In this document: positions 1 through 34,062 of the stretch, piece by piece
How positions within the stretch are numbered: position 1 is the first letter of the stretch
Layout: each line of letters starts with the position of its first letter
Source: a virus
Length of the DNA: 34,062 bases
Virus record (IMG/VR): IMGVR_UViG_3300037488_002163
Location: 1-34,062 of that record
Strand: one strand, 5' to 3'
Notes under the pieces: generated by a model
Seen by the model: the letters and a program-made list of their open reading frames with translations, nothing else
Told to the model about the DNA's origin: nothing
Databases searched by the model: none
Program-made: the position numbers and the translations under genes

Positions 1-102
1 GAGTTAAAGCCGAAAAAAACCAAGGGAAATGAAATATTTTGCCCCCCAAGATATAGCAAAGAAAAATTACTTGAAGAGCTTAACAAAGCAGTGAAGGGGT
101 AA
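1..102 (+). CDS. C-terminal end of an unidentified protein (partial)
   Basis: The first base starts an open frame of 33 codons that ends at TAA 100-102; its start lies left of the window. The visible tail is lysine- and glutamate-rich and probably helical (…YSKEKLLEELNKAVKG). It carries no motif that I recognise. The next gene begins 3 bases after its stop, so it was probably the preceding member of the same rightward operon. Joining the right end of the window to this end gives an immediate stop (GCG AGT TAA), so this is not simply the missing end of the ABC-type protein at 33689. Confidence 0.55.
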   Translation, partial: ELKPKKTKGNEIFCPPRYSKEKLLEELNKAVKG

Positions 103-105
103 ACA

Positions 106-354
106 ATGATTTTTAAAATGCTTAAATCATTTTTTAAAAAAAAGGTTGAAACACTAGATGCAATTTATTGCTCAGAGTTAATGGAAACAGTAGACAGGGC
201 GCTAAGAGTAAAGCTCCTAGATGAGTCAACAGGGCTGAAAAAGGAAGAGCTAGGCGTTTATTGTGTTGGATATTACGACGGGGCTTTTGTAGCGATTGAG
301 GCAGTAAACGGGATACTAAAAACAATAATTAAAGAGTGCGAGGCAAAAAAATGA
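106..354 (+). CDS. hypothetical protein, 82 aa
   Basis: ATG start 3 bases after the preceding stop, with a GGGG-containing ribosome site (GAAGGGGTAAAC) 6-10 bases upstream. The N-terminus is basic and hydrophobic (MIFKMLKSFFKKK) and could lie on a membrane or nucleic acid; the rest is a mixed soluble sequence. No family was recognised. Its TGA overlaps the ATG of the next gene (ATGA at 351-354), which implies translational coupling. The tight packing of 106-1318 is typical of a phage accessory or late-early operon. Confidence 0.65.
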   Translation: MIFKMLKSFFKKKVETLDAIYCSELMETVDRALRVKLLDESTGLKKEELGVYCVGYYDGAFVAIEAVNGILKTIIKECEAKK

Positions 355-578
355 AACAGGCAATGAAAGCATTAGGATTAATAAAAGATCTTGATTGGTA
401 CTATAAGGATTACTCACAAGTTTCAGACCCAAGACAATTGTCAATAGACATTATACTAATGAAAACCTCCAGCAGCGCGGCTCAGGTTGTTTTTACTATC
501 GAAAAAGACGATCAATTAATGGCAAAAAAAGAAATCTTAAAGGCAATAGAAAAATTATGGTTCAGCGAAAACAAGTAA
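351..578 (+). CDS. hypothetical protein, 75 aa
   Basis: I chose ATG 351, which overlaps the previous stop as ATGA, over an in-frame GTG at 336. The upstream GAG/AGG-containing stretch fits as a ribosome site. The protein is a small mixed-charge soluble polypeptide (MKQAMKALGL at the start, WFSENK at the end) with no recognised domain. It overlaps the following HTH gene by 22 bases in a different frame. This supports a compact operon but leaves the role unknown. Confidence 0.6.
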   Translation: MKQAMKALGLIKDLDWYYKDYSQVSDPRQLSIDIILMKTSSSAAQVVFTIEKDDQLMAKKEILKAIEKLWFSENK

Positions 579-748
579 GGCAAAGAAAAATATACACAGC
601 GGAGCAAAAGCAGTACGCGGTTGAACGATCGATTCAGATTGGGGCAACGCGCTACAGCCGAAGAACCGGCCTGTCATTATCAACGTTAAACAAATGGTTA
701 AAAGAATATCGGGCAGGTGTTGAGCTAACGGCTACAGGTCACAGATGA
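557..748 (+). CDS. small helix-turn-helix DNA-binding protein, 63 aa
   Basis: Residues about 12-50 (YTAEQKQYAVERSIQIG… then SLSTLNKWLKEYR) look like the HTH found at the N-terminus of IS3-type transposase OrfA proteins and of related small phage regulators. The segment RRTGLSLSTLNKWLKEY would be the turn and recognition helix. The protein ends soon after the HTH, so it has no catalytic part and is not a transposase. It starts inside the previous gene and its stop overlaps the next start (ATGA at 745). A role in transcriptional control or in DNA recognition is inferred only from the fold. Confidence 0.6.
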   Translation: MVQRKQVRQRKIYTAEQKQYAVERSIQIGATRYSRRTGLSLSTLNKWLKEYRAGVELTATGHR

Positions 749-1032
749 CCACCCCAACACAAGAAGAGCTAAATATAATTGCCAGTGATTTTATCTGTAC
801 CGACATATATATGATTAACGGCTCAGCAGGTATAAATTTTTTAACGTTAACCGTTACCCCTAACAGGTATAAATACTGGCCGCAGTTCTTCTTTTCCGTT
901 GATTTTGAGGTCAAAGCTTCTGAGCCGCTTTATATTTATTATCACAAAATAAAAAAGTTTTACATTTTGGCATACAAACAATTGGAGAAAATGCAAAAAA
1001 ATGAACTTCTCAAACATGCAAAAAGAACTTGA
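745..1032 (+). CDS. hypothetical protein, 95 aa
   Basis: Starts at ATG 745, overlapping the preceding TGA, so it is probably translationally coupled. The sequence is rich in aromatic residues and predicted beta structure in the middle (PNRYKYWPQFFFSVDFEV) and ends in a basic, helical tail. No family was recognised. Its 3' end overlaps the next gene by 32 bases in another frame. Confidence 0.6.
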   Translation: MTTPTQEELNIIASDFICTDIYMINGSAGINFLTLTVTPNRYKYWPQFFFSVDFEVKASEPLYIYYHKIKKFYILAYKQLEKMQKNELLKHAKRT

Positions 1033-1318
1033 AGGCATCGGATTTGTACTAAATGAAAACGGGAGCATGACAAAATCAACAGATGAGTATGAGTTAACGC
1101 TAGAAAATTTGAGCCATGAGAGGCTGTCTTGTTTCCAGTTTAGAGTTGAGCGCCTAGAAGTCTTCGCAAGGAAATGCTTCAAAACTCTCTCGCACAGGAC
1201 AAGGGGCGAGACTATGCAGGCAGTGCTACAGGCTATCGACTGCATTAATAATGCAGAATCATCGGATGATATAAAAAAATGGCGGCCAATGTTTACAGCT
1301 GGGAGGAATCATTTCTAA
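1001..1318 (+). CDS. hypothetical protein, 105 aa
   Basis: ATG 1001 is preceded by GGAGA about 12 bases upstream; an alternative ATG at 1016 has no ribosome site. The protein is soluble and mixed alpha/beta, with a basic middle (SHRTRGETMQAVLQAID) and no recognised domain. It is the last gene of the leftmost cluster: 125 non-coding bases with a promoter follow its TAA. Confidence 0.6.
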   Translation: MNFSNMQKELEGIGFVLNENGSMTKSTDEYELTLENLSHERLSCFQFRVERLEVFARKCFKTLSHRTRGETMQAVLQAIDCINNAESSDDIKKWRPMFTAGRNHF

Positions 1319-1378
1319 TTGTTCCACGTCAAACATTTTCACCCCCAAAAAATAAAAATAAAAATTATTTCCAGAATC

Positions 1379-1406
1379 TTGACTAACCGCCCAGAACTAC
1401 TATATT
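1379..1406 (+). promoter_or_regulatory. sigma70-like promoter upstream of the lysis/fibre genes
   Basis: TTGACT (1379-1384), a 16-base spacer and TATATT (1401-1406) closely match the bacterial vegetative promoter. It is the only good promoter seen in the gap 1319-1443 and lies 38 bases before the holin-like gene, so it probably starts the long rightward late transcript. Based on consensus matching only. Confidence 0.6.
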
Positions 1407-1443
1407 CAATTAAACTGGACAATAACCGAGCGGAACAACAAAG

Positions 1444-1749
1444 ATGCCAGAAGAAGACCCGAGACAAAAAATTCTTAGCGATATCATAAAAAACCCAACT
1501 CTTTTAATCCTTGTCCTTGTTTTTATGGGTTACATAGATATCAGGGGGCTTCCAACATCAATTGAAAAGATTGGTGCAAACGGTGCAGAAAGCCTAGATT
1601 CAATTAAAAACGAGATCACATTTCTTAGGCGAGATATCCGCGAACAAGTAGACGAAATAAAACAAAACCAAGAAATAATTGGCAAAGAAATTCTACAGAC
1701 CAAAGAAAGAGTGTTACTGCTTGAGAATATCAACAAGCAAGGCCGCTGA
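1444..1749 (+). CDS. putative holin-like membrane protein, 101 aa
   Basis: Residues about 17-33 (NPTLLILVLVFMGYIDI) form one membrane-spanning segment. An acidic N-terminal region precedes it, and from about residue 50 a long charged helix with heptad-like spacing (EITFLRRDIREQVDEIKQN) follows. One-pass proteins of this size in front of lysis genes are often holins or holin partners in phages. The position after a promoter and before the DUF5675 gene supports that role, but no named holin family was recognised. No obvious Shine-Dalgarno is seen just before the ATG (…GAGCGGAACAACAAAG). Confidence 0.55.
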   Translation: MPEEDPRQKILSDIIKNPTLLILVLVFMGYIDIRGLPTSIEKIGANGAESLDSIKNEITFLRRDIREQVDEIKQNQEIIGKEILQTKERVLLLENINKQGR

Positions 1750-1756
1750 TTATTTC

Positions 1757-1867
1757 ATGTTTGCCTTTTCGTCGATTGCCGCACCTACATTTATCCTAAT
1801 ATTTTCAGGGTTGCTACTCATTGTCACAGCCAAAAATTTTATTAGAGCGCGATTATTTAGACGATAG
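1757..1867 (+). CDS. small one-pass membrane peptide, 36 aa (possible second lysis protein)
   Basis: The frame encodes a strongly hydrophobic segment (FAFSSIAAPTFILIFSGLLL) followed by a basic tail ending in RARLFRR. Such a short protein with a membrane helix and positive end resembles small holins or antiholins. The start is uncertain: ATG 1757 lacks a good ribosome site, and in-frame TTG codons at 1679 and 1721 inside the preceding gene would give 62 or 48 residues. It overlaps the next gene by 47 bases. Dense overlap is common in phage lysis cassettes, but this could be a chance frame. Confidence 0.4.
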   Translation: MFAFSSIAAPTFILIFSGLLLIVTAKNFIRARLFRR

Positions 1868-2249
1868 AACCATTGGTTGTTTATCGTACACGCAAGACTC
1901 AAAAAATTACGAGTTTGCAACGATAGAACCAAAATGGTTAAACAATAAAAAAAACGTTTCATGCGTACCAGAGGGCGAATACAACGCCGCAAAATATCCA
2001 TCTAAGAATTTTAGAATGACGTTTTGTGTAAGTGTTACCGACAGAACAGGTATTTTATTTCACGCTGGGAACCAAGCAAAAGAAACGGAAGGCTGCATCT
2101 TGCTAGGTGAGCACTTTGTAATGAGAAAAACCGGCGGTTTATGGCTGTCCAACTCAGCAAAAGCAATCAATTATTTTTTAGAATCCCTAAAAGACGTTAA
2201 AAGTTTTACATTAATTATCAAGCGACGAGTAACAAAAAATGGCAGTTAG
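1821..2249 (+). CDS. DUF5675 family protein, 142 aa (possible lysis enzyme)
   Basis: The sequence follows the DUF5675 pattern: an N-terminal LLERDYLDDRTIGCL strand, a central NVSCVPEGEY block, then RTGILFHAGNQAKETEGCIL near residues 75-94, with the conserved His, Asn, Gly-Cys-Ile. This family is widespread in phages and often lies beside lysis genes. A wall-acting, L,D-peptidase-like role has been suggested by position and by the H…GC motif, but I treat that as inference. The only usable start after the upstream stop (1797) is TTG 1821, with AGGG about 10 bases before it. It overlaps the fibre gene by 11 bases. Confidence 0.75.
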   Translation: MSQPKILLERDYLDDRTIGCLSYTQDSKNYEFATIEPKWLNNKKNVSCVPEGEYNAAKYPSKNFRMTFCVSVTDRTGILFHAGNQAKETEGCILLGEHFVMRKTGGLWLSNSAKAINYFLESLKDVKSFTLIIKRRVTKNGS

Positions 2250-5157
2250 TGAACTAAAATTTTACGCAAACGGCGAAAAGCTTTTTAGACAATACCCTAT
2301 TCTTACTACGACTTATATTTGGGTATTGGTCAAATCATCTTACATTGCGTCCCAGTCTCATTCCACTTATGCCGATATCTCTGATGATATATGTGACACC
2401 GCAGGTTACGCACACGTTGACGCAACTGGTGGCGCGTTTATTAATACCTACGACCCCGATTTTGCCAACCCAACCTTTGCGGCAGGCAGCGAAGGAAAAT
2501 ACGTAGTTTTATGCACAAAAGCGGCGGGCGTTCCTGTTAATTTGGTTGGTCTTTACGATGTAGAAGTTGGCTCAGTCGGTGATGTTCAGTTTAATACGGC
2601 TTTTGTTATTAATGCTGGCGGTTTGCTTGATTATAACATTGAAGGCTGGACGTACGGTGGTGGCGGTGGCGGTGGCGGCGGTGGTGGTGGAAATGAACCA
2701 CCTCCAAGCGGAGCAGTCACCGAAGTAATTGTTACACAAATCGCAAGAGCGGCCGCCCCTTCGTCTTACCCGCTGAATTTTTGCGTTCCTTACGCTAAGG
2801 GCATTCTTGCTAATAACTCAACGTTTGCTTTATACGATTCAAGCGACGTTAAAAAGGCGGCACAGTTTGACGCGTTTGAGCGATGGGAAGACACATCAAT
2901 CAAAATGTTGCACGTGTGCACAGATACTTTTTACACTGCAAACACAGCAAAAACTTTTAAATTAAAATCGGGCGACTCGCAAAATTTCCCAGCGGCGGCA
3001 ACTGTTACGCAAGCGTCGGGCGTTACGACCGTTAGTTTCAACGGAAATAATTATGTAACGAATGATAACGCATTCACCTTTTTCAACGGGTGGAGCGTTT
3101 ACATGCTAAACGCTAAAGACAACCTAAAATATACTTCACTCTTTGCAGCAAACACCACTATTATTGAGAATGGAGAGGTGCGCGTTGTATTAAAAAGCAC
3201 GGGCGTAATAAAAAATGGGGCAACCGTTCTATTTGATTTTATTTTAAGACAATATTTTTACCCACTTTCTAGCGCGCTTGAAATTGAACTAACTGTTTTT
3301 AACACAAACCCGGAAGGCACCTATGCTTATGCTTACTCAGCAAGCTCAGGGATAGGAAATGCATTAAGAATTTCTGTGCAGGAGTACGGGTTTGAAAAAA
3401 CAGGGAATTTTAACAGACTTTTTGCGGCGGGGGACATAGCAGACCACGATCAAACAAGCACAAGCGATCTGCATTTTAAGCAAAATGGATCTATAACCAA
3501 AACAGGCGCGATAAACTCCCCTTATACATTTTCTTATTCAGGGATAGGAACGGGCGGCAAATCAAAAGGCGCGTTTAAATTTTTTGAAACATCCGGCGCA
3601 CAATATAATATGTGTTGGAAAAGAATGTGGAAAGAATACCCACAAGCGATTCAGGTTGGGCAAGCAGGCGCAAAAATAAAGTTTCATTTTACGGACTCAG
3701 TTCCAGACACCGTGTGGCCAAGCATGGTCGGCAGCAATATATATAGATTCCCTAACACATTTTTTTCTACTGGGTACGGTACAGCAAAAACCCACAACCT
3801 TTTATTTATTCTCGGCACCGTTTCAGATGCAGAACTAAAAGCAAAAAATGAAATATTTCAAGAGGAATATTTAGTAGCACGTGCGTCATTAGACTACATA
3901 CGATCAACCAAGGTATTCGGTGATTATTTATTATCAAGCGCTGCAACAACAGCTTATGACAACAGATTCCAGTCTAATTTTAATCTAGGGTTTTGGAACG
4001 AAATCAGCGGAACATCAGTCTCTAAAAATCAGGTGATGTACGGTTGGAACCGTTTTGGCAACAGAAGACACACGTCAGAAGAGCAGGCTGTAATTAATTC
4101 TCAAGCGAGATGCGACGGCCTTTATAACGGCTCGCATTTCGGCCCTTTCAAGCAAGTTTTGCAATTTTTAAGAACAGGTATAGAAAAATATTATTATTAT
4201 GCAGCGATAGAATCCCACTGCTTTGCAGACTTGCATATATGCCACGCCCCGCGCAAAGGCTACTGGGATGTTTCTGGCACCTACACAGAAATTGACTTGC
4301 CAGCCGGTGAGTGTCTAGCTTCTTCGCACGATAATTTGGATTGCTATACACGTAATATGCAGATGAACCATCTGCATAATTCGACGCTTCACACACTATG
4401 GCTGATGGAGAAAAAATATTGGTATAAAGAAGTGTCTCAAAAAGTTATGGCATGGATGAAGACAATGTTTGATAACTGGCTACCGCCCACAGGGTACGCC
4501 GTTACATATACGTCAAGTCCCCAGACCCGCCCCCTAGCCGAAGCAGAAAGAGAATGGGGAAACCCCCTGCTTGTTGCGTGCGACCTAGCTCACTGCTTTA
4601 ACAATAAACAATTTTTTGAGGATGTGGCAGTAAAAATTGTTAATTTTTTAGTAACATGGGTAAAAACAACAAGAAATAAAGTCCACCGAGGCGTTATCGT
4701 CGGTACGCACGACTTTTCGCAAGGCACTGGATATTGGTCTCAGGATGGAAACGGTAACACATACCCATTCACAACAGACACCGGTTGTAACCCGTGGATG
4801 GCTGGACATTTGCTAAATTCACTGGCAGATTTTAGGGATTTATCTATACGTTTCAACGTTGCATTTAACCCCGATTTTTACGAAATGATCAGGCAGTGCA
4901 TAACCTACCTAATGCAGTGGGGAAGGGATGGCGCGGGGGACTGGTTATACGTAGAAACACACACACAAAAAGACATTTATTTCGACCCCCTTGCCTACTC
5001 GTTAAAATACTGGGGAGCATATTTTAATAACTCAGCATGGCAGGCAGAAGCCCTAAGAGTTCATAATTACACGCTTGGAAGAGTCGCCCAAGCTTCTTAC
5101 GGCTATGGCTACGAAGAAATTTATAAGCCAGGCCAATTCAAGTTATTTAACACTTAA
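2239..5157 (+). CDS. tail fibre / receptor-binding protein with lyase-like (PcRGLX/YetA-type) region, 972 aa
   Basis: Three parts can be seen. Residues 1-139 are an anchoring domain that is also present alone in the next gene (shared TYxWVLVKS, STYA.IS…C.TAGYAH.AT, PTF and KY). Residues 140-151 are twelve glycines, followed by NEPPPSG, a flexible linker. From about 160 on, the start (SYPLNFCVPYAKGILANNS… then RWEDTSIKML) resembles the N-terminal RIFT-barrel of exo-rhamnogalacturonan-lyase-like proteins, and the long helical, Trp/Tyr/His-rich C-terminus (HFGPFKQVLQF, DWLYVETHTQKD) fits an alpha/alpha barrel. This is the architecture of a phage depolymerase that cuts a surface polysaccharide. 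Enzyme activity and substrate are inferred. A terminator follows the stop. Confidence 0.75.
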   Translation: MAVSELKFYANGEKLFRQYPILTTTYIWVLVKSSYIASQSHSTYADISDDICDTAGYAHVDATGGAFINTYDPDFANPTFAAGSEGKYVVLCTKAAGVPVNLVGLYDVEVGSVGDVQFNTAFVINAGGLLDYNIEGWTYGGGGGGGGGGGGNEPPPSGAVTEVIVTQIARAAAPSSYPLNFCVPYAKGILANNSTFALYDSSDVKKAAQFDAFERWEDTSIKMLHVCTDTFYTANTAKTFKLKSGDSQNFPAAATVTQASGVTTVSFNGNNYVTNDNAFTFFNGWSVYMLNAKDNLKYTSLFAANTTIIENGEVRVVLKSTGVIKNGATVLFDFILRQYFYPLSSALEIELTVFNTNPEGTYAYAYSASSGIGNALRISVQEYGFEKTGNFNRLFAAGDIADHDQTSTSDLHFKQNGSITKTGAINSPYTFSYSGIGTGGKSKGAFKFFETSGAQYNMCWKRMWKEYPQAIQVGQAGAKIKFHFTDSVPDTVWPSMVGSNIYRFPNTFFSTGYGTAKTHNLLFILGTVSDAELKAKNEIFQEEYLVARASLDYIRSTKVFGDYLLSSAATTAYDNRFQSNFNLGFWNEISGTSVSKNQVMYGWNRFGNRRHTSEEQAVINSQARCDGLYNGSHFGPFKQVLQFLRTGIEKYYYYAAIESHCFADLHICHAPRKGYWDVSGTYTEIDLPAGECLASSHDNLDCYTRNMQMNHLHNSTLHTLWLMEKKYWYKEVSQKVMAWMKTMFDNWLPPTGYAVTYTSSPQTRPLAEAEREWGNPLLVACDLAHCFNNKQFFEDVAVKIVNFLVTWVKTTRNKVHRGVIVGTHDFSQGTGYWSQDGNGNTYPFTTDTGCNPWMAGHLLNSLADFRDLSIRFNVAFNPDFYEMIRQCITYLMQWGRDGAGDWLYVETHTQKDIYFDPLAYSLKYWGAYFNNSAWQAEALRVHNYTLGRVAQASYGYGYEEIYKPGQFKLFNT
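2656..2691 (+). repeat. poly-glycine codon tract (12 Gly)
   Basis: Twelve consecutive glycine codons, mixed GGT and GGC with a final GGA, encode the linker between the anchor domain and the enzyme-like part of the 972-residue fibre. It is the most G-rich stretch in an otherwise AT-rich window. The mixed codons argue against a simple slippage artefact, but length variation between isolates would be expected. Confidence 0.9.
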
Positions 5158-5177
5158 TAATTTATTTTAATTTTAGC

Positions 5178-5204
5178 AAAGCCCCATTTTTTGGGGCTTT
5201 TTAG
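5178..5204 (+). terminator. rho-independent terminator after the fibre gene
   Basis: AAAGCCCC (5178-5185), a 7-base T-rich loop and GGGGCTTT (5193-5200), followed by TT, form a perfect 8-bp stem with a short T tail. It lies 20 bases after the fibre stop. No new promoter is seen before the next gene, so termination may be partial and serve to lower expression of downstream genes. Confidence 0.85.
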
Positions 5205-5236
5205 TTTCTATCGTCCAAAAAAATGAGGGTTCAAAA

Positions 5237-5677
5237 ATGGCAGAATTAGCCGCAAGTAATTTTAAATTCGCGACTTTAGGACAGCTTAGATGGCTTGAGA
5301 TCCCGTGGACTTCAACCGCGCATTATTGGGTTTTGGTTAAATCGACAAAAACACCAGCAATGACAGACTCTACTTATGCAAACATTTCGTCAAACCTTTG
5401 TACGTCGGCGGGTTATGCGCATCAAAACGCGACAAATAAAGTTTTTTTAAGCTCGGCAAATGCAAACGCACCAGACTGCGACTCCCCCACTTTTGGCGAT
5501 AATAAAGCGTGTAAATACCTATATTTATTGTCCGGGACTTATTCCTCACCTCAGTCTGGCGACAGAATTATTGGTCATTGGAATTTAGACACCCCAGGCA
5601 GCGCCGACATAACAATCAACGGCCCTATAAATTTAGACGCCCAGGGCGTCTGCAAATTCCCATTCACCAGCTGGTAA
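5237..5677 (+). CDS. short tail-appendage protein sharing the fibre anchor domain, 146 aa
   Basis: Nearly the whole protein aligns by eye with residues 1-139 of the 972-residue fibre: AHYWVLVKS, DSTYANISSNLCTSAGYAHQNAT, SPTF and KYLYLLSG, then GHWNLDT.GSADI.IN. It therefore consists of an anchor-type domain without an enzymatic extension. It may cap or share the fibre attachment site, or be the stub left by domain exchange. RBS GAGGG lies 7-11 bases before ATG 5237. The domain itself is not one I can name. Confidence 0.65.
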   Translation: MAELAASNFKFATLGQLRWLEIPWTSTAHYWVLVKSTKTPAMTDSTYANISSNLCTSAGYAHQNATNKVFLSSANANAPDCDSPTFGDNKACKYLYLLSGTYSSPQSGDRIIGHWNLDTPGSADITINGPINLDAQGVCKFPFTSW

Positions 5678-5703
5678 AAAATTAAATAACTGAGGGCATA
5701 AAC

Positions 5704-6597
5704 ATGCTAGTTGATCTACTACGTGCAACAACGACAAGCACCGGCACCGCAAGCATATCGTTAACACGGAAAGGCTCTCACCCTATGCCGTCTGACCACC
5801 CTATTTTTAGCACCGTTAATGGTGTTGAGATTGGTTACTCAATCAAAACCGGCGCAGGAATTGTGGTTGAAGTTGGCCGCGGAACATTGAGCGGCAACGG
5901 TGCAACGCTTTCCAGAACTTACCCCCACACAACGTGGGCGGCGGGAACAACCACGCTAACGATTGCAAAGGGTGCAACAGCAATCAACTTGACCGATGCA
6001 AGTTACGACGTCGATTTTGGGTTAAATGCAGCTAATGTTTTTGGTGAGCACGATTGCAGAGACGGCGCAACAAGCCGCCTATTAATCCCTCCCCACCTAG
6101 GTAACTTGTCGGCGGTTGCTTTTTCGCTGACTGCTCTCAAGGTTTATTACATGCCGTTCAAAGTCCAATCGCTTTCTTATACGTCCGGCGTTGTAGTTAG
6201 GCACACCGGCGCAGGCACGCCAAACTATGTTGCGGCATTGCACCAACGCAAAAACAATGGAAACCCTGGTCCAGCCATATACAGCTCAGCAAGCACCGCA
6301 ATCACAGTTGCTGAAGGACAGAACCTTTTTGCGTGGACGGGTGGCAATAAAATGGTGCCAGCTGGCCAATATTTTATTTCAATTTGCTGCGACGCGGTAG
6401 ACAACGTAGCTAGAGCGACAACGACTCAAGGCTTCATGCCGACAACTTTGGGGTCAAATAATACAGGGCATATAGGTACTAACGTGCATTTTCTTTCTGA
6501 AGTTATTACGGCGCCGCTTGCGATCCCAGCGAGCCACGGCACTTTAGTTGAAGAGTATCAAACGTATGTCCCTATCGTAGCCCTTAAATCTGCCTAA
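5704..6597 (+). CDS. putative virion/tail appendage protein, 297 aa
   Basis: Gly-, Thr- and Ala-rich sequence of predicted beta structure with few charged residues, as is usual for phage fibre or tail-tip proteins (LLRATTTSTGTASISLTRKG, VEVGRGTLSGNGATLSRTYP). The RBS TGAGGGC lies 6-12 bases upstream. It sits between two other appendage-like genes in the same orientation. No named family was recognised; the structural call rests on composition and context. Confidence 0.55.
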   Translation: MLVDLLRATTTSTGTASISLTRKGSHPMPSDHPIFSTVNGVEIGYSIKTGAGIVVEVGRGTLSGNGATLSRTYPHTTWAAGTTTLTIAKGATAINLTDASYDVDFGLNAANVFGEHDCRDGATSRLLIPPHLGNLSAVAFSLTALKVYYMPFKVQSLSYTSGVVVRHTGAGTPNYVAALHQRKNNGNPGPAIYSSASTAITVAEGQNLFAWTGGNKMVPAGQYFISICCDAVDNVARATTTQGFMPTTLGSNNTGHIGTNVHFLSEVITAPLAIPASHGTLVEEYQTYVPIVALKSA

Positions 6598-6616
6598 TTT
6601 TTTGAGGTAATTAATC

Positions 6617-7312
6617 ATGATTTTAGGCGATTTAATCCTTGGTCAAAACGTCATCGGGGTGCAAGAATCAAGCACCCCCGACCAAGAGCTACCCCCAACA
6701 ACGTTGGGCACGATCAGCTACCCAGTGACGGGAGAGCAGTCTGGCACTTACTCAGGTCAACCGGCTGGGCTTGCTGTAATAACTCCGCTCCCGCAAACGA
6801 TTGGCGGCGCAAGCACAGAAACAACCGTTTTCACGCCTGCCAATGTTCAGTTTTTTGCGCGGACAATTACGTTTTCAGTTAACGCGAATAACGTCACAGT
6901 ATTCACGCCTGCAAATGTTAATTTTTATGCAATCCCTGCGATTTTCAGTCAGTTTTCAGTTGGCACGCTTGTTTTTACACCCGCTGAAATTAATTTTAAA
7001 TCCTTGCCTATTCAGTTTTCCGTAACACAAAACGTTGTCACTTTATTTACACCGGCAAGTTTTGGATTCCAAAAAACTGACATCCAATTTATTCAGTCGT
7101 TTTCAACTGTCACTACATTCGCGCCGGCTGAAATTAATTTTTATAGTGTTCCAATCCAAATATTCGTCCCGCAAAAAACAGAAACCGTATTTAGTCCGGC
7201 AGAATTCGGATTTTATGCGGTGAAATTAAATGTGGGGGCGATTGTGCTTGGAAATCCCAAGTACATCTTTGACCTTAAGTATTCGGTTAAATCTTTCGAT
7301 TATATTTTGTAA
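6617..7312 (+). CDS. repeat-containing putative virion protein, 231 aa
   Basis: After a 70-residue N-terminal part, residues 71-190 are five perfect-length repeats of 24 residues, with a partial sixth at about 191-207. Each begins with (V/L/T)F(T/S/A)PA and continues with an aromatic at position 9 and a short beta-strand such as IQFSV. No insertion or deletion breaks the register. Such repeats usually make beta-solenoid or Ig-like rods in virion proteins. The C-terminus (NPKYIFDLKYSVKSFDYIL) is distinct. RBS TGAGGTAAT precedes the ATG. A fibre or spike role is inferred from neighbours. Confidence 0.6.
   Translation: MILGDLILGQNVIGVQESSTPDQELPPTTLGTISYPVTGEQSGTYSGQPAGLAVITPLPQTIGGASTETTVFTPANVQFFARTITFSVNANNVTVFTPANVNFYAIPAIFSQFSVGTLVFTPAEINFKSLPIQFSVTQNVVTLFTPASFGFQKTDIQFIQSFSTVTTFAPAEINFYSVPIQIFVPQKTETVFSPAEFGFYAVKLNVGAIVLGNPKYIFDLKYSVKSFDYIL
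6827..7186 (+). repeat. five 72-bp coding repeats (24-residue protein repeats)
   Basis: Unit starts are at 6827, 6899, 6971, 7043 and 7115, with a sixth partial unit from 7187. The protein repeats align without gaps (VFTPANVQF…, VFTPANVNF…, VFTPAEINF…, LFTPASFGF…, TFAPAEINF…, VFSPAEFGF…). The nucleotide sequences have diverged, so the amplification is old and kept by selection on the protein. Confidence 0.9.
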
Positions 7313-7327
7313 AAACAGAGGTGATTT

Positions 7328-7795
7328 ATGGCAGAGGGTAAGCTTTTAGCTGGTAATAATTTTATTGCGAAAACTTGGGACGGTACGATTTTAATGTCTA
7401 CCATCCCATCTCGCTCGTACAAAATGGCGTTGTATACAGGGGCATCAAATGCGGCCGATCTAACGCAAACAGTTATTGGTAATTTAACAAACGAAGTAGC
7501 AGCTCAAAACGGTTATGTTGCTGGAGGTTTTGCGATTACAGGATTAACAGTAACCTCCCCAGCGGCTGGGCAATTTTTGCTTAAAGCAACAAATTTACAG
7601 ATCCAAGCTACCGGCGGTAGTTTAGTTTTCCGCCACGTTGTTATTTACGACAATACCACCGGTATTATCTGTTACACCAGCGCTTCAAATTTGATTAGCG
7701 GTGTTGCAACAGATTTAACAATCACTGCAAACAACTACTTTGTGGCTGATTTAACAACCAACGGCATGATGTTGTATAGAGCTAACAACGCTTAA
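7328..7795 (+). CDS. putative virion structural protein, 155 aa
   Basis: Starts with RBS GAGGTGATT before ATG 7328. The sequence (LAGNNFIAKTWDGTILMSTIPSRSYKMALYTGA then alternating hydrophobic strands) is a beta-rich, Thr/Ala/Asn-rich type common among phage decoration, fibre-base and tail appendage proteins. No lysine-rich DNA-binding or enzyme motif is seen. The call rests on composition and position among fibre genes. Confidence 0.5.
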   Translation: MAEGKLLAGNNFIAKTWDGTILMSTIPSRSYKMALYTGASNAADLTQTVIGNLTNEVAAQNGYVAGGFAITGLTVTSPAAGQFLLKATNLQIQATGGSLVFRHVVIYDNTTGIICYTSASNLISGVATDLTITANNYFVADLTTNGMMLYRANNA

Positions 7796-7809
7796 TTAAA
7801 TGGTGATGT

Positions 7810-8094
7810 ATGCTTACTGAATACGTAACGGAAGGGTCTAAGGACAAATATCACACGCGGCTAACAGCGGGCGAAATCATAACGACCAGAGGCGCGGCTA
7901 TTAATTATATTTCCGCAGAAGTTGTTGAAGGCGCAGACGTTGCGCGTGTTGATTTGGCTTTATTAAATGGAAATAAAATAGAGCTACTCATACAAGGGTT
8001 AAGGCAAGGAGTCGCTTTAATTCATGTGTATCTGTACTTCGCAGACTCAACCGTTGAAACTTTTTGCATGCATCACCGTGGTGTTAATTGTTAG
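7810..8094 (+). CDS. hypothetical protein, 94 aa
   Basis: Small soluble protein with alternating beta-strand pattern (AEVVEGADVARVDLALLNGNKIELLIQG) and a His/Cys-rich end (TFCMHHRGVNC) that could bind metal; this is speculative. It lies between appendage genes and the terminase, and overlaps the next frame by 7 bases. ATG 7810 has only a weak GGTGATG stretch upstream. Function unknown. Confidence 0.5.
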   Translation: MLTEYVTEGSKDKYHTRLTAGEIITTRGAAINYISAEVVEGADVARVDLALLNGNKIELLIQGLRQGVALIHVYLYFADSTVETFCMHHRGVNC

Positions 8095-8447
8095 TTCCTG
8101 ACCGCGTTTTTTCACCGTGGATTAAAATTCACGGTGAAGAAGATTTTATTGTTTTGTACAACGATAGAGACAACTGCGCAAAGTTGTCTTTTTACCACGA
8201 CGAAACAAAACTTTACTTAGAGGACGTTACCGATATTCATTTAGTTATTGATAAAAACGTATATATAAATAATATTTATGGTTTTTTTGATATAGACACG
8301 AGTTCAGGTACGGTATTTTTTGTATTAAAAAGACATTTAAAATCACTATTGCCAAAAGGCAAGCTAAAAGCTCAGGTGATTTTATTTACAAGAAAACACA
8401 CCTATGGATGCGTGTGGAGTGACAATTTAAAAATAGAAATTAGATAA
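8088..8447 (+). CDS. hypothetical protein, 119 aa
   Basis: The frame opens at TTG 8088, inside the end of the preceding gene, and no ATG is available near the start. It encodes a beta-rich protein (VFSPWIKIHGEEDFIVLYNDRDN… ending KAQVILFTRKHTYGCVWSDNLKIEIR). The design is reminiscent of small upper-baseplate or fibre-associated proteins, but no family can be named. It is the last gene before the packaging block. Confidence 0.5.
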   Translation: MLVPDRVFSPWIKIHGEEDFIVLYNDRDNCAKLSFYHDETKLYLEDVTDIHLVIDKNVYINNIYGFFDIDTSSGTVFFVLKRHLKSLLPKGKLKAQVILFTRKHTYGCVWSDNLKIEIR

Positions 8448-8463
8448 CCCAAGGGGTTTGACA

Positions 8464-8877
8464 GTGAAAAAAACGAAGTTAAAGTTAGACGAATACACAT
8501 TAAAAAAGATTGAAGAATTAGCGGCGAACGCGCTAAACAAGAATGAAATTGCGTGCATGATTGGCGTCTCAGCGAGGGAATACAGCTTAAAAGAAGCTGC
8601 AAACCCATCGATGGATTTAGCCTTTGAAATTGGCAAAAGGAAAATGCTAGGGCGTTTAGCAAAAAAGATGCTAACAATTGCCTACAGTGATGATAAAGAA
8701 TCCTTTGCAGCTTGCAAGTATTTGTTGACAGTAAAAGACTTTAAAAACTGGTCGGAAAAATATCAGGAGCGGGAACATGGTGTCATCCAAGAGCAGGCTC
8801 TTCCTAAAATTAATTTTCTTATATCTCAAGAATATAAAGACGTTGTCGCGAAAACAGGCGGCAATCAAAGCCCTTGA
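8464..8877 (+). CDS. terminase small subunit-like protein, 137 aa
   Basis: I chose GTG 8464, which sits 7 bases after AAGGGG; TTG 8458 is too close to it. The N-terminal half (YTLKKIEELAANALNKNEIACMIGVSAREY) is a helix-turn-helix with the pattern seen in small terminase proteins, which bind the phage DNA and recruit the large subunit. The second half is helical (KMLGRLAKKMLTIA then DFKNWSEKYQE). Its stop overlaps the start of the large terminase gene. Family assignment is from pattern and position. Confidence 0.75.
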   Translation: MKKTKLKLDEYTLKKIEELAANALNKNEIACMIGVSAREYSLKEAANPSMDLAFEIGKRKMLGRLAKKMLTIAYSDDKESFAACKYLLTVKDFKNWSEKYQEREHGVIQEQALPKINFLISQEYKDVVAKTGGNQSP

Positions 8878-10313
8878 AGACGGAATCGACGACAGACTTG
8901 ACGATCAGCCTGAACAAAAAGCAAGAGATCGCATTTTTTAGCAAAGCCAATGAGATACTCTATGGCGGCGGTGCAGGCGGCGGGAAATCATTTTTCTTGC
9001 GAATGATTGCAATATTTTTTGCAATTGAAATTCCAGGAATTCAAATTTATTTATTCAGAAAAAACTTAAAAGACTTAGTTAAAAACCATTTAGAAGGCCC
9101 TACAGGGTTTAGACAAATGTTGTCGCCTTATGTAAAAAAAAAGCTGGCTAATATTAACAGCGTTCAAAAAGAAATAAGTATTGGGCGTAGTAAAATATAT
9201 TTATGCCACTGCAAAACAGAACACGCGGTGAGAGATTATCAGGGGACTGATATTCACATCCTGTTAATTGATGAGCTCACCCATTTTGTTTTTGATATTT
9301 ACGCTTTTTTAAGGTCAAGGGTTAGATGCACAGGGTTAGAAATTCCCGAAAAATATAAGGATAAAATTCCTTTTATTTTGTGCGGTTCAAACCCTAGCAG
9401 CATCGGTCATAACTGGGTTAAAGAAGCCTTTATATCAAAATCACCCCCCTTTGAAATCACGCGCAGTAGATCGCAAGAAGGGGGGATGTTAAGGCAGTTT
9501 ATCCCCGCATTGTTGCAAGATAACCCGCATTTAACGCGTGACGACCCTACCTACAAAGACAGATTGCTCGGCATGGGTAATGAGAAGCTCGTTAAGGCGC
9601 TGTTAAATGGTGACTGGGACATTATCGATGGCGGCATGTTTGATGATGTATGGGACTACAACACACACGTTGTAGAGCCGTTCCAAATCCCTAGCAGCTG
9701 GCACCTAGACAGGACGCTTGATTGGGGTTCATCCAGACCGTTTTCAGTTGGTTTTTGGGCAGAGTCAGATGGAACCACTGCAACACTAAGCAACGGCAAC
9801 CAGCGCACTTTTCCACGGGGTACGCTTTTTAGGATCGGCGAGATTTACGGGTGCGGCTCAGAACCAAATAAAGGATTGAAGTTAGGCACGGCAGAAGTAG
9901 CGCGGATGATTAAAGCGTTCGAGTCTGTTTGGGGCGCTGAATTTAATGCAGGCGTTGCCGATTCATCTATTTATGACGTTATAAACAGGAGCGCCCCAAG
10001 TATTGCGCAATCATTCGGCGCGGCTGGGATTGATTGGATACCTGCAATCAAAGCCGCAGGAACAAGAATTCACGGGTGCCAATTATTCCATGAGCGATTA
10101 AATAACACGCTAACAAATAGCGAAGATCCTCAGTTTTATGTATTTAATACTTGTCGTCATTTTATTAGGACAGTTCCTGTTTTACCACGGGATGACAAGC
10201 GCCCTGACGACATAGATACGAATGCTGAAGACCACTGTTACGACGAAGCAAGATACAGAATTTTACACACTCAAAGCGGCGTCAAAGCTGGAAAAATAAA
10301 GCGCGGAATATGA
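8874..10313 (+). CDS. terL: terminase large subunit, 479 aa
   Basis: Motor and nuclease for DNA packaging. Residues 31-39 are a Walker A (GGGAGGGKS), and residues near 134-139 (LLIDEL) the Walker B with catalytic Glu. The C-terminal nuclease shows an acidic DWGSSRPFSVGFW start, a second Asp in GVADSS, and DHCYDEARY near the end. Length is normal for TerL. The start is TTG 8874, in a TTGA overlap with the preceding TGA; an in-frame stop at 8835 excludes earlier starts and no ATG is near, so a weak, coupled start is likely. It overlaps the portal gene by ATGA. Confidence 0.93.
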   Translation: MKTESTTDLTISLNKKQEIAFFSKANEILYGGGAGGGKSFFLRMIAIFFAIEIPGIQIYLFRKNLKDLVKNHLEGPTGFRQMLSPYVKKKLANINSVQKEISIGRSKIYLCHCKTEHAVRDYQGTDIHILLIDELTHFVFDIYAFLRSRVRCTGLEIPEKYKDKIPFILCGSNPSSIGHNWVKEAFISKSPPFEITRSRSQEGGMLRQFIPALLQDNPHLTRDDPTYKDRLLGMGNEKLVKALLNGDWDIIDGGMFDDVWDYNTHVVEPFQIPSSWHLDRTLDWGSSRPFSVGFWAESDGTTATLSNGNQRTFPRGTLFRIGEIYGCGSEPNKGLKLGTAEVARMIKAFESVWGAEFNAGVADSSIYDVINRSAPSIAQSFGAAGIDWIPAIKAAGTRIHGCQLFHERLNNTLTNSEDPQFYVFNTCRHFIRTVPVLPRDDKRPDDIDTNAEDHCYDEARYRILHTQSGVKAGKIKRGI

Positions 10314-11704
10314 TAGAAACACCAGAGCCAGATTATTATTATTTTTTAAGTGATTGGAAAAAATCGCGAGACGTTAAAGCTGGGCAACGCGCCGTCCACG
10401 ATGGAGCCCAAAGATATTTGCCAATGCTTGGCGGTCAAGAAAAAGACACGGACGGCCAAAAAGAATATGAAGCTTTCAAAGCGCGTACCGTTTTTTATAA
10501 TGCAACCGCGCGCACAATATCTGCTTTTTTGGGGTTGTTACTGAGTAAACCGGCAACACTAAACTACCCAGAATCTATGCGGCCATTTATTGATGACAGC
10601 AGCAAAGACGACAAATCATTACTAACAGCGGTTTCCTACATTTCAGAGGAGCTATTAACCGTGGGGCGAGTTGCTGCATTAGTTGATTACCCTGAAAACC
10701 AAGAAATTAACCTTTCACTCGCTGATTTTGAAGCGCAAAAACTAAGGCCCTACATAGCATTTTATCCAGCAGAAACAATACTGGAAACCAAAAAATCATA
10801 TATAAATAACGAGAGTATTCTCAGCTTTGTAAAACTTTCAGAAACTTACAAAGAGCCAATCGATGAATTCACAGACGAAGAAAAAGACCAAATTAAAATA
10901 CTTGATTTAACCCAAGATGGTTATCGCCAAAGAATTTTTAGGCAAAATGAAAAACATGAGTACGTTATTTTTAACGAAACTTACCCAAAAATGAACGGCC
11001 AACCGATTAGAAAAATTCCGTTTTTTATTTTTTCTTCCAACTTTGATTATGCCAAAATTTCTCCACCCCCGTTGATTGATCTTATAGATCTAAACTTGAA
11101 CCATTATCAGTTCATGGCGTCATACGCGCACGGGGTTTTTTACACTGGCTTTCCTACGCCTTATTTATTTGGGGTTTCATCAAAAGAAGTCCCTTCGGGG
11201 ATCGGCGTGCGTGAAATGTGGACCTCTACTAATTCAGACGCTAAAGCGGGGATGCTTGAATTCACCGGCGCAGGATTATCATTTGCGCGTGAATATTTAG
11301 AAGATAGAAAAAATGAAATGGCGTCGCTAGGTGCTCGATTTTTAGGTTCAGAAACAAAGAAAACGGAGACCGCAGAAAAAGCAAGGTTAGACCAGTTTGG
11401 CGAAGCATCAAGCCTTTCAACGATTGCGGATTCTATTTCGTTTGTGATGAATAAGCTCGTTAAATTTGTTGGTGAGTGGCTAGGGCTTAACCCTGATGAC
11501 ATTTATTTCCAACTTTCAAAAGATTACCTTCCTGCTAATTTATCGCCTGAACTTATAAAAACTTTAAGTTATGAATTGCAAGCCGGTCACATTTCTTACG
11601 AGACATTTTTCCACAATCTCAAGCGCGGCGACATAATCGAAAAAACACGAACACAAAGCGAAGAGCTGGACTCAATAAGTGCAAGATCAATTAATATTGC
11701 ATGA
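10310..11704 (+). CDS. portal protein, DUF4055 type, 464 aa
   Basis: The pattern GAQRYLPMLGGQ, then KARTVFYNATARTISAFLGLLLSKPA near residues 50-80, is typical of DUF4055 phage proteins, which take the portal position after TerL. The portal forms the dodecameric ring through which DNA enters the head. The C-terminal helical part (DRKNEMASLGARFLG… ARLDQFGEASSLSTIAD) fits a portal wing/crown. ATG overlaps the TerL stop as ATGA, so translation is coupled. Confidence 0.88.
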   Translation: MIETPEPDYYYFLSDWKKSRDVKAGQRAVHDGAQRYLPMLGGQEKDTDGQKEYEAFKARTVFYNATARTISAFLGLLLSKPATLNYPESMRPFIDDSSKDDKSLLTAVSYISEELLTVGRVAALVDYPENQEINLSLADFEAQKLRPYIAFYPAETILETKKSYINNESILSFVKLSETYKEPIDEFTDEEKDQIKILDLTQDGYRQRIFRQNEKHEYVIFNETYPKMNGQPIRKIPFFIFSSNFDYAKISPPPLIDLIDLNLNHYQFMASYAHGVFYTGFPTPYLFGVSSKEVPSGIGVREMWTSTNSDAKAGMLEFTGAGLSFAREYLEDRKNEMASLGARFLGSETKKTETAEKARLDQFGEASSLSTIADSISFVMNKLVKFVGEWLGLNPDDIYFQLSKDYLPANLSPELIKTLSYELQAGHISYETFFHNLKRGDIIEKTRTQSEELDSISARSINIA

Positions 11705-12644
11705 GCTTTACATAGAACGTTATGAAAAAAACGTGTCTAAAGAATATAAAAAAATACTTAAAGCATTATACAAAAAAGTCGTTAATGATTTGGTATCTTT
11801 GGAAAATATAGACACTATTCGCGGGCGGCGGTTAATAAAATTCATCGGCTCGCTTCAGCCATACTTTGATGAGTTTGGTATTGAGATAAGCGACTTCCAA
11901 AAAAAAACCATTGATGAGTTTGTGGATTTTGAAGCGCGTACAGAGCCACAGCTAGCAAAAGAAGCGCTTTCAAATGTAGACCTTGTAGGTTTTACGCTAG
12001 AAAAATTAGCAGCCGCAACAGCGCTACACATGGGCACAGGCCAAACAATCGATGAGCTTTTTGGAAAATCCAAAGATGCCGTTATTGATAGAATCAAAAA
12101 AGAATGTTCAATCGGTTTTTTGCAGGGTGAAACGACGCAGCAAATAATCTCAAGAGTAAGAGCAACTGAAGACCTAAGCGGACGCGCCGCCGCTGCGATA
12201 GTAAGAACTTCATTAACGCATGTATCTAGTCAAGCAAGAAATCTTGTAGCCAAAGAAAATAGCGATGTAATAAAAAAAATAAAATGGAGTTCCGTTTTAG
12301 ATCTTAGAACGTCGGACATATGCAGGTATAGAGACGGCAAATTCTGGGACATAGACGAAAATTACCCAGTGCCACCGGCACACGTTAATTGCAGAAGCAG
12401 CCTAGCTTATGCGACAGGAACAGAAATAATTGGCGCAAAACGCGCAAGTATGGACGGCCCCGTTTCGTCTAAAACAACTTACTATGAATTTTTAAAAAGA
12501 CAGCCTAAGCAAATTATCGTCGATATTTTAGGAAAAGAGCGCGCCGAATTATTTTACACAGGAAAATTAACCGGCGACCAATTGCACGCAAGAGACGGGG
12601 CGCTTTTAACCATGAAAGAGCTGCATAAAAAATACGATTTATAA
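11679..12644 (+). CDS. Mu F-like head morphogenesis protein, 321 aa
   Basis: The C-terminal third has the hallmark of the Mu gpF/SPP1 gp7 family: AIVRTSLTHVSSQARN, then KIKWSSVLDLRTSDICRYRDGK, and PPAHVNCRSSL near residues 235-250. Family members are minor head proteins packed or bound at the portal. No ADP-ribosyltransferase or other toxin domain follows. The start is either GTG 11679 (GCTGGA about 8 bases upstream) or TTG 11697; both overlap the portal gene's end. The order portal-MuF-scaffold-capsid is usual. Confidence 0.88.
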   Translation: MQDQLILHELYIERYEKNVSKEYKKILKALYKKVVNDLVSLENIDTIRGRRLIKFIGSLQPYFDEFGIEISDFQKKTIDEFVDFEARTEPQLAKEALSNVDLVGFTLEKLAAATALHMGTGQTIDELFGKSKDAVIDRIKKECSIGFLQGETTQQIISRVRATEDLSGRAAAAIVRTSLTHVSSQARNLVAKENSDVIKKIKWSSVLDLRTSDICRYRDGKFWDIDENYPVPPAHVNCRSSLAYATGTEIIGAKRASMDGPVSSKTTYYEFLKRQPKQIIVDILGKERAELFYTGKLTGDQLHARDGALLTMKELHKKYDL

Positions 12645-12665
12645 ACCACGTGGAGAGCTTGAAAG

Positions 12666-13286
12666 ATGAATGTCAAAGACATTTTGAAAAAAATTGACGG
12701 GTTAAGCCCAGAAATTAGTAATTTAATTTCCTCTGAAATTGAAAAAGAAATTGAAAAAGAAATTGGCGGGCTAGTTAGCAAAAAAAATGAATTGCTAGAC
12801 AAGGTGCGCAAAAAAGACGCAACCGAAAACGCCGAATTAGAACAGCTTAGAAGGTTTAAAGAGTCCAAGGACGTTGAAGAATTAGAGTCCAAAAAACACT
12901 ATGAAGAAGCGCTAAAAATTACCGAAACAAAATACAAAAAAGAATTAGAAAGAACCGCAGAAGCGCTAAGGCAAAAAGAATCAACCTTGAGCGATTTAAT
13001 TTTTAATTCTGAAATATCAAAAAACTTTGACGTGCACAAAATAAACCCCGTAACGAGGGAGGCTTTAACCGCTTTATTTAAGCAAAAAAGCAAATATTCA
13101 GAAAATGGTTTTTTGGTAGAAGAAAAGCCGCTTACTGAATATCTCAGCGAGTGGGCAAAAACGGATCAGGCTAAGCCTTTTATCCTAGCGCCGCAAAACA
13201 GCGGCGGCAACTCTTTTTCTCAATCTGCAAAGCCGGTTGATCAAACAAATTTAACTCAATTAATCCAATCAAAAATAGGTAGATAA
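12666..13286 (+). CDS. putative capsid scaffolding protein, 206 aa
   Basis: Residues about 20-120 are almost wholly charged helix with coiled-coil spacing (SSEIEKEIEKEIGGLVSKKNE, RFKESKDVEELESKK, YKKELERTAEALRQKES). The C-terminus is a Gln/Asn/Ser-rich tail ending in KIGR. This makeup and the position directly before the capsid gene are typical of phage scaffolds, which template the prohead and are then lost. No protease motif is seen in or next to it. RBS GGAGAGC precedes the ATG. Confidence 0.75.
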   Translation: MNVKDILKKIDGLSPEISNLISSEIEKEIEKEIGGLVSKKNELLDKVRKKDATENAELEQLRRFKESKDVEELESKKHYEEALKITETKYKKELERTAEALRQKESTLSDLIFNSEISKNFDVHKINPVTREALTALFKQKSKYSENGFLVEEKPLTEYLSEWAKTDQAKPFILAPQNSGGNSFSQSAKPVDQTNLTQLIQSKIGR

Positions 13287-13288
13287 CA

Positions 13289-14293
13289 ATGGCAACTTTC
13301 CTGACTTCCGACGCAATCCGACACGAATTATTCTCAGGCTATGTGCAACAAGCATTAGTCCGAAACAGCTCATTTTTAAACTCAGGCATAGTAACTACAG
13401 ATCCTGATGTAGACGACGCTGCAAAGTCATCACAAAGCGCAGAAGCTCAAATTAAATTTATCACCGGATTAGATGGGGTATCAAAAATTGCAAGCGGCAC
13501 AAGCGCAACACCAATAACGCCCAATAAATTAAGCACAGGCATTTACCGATGCGTTAAACATTTTAGAACGGAGGCATGGGAGCAGGCACAGTTAAGTAAG
13601 TTTTTTGTTGGTACAGACCCCCTTGCCAATGTTGCCGCGGAGATTGCGAAATATTGGGACAAAGAAATTCAAAAAGTGCTAATTTCAACGGTTGTTGGTG
13701 TATTCGCCGACAACGTGGCAACTGACAGCGGAGACATGATTGTTAACGTTGCGACAGACGGCGCAGGCGCTGTGGGTTCGGGCGAAAAAATTAGCTCTGG
13801 ATTGATCATTGACGCTATGGCAACTCTTGGTGATGCGATGGGCTTGGCGGGAATTGCGATGCACTCAACCGTGTATTACAACCTTTTAAGACAGCAATTA
13901 ATTACGGTAGTTCCTGCATCCGAGCAGCGCGGCGAGTTTTCTATGTATCAAGGAAAATTTGTTATCGTAAATGATAACTTGCCAGCGGTCGCAGGCACTC
14001 ACAGGATTACCTATCACACATACCTTTTTGGTTTGGGCGCGGTCGCTTATGCTGACGGCGCACACCCTGAAGCATTTGCCGATAAAATTGACGAGGCAGC
14101 TTATAACGGGGCTGGCTCTAAAATGATTATTTCCCGTAAAAACTTTGTGATTCATCCTCAAGGCTGGGAATTCAAAAGCGTGTCAATTGATGAAATATCT
14201 CCATCAAATGCTGAGCTTGAAGAAGCTCAACAGTGGCACAGAAGAGCACCACGCAAATTGTGCAAAATTGCGTGTATCAAAACGAACGGCTAA
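13289..14293 (+). CDS. major capsid protein, HK97-like fold, 334 aa
   Basis: Starts 3 bases after the scaffold stop. The pattern is that of an HK97-type capsid: an N-terminal arm, a sequence that swaps hydrophobic strands and helices (AAEIAKYWDKEIQKVLIST), a P-domain region around GLIIDAMATLGDAMG and AMHSTVYYNLLRQQLI, and late strands such as MIISRKNFVIHPQGWEFK. Size and position after the scaffold support the call. A strong terminator follows, as often occurs after the most highly expressed phage gene. Confidence 0.88.
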   Translation: MATFLTSDAIRHELFSGYVQQALVRNSSFLNSGIVTTDPDVDDAAKSSQSAEAQIKFITGLDGVSKIASGTSATPITPNKLSTGIYRCVKHFRTEAWEQAQLSKFFVGTDPLANVAAEIAKYWDKEIQKVLISTVVGVFADNVATDSGDMIVNVATDGAGAVGSGEKISSGLIIDAMATLGDAMGLAGIAMHSTVYYNLLRQQLITVVPASEQRGEFSMYQGKFVIVNDNLPAVAGTHRITYHTYLFGLGAVAYADGAHPEAFADKIDEAAYNGAGSKMIISRKNFVIHPQGWEFKSVSIDEISPSNAELEEAQQWHRRAPRKLCKIACIKTNG

Positions 14294-14299
14294 ACTCTT

Positions 14300-14329
14300 G
14301 GGGGTGAATAAAACCACCCCCATTTTTTT
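14300..14329 (+). terminator. rho-independent terminator after the capsid gene
   Basis: GGGGGTG (14300-14306), an 8-base loop and CACCCCC (14315-14321) followed by ATTTTTTT. A perfect 7-bp GC-rich stem with a T run 6 bases after the capsid stop. Probably partial, since the neck and tail genes follow with no visible promoter. Confidence 0.9.
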
Positions 14330-14341
14330 GAGATTTAAAAA

Positions 14342-14464
14342 ATGACTGAAAAAAAATTGACCTTTGAAGAAGTCCAAGAATTTGAGCGTAAAAGAATGCA
14401 GCGCGAGTTAAAAGCACAGCAAGAAATCACAGAAAAACCAGTGATTGAAAAAATTAAAAAATGA
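14342..14464 (+). CDS. small charged hypothetical protein, 40 aa
   Basis: ATG 14342 opens a frame of 40 residues made almost wholly of a charged helix (KLTFEEVQEFERKRMQREL), and its TGA overlaps the ATG of the connector gene (ATGA at 14461-14464). Many phages carry a small charged protein in this place between capsid and connector genes. No family was recognised. The overlap, codon use and lack of other coding in the gap support it as real. Confidence 0.65.
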   Translation: MTEKKLTFEEVQEFERKRMQRELKAQQEITEKPVIEKIKK

Positions 14465-14931
14465 TAATTATTGAGCCGTACGAAAACACTAATTCTTTTT
14501 GCACGCTAGCAGAAGCGGAAAATTACCATGCAACTAAACTTGGTAATGGGTCGTGGACGAACGCAACAAATGAAGACAAAGAAAAGGCGCTTATATCCGC
14601 GTCTTTGAGGCTGACACAGATGAATTGGATCGGCGATCAATACAGCAGCGTCCAAGCGCTGGCATGGCCGCGAATAATTTACATGGGCGGCTTTGCTAAA
14701 TTTTACGATTTCCCGCCTTTTTTAAAAAGTGCCACAGCAGAATTAGCCTTTAATTTATTGAGGGGCGGCGCAGAATCAGGCACAAGCGACGCTGTAAAAT
14801 CCATAAGTTTTTCAGGTATGAAAATGGATTTTAAAGATGCTAAACAATCCGAAAATGACGATTTAACACTGGATGTCTGGGCGTATATCGGCAAATACAT
14901 AAACCGCTCGGTGAAGCTTTATAGATGCTAA
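14461..14931 (+). CDS. head-tail connector (DnaT-like ssDNA-binding family), 156 aa
   Basis: The start NSFCTLAEAENYHATKLGNGSW, followed by DKEKALISASLRLTQMNWIG and ALAWPR near residues 65-70, follows the phage head-tail connector family that databases name DnaT-like. It most likely sits under the portal as the adaptor ring. Its start overlaps the preceding small gene and its stop lies inside the next start region, so the neck genes are tightly coupled. Confidence 0.8.
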   Translation: MIIIEPYENTNSFCTLAEAENYHATKLGNGSWTNATNEDKEKALISASLRLTQMNWIGDQYSSVQALAWPRIIYMGGFAKFYDFPPFLKSATAELAFNLLRGGAESGTSDAVKSISFSGMKMDFKDAKQSENDDLTLDVWAYIGKYINRSVKLYRC

Positions 14932-15272
14932 ATAATTTTAGATCAGCCATTGATAAGTTTTTTAAAAATGCAGAAACAGCACTGACAGAGGTCGTTTTTA
15001 ATATTTGTGTGGGCGAGGACTATGACATAATTAGAGACACAAAAACAAAAAGAATTGAGCGTTACCACGTTAAATGCCTAATGCTTGAGCGTACAGAGCA
15101 AAGCGTAAGAACAGGAGGCTCAAAGAAAAAAGAGTTGACGCTAGTATGCAGAGTAACCGACCTTGATAAGGTTCCTTCAATTTCAGATTTTTTCACTATT
15201 AAAAACGTTGTATATAATATATTAGAAGTTGTTGACGATAACGCTATATACATGAGCATCAAAGGTGAATAA
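14925..15272 (+). CDS. putative head-closure/neck protein, 115 aa
   Basis: ATG 14925 overlaps the end of the connector gene by 7 bases. The protein is of the small beta-rich type (YDIIRDTKTKRIERYHVKCLML, then LTLVCRVTDLDKVPSISDFFTI, ending YNILEVVDDNAIYMSIKGE) that occupies this position in siphophages and closes the neck after packaging. The TAATG overlap with the next start indicates coupled translation. Assignment rests on size, order and pattern. Confidence 0.6.
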   Translation: MLNNFRSAIDKFFKNAETALTEVVFNICVGEDYDIIRDTKTKRIERYHVKCLMLERTEQSVRTGGSKKKELTLVCRVTDLDKVPSISDFFTIKNVVYNILEVVDDNAIYMSIKGE

Positions 15273-15631
15273 TGAAAATAACGACACGCGGCGGGGATGA
15301 AATAGTGTTCGCGCTCAAAGATGAAGTTTTAAAGAAACACAAGCAAATTATGTTTGACCTAGATTTCGCGCTAGTAGAAGAAACCCCAAGAAAAACGGGA
15401 AGAGCAAAAGGAAACTGGATCGCCTCAATAAATACGGCATATAAAGGCGTTACTACCAAATTATGGAAAACAAATAATACCCCCGCTATTTCATCAATTA
15501 AACAGCCGTGCATCAGTTACCTTTCAAACAATTTGCCCTATATTCAGCGATTGAACGAAGGGTGGAGCAAGCAAGCCGAAGCCGGTTATATAGAGGACAT
15601 TATCAATAGAGTGGTAAAAAGCCAAAAATGA
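15272..15631 (+). CDS. putative neck/tail-completion protein (HK97 gp10-like), 119 aa
   Basis: The motif VEETPRKTGRAKGNWIASIN near residues 32-50 is typical of HK97 gp10-like tail-completion proteins (a TP.dTG.l..sw pattern). The late NLPYIQRLNEGWSKQAEAG, with YI..LN.G.S.QA.., is also characteristic. These proteins join the tail to the head-closure ring. Overlaps both neighbours. Confidence 0.8.
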   Translation: MKITTRGGDEIVFALKDEVLKKHKQIMFDLDFALVEETPRKTGRAKGNWIASINTAYKGVTTKLWKTNNTPAISSIKQPCISYLSNNLPYIQRLNEGWSKQAEAGYIEDIINRVVKSQK

Positions 15632-16017
15632 AACTCAACGACATCCGAACTTTTATTTATAATTTATTAGCGCAAAATTTTGATAAAGAGATTATCTTTT
15701 TTGACAACCAAAAAGCAGAAGATCTAAACCCCACCAGGTATCATATAAAATTAACGCTAGAAAAAATTAACAAGGATTTATTAGAAATCGGTGGCGGCTC
15801 AGATTTAATTTCTGGTGTGTGTAAATTTATTGTTTATACGCCTGAAGGTTTTGGCCTGTCCAAATGTTTTGACCTGCTCGAAAAAATAATTGAAACGTTT
15901 TTTAATAAAAGAACAGAAGGCTTCTTTTTTGGAAATGTGGAAATGAATAATAACGGACTAAATGATAATTTTTTCTCTTTTGATGTATCGATTAATTTTG
16001 AATATGAGGCGTTTTAA
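15628..16017 (+). CDS. putative tail terminator protein, 129 aa
   Basis: Begins 4 bases inside the end of the gp10-like gene and ends directly before the tail tube ATG. The alpha-beta pattern (LNDIRTFIYNLLAQNF… RYHIKLTLEKINKDL… FFSFDVSINFEYEAF) and position between gp10-like and tube genes match the tail terminator ring that stops tube growth. No residue-level signature was identified, so the call leans on gene order. Confidence 0.65.
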   Translation: MKLNDIRTFIYNLLAQNFDKEIIFFDNQKAEDLNPTRYHIKLTLEKINKDLLEIGGGSDLISGVCKFIVYTPEGFGLSKCFDLLEKIIETFFNKRTEGFFFGNVEMNNNGLNDNFFSFDVSINFEYEAF

Positions 16018-16947
16018 ATGGCAAGCGGCGACCAAGTAACACTCAAGTTTGTTCCAGAAGTAACCTATGGCGTTACACCTACAAATTCTAGTTTGTGGAA
16101 ATATTTAAGAATTACAAGCGAAGAATTTAAAGGCGAACCTGTTACCGAAGAGTCAGAAGAATTAGCAGGAAATGAGCTAGGCGTTACAGAAATTATTGTA
16201 GCAGGTCAAAACGTTTCCGGCTCAATAGGATTTGAATTAAGTTATGCAACGTTTGACTGGGCGATGGAGGCGGCTATAGGCGGCACGTGGGCTTCAAATA
16301 TTTTAAGCAACGGCGGCGTAAAAAGGTCTTTTTCTTTTGAAAAACATCTGCCAGATATTGGCCGTTACTATTTGTATAAAGGCATGGTCGTTTCTGGTTT
16401 GGATATTAAAATCGAAAAAAATAAAAGAATAACAGGAAGCATTAATTTTTCTGGCGCGCAAGTAGTGACCGGCACTACGTCAAGCGTTGGAAGCGGAACA
16501 GTACAAGCAATAAACGAGAATAAAATTTTTAGAGCTGGATCAACAATTACAGGCATACAAATTGATGATGTAGCCGCCGACACTTTTGGCATAAGAATTT
16601 CATCATTAGATATTAATCTAGCTGTTAATTCTGAAGCAGAACAAACGATTGATAAAGATTTTGCGACGGGCATTAATATTTTATCAATCAAGCCTGAATT
16701 AAGTTTTTCCACTTATTACGACAACGATAATTTTTACTCAAAAAGTTTAGCAGGTAGCGAATTTAAATTTGAAATCATACTGAATGACGGCGTTGGCAAC
16801 GACTACTCATTTTTATTTCCGGCGTGCCAATTCACTGGCGGCGCACCAGCAGGCGCGAGCAAAGGTAAATCAATAATGGGCGACTTTAAAGCGGTTGGAA
16901 CGGTTGATTCAGGTTTAGGCTTGTATATGCAAATCACTCGCGGCTAA
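16018..16947 (+). CDS. major tail tube protein, 309 aa
   Basis: ATG 16018 follows directly on the previous stop. The N-terminus (VTLKFVPEVTYGVTP) and SSLWKYLRITSEEF, then EELAGNELGVTEIIVAGQNVSGSIGFELSYATFDWAMEAAIGG, fits the tail tube family found in many siphophages. The tube subunits stack into the hollow tail. A single tube gene without a sheath gene indicates a non-contractile tail. Length is somewhat above the minimum, consistent with an added surface domain in the C-terminal half. Confidence 0.85.
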   Translation: MASGDQVTLKFVPEVTYGVTPTNSSLWKYLRITSEEFKGEPVTEESEELAGNELGVTEIIVAGQNVSGSIGFELSYATFDWAMEAAIGGTWASNILSNGGVKRSFSFEKHLPDIGRYYLYKGMVVSGLDIKIEKNKRITGSINFSGAQVVTGTTSSVGSGTVQAINENKIFRAGSTITGIQIDDVAADTFGIRISSLDINLAVNSEAEQTIDKDFATGINILSIKPELSFSTYYDNDNFYSKSLAGSEFKFEIILNDGVGNDYSFLFPACQFTGGAPAGASKGKSIMGDFKAVGTVDSGLGLYMQITRG

Positions 16948-16997
16948 TAAAAAAACAAAATAAAAGTTTTAATTTAATTAAATTTTGGGGTAATAAA

Positions 16998-17399
16998 ATG
17001 AAGGGTATCGATAGCTTTTATGCGGATGACGTCAAAGCAAAAAAAGAAGGGGTAAAAGTTTTTATCCCGCATCTTGATGACCAGTTTATTTTAATTTCTG
17101 CTTTTGATTCTGCAAAAATTAACGACAAAATAAGAAAAATAAAACATAATTTTTATGATGAAGTGGAAAGCCCAACTCAAGAAGAAAAAGCTTTGTGCTT
17201 TAAAGCTGCATTAATTGAAGAAATAATTAAGGGTTGGAATATTTACGAATCTGGCGAGCTTTTAGAATTTAATGAAAAGAATTTAAAGCGTATTTTTTTG
17301 GATGAAAAATATGACAGGCTTTTAGATTTCGTCTTGAGCGAAGCTCAAAATCAAGAAAATTATAAATTAAAAGAAATTGAAGACGCAAAAAAAAAGTAG
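16998..17399 (+). CDS. tail assembly chaperone, short form, 133 aa
   Basis: RBS GGGG lies about 8 bases before ATG 16998. The protein is acidic and helical (DSAKINDKIRKIKHN, EEKALCFKAALIEEII) and ends in KKK at a TAG directly after a run of nine A. The position between tube and tape measure genes, and the frameshift site at its end, identify it as the gpG-like chaperone that coats the tape measure during tail assembly. This is the normal, in-frame product. Confidence 0.88.
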   Translation: MKGIDSFYADDVKAKKEGVKVFIPHLDDQFILISAFDSAKINDKIRKIKHNFYDEVESPTQEEKALCFKAALIEEIIKGWNIYESGELLEFNEKNLKRIFLDEKYDRLLDFVLSEAQNQENYKLKEIEDAKKK

Positions 17400-17713
17400 G
17401 AAAGTATTTAAAAGATTATAAGGAATGGCACGACAAATACGCAGAAACGAGCGGTGATATGGCTGGTTATGTCGATGTTAAGGGGCATACAGAATATGCA
17501 GAAATCACGGGGAATAAGTCCAAATTATTGCTAGATATGCCCTCTCTGGAATCTAAATATTCAGATATTTATCAAGCTTTTTTATTTTTGAGATCATGCA
17601 AAAAACATGATGAGCCTATTTCAATTTTAGAGATGACGGAATACTTAAAGTATTATTTTTTTGATTTTAATTATTTTTTTAGTGTTATAAAACATTTGGA
17701 TGCTTATAGATAA
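16998..17713 (+). CDS. tail assembly chaperone, -1 frameshift form, about 238 aa
   Basis: After codon 133 (AAG at 17394-17396) a shift to the -1 frame continues without stop from GTA 17396 to TAA 17711-17713, adding about 105 residues (VGKYLKDYKEWHDKYAETSG… ending HLDAYR). This is the gpGT-type long chaperone. The -1 frame stays open over the 63 bases between the shift site and the first ATG (17459), which supports the fusion rather than a separate gene. The tape measure ATG directly follows the stop (17714). Confidence 0.85.
17390..17396 (+). promoter_or_regulatory. slippery heptamer A AAA AAG for -1 ribosomal frameshifting
   Basis: In the frame of the short chaperone the bases read A_AAA_AAG (17390-17396), the most efficient type of -1 slip site in E. 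coli, followed at once by TAG. A second possible slip (A_AAA_AAA) lies 3 bases earlier in the same A9 run. No strong stem was seen directly downstream, so stimulation may come from the sequence context or a weaker structure. Confidence 0.85.
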
Positions 17714-19492
17714 ATGAGTAAAAAATTCAATATTGATGTGGCTGTTAATTCTTTAGGAGCCAAAAAAGAAGTAGATTTATTGACGGGCGCTTTTACAAAA
17801 TTATCGGGCGTTGTTGCTGGCTTTAGTGCTGTTGATTTTATCAAAGACCAAGTAATGATGGCTGATAGAATGACGGGGCTAGAGCAAAGAATAAAATACA
17901 CAACAAAAAGCTTTGAAGATTTTGAAGAAGCAATGGAGTCTATTTCCGAGATATCAGTAAGGACGGGAGCATCATTAGAAACTACTGGAAAGCTATTTAT
18001 TACAGTCGCAGAATCAGCGCAAAACATGGGGCGCTCACAATCTGAGGCTTTAAAATTAGTAGACACATTACAAAAAATAAAATTAGTTTATGGGATAAGC
18101 GGAGATTCTTTTAATAGCGCAATCCAACAACTTGAGCAAAGCTTAGGCGCAGGCGTATTAAATGGCGACGAATTAAAAAGCATTTTAGAAAATGCGCGGC
18201 CTATCGTTTCAGAGATTGCAAAGGGCTTAGGCGTTAGCGTCGGGCACATGAAACAGTTGGGAGCCGATGGAAAATTAACGACTGAAAAAGTATTTGATGC
18301 ATTATTAAAAAGAACAGAAGAAATTAATAAAAGGTTAAAAGACGCGCCCCTGCTTATAGCAAATGAGTGGGATAAATTAATGGCTCAAATAGACAGGGCG
18401 ACAATTGGAATAAATAAGTTTTTTTCGGTAACAGAAAAGATAGCCTTCGCGCTCGGAACAGCAGCGCAAACAGTGGGCGAAATATCTGACGGAATAAAAT
18501 TTATTTACGACTTGAGAAACCCAGAAAAAAACGAAGCAAATCAAGCCGCAAAAGAGCTTGTCGAAGGGCAAGATTCAAAAGCGCAAAAAGTATTTGATAA
18601 AAATACGGCAGTCGATAAAGCAAGGAGAGATGCAGAATACGAAGCAAAGAACCCTAAAATGTTCGCGGGGCGAGCCAAGAATGAAGCGATCGATAAGGAG
18701 ATTGACGCGCTAGGGCGGCCACCAGCTAATCAAGAAGATTTTACAAAGCCAATCGACCAAATCATAAAAAGAAATGACGAAGAAAGAGCGCAAAAAGAAA
18801 AAATGGATGCCGACAATATAGAGCGCGATAGAGCGCAACTTGTCGCAAAAAATGAGTCTTTTGAAGCAATTATGCTTGAGTTCGACATAAAAGAACAAAA
18901 CCGCCAAGCGATGAAATACGAATCTGATAAATTTTGGAAAGATAAGGCTCAGCAGGACGATTTGCAGCGATTTAGCAGACATGAAGAAATGGTAGATTTC
19001 ATCAACAATTTTGAAAAAAAATCTACAGCAGAAAAAAACGCATTTATAAAAAACCAGACTTTAGACATTCTTACTCAAGCCGGGACTTTTAGTAAAAAAG
19101 CATTTGAAGTTAGCAAAGCTTTAAATTTAGCGGATGCGATTATGCAAGGTTATGGCGCAGTACAAAAAGCGTATAACGCGGTTCCGCCGCCGTACAATTT
19201 AGCATTAGTTGCGATGACAGTAGCGCGGACAGCGGTACAAGTTAAAGGGATTAGGTCGCAAAAATTCGGCGGCGGATCTTCGTATTCCCCCGCTTCAGGC
19301 GGGAGTGCTGGCGGTATTTCTGATAGATTTGATTCTTCAAAATTAGGCGATTCTAAAATTGAAGAAAAACGCGAAAAGAACATTACTATTCAAATTGCGG
19401 AAGGTAATTTATTTAGCGCAAAATCAGTTAGAGAATTAATAAAAGCGATCAACGAAGAAACAGGAAATAACATAACTTTAAGCGCTGCATGA
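17714..19492 (+). CDS. tape measure protein, 592 aa
   Basis: Residues about 55-205 match the tape measure core found in many phages (SEISVRTGASLETTGKLFITVAES, then LSKGLGAGVLNGDELKS-type LEQSLGAGVLNGDELKSILE, and GVSVGHMKQLGADGKLT). The middle is long charged helix (about 270-440), and hydrophobic stretches near 450-515 (AIMQGYGAVQKAYNAVPPPY, LALVAMTVARTAVQVKG) would enter the host membrane. About 1.5 angstrom per residue gives a tail near 90 nm (inference). ATG is directly after the chaperone stop. Confidence 0.9.
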   Translation: MSKKFNIDVAVNSLGAKKEVDLLTGAFTKLSGVVAGFSAVDFIKDQVMMADRMTGLEQRIKYTTKSFEDFEEAMESISEISVRTGASLETTGKLFITVAESAQNMGRSQSEALKLVDTLQKIKLVYGISGDSFNSAIQQLEQSLGAGVLNGDELKSILENARPIVSEIAKGLGVSVGHMKQLGADGKLTTEKVFDALLKRTEEINKRLKDAPLLIANEWDKLMAQIDRATIGINKFFSVTEKIAFALGTAAQTVGEISDGIKFIYDLRNPEKNEANQAAKELVEGQDSKAQKVFDKNTAVDKARRDAEYEAKNPKMFAGRAKNEAIDKEIDALGRPPANQEDFTKPIDQIIKRNDEERAQKEKMDADNIERDRAQLVAKNESFEAIMLEFDIKEQNRQAMKYESDKFWKDKAQQDDLQRFSRHEEMVDFINNFEKKSTAEKNAFIKNQTLDILTQAGTFSKKAFEVSKALNLADAIMQGYGAVQKAYNAVPPPYNLALVAMTVARTAVQVKGIRSQKFGGGSSYSPASGGSAGGISDRFDSSKLGDSKIEEKREKNITIQIAEGNLFSAKSVRELIKAINEETGNNITLSAA

Positions 19493-19524
19493 TTTTTTAT
19501 TCTTAATTATTATTGCTCTCGCAT

Positions 19525-19578
19525 CGCGAATAAACTCGAAAATGATCAAAAAATTGAGCAAAATCCAGTTTATTCGCG
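19525..19578. repeat. perfect 12-bp inverted repeat between tape measure and minor tail gene
   Basis: CGCGAATAAACT (19525-19536) and AGTTTATTCGCG (19567-19578) are exact reverse complements separated by 30 bases, followed by GGGGAGG and an AT-rich stretch up to the next gene's GGGA ribosome site. The hairpin could attenuate or stabilise the transcript; no T run follows the stem directly, so it is not a standard terminator. Confidence 0.8.
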
Positions 19579-19639
19579 GGGAGGTGCCAATAATAATTTT
19601 TATTCTGTATTAATATTTTTATTTTTTTACTGGGAAATA

Positions 19640-20365
19640 ATGGGTTCAAAATTCGGCGTCCAAAATTATTTAAGAAGCGGAACAATCACCGCCGATCCTT
19701 CGTTGAGCGGCTTCGGTGCGGCTAACGCGCTAGATGGACGCACAAGCACGCATGCGGGATACGGCGCAGGATCGCGCACAATATCGTTTTCTTTTGCGTC
19801 TGCGTCTGTTGGCTACATAGCCCTAGGAAAAAACAATTTTGGCGATTCTGGTGCGTCTGTGAGCGTCTATGTCGGTGGAACGTTGCGCGGCACGCATACT
19901 TTTACAAAAAATCAGGTTTACATGTGGACTTTTAGCACTGTTACAGCGTCCAATTGTTCTTTTGTTATTTCTGCGGGCGCTAATTTTTTTGTGTGTGATT
20001 TTGCGTGTGGGCCTGTCATCGAATTACCTAAATTAATGCAAGTAGGTTTTGAGCCCGCTAGATTTTCAGATGACGATGAAATCATTGCAAATTACACCTT
20101 GGCGAGCGAATTAAACGGCATCTCAGTACGCGCAAAACCGAAAAGAACGACGATAGAAATTAAAGACGTTCATTTTTCATGGTTTGATTCTAACTTTGAA
20201 ACTTTTATTAAATACTCGAAAAATTATCCATTTTATTTTTTGTTCGCCCCTGATGATCGTCCGAATGATGCGCTTTATTGTTGGTTAAATAAAAGTTTAG
20301 GAAGTGTTAAATATACAAAAAGAACTTATCAAAGTATCTCGTTAAACGTCGAAGGATACACTTAA
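19640..20365 (+). CDS. minor tail protein with galactose-binding/discoidin-like N-terminus, 241 aa
   Basis: GGGA lies 5 bases before ATG 19640. Residues about 15-115 resemble a carbohydrate-binding jelly-roll of the F5/8 C (discoidin) type: TADPSLSGFGAANALDGRTST, RTISFSFASASVGYIALGKN, and a later VYVGGTLRG. The C-terminal half (LPKLMQVGFEPARFSDDDE … TIEIKDVHFSWFDSNFETFI) fits a distal tail or tail-tip protein. It directly follows the tape measure. The frame is open back to the tape measure stop (see findings). Confidence 0.65.
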   Translation: MGSKFGVQNYLRSGTITADPSLSGFGAANALDGRTSTHAGYGAGSRTISFSFASASVGYIALGKNNFGDSGASVSVYVGGTLRGTHTFTKNQVYMWTFSTVTASNCSFVISAGANFFVCDFACGPVIELPKLMQVGFEPARFSDDDEIIANYTLASELNGISVRAKPKRTTIEIKDVHFSWFDSNFETFIKYSKNYPFYFLFAPDDRPNDALYCWLNKSLGSVKYTKRTYQSISLNVEGYT

Positions 20366-20366
20366 A

Positions 20367-21956
20367 ATGGCGTTTTTAGACGACGCTAAAAAAGGCGGAA
20401 GGGTCGCATTAACAATAGTTGAAATAGGGCTAGATAATAAATTAAGCCCCTCTGGAGTAGAACACCATTGTGATGGACAGGTGCCTTGGGGTCAAAGGTT
20501 TTTCGCTTCTGTTTCTGCTATTGATTTTGCGCCTACAAAATTAGTTTTTTTTGATGGACTTTCTCACGTCGGCCAGGTTTCAATAAGTTTTCAGGATTTT
20601 AATTTTGGCGCTGGCGATTATTTCGCGCGACTTTTTGCAATTAATCCATTCTATTTTAATCGTGAAATAAAAATACATACCGGCTACGTGCAAGATGGAT
20701 TTAATTTTGCAAACTTTAGAACGCGCTTATATTTCATTAAAAAAATGGATTACGATTGGGAATCTAGAAAATTAAAAATAACTGCTAAAGATTTATTTTC
20801 TAAAGTTGACGAAAAAGGCGTGACTTTCCCCGACGAAAAAAGAGGGAAATTAAAAACAGATTTATCAATTTTTAGTCCAGGCTTTTTTTTATCATCATTT
20901 ACCGGGGTTTTTCCTGATGATATTTTTGCAGGAGATCCCGCGGGGCACTACGTTATAGATAAAGAGATAATTTTAGTAACGTCACTGATCGGCCAGCTAG
21001 TTGTTTTTAGGGCGTCGAGCGGTACGCTACTAGAAGAGCATAAAGCAGGAGCTTTAATGCGTAAAATAAAGGTTTTCAATGATAGAAACCCTATAGACGC
21101 GCTTTATGATATTTTGGCAACTAGCGCAGGATTAAGCGCGCATATAGATCAAAATGATTGGAATTATATTAGGGACACTTACACGCTGGGGGACTATTTA
21201 AACGGCGTAATTTATAACCCGCTTTCAATAAAAGCAATAACTAAAAAAATATGCGAGCAGTTCGCTTTAAATATTTGGTGGGATGATGAATTACAAAAAT
21301 TAAAAATTCAGGCAATCGGTTATTCTTTGTCTGAGCCAAAAAAAATAAATTGGCAAGAGAATATTTTAAATACCGGCCATAGTTATTCAGTCGATATTCA
21401 AAAAGCGGTAACTCAAACGTGGTTTTATTACGATAAAATTGACTTAACAAAAGGCGATTCTTCAGAAAATTACGGCGCGTTATATATTTATTATGATGGA
21501 AATTTAGAGGGTGAGGCGGGGCATAGAACAACAATAATAAGAAAATTATATGCTGATTTAGTTGGCTCTGGCGGGCTTGGTGTCGCAGTAAAAACCACAT
21601 CAAGAATTATGGCGAGACATAAAGAGGGCTACCAAGAAATAACTTTTAGGCTAGACGCAAAAGATACAGGCTTAAATGTAGGTGACGCGGTAGAAATAAC
21701 CACTGTAATTATTCAGGACGCAAACGGAAATCCAATTTTAAGAAATTTTGAAGTAATTGAAAAAGAGCAAATATCTGACACGGTTTGGCAATATAAAGCA
21801 AGTTATGCAGGAAAAACGCTAAAAGCTCGACTAATTACGCCAAATAATATGGGAAATTATGCGGCGGAAAGCGCTGAAAACAAGCTTAAATATATGTTTA
21901 TTAGTAATAATTCAGGCTTGATGAATGACGCGAGCGAAGGCGGGACAATCGTTTAA
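20367..21956 (+). CDS. putative tail-tip hub protein, 529 aa
   Basis: One base after the preceding stop. Long beta-rich protein with repeated phage tail-tip character: GHVGQVSISFQDFNFGAGDYF-like HVGQVSISFQDFNFGAGDY, RLYFIKKMDYDWESRKLKITAKDLFSKVD, and a late HKEGYQEITFRLDAKDTGLNVGDAVEITT. In other siphophages the gene after the distal tail protein forms the tail hub. No peptidase motif was identified. Function inferred from order and pattern. Confidence 0.65.
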   Translation: MAFLDDAKKGGRVALTIVEIGLDNKLSPSGVEHHCDGQVPWGQRFFASVSAIDFAPTKLVFFDGLSHVGQVSISFQDFNFGAGDYFARLFAINPFYFNREIKIHTGYVQDGFNFANFRTRLYFIKKMDYDWESRKLKITAKDLFSKVDEKGVTFPDEKRGKLKTDLSIFSPGFFLSSFTGVFPDDIFAGDPAGHYVIDKEIILVTSLIGQLVVFRASSGTLLEEHKAGALMRKIKVFNDRNPIDALYDILATSAGLSAHIDQNDWNYIRDTYTLGDYLNGVIYNPLSIKAITKKICEQFALNIWWDDELQKLKIQAIGYSLSEPKKINWQENILNTGHSYSVDIQKAVTQTWFYYDKIDLTKGDSSENYGALYIYYDGNLEGEAGHRTTIIRKLYADLVGSGGLGVAVKTTSRIMARHKEGYQEITFRLDAKDTGLNVGDAVEITTVIIQDANGNPILRNFEVIEKEQISDTVWQYKASYAGKTLKARLITPNNMGNYAAESAENKLKYMFISNNSGLMNDASEGGTIV

Positions 21957-21992
21957 TTTGTAAAATTTAATAAGCAAAAGAGGTTTGATTGT

Positions 21993-22163
21993 ATGAAAGT
22001 TATTTTAGACAGAACAACGTGGATTTTTAGAAGTGTTGATGAAAGTCACGTAGTGACTGAAGATCAAGAATTAGTTGATTACGATAAGTTAAAGAAACAT
22101 ATCAAAGACGGTTTAGACGCCCACGGCTTATATGATAAAAGAAATGATAATTGCCGATGCTAA
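21993..22163 (+). CDS. small hypothetical protein, 56 aa
   Basis: ATG 21993 is preceded by AAGAGG at about 9 bases. The frame of 56 residues is hydrophilic (MKVILDRTTWIFRSVDESHV … KHIKDGLDAHGLYDKRND) and ends in CRC. It sits alone between hub and tail-tip genes with normal spacing. No family was recognised; it may be a small tail or host-interaction protein. Confidence 0.65.
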   Translation: MKVILDRTTWIFRSVDESHVVTEDQELVDYDKLKKHIKDGLDAHGLYDKRNDNCRC

Positions 22164-22205
22164 AAAACATCTTGTTTTATAGTGTATTTCTGCGCATTGT
22201 ATCGA

Positions 22206-22215
22206 GTAACGTTAC
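22206..22215. promoter_or_regulatory. 10-bp palindrome in the gap before the last tail gene
   Basis: GTAACGTTAC is a perfect palindrome in the 104-base gap 22164-22267, with TTGTTT and AT-rich boxes nearby. It could be an operator, but a single short palindrome is weak evidence. Confidence 0.25.
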
Positions 22216-22267
22216 GAGTTACATTAAATAAATAAAATATTAATTATTTTTTTAGGGAGAATAAATA

Positions 22268-22735
22268 ATGGGATGGGCAACAATATCAGATCAACAAGTT
22301 GATCCCGAAAGCCCCGTTACATCATCGCTTGTAATTGCGCTACGAGATAATCCGATTGCGATTGCAAATGCTGATGCGGGGGCACCAAGAAATAAATTAT
22401 CGTCATTGGCCGAACCGCCTGTAAAAATATTTGAAAGCGTAAACGGTCAAAACACGTTAACGATAAATCCTTTTGTAACTACGCCTGCAAACACCATGAT
22501 TTTATTAATTTCTGTTCAGTGTGCTTTCGTCGGAGAATCTGGATCTCTCGACTACTCAGTAAGAATCGACGGAAATCATTTTCAGACAGTTGTTGTCGCA
22601 ACAGGAAATCCTGTTACAGCGATTAAAGTTTTGCAGCAAAGCAACGCTACGCACGTGGTGACAGGATGGCTCGGCGTAGCACCGGAAAATTTTAGCGATT
22701 CTTTTAAGGTTACTGTTACTGCATTCGCGGCCTAA
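22268..22735 (+). CDS. tail-tip/structural protein, 155 aa
   Basis: Strong RBS AGGGAG lies 8-13 bases before ATG 22268. The N-terminal stretch SPVTSSLVIALRDNPIAIAN, followed by ADAGAPR, recurs at the start of phage tail-end proteins. The remainder is beta-rich (NGQNTLTINPFVTTPANTMI). It is the last gene of the rightward structural block and ends at a hairpin-rich convergent junction. Confidence 0.6.
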   Translation: MGWATISDQQVDPESPVTSSLVIALRDNPIAIANADAGAPRNKLSSLAEPPVKIFESVNGQNTLTINPFVTTPANTMILLISVQCAFVGESGSLDYSVRIDGNHFQTVVVATGNPVTAIKVLQQSNATHVVTGWLGVAPENFSDSFKVTVTAFAA

Positions 22736-22876
22736 ACTACTGTATAAGATTTTATCGTTAAAAATAAATTTGTTGACAAAAGCCAAAAAGCCTAAAAAAG
22801 ATCAATAAATGACCTGATTTAGGCGATAATACATCCAGTAATGGATAGTACTGGCGGTATGGACTAGGGGCCACCA
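22736..22876. other. convergent intergenic region with nested hairpins and a promoter-like box
   Basis: No gene of useful length. It holds TTGACA (22773-22778) without a matching -10, an inverted repeat GCCTAAA/TTTAGGC (22790-22796 and 22818-22824), GATAAT (22825-22830), and CCAGTA/TACTGG (22835-22840 and 22849-22854), followed by the long stem at 22877. It may be the structured end of the late transcript or the site of a small RNA. Confidence 0.4.
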
Positions 22877-22921
22877 ATAAATGGCGAACTACTAATAATT
22901 TCTTAGTAGTTCGCCATTTAT
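22877..22921. terminator. perfect 19-bp stem-loop between convergent operons
   Basis: ATAAATGGCGAACTACTAA (22877-22895) and its exact complement at 22903-22921 flank a 7-base loop. The stem lies 5 bases from the stop of the leftward XRE gene and downstream of the rightward tail genes, so it can end both transcripts. The rightward side is followed by ATGATTTATTTTTG; the leftward side has no T run. Confidence 0.75.
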
Positions 22922-22926
22922 ATGAT

Positions 22927-23097
22927 TTATTTTTGCCCCGTTTTTATCTTAAAAAGCTCCCATGTTGCGGAATCAATTTTCCTACCCCCAGCCTCGTATC
23001 GCTGCCATGTGCGCAATTGTTTTGATACTATCTCGGCTGCTTGCGTTTGAGTCAGCCCAGCGTTAAGCCGGGCTGATTTTATTGTTATTGCGTCCAT
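22927..23097 (-). CDS. small Cro/C1 (XRE)-type helix-turn-helix regulator, 56 aa
   Basis: The 56-residue frame reads as a near-minimal XRE HTH: IKSARLNAGLTQTQAAEIV as helices 1-3, then KQLRTWQRYEAGGRKID with the typical RTWQRYEAG recognition-helix end, then SATWELFKI. It lacks any extra dimerisation domain. The ribosome site GGAGGAAAGGAAAG is very strong. It is second in a leftward pair after the 125-residue gene, whose promoter has an operator-like palindrome, so it is the likely repressor of its own operon (inference). Confidence 0.85.
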   Translation of the reverse strand: MDAITIKSARLNAGLTQTQAAEIVSKQLRTWQRYEAGGRKIDSATWELFKIKTGQK

Positions 23098-23120
23098 TCT
23101 TTCCTTTCCTCCGCCTTAAT

Positions 23121-23498
23121 CTAAAAAACGTATATTATCTTAGCGCCAGTTAAAATCACCTCGTTTGCGTCTTGCCCGTACTCAATCGCCCGACCTGCCA
23201 CGATACATTTTTGGCCGTCGTAGATGCTAGACACGCTCATGGCCCACTCTAAGCCCTCTACAGTATCCTCGATTGTGCAATAGCTTAAGGCTATCGCGCA
23301 AGTACCGCCAAGCTTGGCGCTGGTGGCGCACCCATCCACCCAGTTTCTTGATTTTGGCGCAGCTTGCCCAACTTTTATTTTTTTTATCATTTTGGTGTTT
23401 TTAGGGTTGGGGGTCATCGACCTAACCCCGAAAAATTGAAACCCTTCCGAGTATGCTGAGGCCATTGCTGCATTTATTGCTTCTAAATTAATCTCCAT
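23121..23498 (-). CDS. hypothetical protein, 125 aa
   Basis: ATG 23498 has GGGGAT 5-10 bases upstream. The sequence is balanced and soluble, with several Cys and Gly (RNWVDGCATSAKLGGTCAIALS, then SIYDGQKCIVAGRAIEYGQD) and a beta-rich end (VILTGAKIIYVF). No family was recognised. It is the first gene of the leftward transcript from the promoter at 23545-23573 and is followed by the XRE regulator. Confidence 0.65.
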   Translation of the reverse strand: MEINLEAINAAMASAYSEGFQFFGVRSMTPNPKNTKMIKKIKVGQAAPKSRNWVDGCATSAKLGGTCAIALSYCTIEDTVEGLEWAMSVSSIYDGQKCIVAGRAIEYGQDANEVILTGAKIIYVF

Positions 23499-23544
23499 GA
23501 CTCATCCCCTATATTTCGTTTAGATCATCTCTCTGCATGTAGTA

Positions 23545-23573
23545 ATAATACGACCAACGGTCGTACTCGTCAA
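23545..23573 (-). promoter_or_regulatory. leftward promoter with operator in its spacer
   Basis: On the minus strand: TTGACG (23573-23568), a 17-base spacer, TATTAT (23550-23545). Five of six -35 and five of six -10 bases match the consensus. The palindrome at 23549-23565 fills the spacer, the classic position for a steric repressor site. The transcript would begin near 23538 and carry the 125-residue gene and the XRE regulator. Confidence 0.8.
23549..23565. promoter_or_regulatory. operator-like palindrome TACGACC-AAC-GGTCGTA
   Basis: Two exact 7-bp half-sites around a 3-base centre. The size suits a Cro/C1-type dimer. A degenerate relative (ACGACC-AGA-GGGCGC) lies at the matching place in the rightward promoter-like sequence at 23618-23646. 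Confidence 0.75.
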
Positions 23574-23581
23574 CACTTTTT

Positions 23582-23755
23582 TTACATTTTTACAAAATAT
23601 TTTTTTTTACATTTTATTTGACGCGACGACCAGAGGGCGCTAAAATACACTTGTCCGGTGTATCTTAGCTGTTCTCTAGTCATCGCTAGTTCAGCATTCC
23701 GCTTCTCAATATCGCCAAATATTGGGAAGCACTCTCCTGATTTAATGCTTAGCAT
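23582..23755 (-). CDS. possible small protein, 57 aa (or non-coding)
   Basis: ATG 23755, with GGAT about 6 bases upstream, opens a 57-codon frame (MLSIKSGECFPIFGDIEKRN, then a basic end rich in K and ending YFVKM). Composition looks protein-like in the first 45 residues. It lies downstream of the Gp157 gene in the leftward operon. Against it, the same bases hold stable hairpins and a rightward promoter-like sequence, and the last ten codons fall in an A-rich stretch. Confidence 0.35.
   Translation of the reverse strand: MLSIKSGECFPIFGDIEKRNAELAMTREQLRYTGQVYFSALWSSRQIKCKKKYFVKM
23618..23646 (+). promoter_or_regulatory. rightward promoter-like sequence
   Basis: TTGACG (23618-23623), a 17-base spacer, TAAAAT (23641-23646), with an ACGACC half-site in the spacer as in the leftward promoter. 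It points away from that promoter, 45 bases to its right. No rightward gene follows, so any product would be an RNA or an antisense transcript to the leftward early operon. Confidence 0.5.
23701..23730 (+). repeat. 12-bp stem-loop
   Basis: GCTTCTCAATAT, loop CGCCAA, ATATTGGGAAGC. Eleven Watson-Crick pairs and one U-G pair if read as rightward RNA; in leftward RNA that pair becomes an A-C mismatch. Smaller stems flank it: TACAC/GTGTA near 23645-23661, AATGC-TTA-GCATT near 23744-23756, ACCC-TTC-GGGT and TTATC/GATAA near 23770-23800. Confidence 0.7.
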
Positions 23756-23814
23756 TTCAATCCATACGCGTACCCTTCGGGTTTATCTCTGCGATAAGAT
23801 CTTCATGTTGTTAT

Positions 23815-24288
23815 TTATTTAAAACTTAATGACTCACCGCGCACTAATTTTGCAAAACTTAATTCTTCCCCCGCAGTTAAAAGCGCCTTAATTTTTGCGT
23901 TTTCAACTTTTCTGACGTAGGTGCAGTATTCCTCCGGCACCCTTTCTTCATCTTCTACGACTAAAGATGCCGGGTTTTTTCTGATGGAAACATTGATTAA
24001 ATTGGATTTAATTTTTTCCATTCCGATCATGTGCATGCATTTAATCATTATTTCGCGCATTTTTTCTGTCTTTTCTTCTGACTCCCTTCTTTTTGCTTGT
24101 AGCCGTTTTTCCTCTACTTTTACAGATTCTTGCATTTGCTCGGCTCTCAAAACAGCGAGCGCAACACTTGCGATCTCTTCGGCTGTGTCAAGTTCAATGG
24201 ATTCCAGGGTATCATTTAACGTTGTTTCGTCTATCTCGCCTGCCTCATACATTGCGTACATTTCTTCAATTTGTTTTAGCGTCTTCAT
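23815..24288 (-). CDS. siphovirus Gp157 family protein, 157 aa
   Basis: The N-terminal helix (LKQIEEMYAMYEAGEIDETTL), the long Glu/Lys coiled-coil around residues 50-80, and the C-terminal block SIRKNPASLVV, VPEEYC, and AKIKALLTAGEELSFAKLV are the pattern of the Gp157 family first named in Streptococcus phages. The family sits in phage replication/recombination modules and was once linked to phage resistance; its molecular role is not settled. Here it closes the leftward early operon. ATG 24288 overlaps the upstream gene. Confidence 0.85.
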   Translation of the reverse strand: MKTLKQIEEMYAMYEAGEIDETTLNDTLESIELDTAEEIASVALAVLRAEQMQESVKVEEKRLQAKRRESEEKTEKMREIMIKCMHMIGMEKIKSNLINVSIRKNPASLVVEDEERVPEEYCTYVRKVENAKIKALLTAGEELSFAKLVRGESLSFK

Positions 24289-24457
24289 CCCATCCTTCTC
24301 CTAAAATTTTATTTACGCTTGCCCGTGGTACAATTATTTTTCTTCCGATTAGTGCGCATGCAATCCCAAACTGGTCCAATATTATTTTTTGGCTCTTCCT
24401 ACCATGCCTAGACGTGACAGATATTACCTCATCAGGCGTTAAATATTTATCTTTCAC
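24266..24457 (-). CDS. DUF4224-like small DNA-binding protein, 63 aa
   Basis: I chose GTG 24457, with GAGGAA 6-7 bases upstream and a GTGA overlap with the previous stop; an upstream TTG (24472) lacks a ribosome site. The sequence DKYLTPDEVISVTSRHGRKS, QFGIACALIGRKIIVPRASV follows the DUF4224 pattern (LTp.E…T.r…Q…L…GI…..G..VP), a winged-helix-like small phage protein. Probably a regulator or excision-type accessory; inference. Confidence 0.7.
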   Translation of the reverse strand: MKDKYLTPDEVISVTSRHGRKSQKIILDQFGIACALIGRKIIVPRASVNKILGEGWDEDAKTN

Positions 24458-24594
24458 TTTATTTCCTCGCAAAAATTCAGCAGGTTAATTTTTTCAAAAA
24501 GTGTTATGATTTTTTCATCCTGTGATGCCGCTTTTCCGCATAAAAAAATTAAAACGATAATACAGACAAGCAAAATTACTCGGTTAATTGCCAT
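24454..24594 (-). CDS. small membrane or secreted peptide, 46 aa
   Basis: ATG 24594 lies inside the end of the preceding gene. Residues 5-19 (RVILLVCIIVLIFLC) are a membrane helix or signal sequence with a Cys at its end, followed by a charged 27-residue tail (GKAASQDEKIITLFEK…). The IFLC end is only a weak lipobox. The stop TGA overlaps the GTG of the DUF4224-like gene. Composition and overlap on both sides support it as real; function unknown. Confidence 0.6.
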   Translation of the reverse strand: MAINRVILLVCIIVLIFLCGKAASQDEKIITLFEKINLLNFCEEIK

Positions 24595-24880
24595 TTTTTT
24601 TCACCTTTGATATTTTGTTGATATATATTTCATATTTCAGTTGGTTTTCTAACATCTCAACGCGGGTCGTGTGTTTTTTTAGCTGCGCACTGATAAAAAT
24701 CGTGGATGCAATAACGATTGCAGTACAAAGCCAGTTAAAAAAGTTTGACCACTTATCTTCTTTCGGGGGTGCAATTCTGCGCGATACATCACCGTGTTTT
24801 ATCGTTACCGTCCTTTTGTTGATGCGCAGCACGTGCGCGCCCTCCGCCTGAAGTTTTTTGGCGTATTTTTGTGGGCTCAT
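24584..24880 (-). CDS. one-pass membrane protein, 98 aa
   Basis: ATG 24880 with GGGAGG 5-10 bases upstream was chosen over a longer frame. The first 50 residues are basic (SPQKYAKKLQAEGAHVLRIN, RTVTIKHGDVSRRIAPPKED), residues about 57-76 form a membrane helix (NWLCTAIVIASTIFISAQLK), and a short charged helix follows (TRVEMLENQLKYEIYINK). A basic, cytoplasmic N-terminal domain tethered to the membrane is likely. Not spanin-like because the membrane helix is central. Overlaps both neighbours. Confidence 0.65.
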   Translation of the reverse strand: MSPQKYAKKLQAEGAHVLRINKRTVTIKHGDVSRRIAPPKEDKWSNFFNWLCTAIVIASTIFISAQLKKHTTRVEMLENQLKYEIYINKISKVKKNGN

Positions 24881-24954
24881 AAAACCTCCCTCGGCGTTAG
24901 AATTAGAAAAACACACACAGACGAGACAAAAACAAAAAGCCCAAAATATTTCAC
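24877..24954 (-). CDS. 25-residue hydrophobic peptide
   Basis: GTG 24954 is preceded by a perfect AAGGAGG with a 4-base gap. The peptide MKYFGLFVFVSSVCVFLILT plus PREVL is one membrane helix. Its TGA overlaps the ATG of the 98-residue membrane protein (ATGA), so translation is coupled. The very strong ribosome site makes it likely to be expressed; it could be a leader peptide or a small membrane effector. Confidence 0.5.
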   Translation of the reverse strand: MKYFGLFVFVSSVCVFLILTPREVL

Positions 24955-24981
24955 AAAACCTCCTTTTAATTTTTTATAAAT

Positions 24982-25001
24982 TGGCGCATTTTACTGCGCC
25001 A
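24982..25001. repeat. 7-bp stem-loop in the leftward early operon
   Basis: TGGCGCA (24982-24988), loop TTTTAC, TGCGCCA (24995-25001), between the SSB-like gene and the 25-residue peptide. On the leftward RNA it is followed by ATTTAT, not a clean T run, so it may be a partial terminator or an RNA-stability element. Confidence 0.55.
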
Positions 25002-25020
25002 GAACGCTTATTATTTCAGA

Positions 25021-25533
25021 CTAAAAAGGGATATCTTCATCATATCCAACCGCTGTTTTTTCTTTCGCTTTTGCAGACACACGCGGCTCAGGTTTAACGC
25101 CTGTCAATATTTCCTCGGCGCTTTTGCCGTCTTTCATAAAGTGGGCTATGTGTAAGCGCCCGTCTTTGTCTTCTGCTATTTCGACCTCAACTTTTAGATT
25201 AAAAAATTCAGGTATGCAGGTCTCTAGGCTGTCCTCTTTTTTCTTGCTATCAAAATTATATTTTGATATAGGCAGTTTTTTTGTGGTTGTTTTTTTGATG
25301 TTGTTAAGCATCATTAAAGATTGGATTAACCTCATTTGTGAGTTTTCTTTGCCATCACCGTTCTTGTAATAGATAGCAAACTCACGGTCAGACCCTCCAA
25401 AATCAATGCATAAAACAACACATTCGGCTAGTTTGGGGGTTCTGAATAAACGGGCATAAACAATACTCCCGTGATTAATTCCCGCCTGCGCAAACCTTTT
25501 CTCAATAACCTTGTCGGTATTTAATTCAAACAT
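25021..25533 (-). CDS. SSB-like single-stranded DNA-binding protein, 170 aa
   Basis: The last residues are YDEDIPF, an acidic tip ending in Pro-Phe as in bacterial SSB, which recruits replication and repair partners. The body is a mixed beta protein (HGSIVYARLFRTPKLAECVV, then FFNLKVEVEIAEDKDGRLHI) with a disordered Lys/Glu linker before the tip. In related phage modules this place is taken by DUF669-type SSB-like proteins. RBS AAGGAGA precedes ATG 25533. Single-strand binding is inferred. Confidence 0.7.
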   Translation of the reverse strand: MFELNTDKVIEKRFAQAGINHGSIVYARLFRTPKLAECVVLCIDFGGSDREFAIYYKNGDGKENSQMRLIQSLMMLNNIKKTTTKKLPISKYNFDSKKKEDSLETCIPEFFNLKVEVEIAEDKDGRLHIAHFMKDGKSAEEILTGVKPEPRVSAKAKEKTAVGYDEDIPF

Positions 25534-25550
25534 TTATAATCTCCTTAAAA

Positions 25551-25697
25551 TTAATCTTCGTTTTCTTCGTGTTCTGCCCGTGCCATTTCATCGGCGCGGT
25601 GCATATCATCAACTGAGGCTTCATAAAACTCAGCGGAATCGTAAAAATCTGGCCTCTCAGGTACGTCATTCAACAACCATCTGGTTGGATCCTCCAT
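25551..25697 (-). CDS. small acidic protein, 48 aa
   Basis: ATG 25697 has AAGGAG 8 bases upstream. The product is very acidic (MEDPTRWLLNDVPERPDFYD … HEENED) and would be soluble; small acidic proteins like this can mimic DNA or bind basic proteins, but nothing specific can be claimed. It lies between a coiled-coil gene and the SSB-like gene. Confidence 0.65.
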   Translation of the reverse strand: MEDPTRWLLNDVPERPDFYDSAEFYEASVDDMHRADEMARAEHEENED

Positions 25698-25702
25698 AAT
25701 AA

Positions 25703-25924
25703 TTACTCCTTAAAATTTGGAGAGGTTAAAAATTCATCTCTGACGCGTCTGCTAAAAAATTTAACAATTACCTCCCTCTCAAAAACGAGAGTTTGTATTG
25801 CCATTTCTAAAAAGCTAGCCTGTCTTGAAAGCTCGCCTGCAAGGCTTTTCTCCCCTTGCAGCGCAAAAACATCGTTATCAATTTCAATTAATGCTTTCTC
25901 TATAAAATTCAGTGGCTCAGTCAT
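25703..25924 (-). CDS. hypothetical helical protein, 73 aa
   Basis: ATG 25924 with AAGGA about 8 bases upstream was chosen over an upstream frame that reaches into the ATPase gene. The protein is mostly helix (EPLNFIEKALIEIDNDVFAL, then GELSRQASFLEMAIQTLVFE) with a basic end (FFSRRVRDEFLTSP). No family recognised. It follows the P-loop ATPase by 13 bases and may act with it. Confidence 0.6.
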   Translation of the reverse strand: MTEPLNFIEKALIEIDNDVFALQGEKSLAGELSRQASFLEMAIQTLVFEREVIVKFFSRRVRDEFLTSPNFKE

Positions 25925-25937
25925 AAATAAAATCCTT

Positions 25938-26570
25938 TTATGTGTTGGGGGTGGTTGGTTGCATACCTTTGATACCGTAAAAATTGCATATAGCTGCATC
26001 AACTAACGCTAGATCGTTGTCTATGCGATCAGAATCAAACATTTCCTCGGGGGCTTTTGCCACGCTTTGACTGTCTCGAGTCGAGAAATAATGCACCCCC
26101 ATTTCTTTTACACACCTAATCACAATCGTAAAACTTCCCTCAAGGGCAAACTTTTCTTTCAGCAATTTCCCCGCAGTTAGGGGGACGACCGCGCCGCCCT
26201 CGGCAACCTCTTCATGCATCAGAAAATAAAACCGCTTGTCGCTTTTTTCGGCAAGGGCAAAAAGCTCAAGGGTGGTTTCTGCTAAATCCAAATAGCATTG
26301 AAATTTGTCTTTTTTAGATTCAAAGATTAATTTTTTTAGCATTAAATGCTGAAAATCATCTAAGACAAAAATATCCTTGTCTTTGCTGTCAACGGCCTTT
26401 TTTATAGCGCCCTCTAATTTTTCAAGAGATTCTACAGGCCATACGACCATAGCGGTTTTTTTGAATGGCACCCTTTTTGGTATGCCTTGCAGCATTACCG
26501 CATTAGCCCCAAGCTCTTTGCATGCCCTTGTTTTACCCGCCCCAGACTGCCCAATTATTAAAATAATCAT
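25938..26570 (-). CDS. P-loop ATPase, Sak4/AAA-like, 210 aa
   Basis: Residues 7-14 (GQSGAGKT) are a Walker A, and DIFVLDDFQHL near 86-96 a Walker B. A conserved-type LLEKFALEG-like arm (KLLKEKFALEGSFTIVIR) follows. Size, early-operon position and neighbours (SSB-like, Gp157) fit the phage P-loop ATPases often called Sak4, RecA-like accessory proteins that act with SSB in strand annealing. The Sak4 name is an inference; ATP binding is clear. RBS AGGAGA. Confidence 0.8.
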   Translation of the reverse strand: MIILIIGQSGAGKTRACKELGANAVMLQGIPKRVPFKKTAMVVWPVESLEKLEGAIKKAVDSKDKDIFVLDDFQHLMLKKLIFESKKDKFQCYLDLAETTLELFALAEKSDKRFYFLMHEEVAEGGAVVPLTAGKLLKEKFALEGSFTIVIRCVKEMGVHYFSTRDSQSVAKAPEEMFDSDRIDNDLALVDAAICNFYGIKGMQPTTPNT

Positions 26571-26601
26571 ATCAATTTTCTCCTTTCGTTTACGTTTTGG
26601 A

Positions 26602-26886
26602 TCAGACCCTTAAAAGAATAAAAAACTTTAATCCGAAAGCGTGCAGATAAGCCTCAAGCGGGGCAATCAAAAATGGCGCTCCTCCGATCATTGCAGCGCC
26701 GTACCCGTTGCTATGAGCAAAAGCTGCTACCTGTCCTGCAACCGTCCTTATCAACTCCTCAGAGGGCATAGCGTTAAAAGTTAGAAGGCTTTTCAAAGCC
26801 TCCCTCTCAAGTGGGGGTAGGTTTACCACCCCCTTAGCCTCTTGCTCTTTTGTTGCTGGGTATTCGGTCAAATTTAAAATTTCCAT
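26602..26886 (-). CDS. conserved hypothetical protein (NLT..PAT / AMIGGAPFL family), 94 aa
   Basis: The start MEILNLTEYPAT and the blocks LKSLLTFNAMPSEELIR and AAMIGGAPFLIAPLE match a small family I have seen in phages and plasmids of Proteobacteria, without a known function. The glycine-rich AMIGGAPFL could bind a ligand. RBS AAAGGA lies about 9 bases upstream. It is second in the leftward early operon. Confidence 0.65.
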   Translation of the reverse strand: MEILNLTEYPATKEQEAKGVVNLPPLEREALKSLLTFNAMPSEELIRTVAGQVAAFAHSNGYGAAMIGGAPFLIAPLEAYLHAFGLKFFILLRV

Positions 26887-26902
26887 TTTTGATTATCCTT
26901 TA

Positions 26903-27175
26903 TTAAATGATCGACTCGCCAGATACCAGCCTATAAAGCTGCTCATTTTCCCAGCAGAGCCGAAGGATTCTATCCCATGAAAGCCCTACACCCCTTAGGG
27001 CCTCTATAATTAGATCATCCATGGCTGCGTGGTTTCTTTCCATAACCCTATGCACATAAGCTGAAACCTGTGCAGAGCACGGGTCCTCTGGAAGCTCTTT
27101 TCCAACGATCTCATTCATCCTCTTAATCTGCATTGGTGAGAAACCTTCTTCATGGCCAGCCGCTACATATTCCAT
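26903..27175 (-). CDS. hypothetical protein, 90 aa, first gene of the leftward early operon
   Basis: Strong RBS AAGGAGG 6 bases before ATG 27175. Soluble helical protein (SPMQIKRMNEIVGKELPEDP, then MDDLIIEALRGVGLSWDRIL) with no recognised domain. First after the promoter at 27222-27250, so probably expressed early. Confidence 0.65.
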   Translation of the reverse strand: MEYVAAGHEEGFSPMQIKRMNEIVGKELPEDPCSAQVSAYVHRVMERNHAAMDDLIIEALRGVGLSWDRILRLCWENEQLYRLVSGESII

Positions 27176-27221
27176 ATTAACCTCCTTTTGTTTAACTTAC
27201 CTTGCCGCCTTCATGTGTTAA

Positions 27222-27250
27222 ATATTAGTACATATAATAACGCCTGTAAA
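27222..27250 (-). promoter_or_regulatory. leftward early promoter
   Basis: On the minus strand TTTACA (27250-27245), a 17-base spacer, TAATAT (27227-27222). The spacer holds ATTATATGTA, a 10-mer shared with other control sites. The tandem 10-bp repeats begin directly upstream of the -35 box. Drives the operon 27175 to about 23815. Confidence 0.65.
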
Positions 27251-27310
27251 CACTTATTTGCACTTATTTGCACTTATTTGCACTTATTTGCGTTTATATG
27301 CGTTTATTTT
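27251..27310. repeat. six 10-bp tandem repeats (four exact)
   Basis: CACTTATTTG occurs four times without a gap (27251-27290), followed by two degenerate units CGTTTATATG and CGTTTATTTT. The 10-bp period puts every unit on one face of the helix. They sit between divergent promoters and could be iterons for replication or sites for an activator/repressor. Confidence 0.9.
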
Positions 27311-27333
27311 TTTTGGTTTACTTTTTGCATAGT

Positions 27334-27361
27334 TTGATATATGCGCGTGCGTGTATATAAT
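27334..27361 (+). promoter_or_regulatory. rightward promoter for the helicase gene
   Basis: TTGATA (27334-27339), a 16-base spacer, TATAAT (27356-27361). One mismatch in eleven-twelve bases. Predicted transcript start near 27368, 25 bases before ATG 27393, so the upstream in-frame start at 27351 is excluded. Confidence 0.75.
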
Positions 27362-27392
27362 AAATGCAATACTTGCAAAATGGACGCACATC

Positions 27393-28826
27393 ATGATATT
27401 AAGGGGCTACCAAACCGAGCTTGTCGACAGCGCACGGACGGCAATGCAGACTACAAAAAAAATCGTTATCGTTGCACCGACGGGCGCGGGTAAAACCGCA
27501 ATAATTATCTCAATGATAAAAACGGCGTTAGAAAAAAATAAAAAAATCTTATTTTTTGTCCATCAAAAAAAACTGATTGAGCAAACAGCGGAAGCATTAA
27601 AAAAACAGAATATTGATTTTGGATACTGGGCAGCGGGGATGCCGCGCAAGGTTAAAAACCTGATGCTGTGCATGATCCAAACATATAACCGCCGCCCGCT
27701 GCAAGTCAGCCCCGATTTAATGATCATTGATGAGGCACACAGGGCGGCATCTAACATCTACGCGGAGGCAATCAGTAAATCACAGTATTTAATAGGCTTG
27801 ACTGCAACGCCTGAGCGCACAGACGGAAAACCGCTAGGGGATTATTTTCAAAAAATAATAGAAAACACAACAATAAAAAGATTAATCAGTGAAGGTTATT
27901 TATGCAGTTATGAGCTATTCGGCGCAGATATTCACGCGGATTATTCGCGCGCTAGAACGCGTGGGGGTGATTATGACGCAAAAGAACTAGGGGAAATATT
28001 AAACAAAAACACAATCACGGGCGACGCGGTTTTACATTATAAAAAACTCGCTTACGGTAAAAAATGCGTGGTTATGTGCGTTAACGTCGAGCATGCAAAA
28101 TCAGTAGCTGAGACGTACAGATCCGCAGGAATTAGCGCCTACTATTTAGCGGGGGAGTGTTCGCCAGCTTATCAAAAATCACTGTTTAAAAAATTCGATG
28201 GAGGCGAGGTGCACGTAATAACCGCCGTAAATTTATTGATTGAGGGCGTGGATATTCCGGCTATTGAATGTGTGCAGTGGTTGCGCCCAACCAAGTCTTT
28301 TATCGTGTGGCGGCAAGGCAACGGGCGCGGGTTTAGAAACTCAGAGGGAAAATTAACCTTAATAATTTTAGATCATGTCGGCAATTATCAGCGGCACGGT
28401 TTGCCGTGTGATGATGTTGCGTGGTCGCTAGAGGGTAGAAAAAAATCAAAAAATAAAAACGAAAAAATAGAAAATATCAAAATTTGTAAATCTTGCTTTT
28501 TGGTCTATAAATCAGATATGGACGCTTGCCCACATTGCGGCGCTGAAACGCCGAAAATGGAGCGCAGAAAATACGAGACGGTAGAGGGCGAGCTGCAAAA
28601 AATAACTGAATCGAAAAGAAAGCCGCAAAAATCGCTTGAGGACATAATTGTTTATGGAATCGAAAAAGGATACAAAAACCCCGAAGCGTGGGCGGCACAC
28701 ATCAACGCAAGCAGACAAAAAAGAAAGCCGACAAAAGAAGATTTTAGCCACGCCAAAAAGCTCCGAGAAAAAATTGATGCTAGAAATAATGCTTTATCTA
28801 GCGTCGCGTTCAATCCTGATTTTTAG
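27393..28826 (+). CDS. SF2 DEAD/DEAH-box helicase with zinc ribbon, 477 aa
   Basis: ATP-driven nucleic-acid translocase for phage replication. Motif I APTGAGKT (28-35), motif II DEAH (113-116), motif III TATPERTDG (137-145), and motif VI RQGNGRGFR. After the helicase core a CKSC…CPHC zinc ribbon (near 364-384), then a basic helical tail. I chose ATG 27393 because the promoter -10 lies at 27356; its ribosome site is weak (possible leaderless-like or CsrA-type control). It overlaps the VRR-NUC gene. Confidence 0.9.
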   Translation: MILRGYQTELVDSARTAMQTTKKIVIVAPTGAGKTAIIISMIKTALEKNKKILFFVHQKKLIEQTAEALKKQNIDFGYWAAGMPRKVKNLMLCMIQTYNRRPLQVSPDLMIIDEAHRAASNIYAEAISKSQYLIGLTATPERTDGKPLGDYFQKIIENTTIKRLISEGYLCSYELFGADIHADYSRARTRGGDYDAKELGEILNKNTITGDAVLHYKKLAYGKKCVVMCVNVEHAKSVAETYRSAGISAYYLAGECSPAYQKSLFKKFDGGEVHVITAVNLLIEGVDIPAIECVQWLRPTKSFIVWRQGNGRGFRNSEGKLTLIILDHVGNYQRHGLPCDDVAWSLEGRKKSKNKNEKIENIKICKSCFLVYKSDMDACPHCGAETPKMERRKYETVEGELQKITESKRKPQKSLEDIIVYGIEKGYKNPEAWAAHINASRQKRKPTKEDFSHAKKLREKIDARNNALSSVAFNPDF

Positions 28827-29079
28827 GAATAACGTCGGGACGGCGCAAACAGTGCGCGGGGAGTTCATCCGTTTTGGACTGTGCGTTGGTTCATCTGATT
28901 TAATAGGCATACTACAAGATGGGCGTTTTTTGGCGATTGAGTGCAAATCCGCGACGGGTAAAGCCACGCCTGAACAAATCGGGTTTATTCATGCAATCAA
29001 TAAATCGGGCGGCGTTGCCGGAATTTGCCGCAGCGTTGACGATGTAAAAGCATTGGTGCAGGGCGTGAGTTCCCTGTGA
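28777..29079 (+). CDS. VRR-NUC domain nuclease, 100 aa
   Basis: A minimal VRR-NUC: GSSDLIGI with the catalytic Asp, DGRFLAIECKSATGK with Glu-x-Lys, and TPEQIGFIHAINKSGGVAGI with the conserved Gln and Gly. These nucleases act on branched DNA in phage replication and recombination. ATG 28777 is the best start (the conserved fold begins at once); a longer in-frame reading from 28648 is all Lys-rich and lies inside the helicase gene. It overlaps the helicase by 50 bases. Confidence 0.88.
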   Translation: MLEIMLYLASRSILIFRNNVGTAQTVRGEFIRFGLCVGSSDLIGILQDGRFLAIECKSATGKATPEQIGFIHAINKSGGVAGICRSVDDVKALVQGVSSL

Positions 29080-29100
29080 CTGCTAGGGCGTCACAGGTTT
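29073..29100 (+). terminator. terminator overlapping the VRR-NUC stop
   Basis: CCTGTGAC (29073-29080) and GTCACAGG (29090-29097) form a perfect 8-bp stem with a 9-base loop, followed by TTTTAAT. The stop codon TGA (29077-29079) lies inside the stem. It separates the rightward pair from the convergent leftward gene at 29152. Confidence 0.7.
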
Positions 29101-29151
29101 TAATAATCTGGGAGATCAAAGGTTTCGCAGGATAACTAATTCATCATTCAA

Positions 29152-29505
29152 CTATTTTTCCAAATCCTCAAAAAAATCAATTGAACGCCAACACTTTGAC
29201 GCGTCAACAACGCACTGAGACGCGAAAATTAAAACTTCGCGGCTAAAATCTTCAAGCAATGCTGGGGGAACAATAAACTTTTTATTTTCAGACAGATATC
29301 GTGACATTTTATATTGCAAAATAATTGATTCAAGCCTTATCTCTTTAACGCCAAACCAAGCATCGACCTGAATACTTAGCCGGTTTTCTAACGAGAGAGT
29401 GCAGCTAAAAACCGTCTTGTCTTTTTCATTATTTTTTAATAATTCATCGTATTCATTTTGGTTTTCAACTACAAACGATACCGCCATAAAATTTAATATC
29501 TCCAT
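29152..29505 (-). CDS. hypothetical protein, 117 aa
   Basis: Soluble mixed alpha/beta protein (MAVSFVVENQNEYDELLKNN, then LSIQVDAWFGVKEIRLESII) with no recognised family. It starts inside or just after a 17-bp tandem duplication that also contains the primase stop. ATG 29505 and ATG 29487 both have GGAG 11-12 bases upstream, so the first six residues are uncertain. It is downstream of the primase on one transcript. Confidence 0.6.
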   Translation of the reverse strand: MEILNFMAVSFVVENQNEYDELLKNNEKDKTVFSCTLSLENRLSIQVDAWFGVKEIRLESIILQYKMSRYLSENKKFIVPPALLEDFSREVLIFASQCVVDASKCWRSIDFFEDLEK

Positions 29506-29528
29506 TTTTATAATATCTCCATTTTTAT
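29495..29528. repeat. tandem 17-bp duplication at a gene junction
   Basis: AATATCTCCATTTTTAT occurs twice without a gap (29495-29511 and 29512-29528). On the coding strand it repeats ATAAAAATGGAGATATT, so the primase end (…KMEIL) and the start of the next protein (MEILNF) match. Confidence 0.95.
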
Positions 29529-31973
29529 CGCAACATAACGTTGACGTGAACCTGCAAAATCAATGGGGAAATCTCCCTTTCTTGCCCCCTCTATACGTGC
29601 TAATAGATGTTTCCATCCGGCCTGCCAAGGCGAACCAACCATGATTTTTTTCAGCTCGGCGTTATTGTTTGCAATCAATAACTCGCCTTTGTCTATGCGC
29701 ACCCCCCATCTGGCGAGGTAAGATTTTGCTACCGTGTCGTTTATTTTATCGTCAATTTTTTTATACGTTGCTATTTGCACTAGCTCACCGATTGTCCTGT
29801 CTATATTTTCGGATCTGATGCGCGATTGAAGCGTAAAATTGAGCACTTGCATCTCGTCAGCTTCATCCGCTGGCTCTTCTTTTTGCGCCAGGTTTGAGAA
29901 TTCGTACGCAAGCACCATTGCCTCATCATCTGTTAATAAAATCTCATGTTGGGTGGCAACATATCCGGCAATTAATGCCCCTAACTGATCACCTAGACGC
30001 CGGTCATTTTTTAATTCGGCTATTTTTTCGCTTATTTTTTTAGCATTGCTGCGCACCGTTGGGATCATGTCAAACATACGACGTCGGAAGGCTGCGCAGA
30101 ATTCAGGCGTCAACAGGTTACCCGTGTCAACGTCGATCGTTTTAAAACCGACCGTTTTCCCTTTTAGATTTACAGTTGTAAAACGCGATAAATCCGCGCT
30201 TTGTCTTAGCGATGAATTAATGGACGACATTAAAAACATGGAGCGGGGTAGGTATTTAATGCATGCCCCGTCTTTGGTGCCTTTCACAACGTGGGCGCTA
30301 GAATCGCTTGATGCCTGGCGCGCAAACTCAATGATTTTCTGCATACGCTCTTGAGCGCCAACGGTGTCGCTCTCGGCTTCGTCAAATAAAACGGGGCGTG
30401 CATCACTTGCGAGATGCTGACGCAATCCGGCCTCAGTTGTCGAGCCCTGTACGCTCAAGCCTATGTCACCGACCAAGGGCGACAGAATGTTTGATTGTAT
30501 CCACGTTTTGCCGCTACCACGCGCAGCAGACAGCCAAACGTGAGGCCTCCACTCCAAAGCACCGCAGATGGGCGCAAGGGCTATCCATCCCGCCAACAAT
30601 CGGGCGTCATAATCGTTTTCAAAATTAAAACGACCTAGCAATTCGGTTATTTTTTGCGCGGCCTGGTCGTCTGCTTTTATCTCTGATATATCGGATAAAC
30701 CGTTTTTACGCTCATATATGTAATGCCCTGTGGACTCAGTGACGCATTTTTTAACGCCGTTTTCGATTATGGTTTTGCCACAATGGATTACTGTTTTTTT
30801 ATTATCGTACCAGGCGCCTATACCACGGATTTTTGACGGGTCGAACAGGCCGGTTGAGTAACTGTTCTCGACGAGGAAATTAAACGCTGAATCCCAATCT
30901 ATGGAGGTTTTAGAAGGGAAATTGAACAACCAGTAATCCAGCGGGGCTATCTGGATCAAATTCATTTTTTTCATCGAGGCAATTTTAATTTCCACAACGC
31001 TACCAACGGCGCGAGGCAAAACAAAAACAGAGCCGCCATCGTGCCCAAGGAATCTGAAAGGTTGAGTCTCAAGCGTCAATTCTTGGGCTTCAATAGGGGC
31101 TTCTAGCGGGGCTAGTTCTTTTCTTGGTCTTCCCTTAGGCTTCACGTCTTTTTGGTTCCCGTGCACCTTGTAGGCGGCTTTATAGTCGCCGCCGTGTTCG
31201 TGCTGAACGCACAGGTCAAAAGCGTTTACAGGTCTACCGCTCTCATTACTGCACAGCGGGTCAGATGCGTGATGTATCCAGCATCTTTGGTCATCAACGA
31301 TATAAACCCCTGCAATTTTTGTTTTACTACAAGGGGACAACCACCTGCGAAAAGATTTTTTTAAATAGCCGTATTTTTCAAGATTGTCAGTTAATGACGT
31401 TAATTTGCAGTATTCAGCAGATACAGACTCTTGTGGGGCTGCATAATTGATTTTAATTAAATCATCGGTGCCCGTTAGTACTGATATTAATTGTGGCTTT
31501 ATTGCGTCCCAGTCAACAACCAAGGACTCCATCCAGCCTGGGGCGTTAGCAATTTTTGAGACGTCGCCCTCAGATGTGTATTCGGTGCCTGTGTCAGGAT
31601 GTATAGAGGGGGGTAGCAGATCGTAGTGATTGCCTGCGCGGATTTCAAAGATGCATTTTTTGTTAAATGACAAAGAGCGGTAAATTTTATTTTTAGATCT
31701 AAAAATATAACGGTAATTTTTACCTATGATTTTCAGTGTTTTCGGTATTTCCAGGCCGAAATCCTCGGCAATACGCTCAAAATCATTAGGGGAATCAACA
31801 TCTAAGGAGATTAAATCAGACGCCCCTAGATGCACCGCCACCCCCACATCCTGAGCCGCCCATAGCTCGGGGGTGTCGTATGTTTTATTGTGCCACCCCT
31901 TTTCCAATGGCAGTTTGGTACCGAATTTTATTGGTATTAACTTCATCCCTGCGCTCAAATATTCAGCAACCAT
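29508..31973 (-). CDS. primase-polymerase (AEP) / helicase fusion, 821 aa
   Basis: The N-terminal 200 residues are an archaeo-eukaryotic-type primase: SLDVDSP (Asp 58 and 60) and PPSIH (123-125) are its metal and nucleotide motifs. Residues about 225-270 (IHHASDPLCS… FDLCVQHEHGGDYKAA) are a block often seen in phage primases. PKGRPRK (279-285) is an AT-hook. The second half is a P-loop helicase with SAARGSGKT (482-490) and PVLFDEAES. It would prime and unwind phage DNA. ATG 31973 with GGAGG 8 bases upstream was chosen over ATG 31988, which lacks a ribosome site. Confidence 0.87.
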   Translation of the reverse strand: MVAEYLSAGMKLIPIKFGTKLPLEKGWHNKTYDTPELWAAQDVGVAVHLGASDLISLDVDSPNDFERIAEDFGLEIPKTLKIIGKNYRYIFRSKNKIYRSLSFNKKCIFEIRAGNHYDLLPPSIHPDTGTEYTSEGDVSKIANAPGWMESLVVDWDAIKPQLISVLTGTDDLIKINYAAPQESVSAEYCKLTSLTDNLEKYGYLKKSFRRWLSPCSKTKIAGVYIVDDQRCWIHHASDPLCSNESGRPVNAFDLCVQHEHGGDYKAAYKVHGNQKDVKPKGRPRKELAPLEAPIEAQELTLETQPFRFLGHDGGSVFVLPRAVGSVVEIKIASMKKMNLIQIAPLDYWLFNFPSKTSIDWDSAFNFLVENSYSTGLFDPSKIRGIGAWYDNKKTVIHCGKTIIENGVKKCVTESTGHYIYERKNGLSDISEIKADDQAAQKITELLGRFNFENDYDARLLAGWIALAPICGALEWRPHVWLSAARGSGKTWIQSNILSPLVGDIGLSVQGSTTEAGLRQHLASDARPVLFDEAESDTVGAQERMQKIIEFARQASSDSSAHVVKGTKDGACIKYLPRSMFLMSSINSSLRQSADLSRFTTVNLKGKTVGFKTIDVDTGNLLTPEFCAAFRRRMFDMIPTVRSNAKKISEKIAELKNDRRLGDQLGALIAGYVATQHEILLTDDEAMVLAYEFSNLAQKEEPADEADEMQVLNFTLQSRIRSENIDRTIGELVQIATYKKIDDKINDTVAKSYLARWGVRIDKGELLIANNNAELKKIMVGSPWQAGWKHLLARIEGARKGDFPIDFAGSRQRYVAIKMEIL

Positions 31974-32049
31974 CTTCCATGCCTCCATTTTTATTAATTA
32001 CGAAATAAAGCGTAGTACACACTTTTTAAAAAGTAAAATCGAATTACAA

Positions 32050-32062
32050 TACATATAATAAC
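32050..32062 (-). promoter_or_regulatory. shared 13-bp block upstream of the primase gene
   Basis: TACATATAATAAC is identical to 27229-27241. On the minus strand it reads GTTATTATATGTA. It lies upstream of the primase gene as its twin lies upstream of the early operon. A clear -35/-10 pair is not seen here. Confidence 0.65.
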
Positions 32063-32081
32063 ACAATTTTTTCTGGGCGTG

Positions 32082-32111
32082 CAGTTATTGGCAGTTATTG
32101 GCAGATAATCC
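32082..32111. repeat. 10-bp tandem repeats upstream of the primase gene
   Basis: CAGTTATTGG twice in tandem (32082-32101), then CAGATAATCC. The unit differs from CACTTATTTG of the 27.2-kb repeats at two of ten bases. Confidence 0.8.
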
Positions 32112-32154
32112 CATGGTTTAGTTACTACAGACAGCAATGAGCACCTTTAAACAT

Positions 32155-32164
32155 ATTATATGTA
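32155..32164 (+). promoter_or_regulatory. third copy of ATTATATGTA
   Basis: Rightward copy of the 10-mer, followed by TTAAT as in the 27.2-kb promoter. It lies just before the 32164 palindrome. Confidence 0.5.
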
Positions 32165-32187
32165 TTAATCAATTTTAATTGATTAAT
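32164..32187. repeat. 24-bp palindrome
   Basis: ATTAATCAATT, TT, AATTGATTAAT: two exact 11-bp arms with a 2-base centre. It could be an operator or a cruciform-forming part of the origin. Confidence 0.8.
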
Positions 32188-32337
32188 TTTGTCGTTTTGG
32201 GGGTGAAACTACAAAATTTTTGTAGTAACTGTTTTTTGTAGTAAATTTTGTAGTAGCTGTGACGCTATATAAATCAAGCCTTCCCGAGGTTTTACTACAA
32301 AACTACAATTACTACACTTTTTAAACGCTTATATATT

Positions 32338-32396
32338 AAGAGATAATATATAATGCATATAATCAACTACAATATATACATTATATATTATCTCTT
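32338..32396. repeat. 18-bp perfect inverted repeat, AT-rich
   Basis: AAGAGATAATATATAATG (32338-32355) and its exact complement (32379-32396) flank 23 bases that hold an AACTACA site. Nearly all A/T, suited to easy melting or a cruciform. Confidence 0.9.
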
Positions 32397-32523
32397 TATT
32401 ATTATTATTTTTTGTAGTAAATGTAGTAAATGTAGTAAAGGGGTAAAAAGCCTATATATTGCAAGGGGTTACGAGTTACTACAGCGTTTTCCATTTTACT
32501 ACGTTTACTACGTGTTTTTCGAT

Positions 32524-32552
32524 TTGACACCGATTATATGTATACCTATAAT
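32524..32552 (+). promoter_or_regulatory. perfect consensus sigma70 promoter
   Basis: TTGACA (32524-32529), exactly 17 bases, TATAAT (32547-32552). Its spacer contains ATTATATGTA (32533-32542), and two TTACTACG sites end 11 bases before the -35 box. Such a perfect promoter must be under strong control. Confidence 0.93.
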
Positions 32553-32588
32553 GTAGCTAAGGATTTCAAAAACCAGAGGATTTACAGG

Positions 32589-32888
32589 ATGTTAACGCAA
32601 GATTTGAAAAGACTGGTGCTCGCCCGAAGAGAGGGAGAAACACTGCTCATTGCAGACGATAGAGTCCAATACATAGGCATGAGTGCGGCAGGGACGGCGC
32701 TAGTGCTTATCAATAGCGAGCGGGTACAGCTAGAGGTCAACTACAGCTATCCAATCAAAAACTACTACATTAGGCTTATGGCCTCCCCCTACGCTGACAA
32801 ACACCCAGAGATAAAAATTGCGATAATAGCGCCACCAAGCGTGGTTGTCCTGCGCAAAGAACTGCTAGGCCGCCGACGTCGTGTCTAG
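32589..32888 (+). CDS. CsrA/RsmA-like translational regulator with central insertion, 99 aa
   Basis: CsrA dimers bind GGA motifs in mRNA leaders and change translation and stability. Here residues 9-21 (LVLARREGETLLI) match the CsrA start LxLTRrvGEtlxI, and residues about 75-95 (IKIAIIAPPSVVVLRKELLG) match VrIGInAPkeVaVhREEI, including the key Arg. CsrA is usually 60-65 residues; here about 35 extra residues (LINSERVQLEVNYSYPIKNY and beyond) lie between the two halves. ATG 32589 (GAGG 9 bases upstream) is right because an upstream ATG at 32538 lies inside the promoter. The end is basic (RRRRV). Confidence 0.78.
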   Translation: MLTQDLKRLVLARREGETLLIADDRVQYIGMSAAGTALVLINSERVQLEVNYSYPIKNYYIRLMASPYADKHPEIKIAIIAPPSVVVLRKELLGRRRRV

Positions 32889-33156
32889 CTCATTAGATTT
32901 TTTTTTTACAATGTGGGAATTTGACCCTCACAAGACAAGGGTAGAGCTGCTTAAAATGTGCGCGGGGTTATCGTGTGTTTTGGATCCTGAGGAGTTTGAG
33001 CAGTACACAAAAGCATTGATTAAAAAAGACGCAAAAAAGTTAAGATTTTTATTGTATTACTCAGCGCTGATAATCGCAGAGCTGAGCATAAAAGAAATGA
33101 GCGAGAAAGAAATTAAAGAAGCATTTAAGGAAAACTTTGGAGGAATCACCAGTTGA
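32881..33156 (+). CDS. hypothetical protein, 91 aa (or 81 aa)
   Basis: Starts at GTG 32881, overlapping the CsrA-like stop, or at ATG 32911 (MWEFDPHKTRVELLKMCAGL). The core is helical (DPEEFEQYTKALIKKDAKKL, then LIIAELSIKEMSEKEIKEAF), with no recognised family. Neither start has a good ribosome site, so coupling to the gene upstream is likely. Its stop overlaps the ParB-like start. Confidence 0.6.
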   Translation: MSSSLDFFFTMWEFDPHKTRVELLKMCAGLSCVLDPEEFEQYTKALIKKDAKKLRFLLYYSALIIAELSIKEMSEKEIKEAFKENFGGITS

Positions 33157-33707
33157 TCGCGCCCTATCACGCCGAAAATTTTGAGCTAAAAAAACTTGAT
33201 GAGCTAAAACCCAACAAAAGAAATTCACGCAAGCACCCCCAAAAACAGGTTGATCAACTATGTGCTTCGATCCTTGAGTTTGGTTTTACTATTCCAATTC
33301 TAATCGACGAGGAATGCACAGTATTAGCAGGTCACGCACGCCTAGAAGCTGCCAAAAAGATCGGGCTTGATGTTGTGCCAACTATCACCGCCGCTGGCTG
33401 GAGTGAAGCCCAAAAAAAGGCTTATCTAATCGCTGACAATAAACTGGCGGAGAATTCAGAGTGGGATTTTGTAATTTTAACGGCTCAGCTAGAAGAGCTT
33501 GAAACTGAAGATTTTAACTTTGATTTTTTAGGGTTTAGCGAACAGCTAGACAAAGAAACAAACGATGAAAACGTTTCAGAAGGATTAATAGAAAAAGCTT
33601 TTAATGATGATTTTAATATTTTAATTACATTCAAAGAGGAAGAAGAGTGCAGGTCTCTTTTTGAAGAGTTAAAAGAAAGGGGGATGTCTTGCAAAATTAT
33701 CACGTAG
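33153..33707 (+). CDS. ParB/Srx-fold protein, 184 aa
   Basis: Residues about 12-95 carry the ParB N-terminal pattern: LDELKPNKRNSRKHPQKQVDQL, GFTIPILIDEECTVLAGHARLEAAKK with the GHxRLxAA box, and ADNKLAENSEWD. The second half is acidic and helical, and there is no ParB HTH domain, so this is not a partition protein. Stand-alone phage members act in DNA modification or processing, some with NTPase or nuclease activity. The start is TTG 33153 in a TTGA overlap. The following ABC-type gene suggests joint action. Confidence 0.85.
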   Translation: MIAPYHAENFELKKLDELKPNKRNSRKHPQKQVDQLCASILEFGFTIPILIDEECTVLAGHARLEAAKKIGLDVVPTITAAGWSEAQKKAYLIADNKLAENSEWDFVILTAQLEELETEDFNFDFLGFSEQLDKETNDENVSEGLIEKAFNDDFNILITFKEEEECRSLFEELKERGMSCKIIT

Positions 33708-34062
33708 AGTTATCTTCAGACGCTGAAGATACTTTTTTTAATAATTACGTGGCTAGTTCTGTCGACCTAGATATTAAAAAAAAGCTTTCTCACAGGCTTT
33801 CCGTGTCAGCGGATGTTATTTCAAATTTTTCAATTGGGCTTATAGTTGGTAGTAGCGGATCTGGGAAAACTTCTTTGGCAAGAAAAATGTTTGGGGACTT
33901 TTCCACTATAACTTTAAACGAGGAAAAATCAATAATTGATTCTTTCCCCGATGAAATCCCCGTAAAGGAAAGGATTGGGTTTTTAGGAGCAGTTGGGCTA
34001 ACTTCCGCAGTTTGCTGGATCACAAAGATAAAATATCTTTCAAATGGGCAAAAATATAGAGC
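33689..34062 (+). CDS. ABC-type ATPase, N-terminal part (cut by window end)
   Basis: TTG 33689 has GGGGG 4-8 bases upstream and overlaps the ParB-like gene by 19 bases. Residues about 45-60 (SIGLIVGSSGSGKTSLARKM) hold the Walker A, and LSNGQKYRA just before the window edge is the ABC signature (normally LSGGQ). The Walker A to signature distance is short, so this is a compact ABC cassette. In some phages such ABC proteins pair with ParB-like and acetyltransferase domains in DNA modification; whether this one does cannot be seen here. Confidence 0.8.
   Translation, partial: MQNYHVELSSDAEDTFFNNYVASSVDLDIKKKLSHRLSVSADVISNFSIGLIVGSSGSGKTSLARKMFGDFSTITLNEEKSIIDSFPDEIPVKERIGFLGAVGLTSAVCWITKIKYLSNGQKYR

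Follow-up and report, generated by a model that had tools for sequence, protein, structure and literature searches.

The window analysed here, a 34,062-nucleotide stretch of viral DNA, carries between two divergent genes a dense array of one seven-base word in both orientations, TGTAGTA and TACTACA, which raises the question of which protein reads these sites and to what end. An initial annotation of this DNA had named two candidates, iterons for a phage initiator and a multi-site operator for a repressor encoded outside the window.

The word array and the genes around it

In the 549-bp intergenic stretch 31989–32537, which lies between a primase-helicase gene on the minus strand and a CsrA-like gene on the plus strand, we found six exact copies of TGTAGTA on the plus strand (32221, 32237, 32249, 32413, 32422 and 32431), four of TACTACA (32123, 32293, 32310 and 32477), two TACTACG variants (32497 and 32506) and three AACTACA variants (32207, 32301 and 32365), giving totals of ten exact sites, twelve with TACTACG and 15 with AACTACA as well. 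The initial annotation had described twelve sites, six in each direction, together with three AACTACA variants; the forward six and the three variants are there as described, whereas the reverse six are made up of four exact TACTACA and two TACTACG. The 9-bp periodicity that it had noticed holds at 32413/32422/32431 and at 32497/32506. The whole window contains 14 exact copies of the word, and ten of them fall inside the array (32122–32512), which corresponds to 18.2 per kb in the intergenic stretch compared with 0.119 per kb elsewhere in the window. This agrees with the earlier claim of a density unlike the rest of the window; an equal density of the motif in coding DNA, named at that time as evidence against the array, is not what is seen. 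Dinucleotide shuffles of the intergenic stretch contained on average 0.24 copies of the exact word, none of 20,000 reaching ten, and the most frequent 7-mer of the stretch, GTAGTAA, occurs 11 times, compared with a maximum of six for any 7-mer in 2,000 shuffles.

The sites are grouped in four clusters, three sites in each, about an AT-rich centre, a division which leaves aside an outlying TACTACA (32123–32129, minus strand), a lone CGTAGTA at 32011 and the AACTACA copies at 32207 and 32365. Cluster A (32207–32255, no strand assigned) holds plus-strand TGTAGTA at 32221, 32237 and 32249, with the AACTACA at 32207 ahead of them. Cluster B (32293–32316, also without an assigned strand) consists of TACTACA at 32293, AACTACA at 32301 and TACTACA at 32310, in steps of 8 and 9 bp, cluster C (32413–32437, plus strand) of TGTAGTA at 32413, 32422 and 32431, in steps of 9 and 9, and cluster D (32477–32512, minus strand) of TACTACA at 32477 and TACTACG at 32497 and 32506, in steps of 20 and 9. 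Read from left to right, the steps are 16, 12 / 44 / 8, 9 / 103 / 9, 9 / 46 / 20, 9. The centre (32317–32412; 96 bp, 85% AT, no strand assigned), which we propose as the region of melting, contains an inverted repeat with arms at 32335–32361 and 32373–32399 (27 nt, 93%) and the AACTACA at 32365 in its loop. The best matches to IHF sites in the spacers of the window carry two mismatches, and therefore we make no claim for IHF; an Rfam search of 31500–33000 returned sub-threshold microRNA matches only. Two further features were observed ahead of cluster A, namely a palindrome at 32164–32187, ATTAATCAAT-TTTA-ATTGATTAAT, whose loop in the near relative L006 is TAAA, the reverse complement of TTTA, and TATTGGCAG-type words in 10-bp steps at 32086–32109, close to the start of the primase-helicase gene.

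Directly past cluster D, 11 bp from its end, lies a perfect sigma-70 consensus promoter (32524–32552, plus strand; 12 of 12 bases, 17-bp spacer), so that the array does run up to a consensus promoter, as initially annotated. The first gene across the array is CsrA-like (32590–32888, plus strand; the start at 32590 is inferred, and an ATG, in frame or upstream, is also found at 32538), an assignment based on PF02599 (E 1.5e-6, 32538–32888) and phrog_9500 (E 1.5e-4). In the region 32538–33707, this promoter is followed in series by the CsrA-like gene, an ORF of 91 aa and a gene for a ParB-like protein (33153–33707), and a phage-borne CsrA homologue is found next to the proposed origin. Elsewhere in the window, a 63-aa ORF (557–748) matches HTH_Tnp_1, a transposase helix-turn-helix family (E 7.8e-6).

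The gene that borders the array at its opposite end (29508–31988, minus strand) encodes a primase-helicase of 826 aa, which we propose as the initiator, so that the candidate reader would be encoded within the window. It consists of a Prim-Pol domain (residues 9–152; PF09250, E 8.7e-15) and an SF3-like AAA+ helicase, and matches phrog_35358 (DNA primase; match over the helicase half) with E 2.1e-100, a family also matched by 39 of the 39 members of the family alignment A2. An AlphaFold2 model of residues 290–826 (pLDDT 88.8) aligned with SCCmec Cch with Z 14.5 (rmsd 7.0 over 422 residues), MCM-type AAA+ helicases matching too, and a Foldseek search with this model retrieved SaPI5 PriRep1, the NrS-1 primase-helicase and poxvirus D5-type helicases, the nearest solved structures being those of Cch, PriRep1 and NrS-1. 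A sequence search of the PDB with the whole protein gave no match, and the A2 profile gave only weak matches to PDB sequences, above E 0.05. The C-terminal domain (residues 681–826; 29511–29948, minus strand; AlphaFold2 pLDDT 90.1) is predicted to be winged-helix-like and is our candidate for the iteron-binding module. The top structural match of these 146 residues, a weak one, was the C-terminus of SaPIbov1 Rep (8tch; Z 4.8, rmsd 3.4, 86 residues aligned), with several winged-helix DNA-binding domains ranked below it; no hit below E 1 was obtained with the domain alone in Foldseek.

Arrays of the same layout in related loci

The sole near relative found using the window's own protein is L006, a contig that is about 95% identical. 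It retains every site except that at 32123, where TACTACA is replaced by TATTCCG amid indels and many other changes; conservation in related phages, which had been suggested as a check on the array, is thus observed. A search of viral contigs with alignment A1, made up of the window primase-helicase and six phage homologues, returned at least 600 candidate stretches, of which 575 were confirmed among the matches listed and 80 were kept. We tested 85 viral-set loci, namely 79 of these 80 (L138, a duplicate, was left out) and the six phages, for enrichment of any single 6-mer in the 500 bp adjoining the gene relative to dinucleotide shuffles, with a threshold of z>5. On the 3' flank this threshold was exceeded in 54 of the 80 testable viral-set loci, counts which are not independent because many viral loci are near-identical; on the 5' flank it was exceeded in two of 75 (L006 and L130), and in control 500-bp windows of the same loci in 22 of 1328, some of which, judged by eye, are displaced arrays. 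Among 80 loci from bacterial genome contigs, the corresponding numbers were 21 of 76 for the 3' flank, one of 70 for the 5' flank and three of 677 for control windows. The 3' side fell below z=5 in 26 of 80 viral-set and 55 of 76 genome loci; when weaker 3' arrays were included (z>3.5), the totals were 61 viral-set and 28 genome loci. There are 36 distinct array layouts left in the viral set.

The words of these arrays vary (CCTAACA, CGTAACA, TGTTACA, GTCAACA and CGTCAGA in relatives, TACTACA in the window), and most can be written with a final ACA or AGA. The usual layout begins with an arm of three sites (steps of 9 and 11 bp), a gap of about 31–45 bp and two or three sites (step 9), and continues with a centre of about 80–107 bp, two sites (8–9), a gap of about 41–46 bp and one site plus three (12–14, 11, 9); the step pattern of the window conforms to it. 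In 48 of 51 arrays the AT content of the centre exceeds that of its locus (mean 0.56 versus 0.43). Most array-bearing relatives have the array 3' of the primase-helicase gene, whereas that of the window is 5' of the gene. The genes themselves differ at the N-terminus, with Prim-Pol in the window and L141, Zn_Ribbon_Prim in L174 and L207 and CHC2 in L145, and since arrays accompany different primase modules, their reader should sit in the part that these proteins share, residues ~310–826. In open-access titles and abstract openings, with subscription papers largely outside the search, we found no description of the arrays of this phage family.

The word of the window recurs in a Fibrobacter assembly (L333), where a TACTACA-type array (5750–6030) lies 3' of a distant homologous gene whose C-terminal domain ranks 156 of 160 for similarity to that of the window. 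The same word beside so dissimilar a domain implies either that TACTACA arose twice or that the protein-word code is loose. A scan of viral contigs for TGTAGTA gave at least 120 loci, most of which appear by eye to be coding repeats; GTAGTA-type arrays of mixed orientation were observed in L015, L045, L073 and L123. The primase-like proteins of L015, L045 and L073 are VapE-like in Pfam, and these were not counted as the same family because the family profile matches no ORF in the 11 loci from the scan that were searched.

Concerted change of the array and the C-terminal domain

In pairs of near-identical phages the array changes together with the final ~300 bp of the gene, which encode the predicted winged-helix domain, while the DNA on both sides is conserved. 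L190 and L165 share an identity of about 0.96 in the helicase part, which drops to 0.56 in the final 270 bp of the gene and to 0.53 in the array and is 0.91 past it. Array identity is below 0.7 in 27 of 101 close pairs, and none of these 27 holds a domain identity of 0.85 or more. Fourteen pairs qualify as swaps, drawn largely from the same contigs as the 101-pair tally and hence not independent of it; as nearly all belong to one background group, they represent one event or a few rather than 14. L142 and L143 (array identity 0.63, downstream 0.97, domain DNA 0.81) carry TGTAACA and TGTATAC-type iterons, respectively, at many shared positions. Their domains differ at few places, and the amino-acid changes concentrate in the predicted wing and in the final strand. 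With automatic registers, a partial Mantel test showed no relation between domain identity and iteron difference (r=0.016, p=0.41), and therefore we place weight on the phage pairs and not on the correlation; a rerun on 38 representatives, with hand-corrected registers, L146 and L170 omitted and helicase identity allowed for, had domain identity dropping with iteron mismatches (r=-0.168, p=0.025).

That homologous genes are accompanied by similarly arranged arrays, and that these co-vary with the C-terminal domain, strongly supports the first candidate of the initial annotation, iterons for a phage initiator. We conclude that the array is very probably an iteron origin of replication, bound by the C-terminal winged-helix-like domain of the adjoining Prim-Pol primase-helicase. 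The other candidate, an operator for a repressor encoded outside the window, leaves both the constant association with the primase-helicase and the co-variation unexplained. More generally, a repressor or a regulator of the CsrA operon could bind TGTAGTA and govern two divergent promoters, with no role in replication. The place of the array between divergent genes and the short distance from cluster D to the promoter are in keeping with such an operator, but in most array-bearing relatives the array is 3' of the primase-helicase gene and not between divergent promoters, the genes past it vary, and it changes with the C-terminal domain of the primase, all of which makes this explanation improbable. 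Operator function is possible as an additional role, since the last cluster stops just short of a promoter with 12 of 12 consensus bases, and we conjecture that occupancy of the array may also touch the CsrA-ParB-like operon.

Alternatively, the central palindrome could be the element recognised, as in stem-loop origins like that of pRN1, with the TGTAGTA words being secondary. The central hairpin of the window is strong (z -6.7), and stem-loops 3' of such genes have been proposed for pRN1 and phage BIP-1 (PMC4234260). However, central hairpins are not a feature of the family: although strong in the window and in L006, they have a median z of -0.28 and reach values below -2 in six of 43 centres, and L006 has one base of the stem changed and its iterons kept, so that we regard recognition of the palindrome as very improbable. 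That the array is a partition, packaging or recombination site lying beside the primase gene by chance, as the ParB-like gene downstream might suggest, is scarcely credible given that arrays gather beside the primase-helicase gene and not elsewhere in these loci, all of which were chosen by that gene.

For an iteron origin, we infer a mechanism in which the C-terminal domain would bind the 7-bp TACTACA (TGTAGTA on the opposite strand) at sites that would form two mirror-image arms, A–B on the left and C–D on the right, about the AT-rich centre. Once both arms were bound, helicase rings would be loaded facing outward, the centre would melt and the Prim-Pol domain would prime both forks, which would move bidirectionally. 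Skew was measured in 16 loci, and the 15 that are co-directional showed no switch in GC or TA skew at the array (p=0.93 and 0.52).

The chances seem to us even that the winged-helix domain and the four-cluster array constitute a single exchangeable specificity cassette, and that the window is a member of a large unnamed class of phage origins built in this way, its cassette having the word TACTACA and an array located 5' of the gene. If so, phages sharing a backbone would move to another replication-compatibility group by exchanging about 600 bp, or by the alternative route of a concerted change of all iterons plus a few domain residues. The near-identical natural pairs L142/L143 and L190/L165 could show which residues read which bases, and the array offers a testable origin for a widespread family of phage primase-helicases.

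Comparison with known replication origins

The proposed origin is best read as one that would work like those of P4 and of SaPI/PICI. It resembles P4 in its short iterons of mixed orientation, with steps of 9–11 bp and gaps of about 43 bp, and in the fusion of primase and helicase. In P4, both ori and crr contain type 1 repeats, crr ending 45 bp past the alpha 3' end, and the P4 word, GGTGAACA, ends in ACA like the TACTACA of the window; P4 alpha binds the repeats of its origin via a winged-helix domain, according to a published report (PMC4234260). However, about 4.7 kb separate the ori from the crr repeats in P4, whose primase is of a different type, and hhalign of the 86-sequence family alignment against the single P4 alpha sequence gave no match. 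Fitted to the window, the spacing template of P4 ori places four of six sites, and shuffled gaps do as well in a fraction of 0.70; at least five sites are fitted by 16 of the 36 distinct arrays, and L142 fits six of six, which none of 200 shuffles reached.

The origin of pRN1, like the array of the window, adjoins a protein with Prim-Pol, SF3 helicase and winged-helix parts, but there a stem-loop is required and iterons were not found, according to that source (PMC4234260). In phage BPP-1 (L212) we observed pairs of TTTGCCTCG and CGAGGCAAA in 9-bp steps at 26600–26712, flanking an AT-rich stretch about 470 bp past the 3' end of the bbp29 primase; for the near-identical phage BIP-1, the same source proposes a stem-loop 3' of the gene and reports that origin-like repeats are absent (PMC4234260). 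The Cch and Cch2 helicases of SCCmec offer another parallel, in that a helicase C-terminal domain binds short direct repeats close downstream of the gene; that of Cch2 binds iterons directly downstream of its own gene, although these are just three AAGTG iterons and the primase proteins are separate, as described in one report (PMC7581432).

The helicase core of the window protein has a fold similar to that of SaPI/PICI proteins, and its C-terminal domain is weakly similar. In PICI origins, as described in one study (PMC6092414), two sets of iterons flank an AT-rich region 3' of pri-rep and are functional on a plasmid; in the window, clusters A–B and C–D likewise lie on either side of the 96-bp centre of 85% AT. 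The array of the window does not lie immediately 3' of its initiator gene but 5' of it, its iteron word is another one and its primase-helicase has an N-terminal Prim-Pol domain. Because the array flanks the gene at its opposite end and a sequence link to P4 alpha was not detected, we did not file the window as a member of either PICI or P4. Nevertheless, the organisation of PICI origins, which the authors of that study call unique among known bacterial replicons (PMC6092414), would, if our reading is correct, extend to phages.

What the first reader, a model, noticed from the sequence alone, without database searches (positions are those of the whole stretch)
32589..32888. Phage-encoded CsrA/RsmA-like protein split by a central insertion
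The two ends align with the first and last strands of CsrA (LVLARREGETLLI and IKIAIIAPPSVVVLRKEL), including the Arg of the RNA-binding site, but about 35 extra residues lie between them. CsrA-type genes have been noted in a few prophages and mobile elements; an enlarged form in an early control region, read from a perfect promoter, could let the phage seize host post-transcriptional control or control its own early genes.
Basis: partly seen in the sequence, partly recalled or inferred. Interest (0 to 1): 0.78.

Follow-up and report, generated by a model that had tools for sequence, protein, structure and literature searches.

The report
Phage CsrA, probably a fused dimer
A phage carries a stretched version of the bacterial RNA-binding regulator CsrA that is probably two CsrA units fused into one chain with only one of the usual two RNA-binding sites left, a natural design that also turns up in other phages and in plasmids and that I found no report of.

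Summary
Window 32589-32888 (+) encodes 99 aa whose two ends match CsrA in order: Pfam PF02599 28.7 bits (cut-off 27), E 1.3e-6; 0 of 2000 shuffles reach its score. RNA-contact residues L4, R6 and R44 are kept, a perfect sigma-70 promoter lies upstream, and the gene is under purifying selection (pN/pS 0.08).

The "insertion" reading probably needs correcting. Related proteins (viral contigs L183, L176, L243, L204, L292; Pseudomonas phage vsMR; Xanthomonas and Stenotrophomonas plasmids) are two CsrA units in one chain. From first to last CsrA strand, P0001 spans 83 residues, as do L183, L176 and L243; E. coli CsrA spans 45. All keep the first beta1 and last beta5, which together make one composite RNA site; the other site is merged, deleted or mutated (R44 to D in two).

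Placing P0001 itself in this group is inferred. Its middle has no significant sequence match; only length and strand pattern (4/5000 shuffles) support it, and AlphaFold failed on it. Ordinary csrA genes in phages are known; I found no description of the single-chain, one-site form.

The parts
32524..32552 (+). perfect sigma-70 consensus promoter TTGACA-17-TATAAT
   Evidence: 12/12 match; both hexamers kept in L002
32559..32588 (+). short leader with three GGA triplets (the last overlaps the start codon, CAGGATG). Possible target of the protein itself, but three other genes of the window have as many
   Evidence: no unusual RNA fold (z 0.08)
32589..32888 (+). CsrA-family protein P0001, 99 aa; proposed single-chain tandem CsrA
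32610..32660 (+). unit 1 beta1-beta2: RLVLARREGETLLIADD (Leu11 = CsrA L4, Arg13 = R6)
   Evidence: profile positions 2-17; shuffling residues 15-24 drops the score, 0/5000 as good
32661..32807 (+). central 49 residues (25-73): proposed unit 1 beta3-beta4, merged beta5/beta1, unit 2 beta2-beta3; beta-rich
   Evidence: no significant profile match; strand-propensity pattern like vsMR, 4/5000; span equals the tandem proteins
32808..32864 (+). unit 2 beta4-beta5: EIKIAII-AP-PSVVVLRKEL (Arg89 = CsrA R44, Glu91 = E46)
   Evidence: profile positions 28-52
32881..33156 (+). next ORF, start overlaps the csrA-like stop; 91 aa, no known family
33153..33707 (+). ParB-like nuclease-domain protein, same operon
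   Evidence: Pfam ParB_N 2.6e-6, phrog_620 7.8e-46
33689..34060 (+). P-loop ATPase, cut by the end of the record
   Evidence: phrog_11143 7.4e-20

Best explanation
The gene encodes a CsrA-family RNA-binding protein in which two CsrA units have been fused head to tail. Unit 1 supplies beta1 to beta4, unit 2 supplies beta2 to beta5, and beta5 of unit 1 and beta1 of unit 2 are merged into one degenerate strand. In an ordinary CsrA dimer each RNA site is built from beta1 of one chain and beta5 of the other; here the first beta1 and the last beta5 are intact, so one composite site remains and the other is lost. The phage most likely makes the protein early from its consensus promoter. It would bind single GGA motifs near ribosome-binding sites of phage or host mRNAs and block translation, or compete with host CsrA. 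It would need no partner chain and could not bridge two sites. Shown: CsrA homology of both ends, conserved contact residues, a gene under purifying selection, a perfect promoter, and the existence of clear tandem relatives. Inferred: tandem architecture of P0001 itself, RNA binding, timing and targets.
For: CsrA match above the Pfam cut-off, shuffle test. The vsMR protein aligns with P0001 over 91 aa at 31% identity, E 4e-7 for that pair. In vsMR the CsrA profile is hit twice with overlapping positions, 1-24 at residues 1-24 and 10-48 at residues 50-88, and the second copy of the beta2 region is beyond chance (12/5000 and 1/5000 shuffles). L183, L176, L243, L204, L292 and the plasmid proteins each carry two clear CsrA units. 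Span from L2 to E46: P0001 83, L183/L176/L243 83, vsMR 85, plasmids 86, E. coli CsrA 45. Every tandem keeps L4, R6 and A36/P37/R44/E46 of one site; L204 and L292 have D at R44 of the other. Published geometry, site = beta1 + beta5 of opposing monomers: PMC7652899, PMC3791407. AlphaFold of L183: nine strands, core confident, leading PDB matches CsrA/RsmE. P0001 and vsMR share the strand-propensity pattern of the middle (4/5000). pN/pS 0.08.
Against: P0001's own middle scores no better than its shuffles against the tandem, RsmN-type or plain CsrA profiles, and deleting residues 25-62 raises the plain CsrA score (27.4 to 35.3), as a simple insertion would. AlphaFold on P0001 gave no usable model (pLDDT 35). 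The strand-pattern result is the best of six comparisons; hydrophobicity gave 26/400 against vsMR and nothing against the other tandem groups. L176/L243 keep an Arg in the merged strand, so loss of the second site may not be complete in all tandems. No expression or binding data.
Confidence: 0.6

Rival explanations
1. An ordinary one-unit CsrA carrying an unrelated beta-rich insertion of about 38 residues between beta2 and beta3. It would still dimerise and bind two RNAs, with the insertion adding a contact surface.
For: The central region has no detectable CsrA similarity of its own. RsmN shows that insertions between beta2 and beta3 exist.
Against: Exact span agreement with tandem CsrAs (83 residues); shared strand pattern and end-to-end alignment with vsMR, whose second half carries a repeated beta2-beta3.
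Confidence: 0.25
2. A member of the RsmN/RsmF type, where an inserted helix between beta2 and beta3 re-routes the chain into a non-swapped dimer.
For: Same insertion place; RsmN-type genes do occur in phages (L177, L208).
Against: The extra stretch is 38, not about 16, residues and beta-rich rather than helical (mean strand/helix propensity 1.12/0.99 against 0.93/1.09 for the RsmN insert); the RsmN-type profile gives no support for the middle.
Confidence: 0.05
3. A degenerate CsrA relative that no longer binds RNA and serves another role, for example as a protein-binding module.
For: Low score (28.7 bits), far below the CsrA equivalog cut-offs (24.2 against 73).
Against: Contact residues L4, R6, A36, P37, R44 and E46 are all kept and the gene is under purifying selection.
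Confidence: 0.1

Closest known systems
CsrA/RsmA/RsmE (Pfam PF02599)
   Same: beta1-beta2 and beta4-beta5 sequence, all main RNA-contact residues, expected GGA-directed translational control
   Different: ordinary CsrA is about 60 aa, one unit per chain, domain-swapped homodimer with two RNA sites; P0001 is 99 aa with probably one site
RsmN/RsmF of Pseudomonas aeruginosa (PMC3791407)
   Same: CsrA family member enlarged between beta2 and beta3
   Different: RsmN has a 16-residue helical insert and still forms a two-site dimer of two chains
CsrA dimers with R44A in one polypeptide (Mercante 2009, as described in PMC7652899)
   Same: CsrA with one working RNA site
   Different: made in the laboratory from ordinary CsrA; did not give full glgC repression
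Long 'carbon storage regulator' proteins of Xanthomonas and Stenotrophomonas plasmids, e.g. pXCV183 WP_041854964.1
   Same: tandem CsrA with merged beta5/beta1 and the same surviving site
   Different: far stronger CsrA scores; C-terminal tail; on plasmids; annotated as plain CsrA
CsrA proteins of phages (30 of 2517 phage genomes, PMC7366521)
   Same: phage-borne CsrA family gene
   Different: most phage CsrAs seen here are single-unit; PHROG 5527-size forms (about 123 aa) have a C-terminal extension, not a second unit

Membership tests
CsrA family (PF02599) | Score above the curated gathering cut-off | tested here: met
   28.7 against 27 bits; L002 copy 30.4
CsrA family (PF02599) | RNA-contact residues L4, R6, A36, P37, R44 | tested here: met
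CsrA proper (NCBIfam NF002469/TIGR00202 equivalogs) | Score above equivalog cut-off | tested here: not met
   24.2 against 73 and 21.3 against 70.1 bits
CsrA proper | About 60 aa, five strands, one unit per chain | tested here: not met
   99 aa, 38 residues longer between beta1 and beta5
CsrA proper | Domain-swapped homodimer with two RNA sites | tested here: inconclusive
   P0001 model failed; no multimer prediction available
CsrA proper | Binds GGA motifs in RNA | not testable with these tools
   needs gel shift
RsmN/RsmF | About 16-residue helical insert between beta2 and beta3 | tested here: not met
   38 residues, beta-rich by propensity
Tandem (single-chain) CsrA, defined here | beta1-to-beta5 span about 83-86 residues (longer with a linker) | tested here: met
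   83
Tandem (single-chain) CsrA, defined here | Second CsrA unit recognisable by sequence | tested here: inconclusive
   clear in L183, L176, L243, L204, L292, plasmids; supported in vsMR; not detectable in P0001
Tandem (single-chain) CsrA, defined here | One composite RNA site intact, residues of the other lost | tested here: met
   P0001 unit 1 residues 36-46 read SERVQLEVNYS, without AP or R44

The most novel reading that the evidence does not exclude
A widespread but unrecognised class of single-chain CsrA pseudo-dimers lives on phages and plasmids; several lineages have lost the second RNA site in different ways, giving monovalent CsrAs that cannot bridge RNAs and need not mix with host CsrA subunits. 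P0001 is one of its most diverged members. The L183 tandem model also matches 14 BFVD phage proteins at E below 0.001, mostly without names.
Probability: 0.45. Interest if true: 0.75.

Novelty: new variant of a known kind. Interest (0 to 1): 0.6.

Why it matters
CsrA is thought to need two RNA sites per dimer for full repression of some targets, shown so far with engineered dimers carrying R44A (PMC7652899). Natural one-chain, one-site versions on mobile elements would let that be tested directly and suggest that phages and plasmids favour a monovalent form, perhaps to avoid mixing with host CsrA or being soaked up by multi-site sponge RNAs. They are annotated as ordinary CsrA, or not at all.

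Tried and rejected
Close relatives of P0001: only L002 in IMG/VR; none in GenBank phages or plasmids; genome scans with P0001+L002+vsMR and with vsMR found no enlarged relative. Neighbouring-gene route through the ParB protein: no CsrA in 49 other viral contigs. Leader as an autoregulatory CsrA target: three GGA triplets, but three of 47 other gene starts have as many, conservation is no higher than in the neighbouring intergenic DNA, and there is no special fold: not supported. Sponge RNA in the window: no Rfam match and no outstanding ANGGA cluster. PHROG 5527 (123 aa) as the same kind: rejected, C-terminal extension. P0001 model for a fold search: not used, pLDDT 35. MT836588 looked like a tandem hit but is a single CsrA matched by both halves of the query. 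MAFFT alignments that placed the extra residues after beta4 conflict with the profile match of residues 73-97 and were dropped. No paper on fused or tandem CsrA was found; the library lacks most subscription journals, so that absence is weak.

Full report
The gene. Window 32589-32888 on the + strand is a 99-residue ORF (P0001). The window is one IMG/VR virus record. It is a tailed phage with a large terminase, portal, major capsid protein and tape measure, a Prim-Pol/DNA primase gene, a Sak4-like annealing protein and a helicase, and a Mu-Gam-like protein. Its portal and primase have only distant matches (below 60% identity) in GenBank phages. P0001 starts a rightward gene row with a 91-aa ORF, a ParB-like protein and a P-loop ATPase, divergent from the primase gene. 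The promoter 32524-32552 is a 12 of 12 sigma-70 match with a 17-nt spacer. One near relative exists, L002. Across the gene the two differ by 17 synonymous and 4 nonsynonymous changes, pN/pS 0.08, and the other frames are not protected.

CsrA membership. Pfam CsrA is hit above its gathering score (28.7 against 27 bits, E 1.3e-6, two stretches), and PHROG 9500 'CsrA-like regulator' follows. A CsrA profile built here from viral CsrAs gives 27.4 bits, against a maximum of 13.7 in 2000 shuffles. The contact residues L4, R6, A36, P37, R44 and E46 are present as L11, R13, A81, P82, R89 and E91. It is far below the CsrA equivalog cut-offs, so it is a diverged family member, not CsrA proper. csrA genes in phages are known (30 of 2517 phage genomes, PMC7366521) and common in IMG/VR (507 confirmed in one capped scan).

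The extra 38 residues. Searching for enlarged CsrAs first gave the protein of Pseudomonas phage vsMR, which aligns with P0001 end to end (31% identity over 91 aa). In vsMR the CsrA profile matches twice with overlapping profile positions: 1-24 at residues 1-24, and 10-48 at residues 50-88. Shuffling the residues before its second beta3 shows that the repeated beta2 region is beyond chance (12/5000 and 1/5000). A viral scan then gave proteins that are unmistakable tandem CsrAs: L183 and L176, later L243 and L292, and L204 with a linker. On plasmids, Xanthomonas and Stenotrophomonas carry the same architecture annotated simply as 'carbon storage regulator'. In L183 the profile positions 1-37 are followed at once by a complete second unit, so beta5 of unit 1 and beta1 of unit 2 share one strand.

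Fit of P0001. Counting from CsrA L2 to E46, P0001 spans 83 residues, L183, L176 and L243 also 83, vsMR 85, the plasmid proteins 86, and E. coli CsrA 45. The strand-propensity pattern of P0001's middle follows that of vsMR (4 of 5000 shuffles as good; this was the best of six such comparisons). Against this, no profile recognises P0001's middle, and deleting it raises the plain CsrA score. AlphaFold gave no usable P0001 model (pLDDT 35). I therefore treat tandem architecture as shown for L183, L176, L243, L204, L292 and the plasmid proteins, well supported for vsMR, and inferred for P0001.

Structure and sites. AlphaFold of L183 gives nine strands at the expected places with a core confidence around 85, and the leading PDB matches are RsmE, CsrA and RsmN (E-values only 0.01-0.1, since PDB chains hold one unit). 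Fourteen BFVD phage proteins match it at E below 0.001, the best named 'Carbon storage regulator', most of the others unnamed. In the CsrA dimer each RNA site is made of beta1 and beta5 of opposing monomers (PMC7652899), with sheets beta5A-beta2B-beta3B-beta4B-beta1A (PMC3791407). Reading unit 1 as chain A and unit 2 as chain B, the intact first beta1 and last beta5 form exactly one composite site. The other site is lost in several ways: strands merged (L183, L176, L243), deleted or degenerate (vsMR, plasmids, P0001), or kept with Arg44 replaced by Asp (L204, L292). L176 and L243 keep an Arg in the merged strand, so some residual binding there cannot be excluded.

Mechanism. The proposal is a monovalent, single-chain CsrA that occludes GGA motifs at ribosome-binding sites without needing a partner and without bridging. 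CsrA dimers with only one working site do not fully repress glgC, while at least one natural target has a single site (PMC7652899), so such a protein should act on a subset of targets. Whether it acts on host or phage mRNAs is not known. The leader of its own mRNA has three GGA triplets, but that is not exceptional in this genome.

Verdict. New variant of a known kind.

Noticed in passing
window 31989-32588: Intergenic control region between the divergent primase and csrA-like genes holds 11 of the window's 16 copies of GTAGTAA/TTACTAC in both orientations, plus a 27-nt AT-rich inverted repeat (32335-32361/32373-32399); looks like an origin or multi-operator region.
   Followed up: partly
window 32049-32059, 32155-32165, 32533-32543: ATTATATGTAT (one copy inverted) occurs three times, once inside the spacer of the perfect promoter, so that promoter may be operator-controlled.
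   Followed up: no
L177 (IMGVR_UViG_2663762798_000002): One phage contig carries three RsmN-like csrA genes (helical insert type) close together on the same strand.
   Followed up: no
L235 3001-3634 (Xanthomonas citri plasmid plB): A tandem csrA lies directly upstream of an ordinary csrA, a natural pair for comparing one-site and two-site forms.
   Followed up: no
L128, L137 and related phage CsrAs (about 123 aa): CsrA with a conserved C-terminal extension of about 60 residues of unknown role.
   Followed up: no
BFVD A0A6G5YEX0, A0A2I7QSD7, G8CTD4 and others: Unnamed phage proteins whose predicted folds match the tandem CsrA model at 1.4-1.9 A rmsd over 82-89 columns.
   Followed up: no
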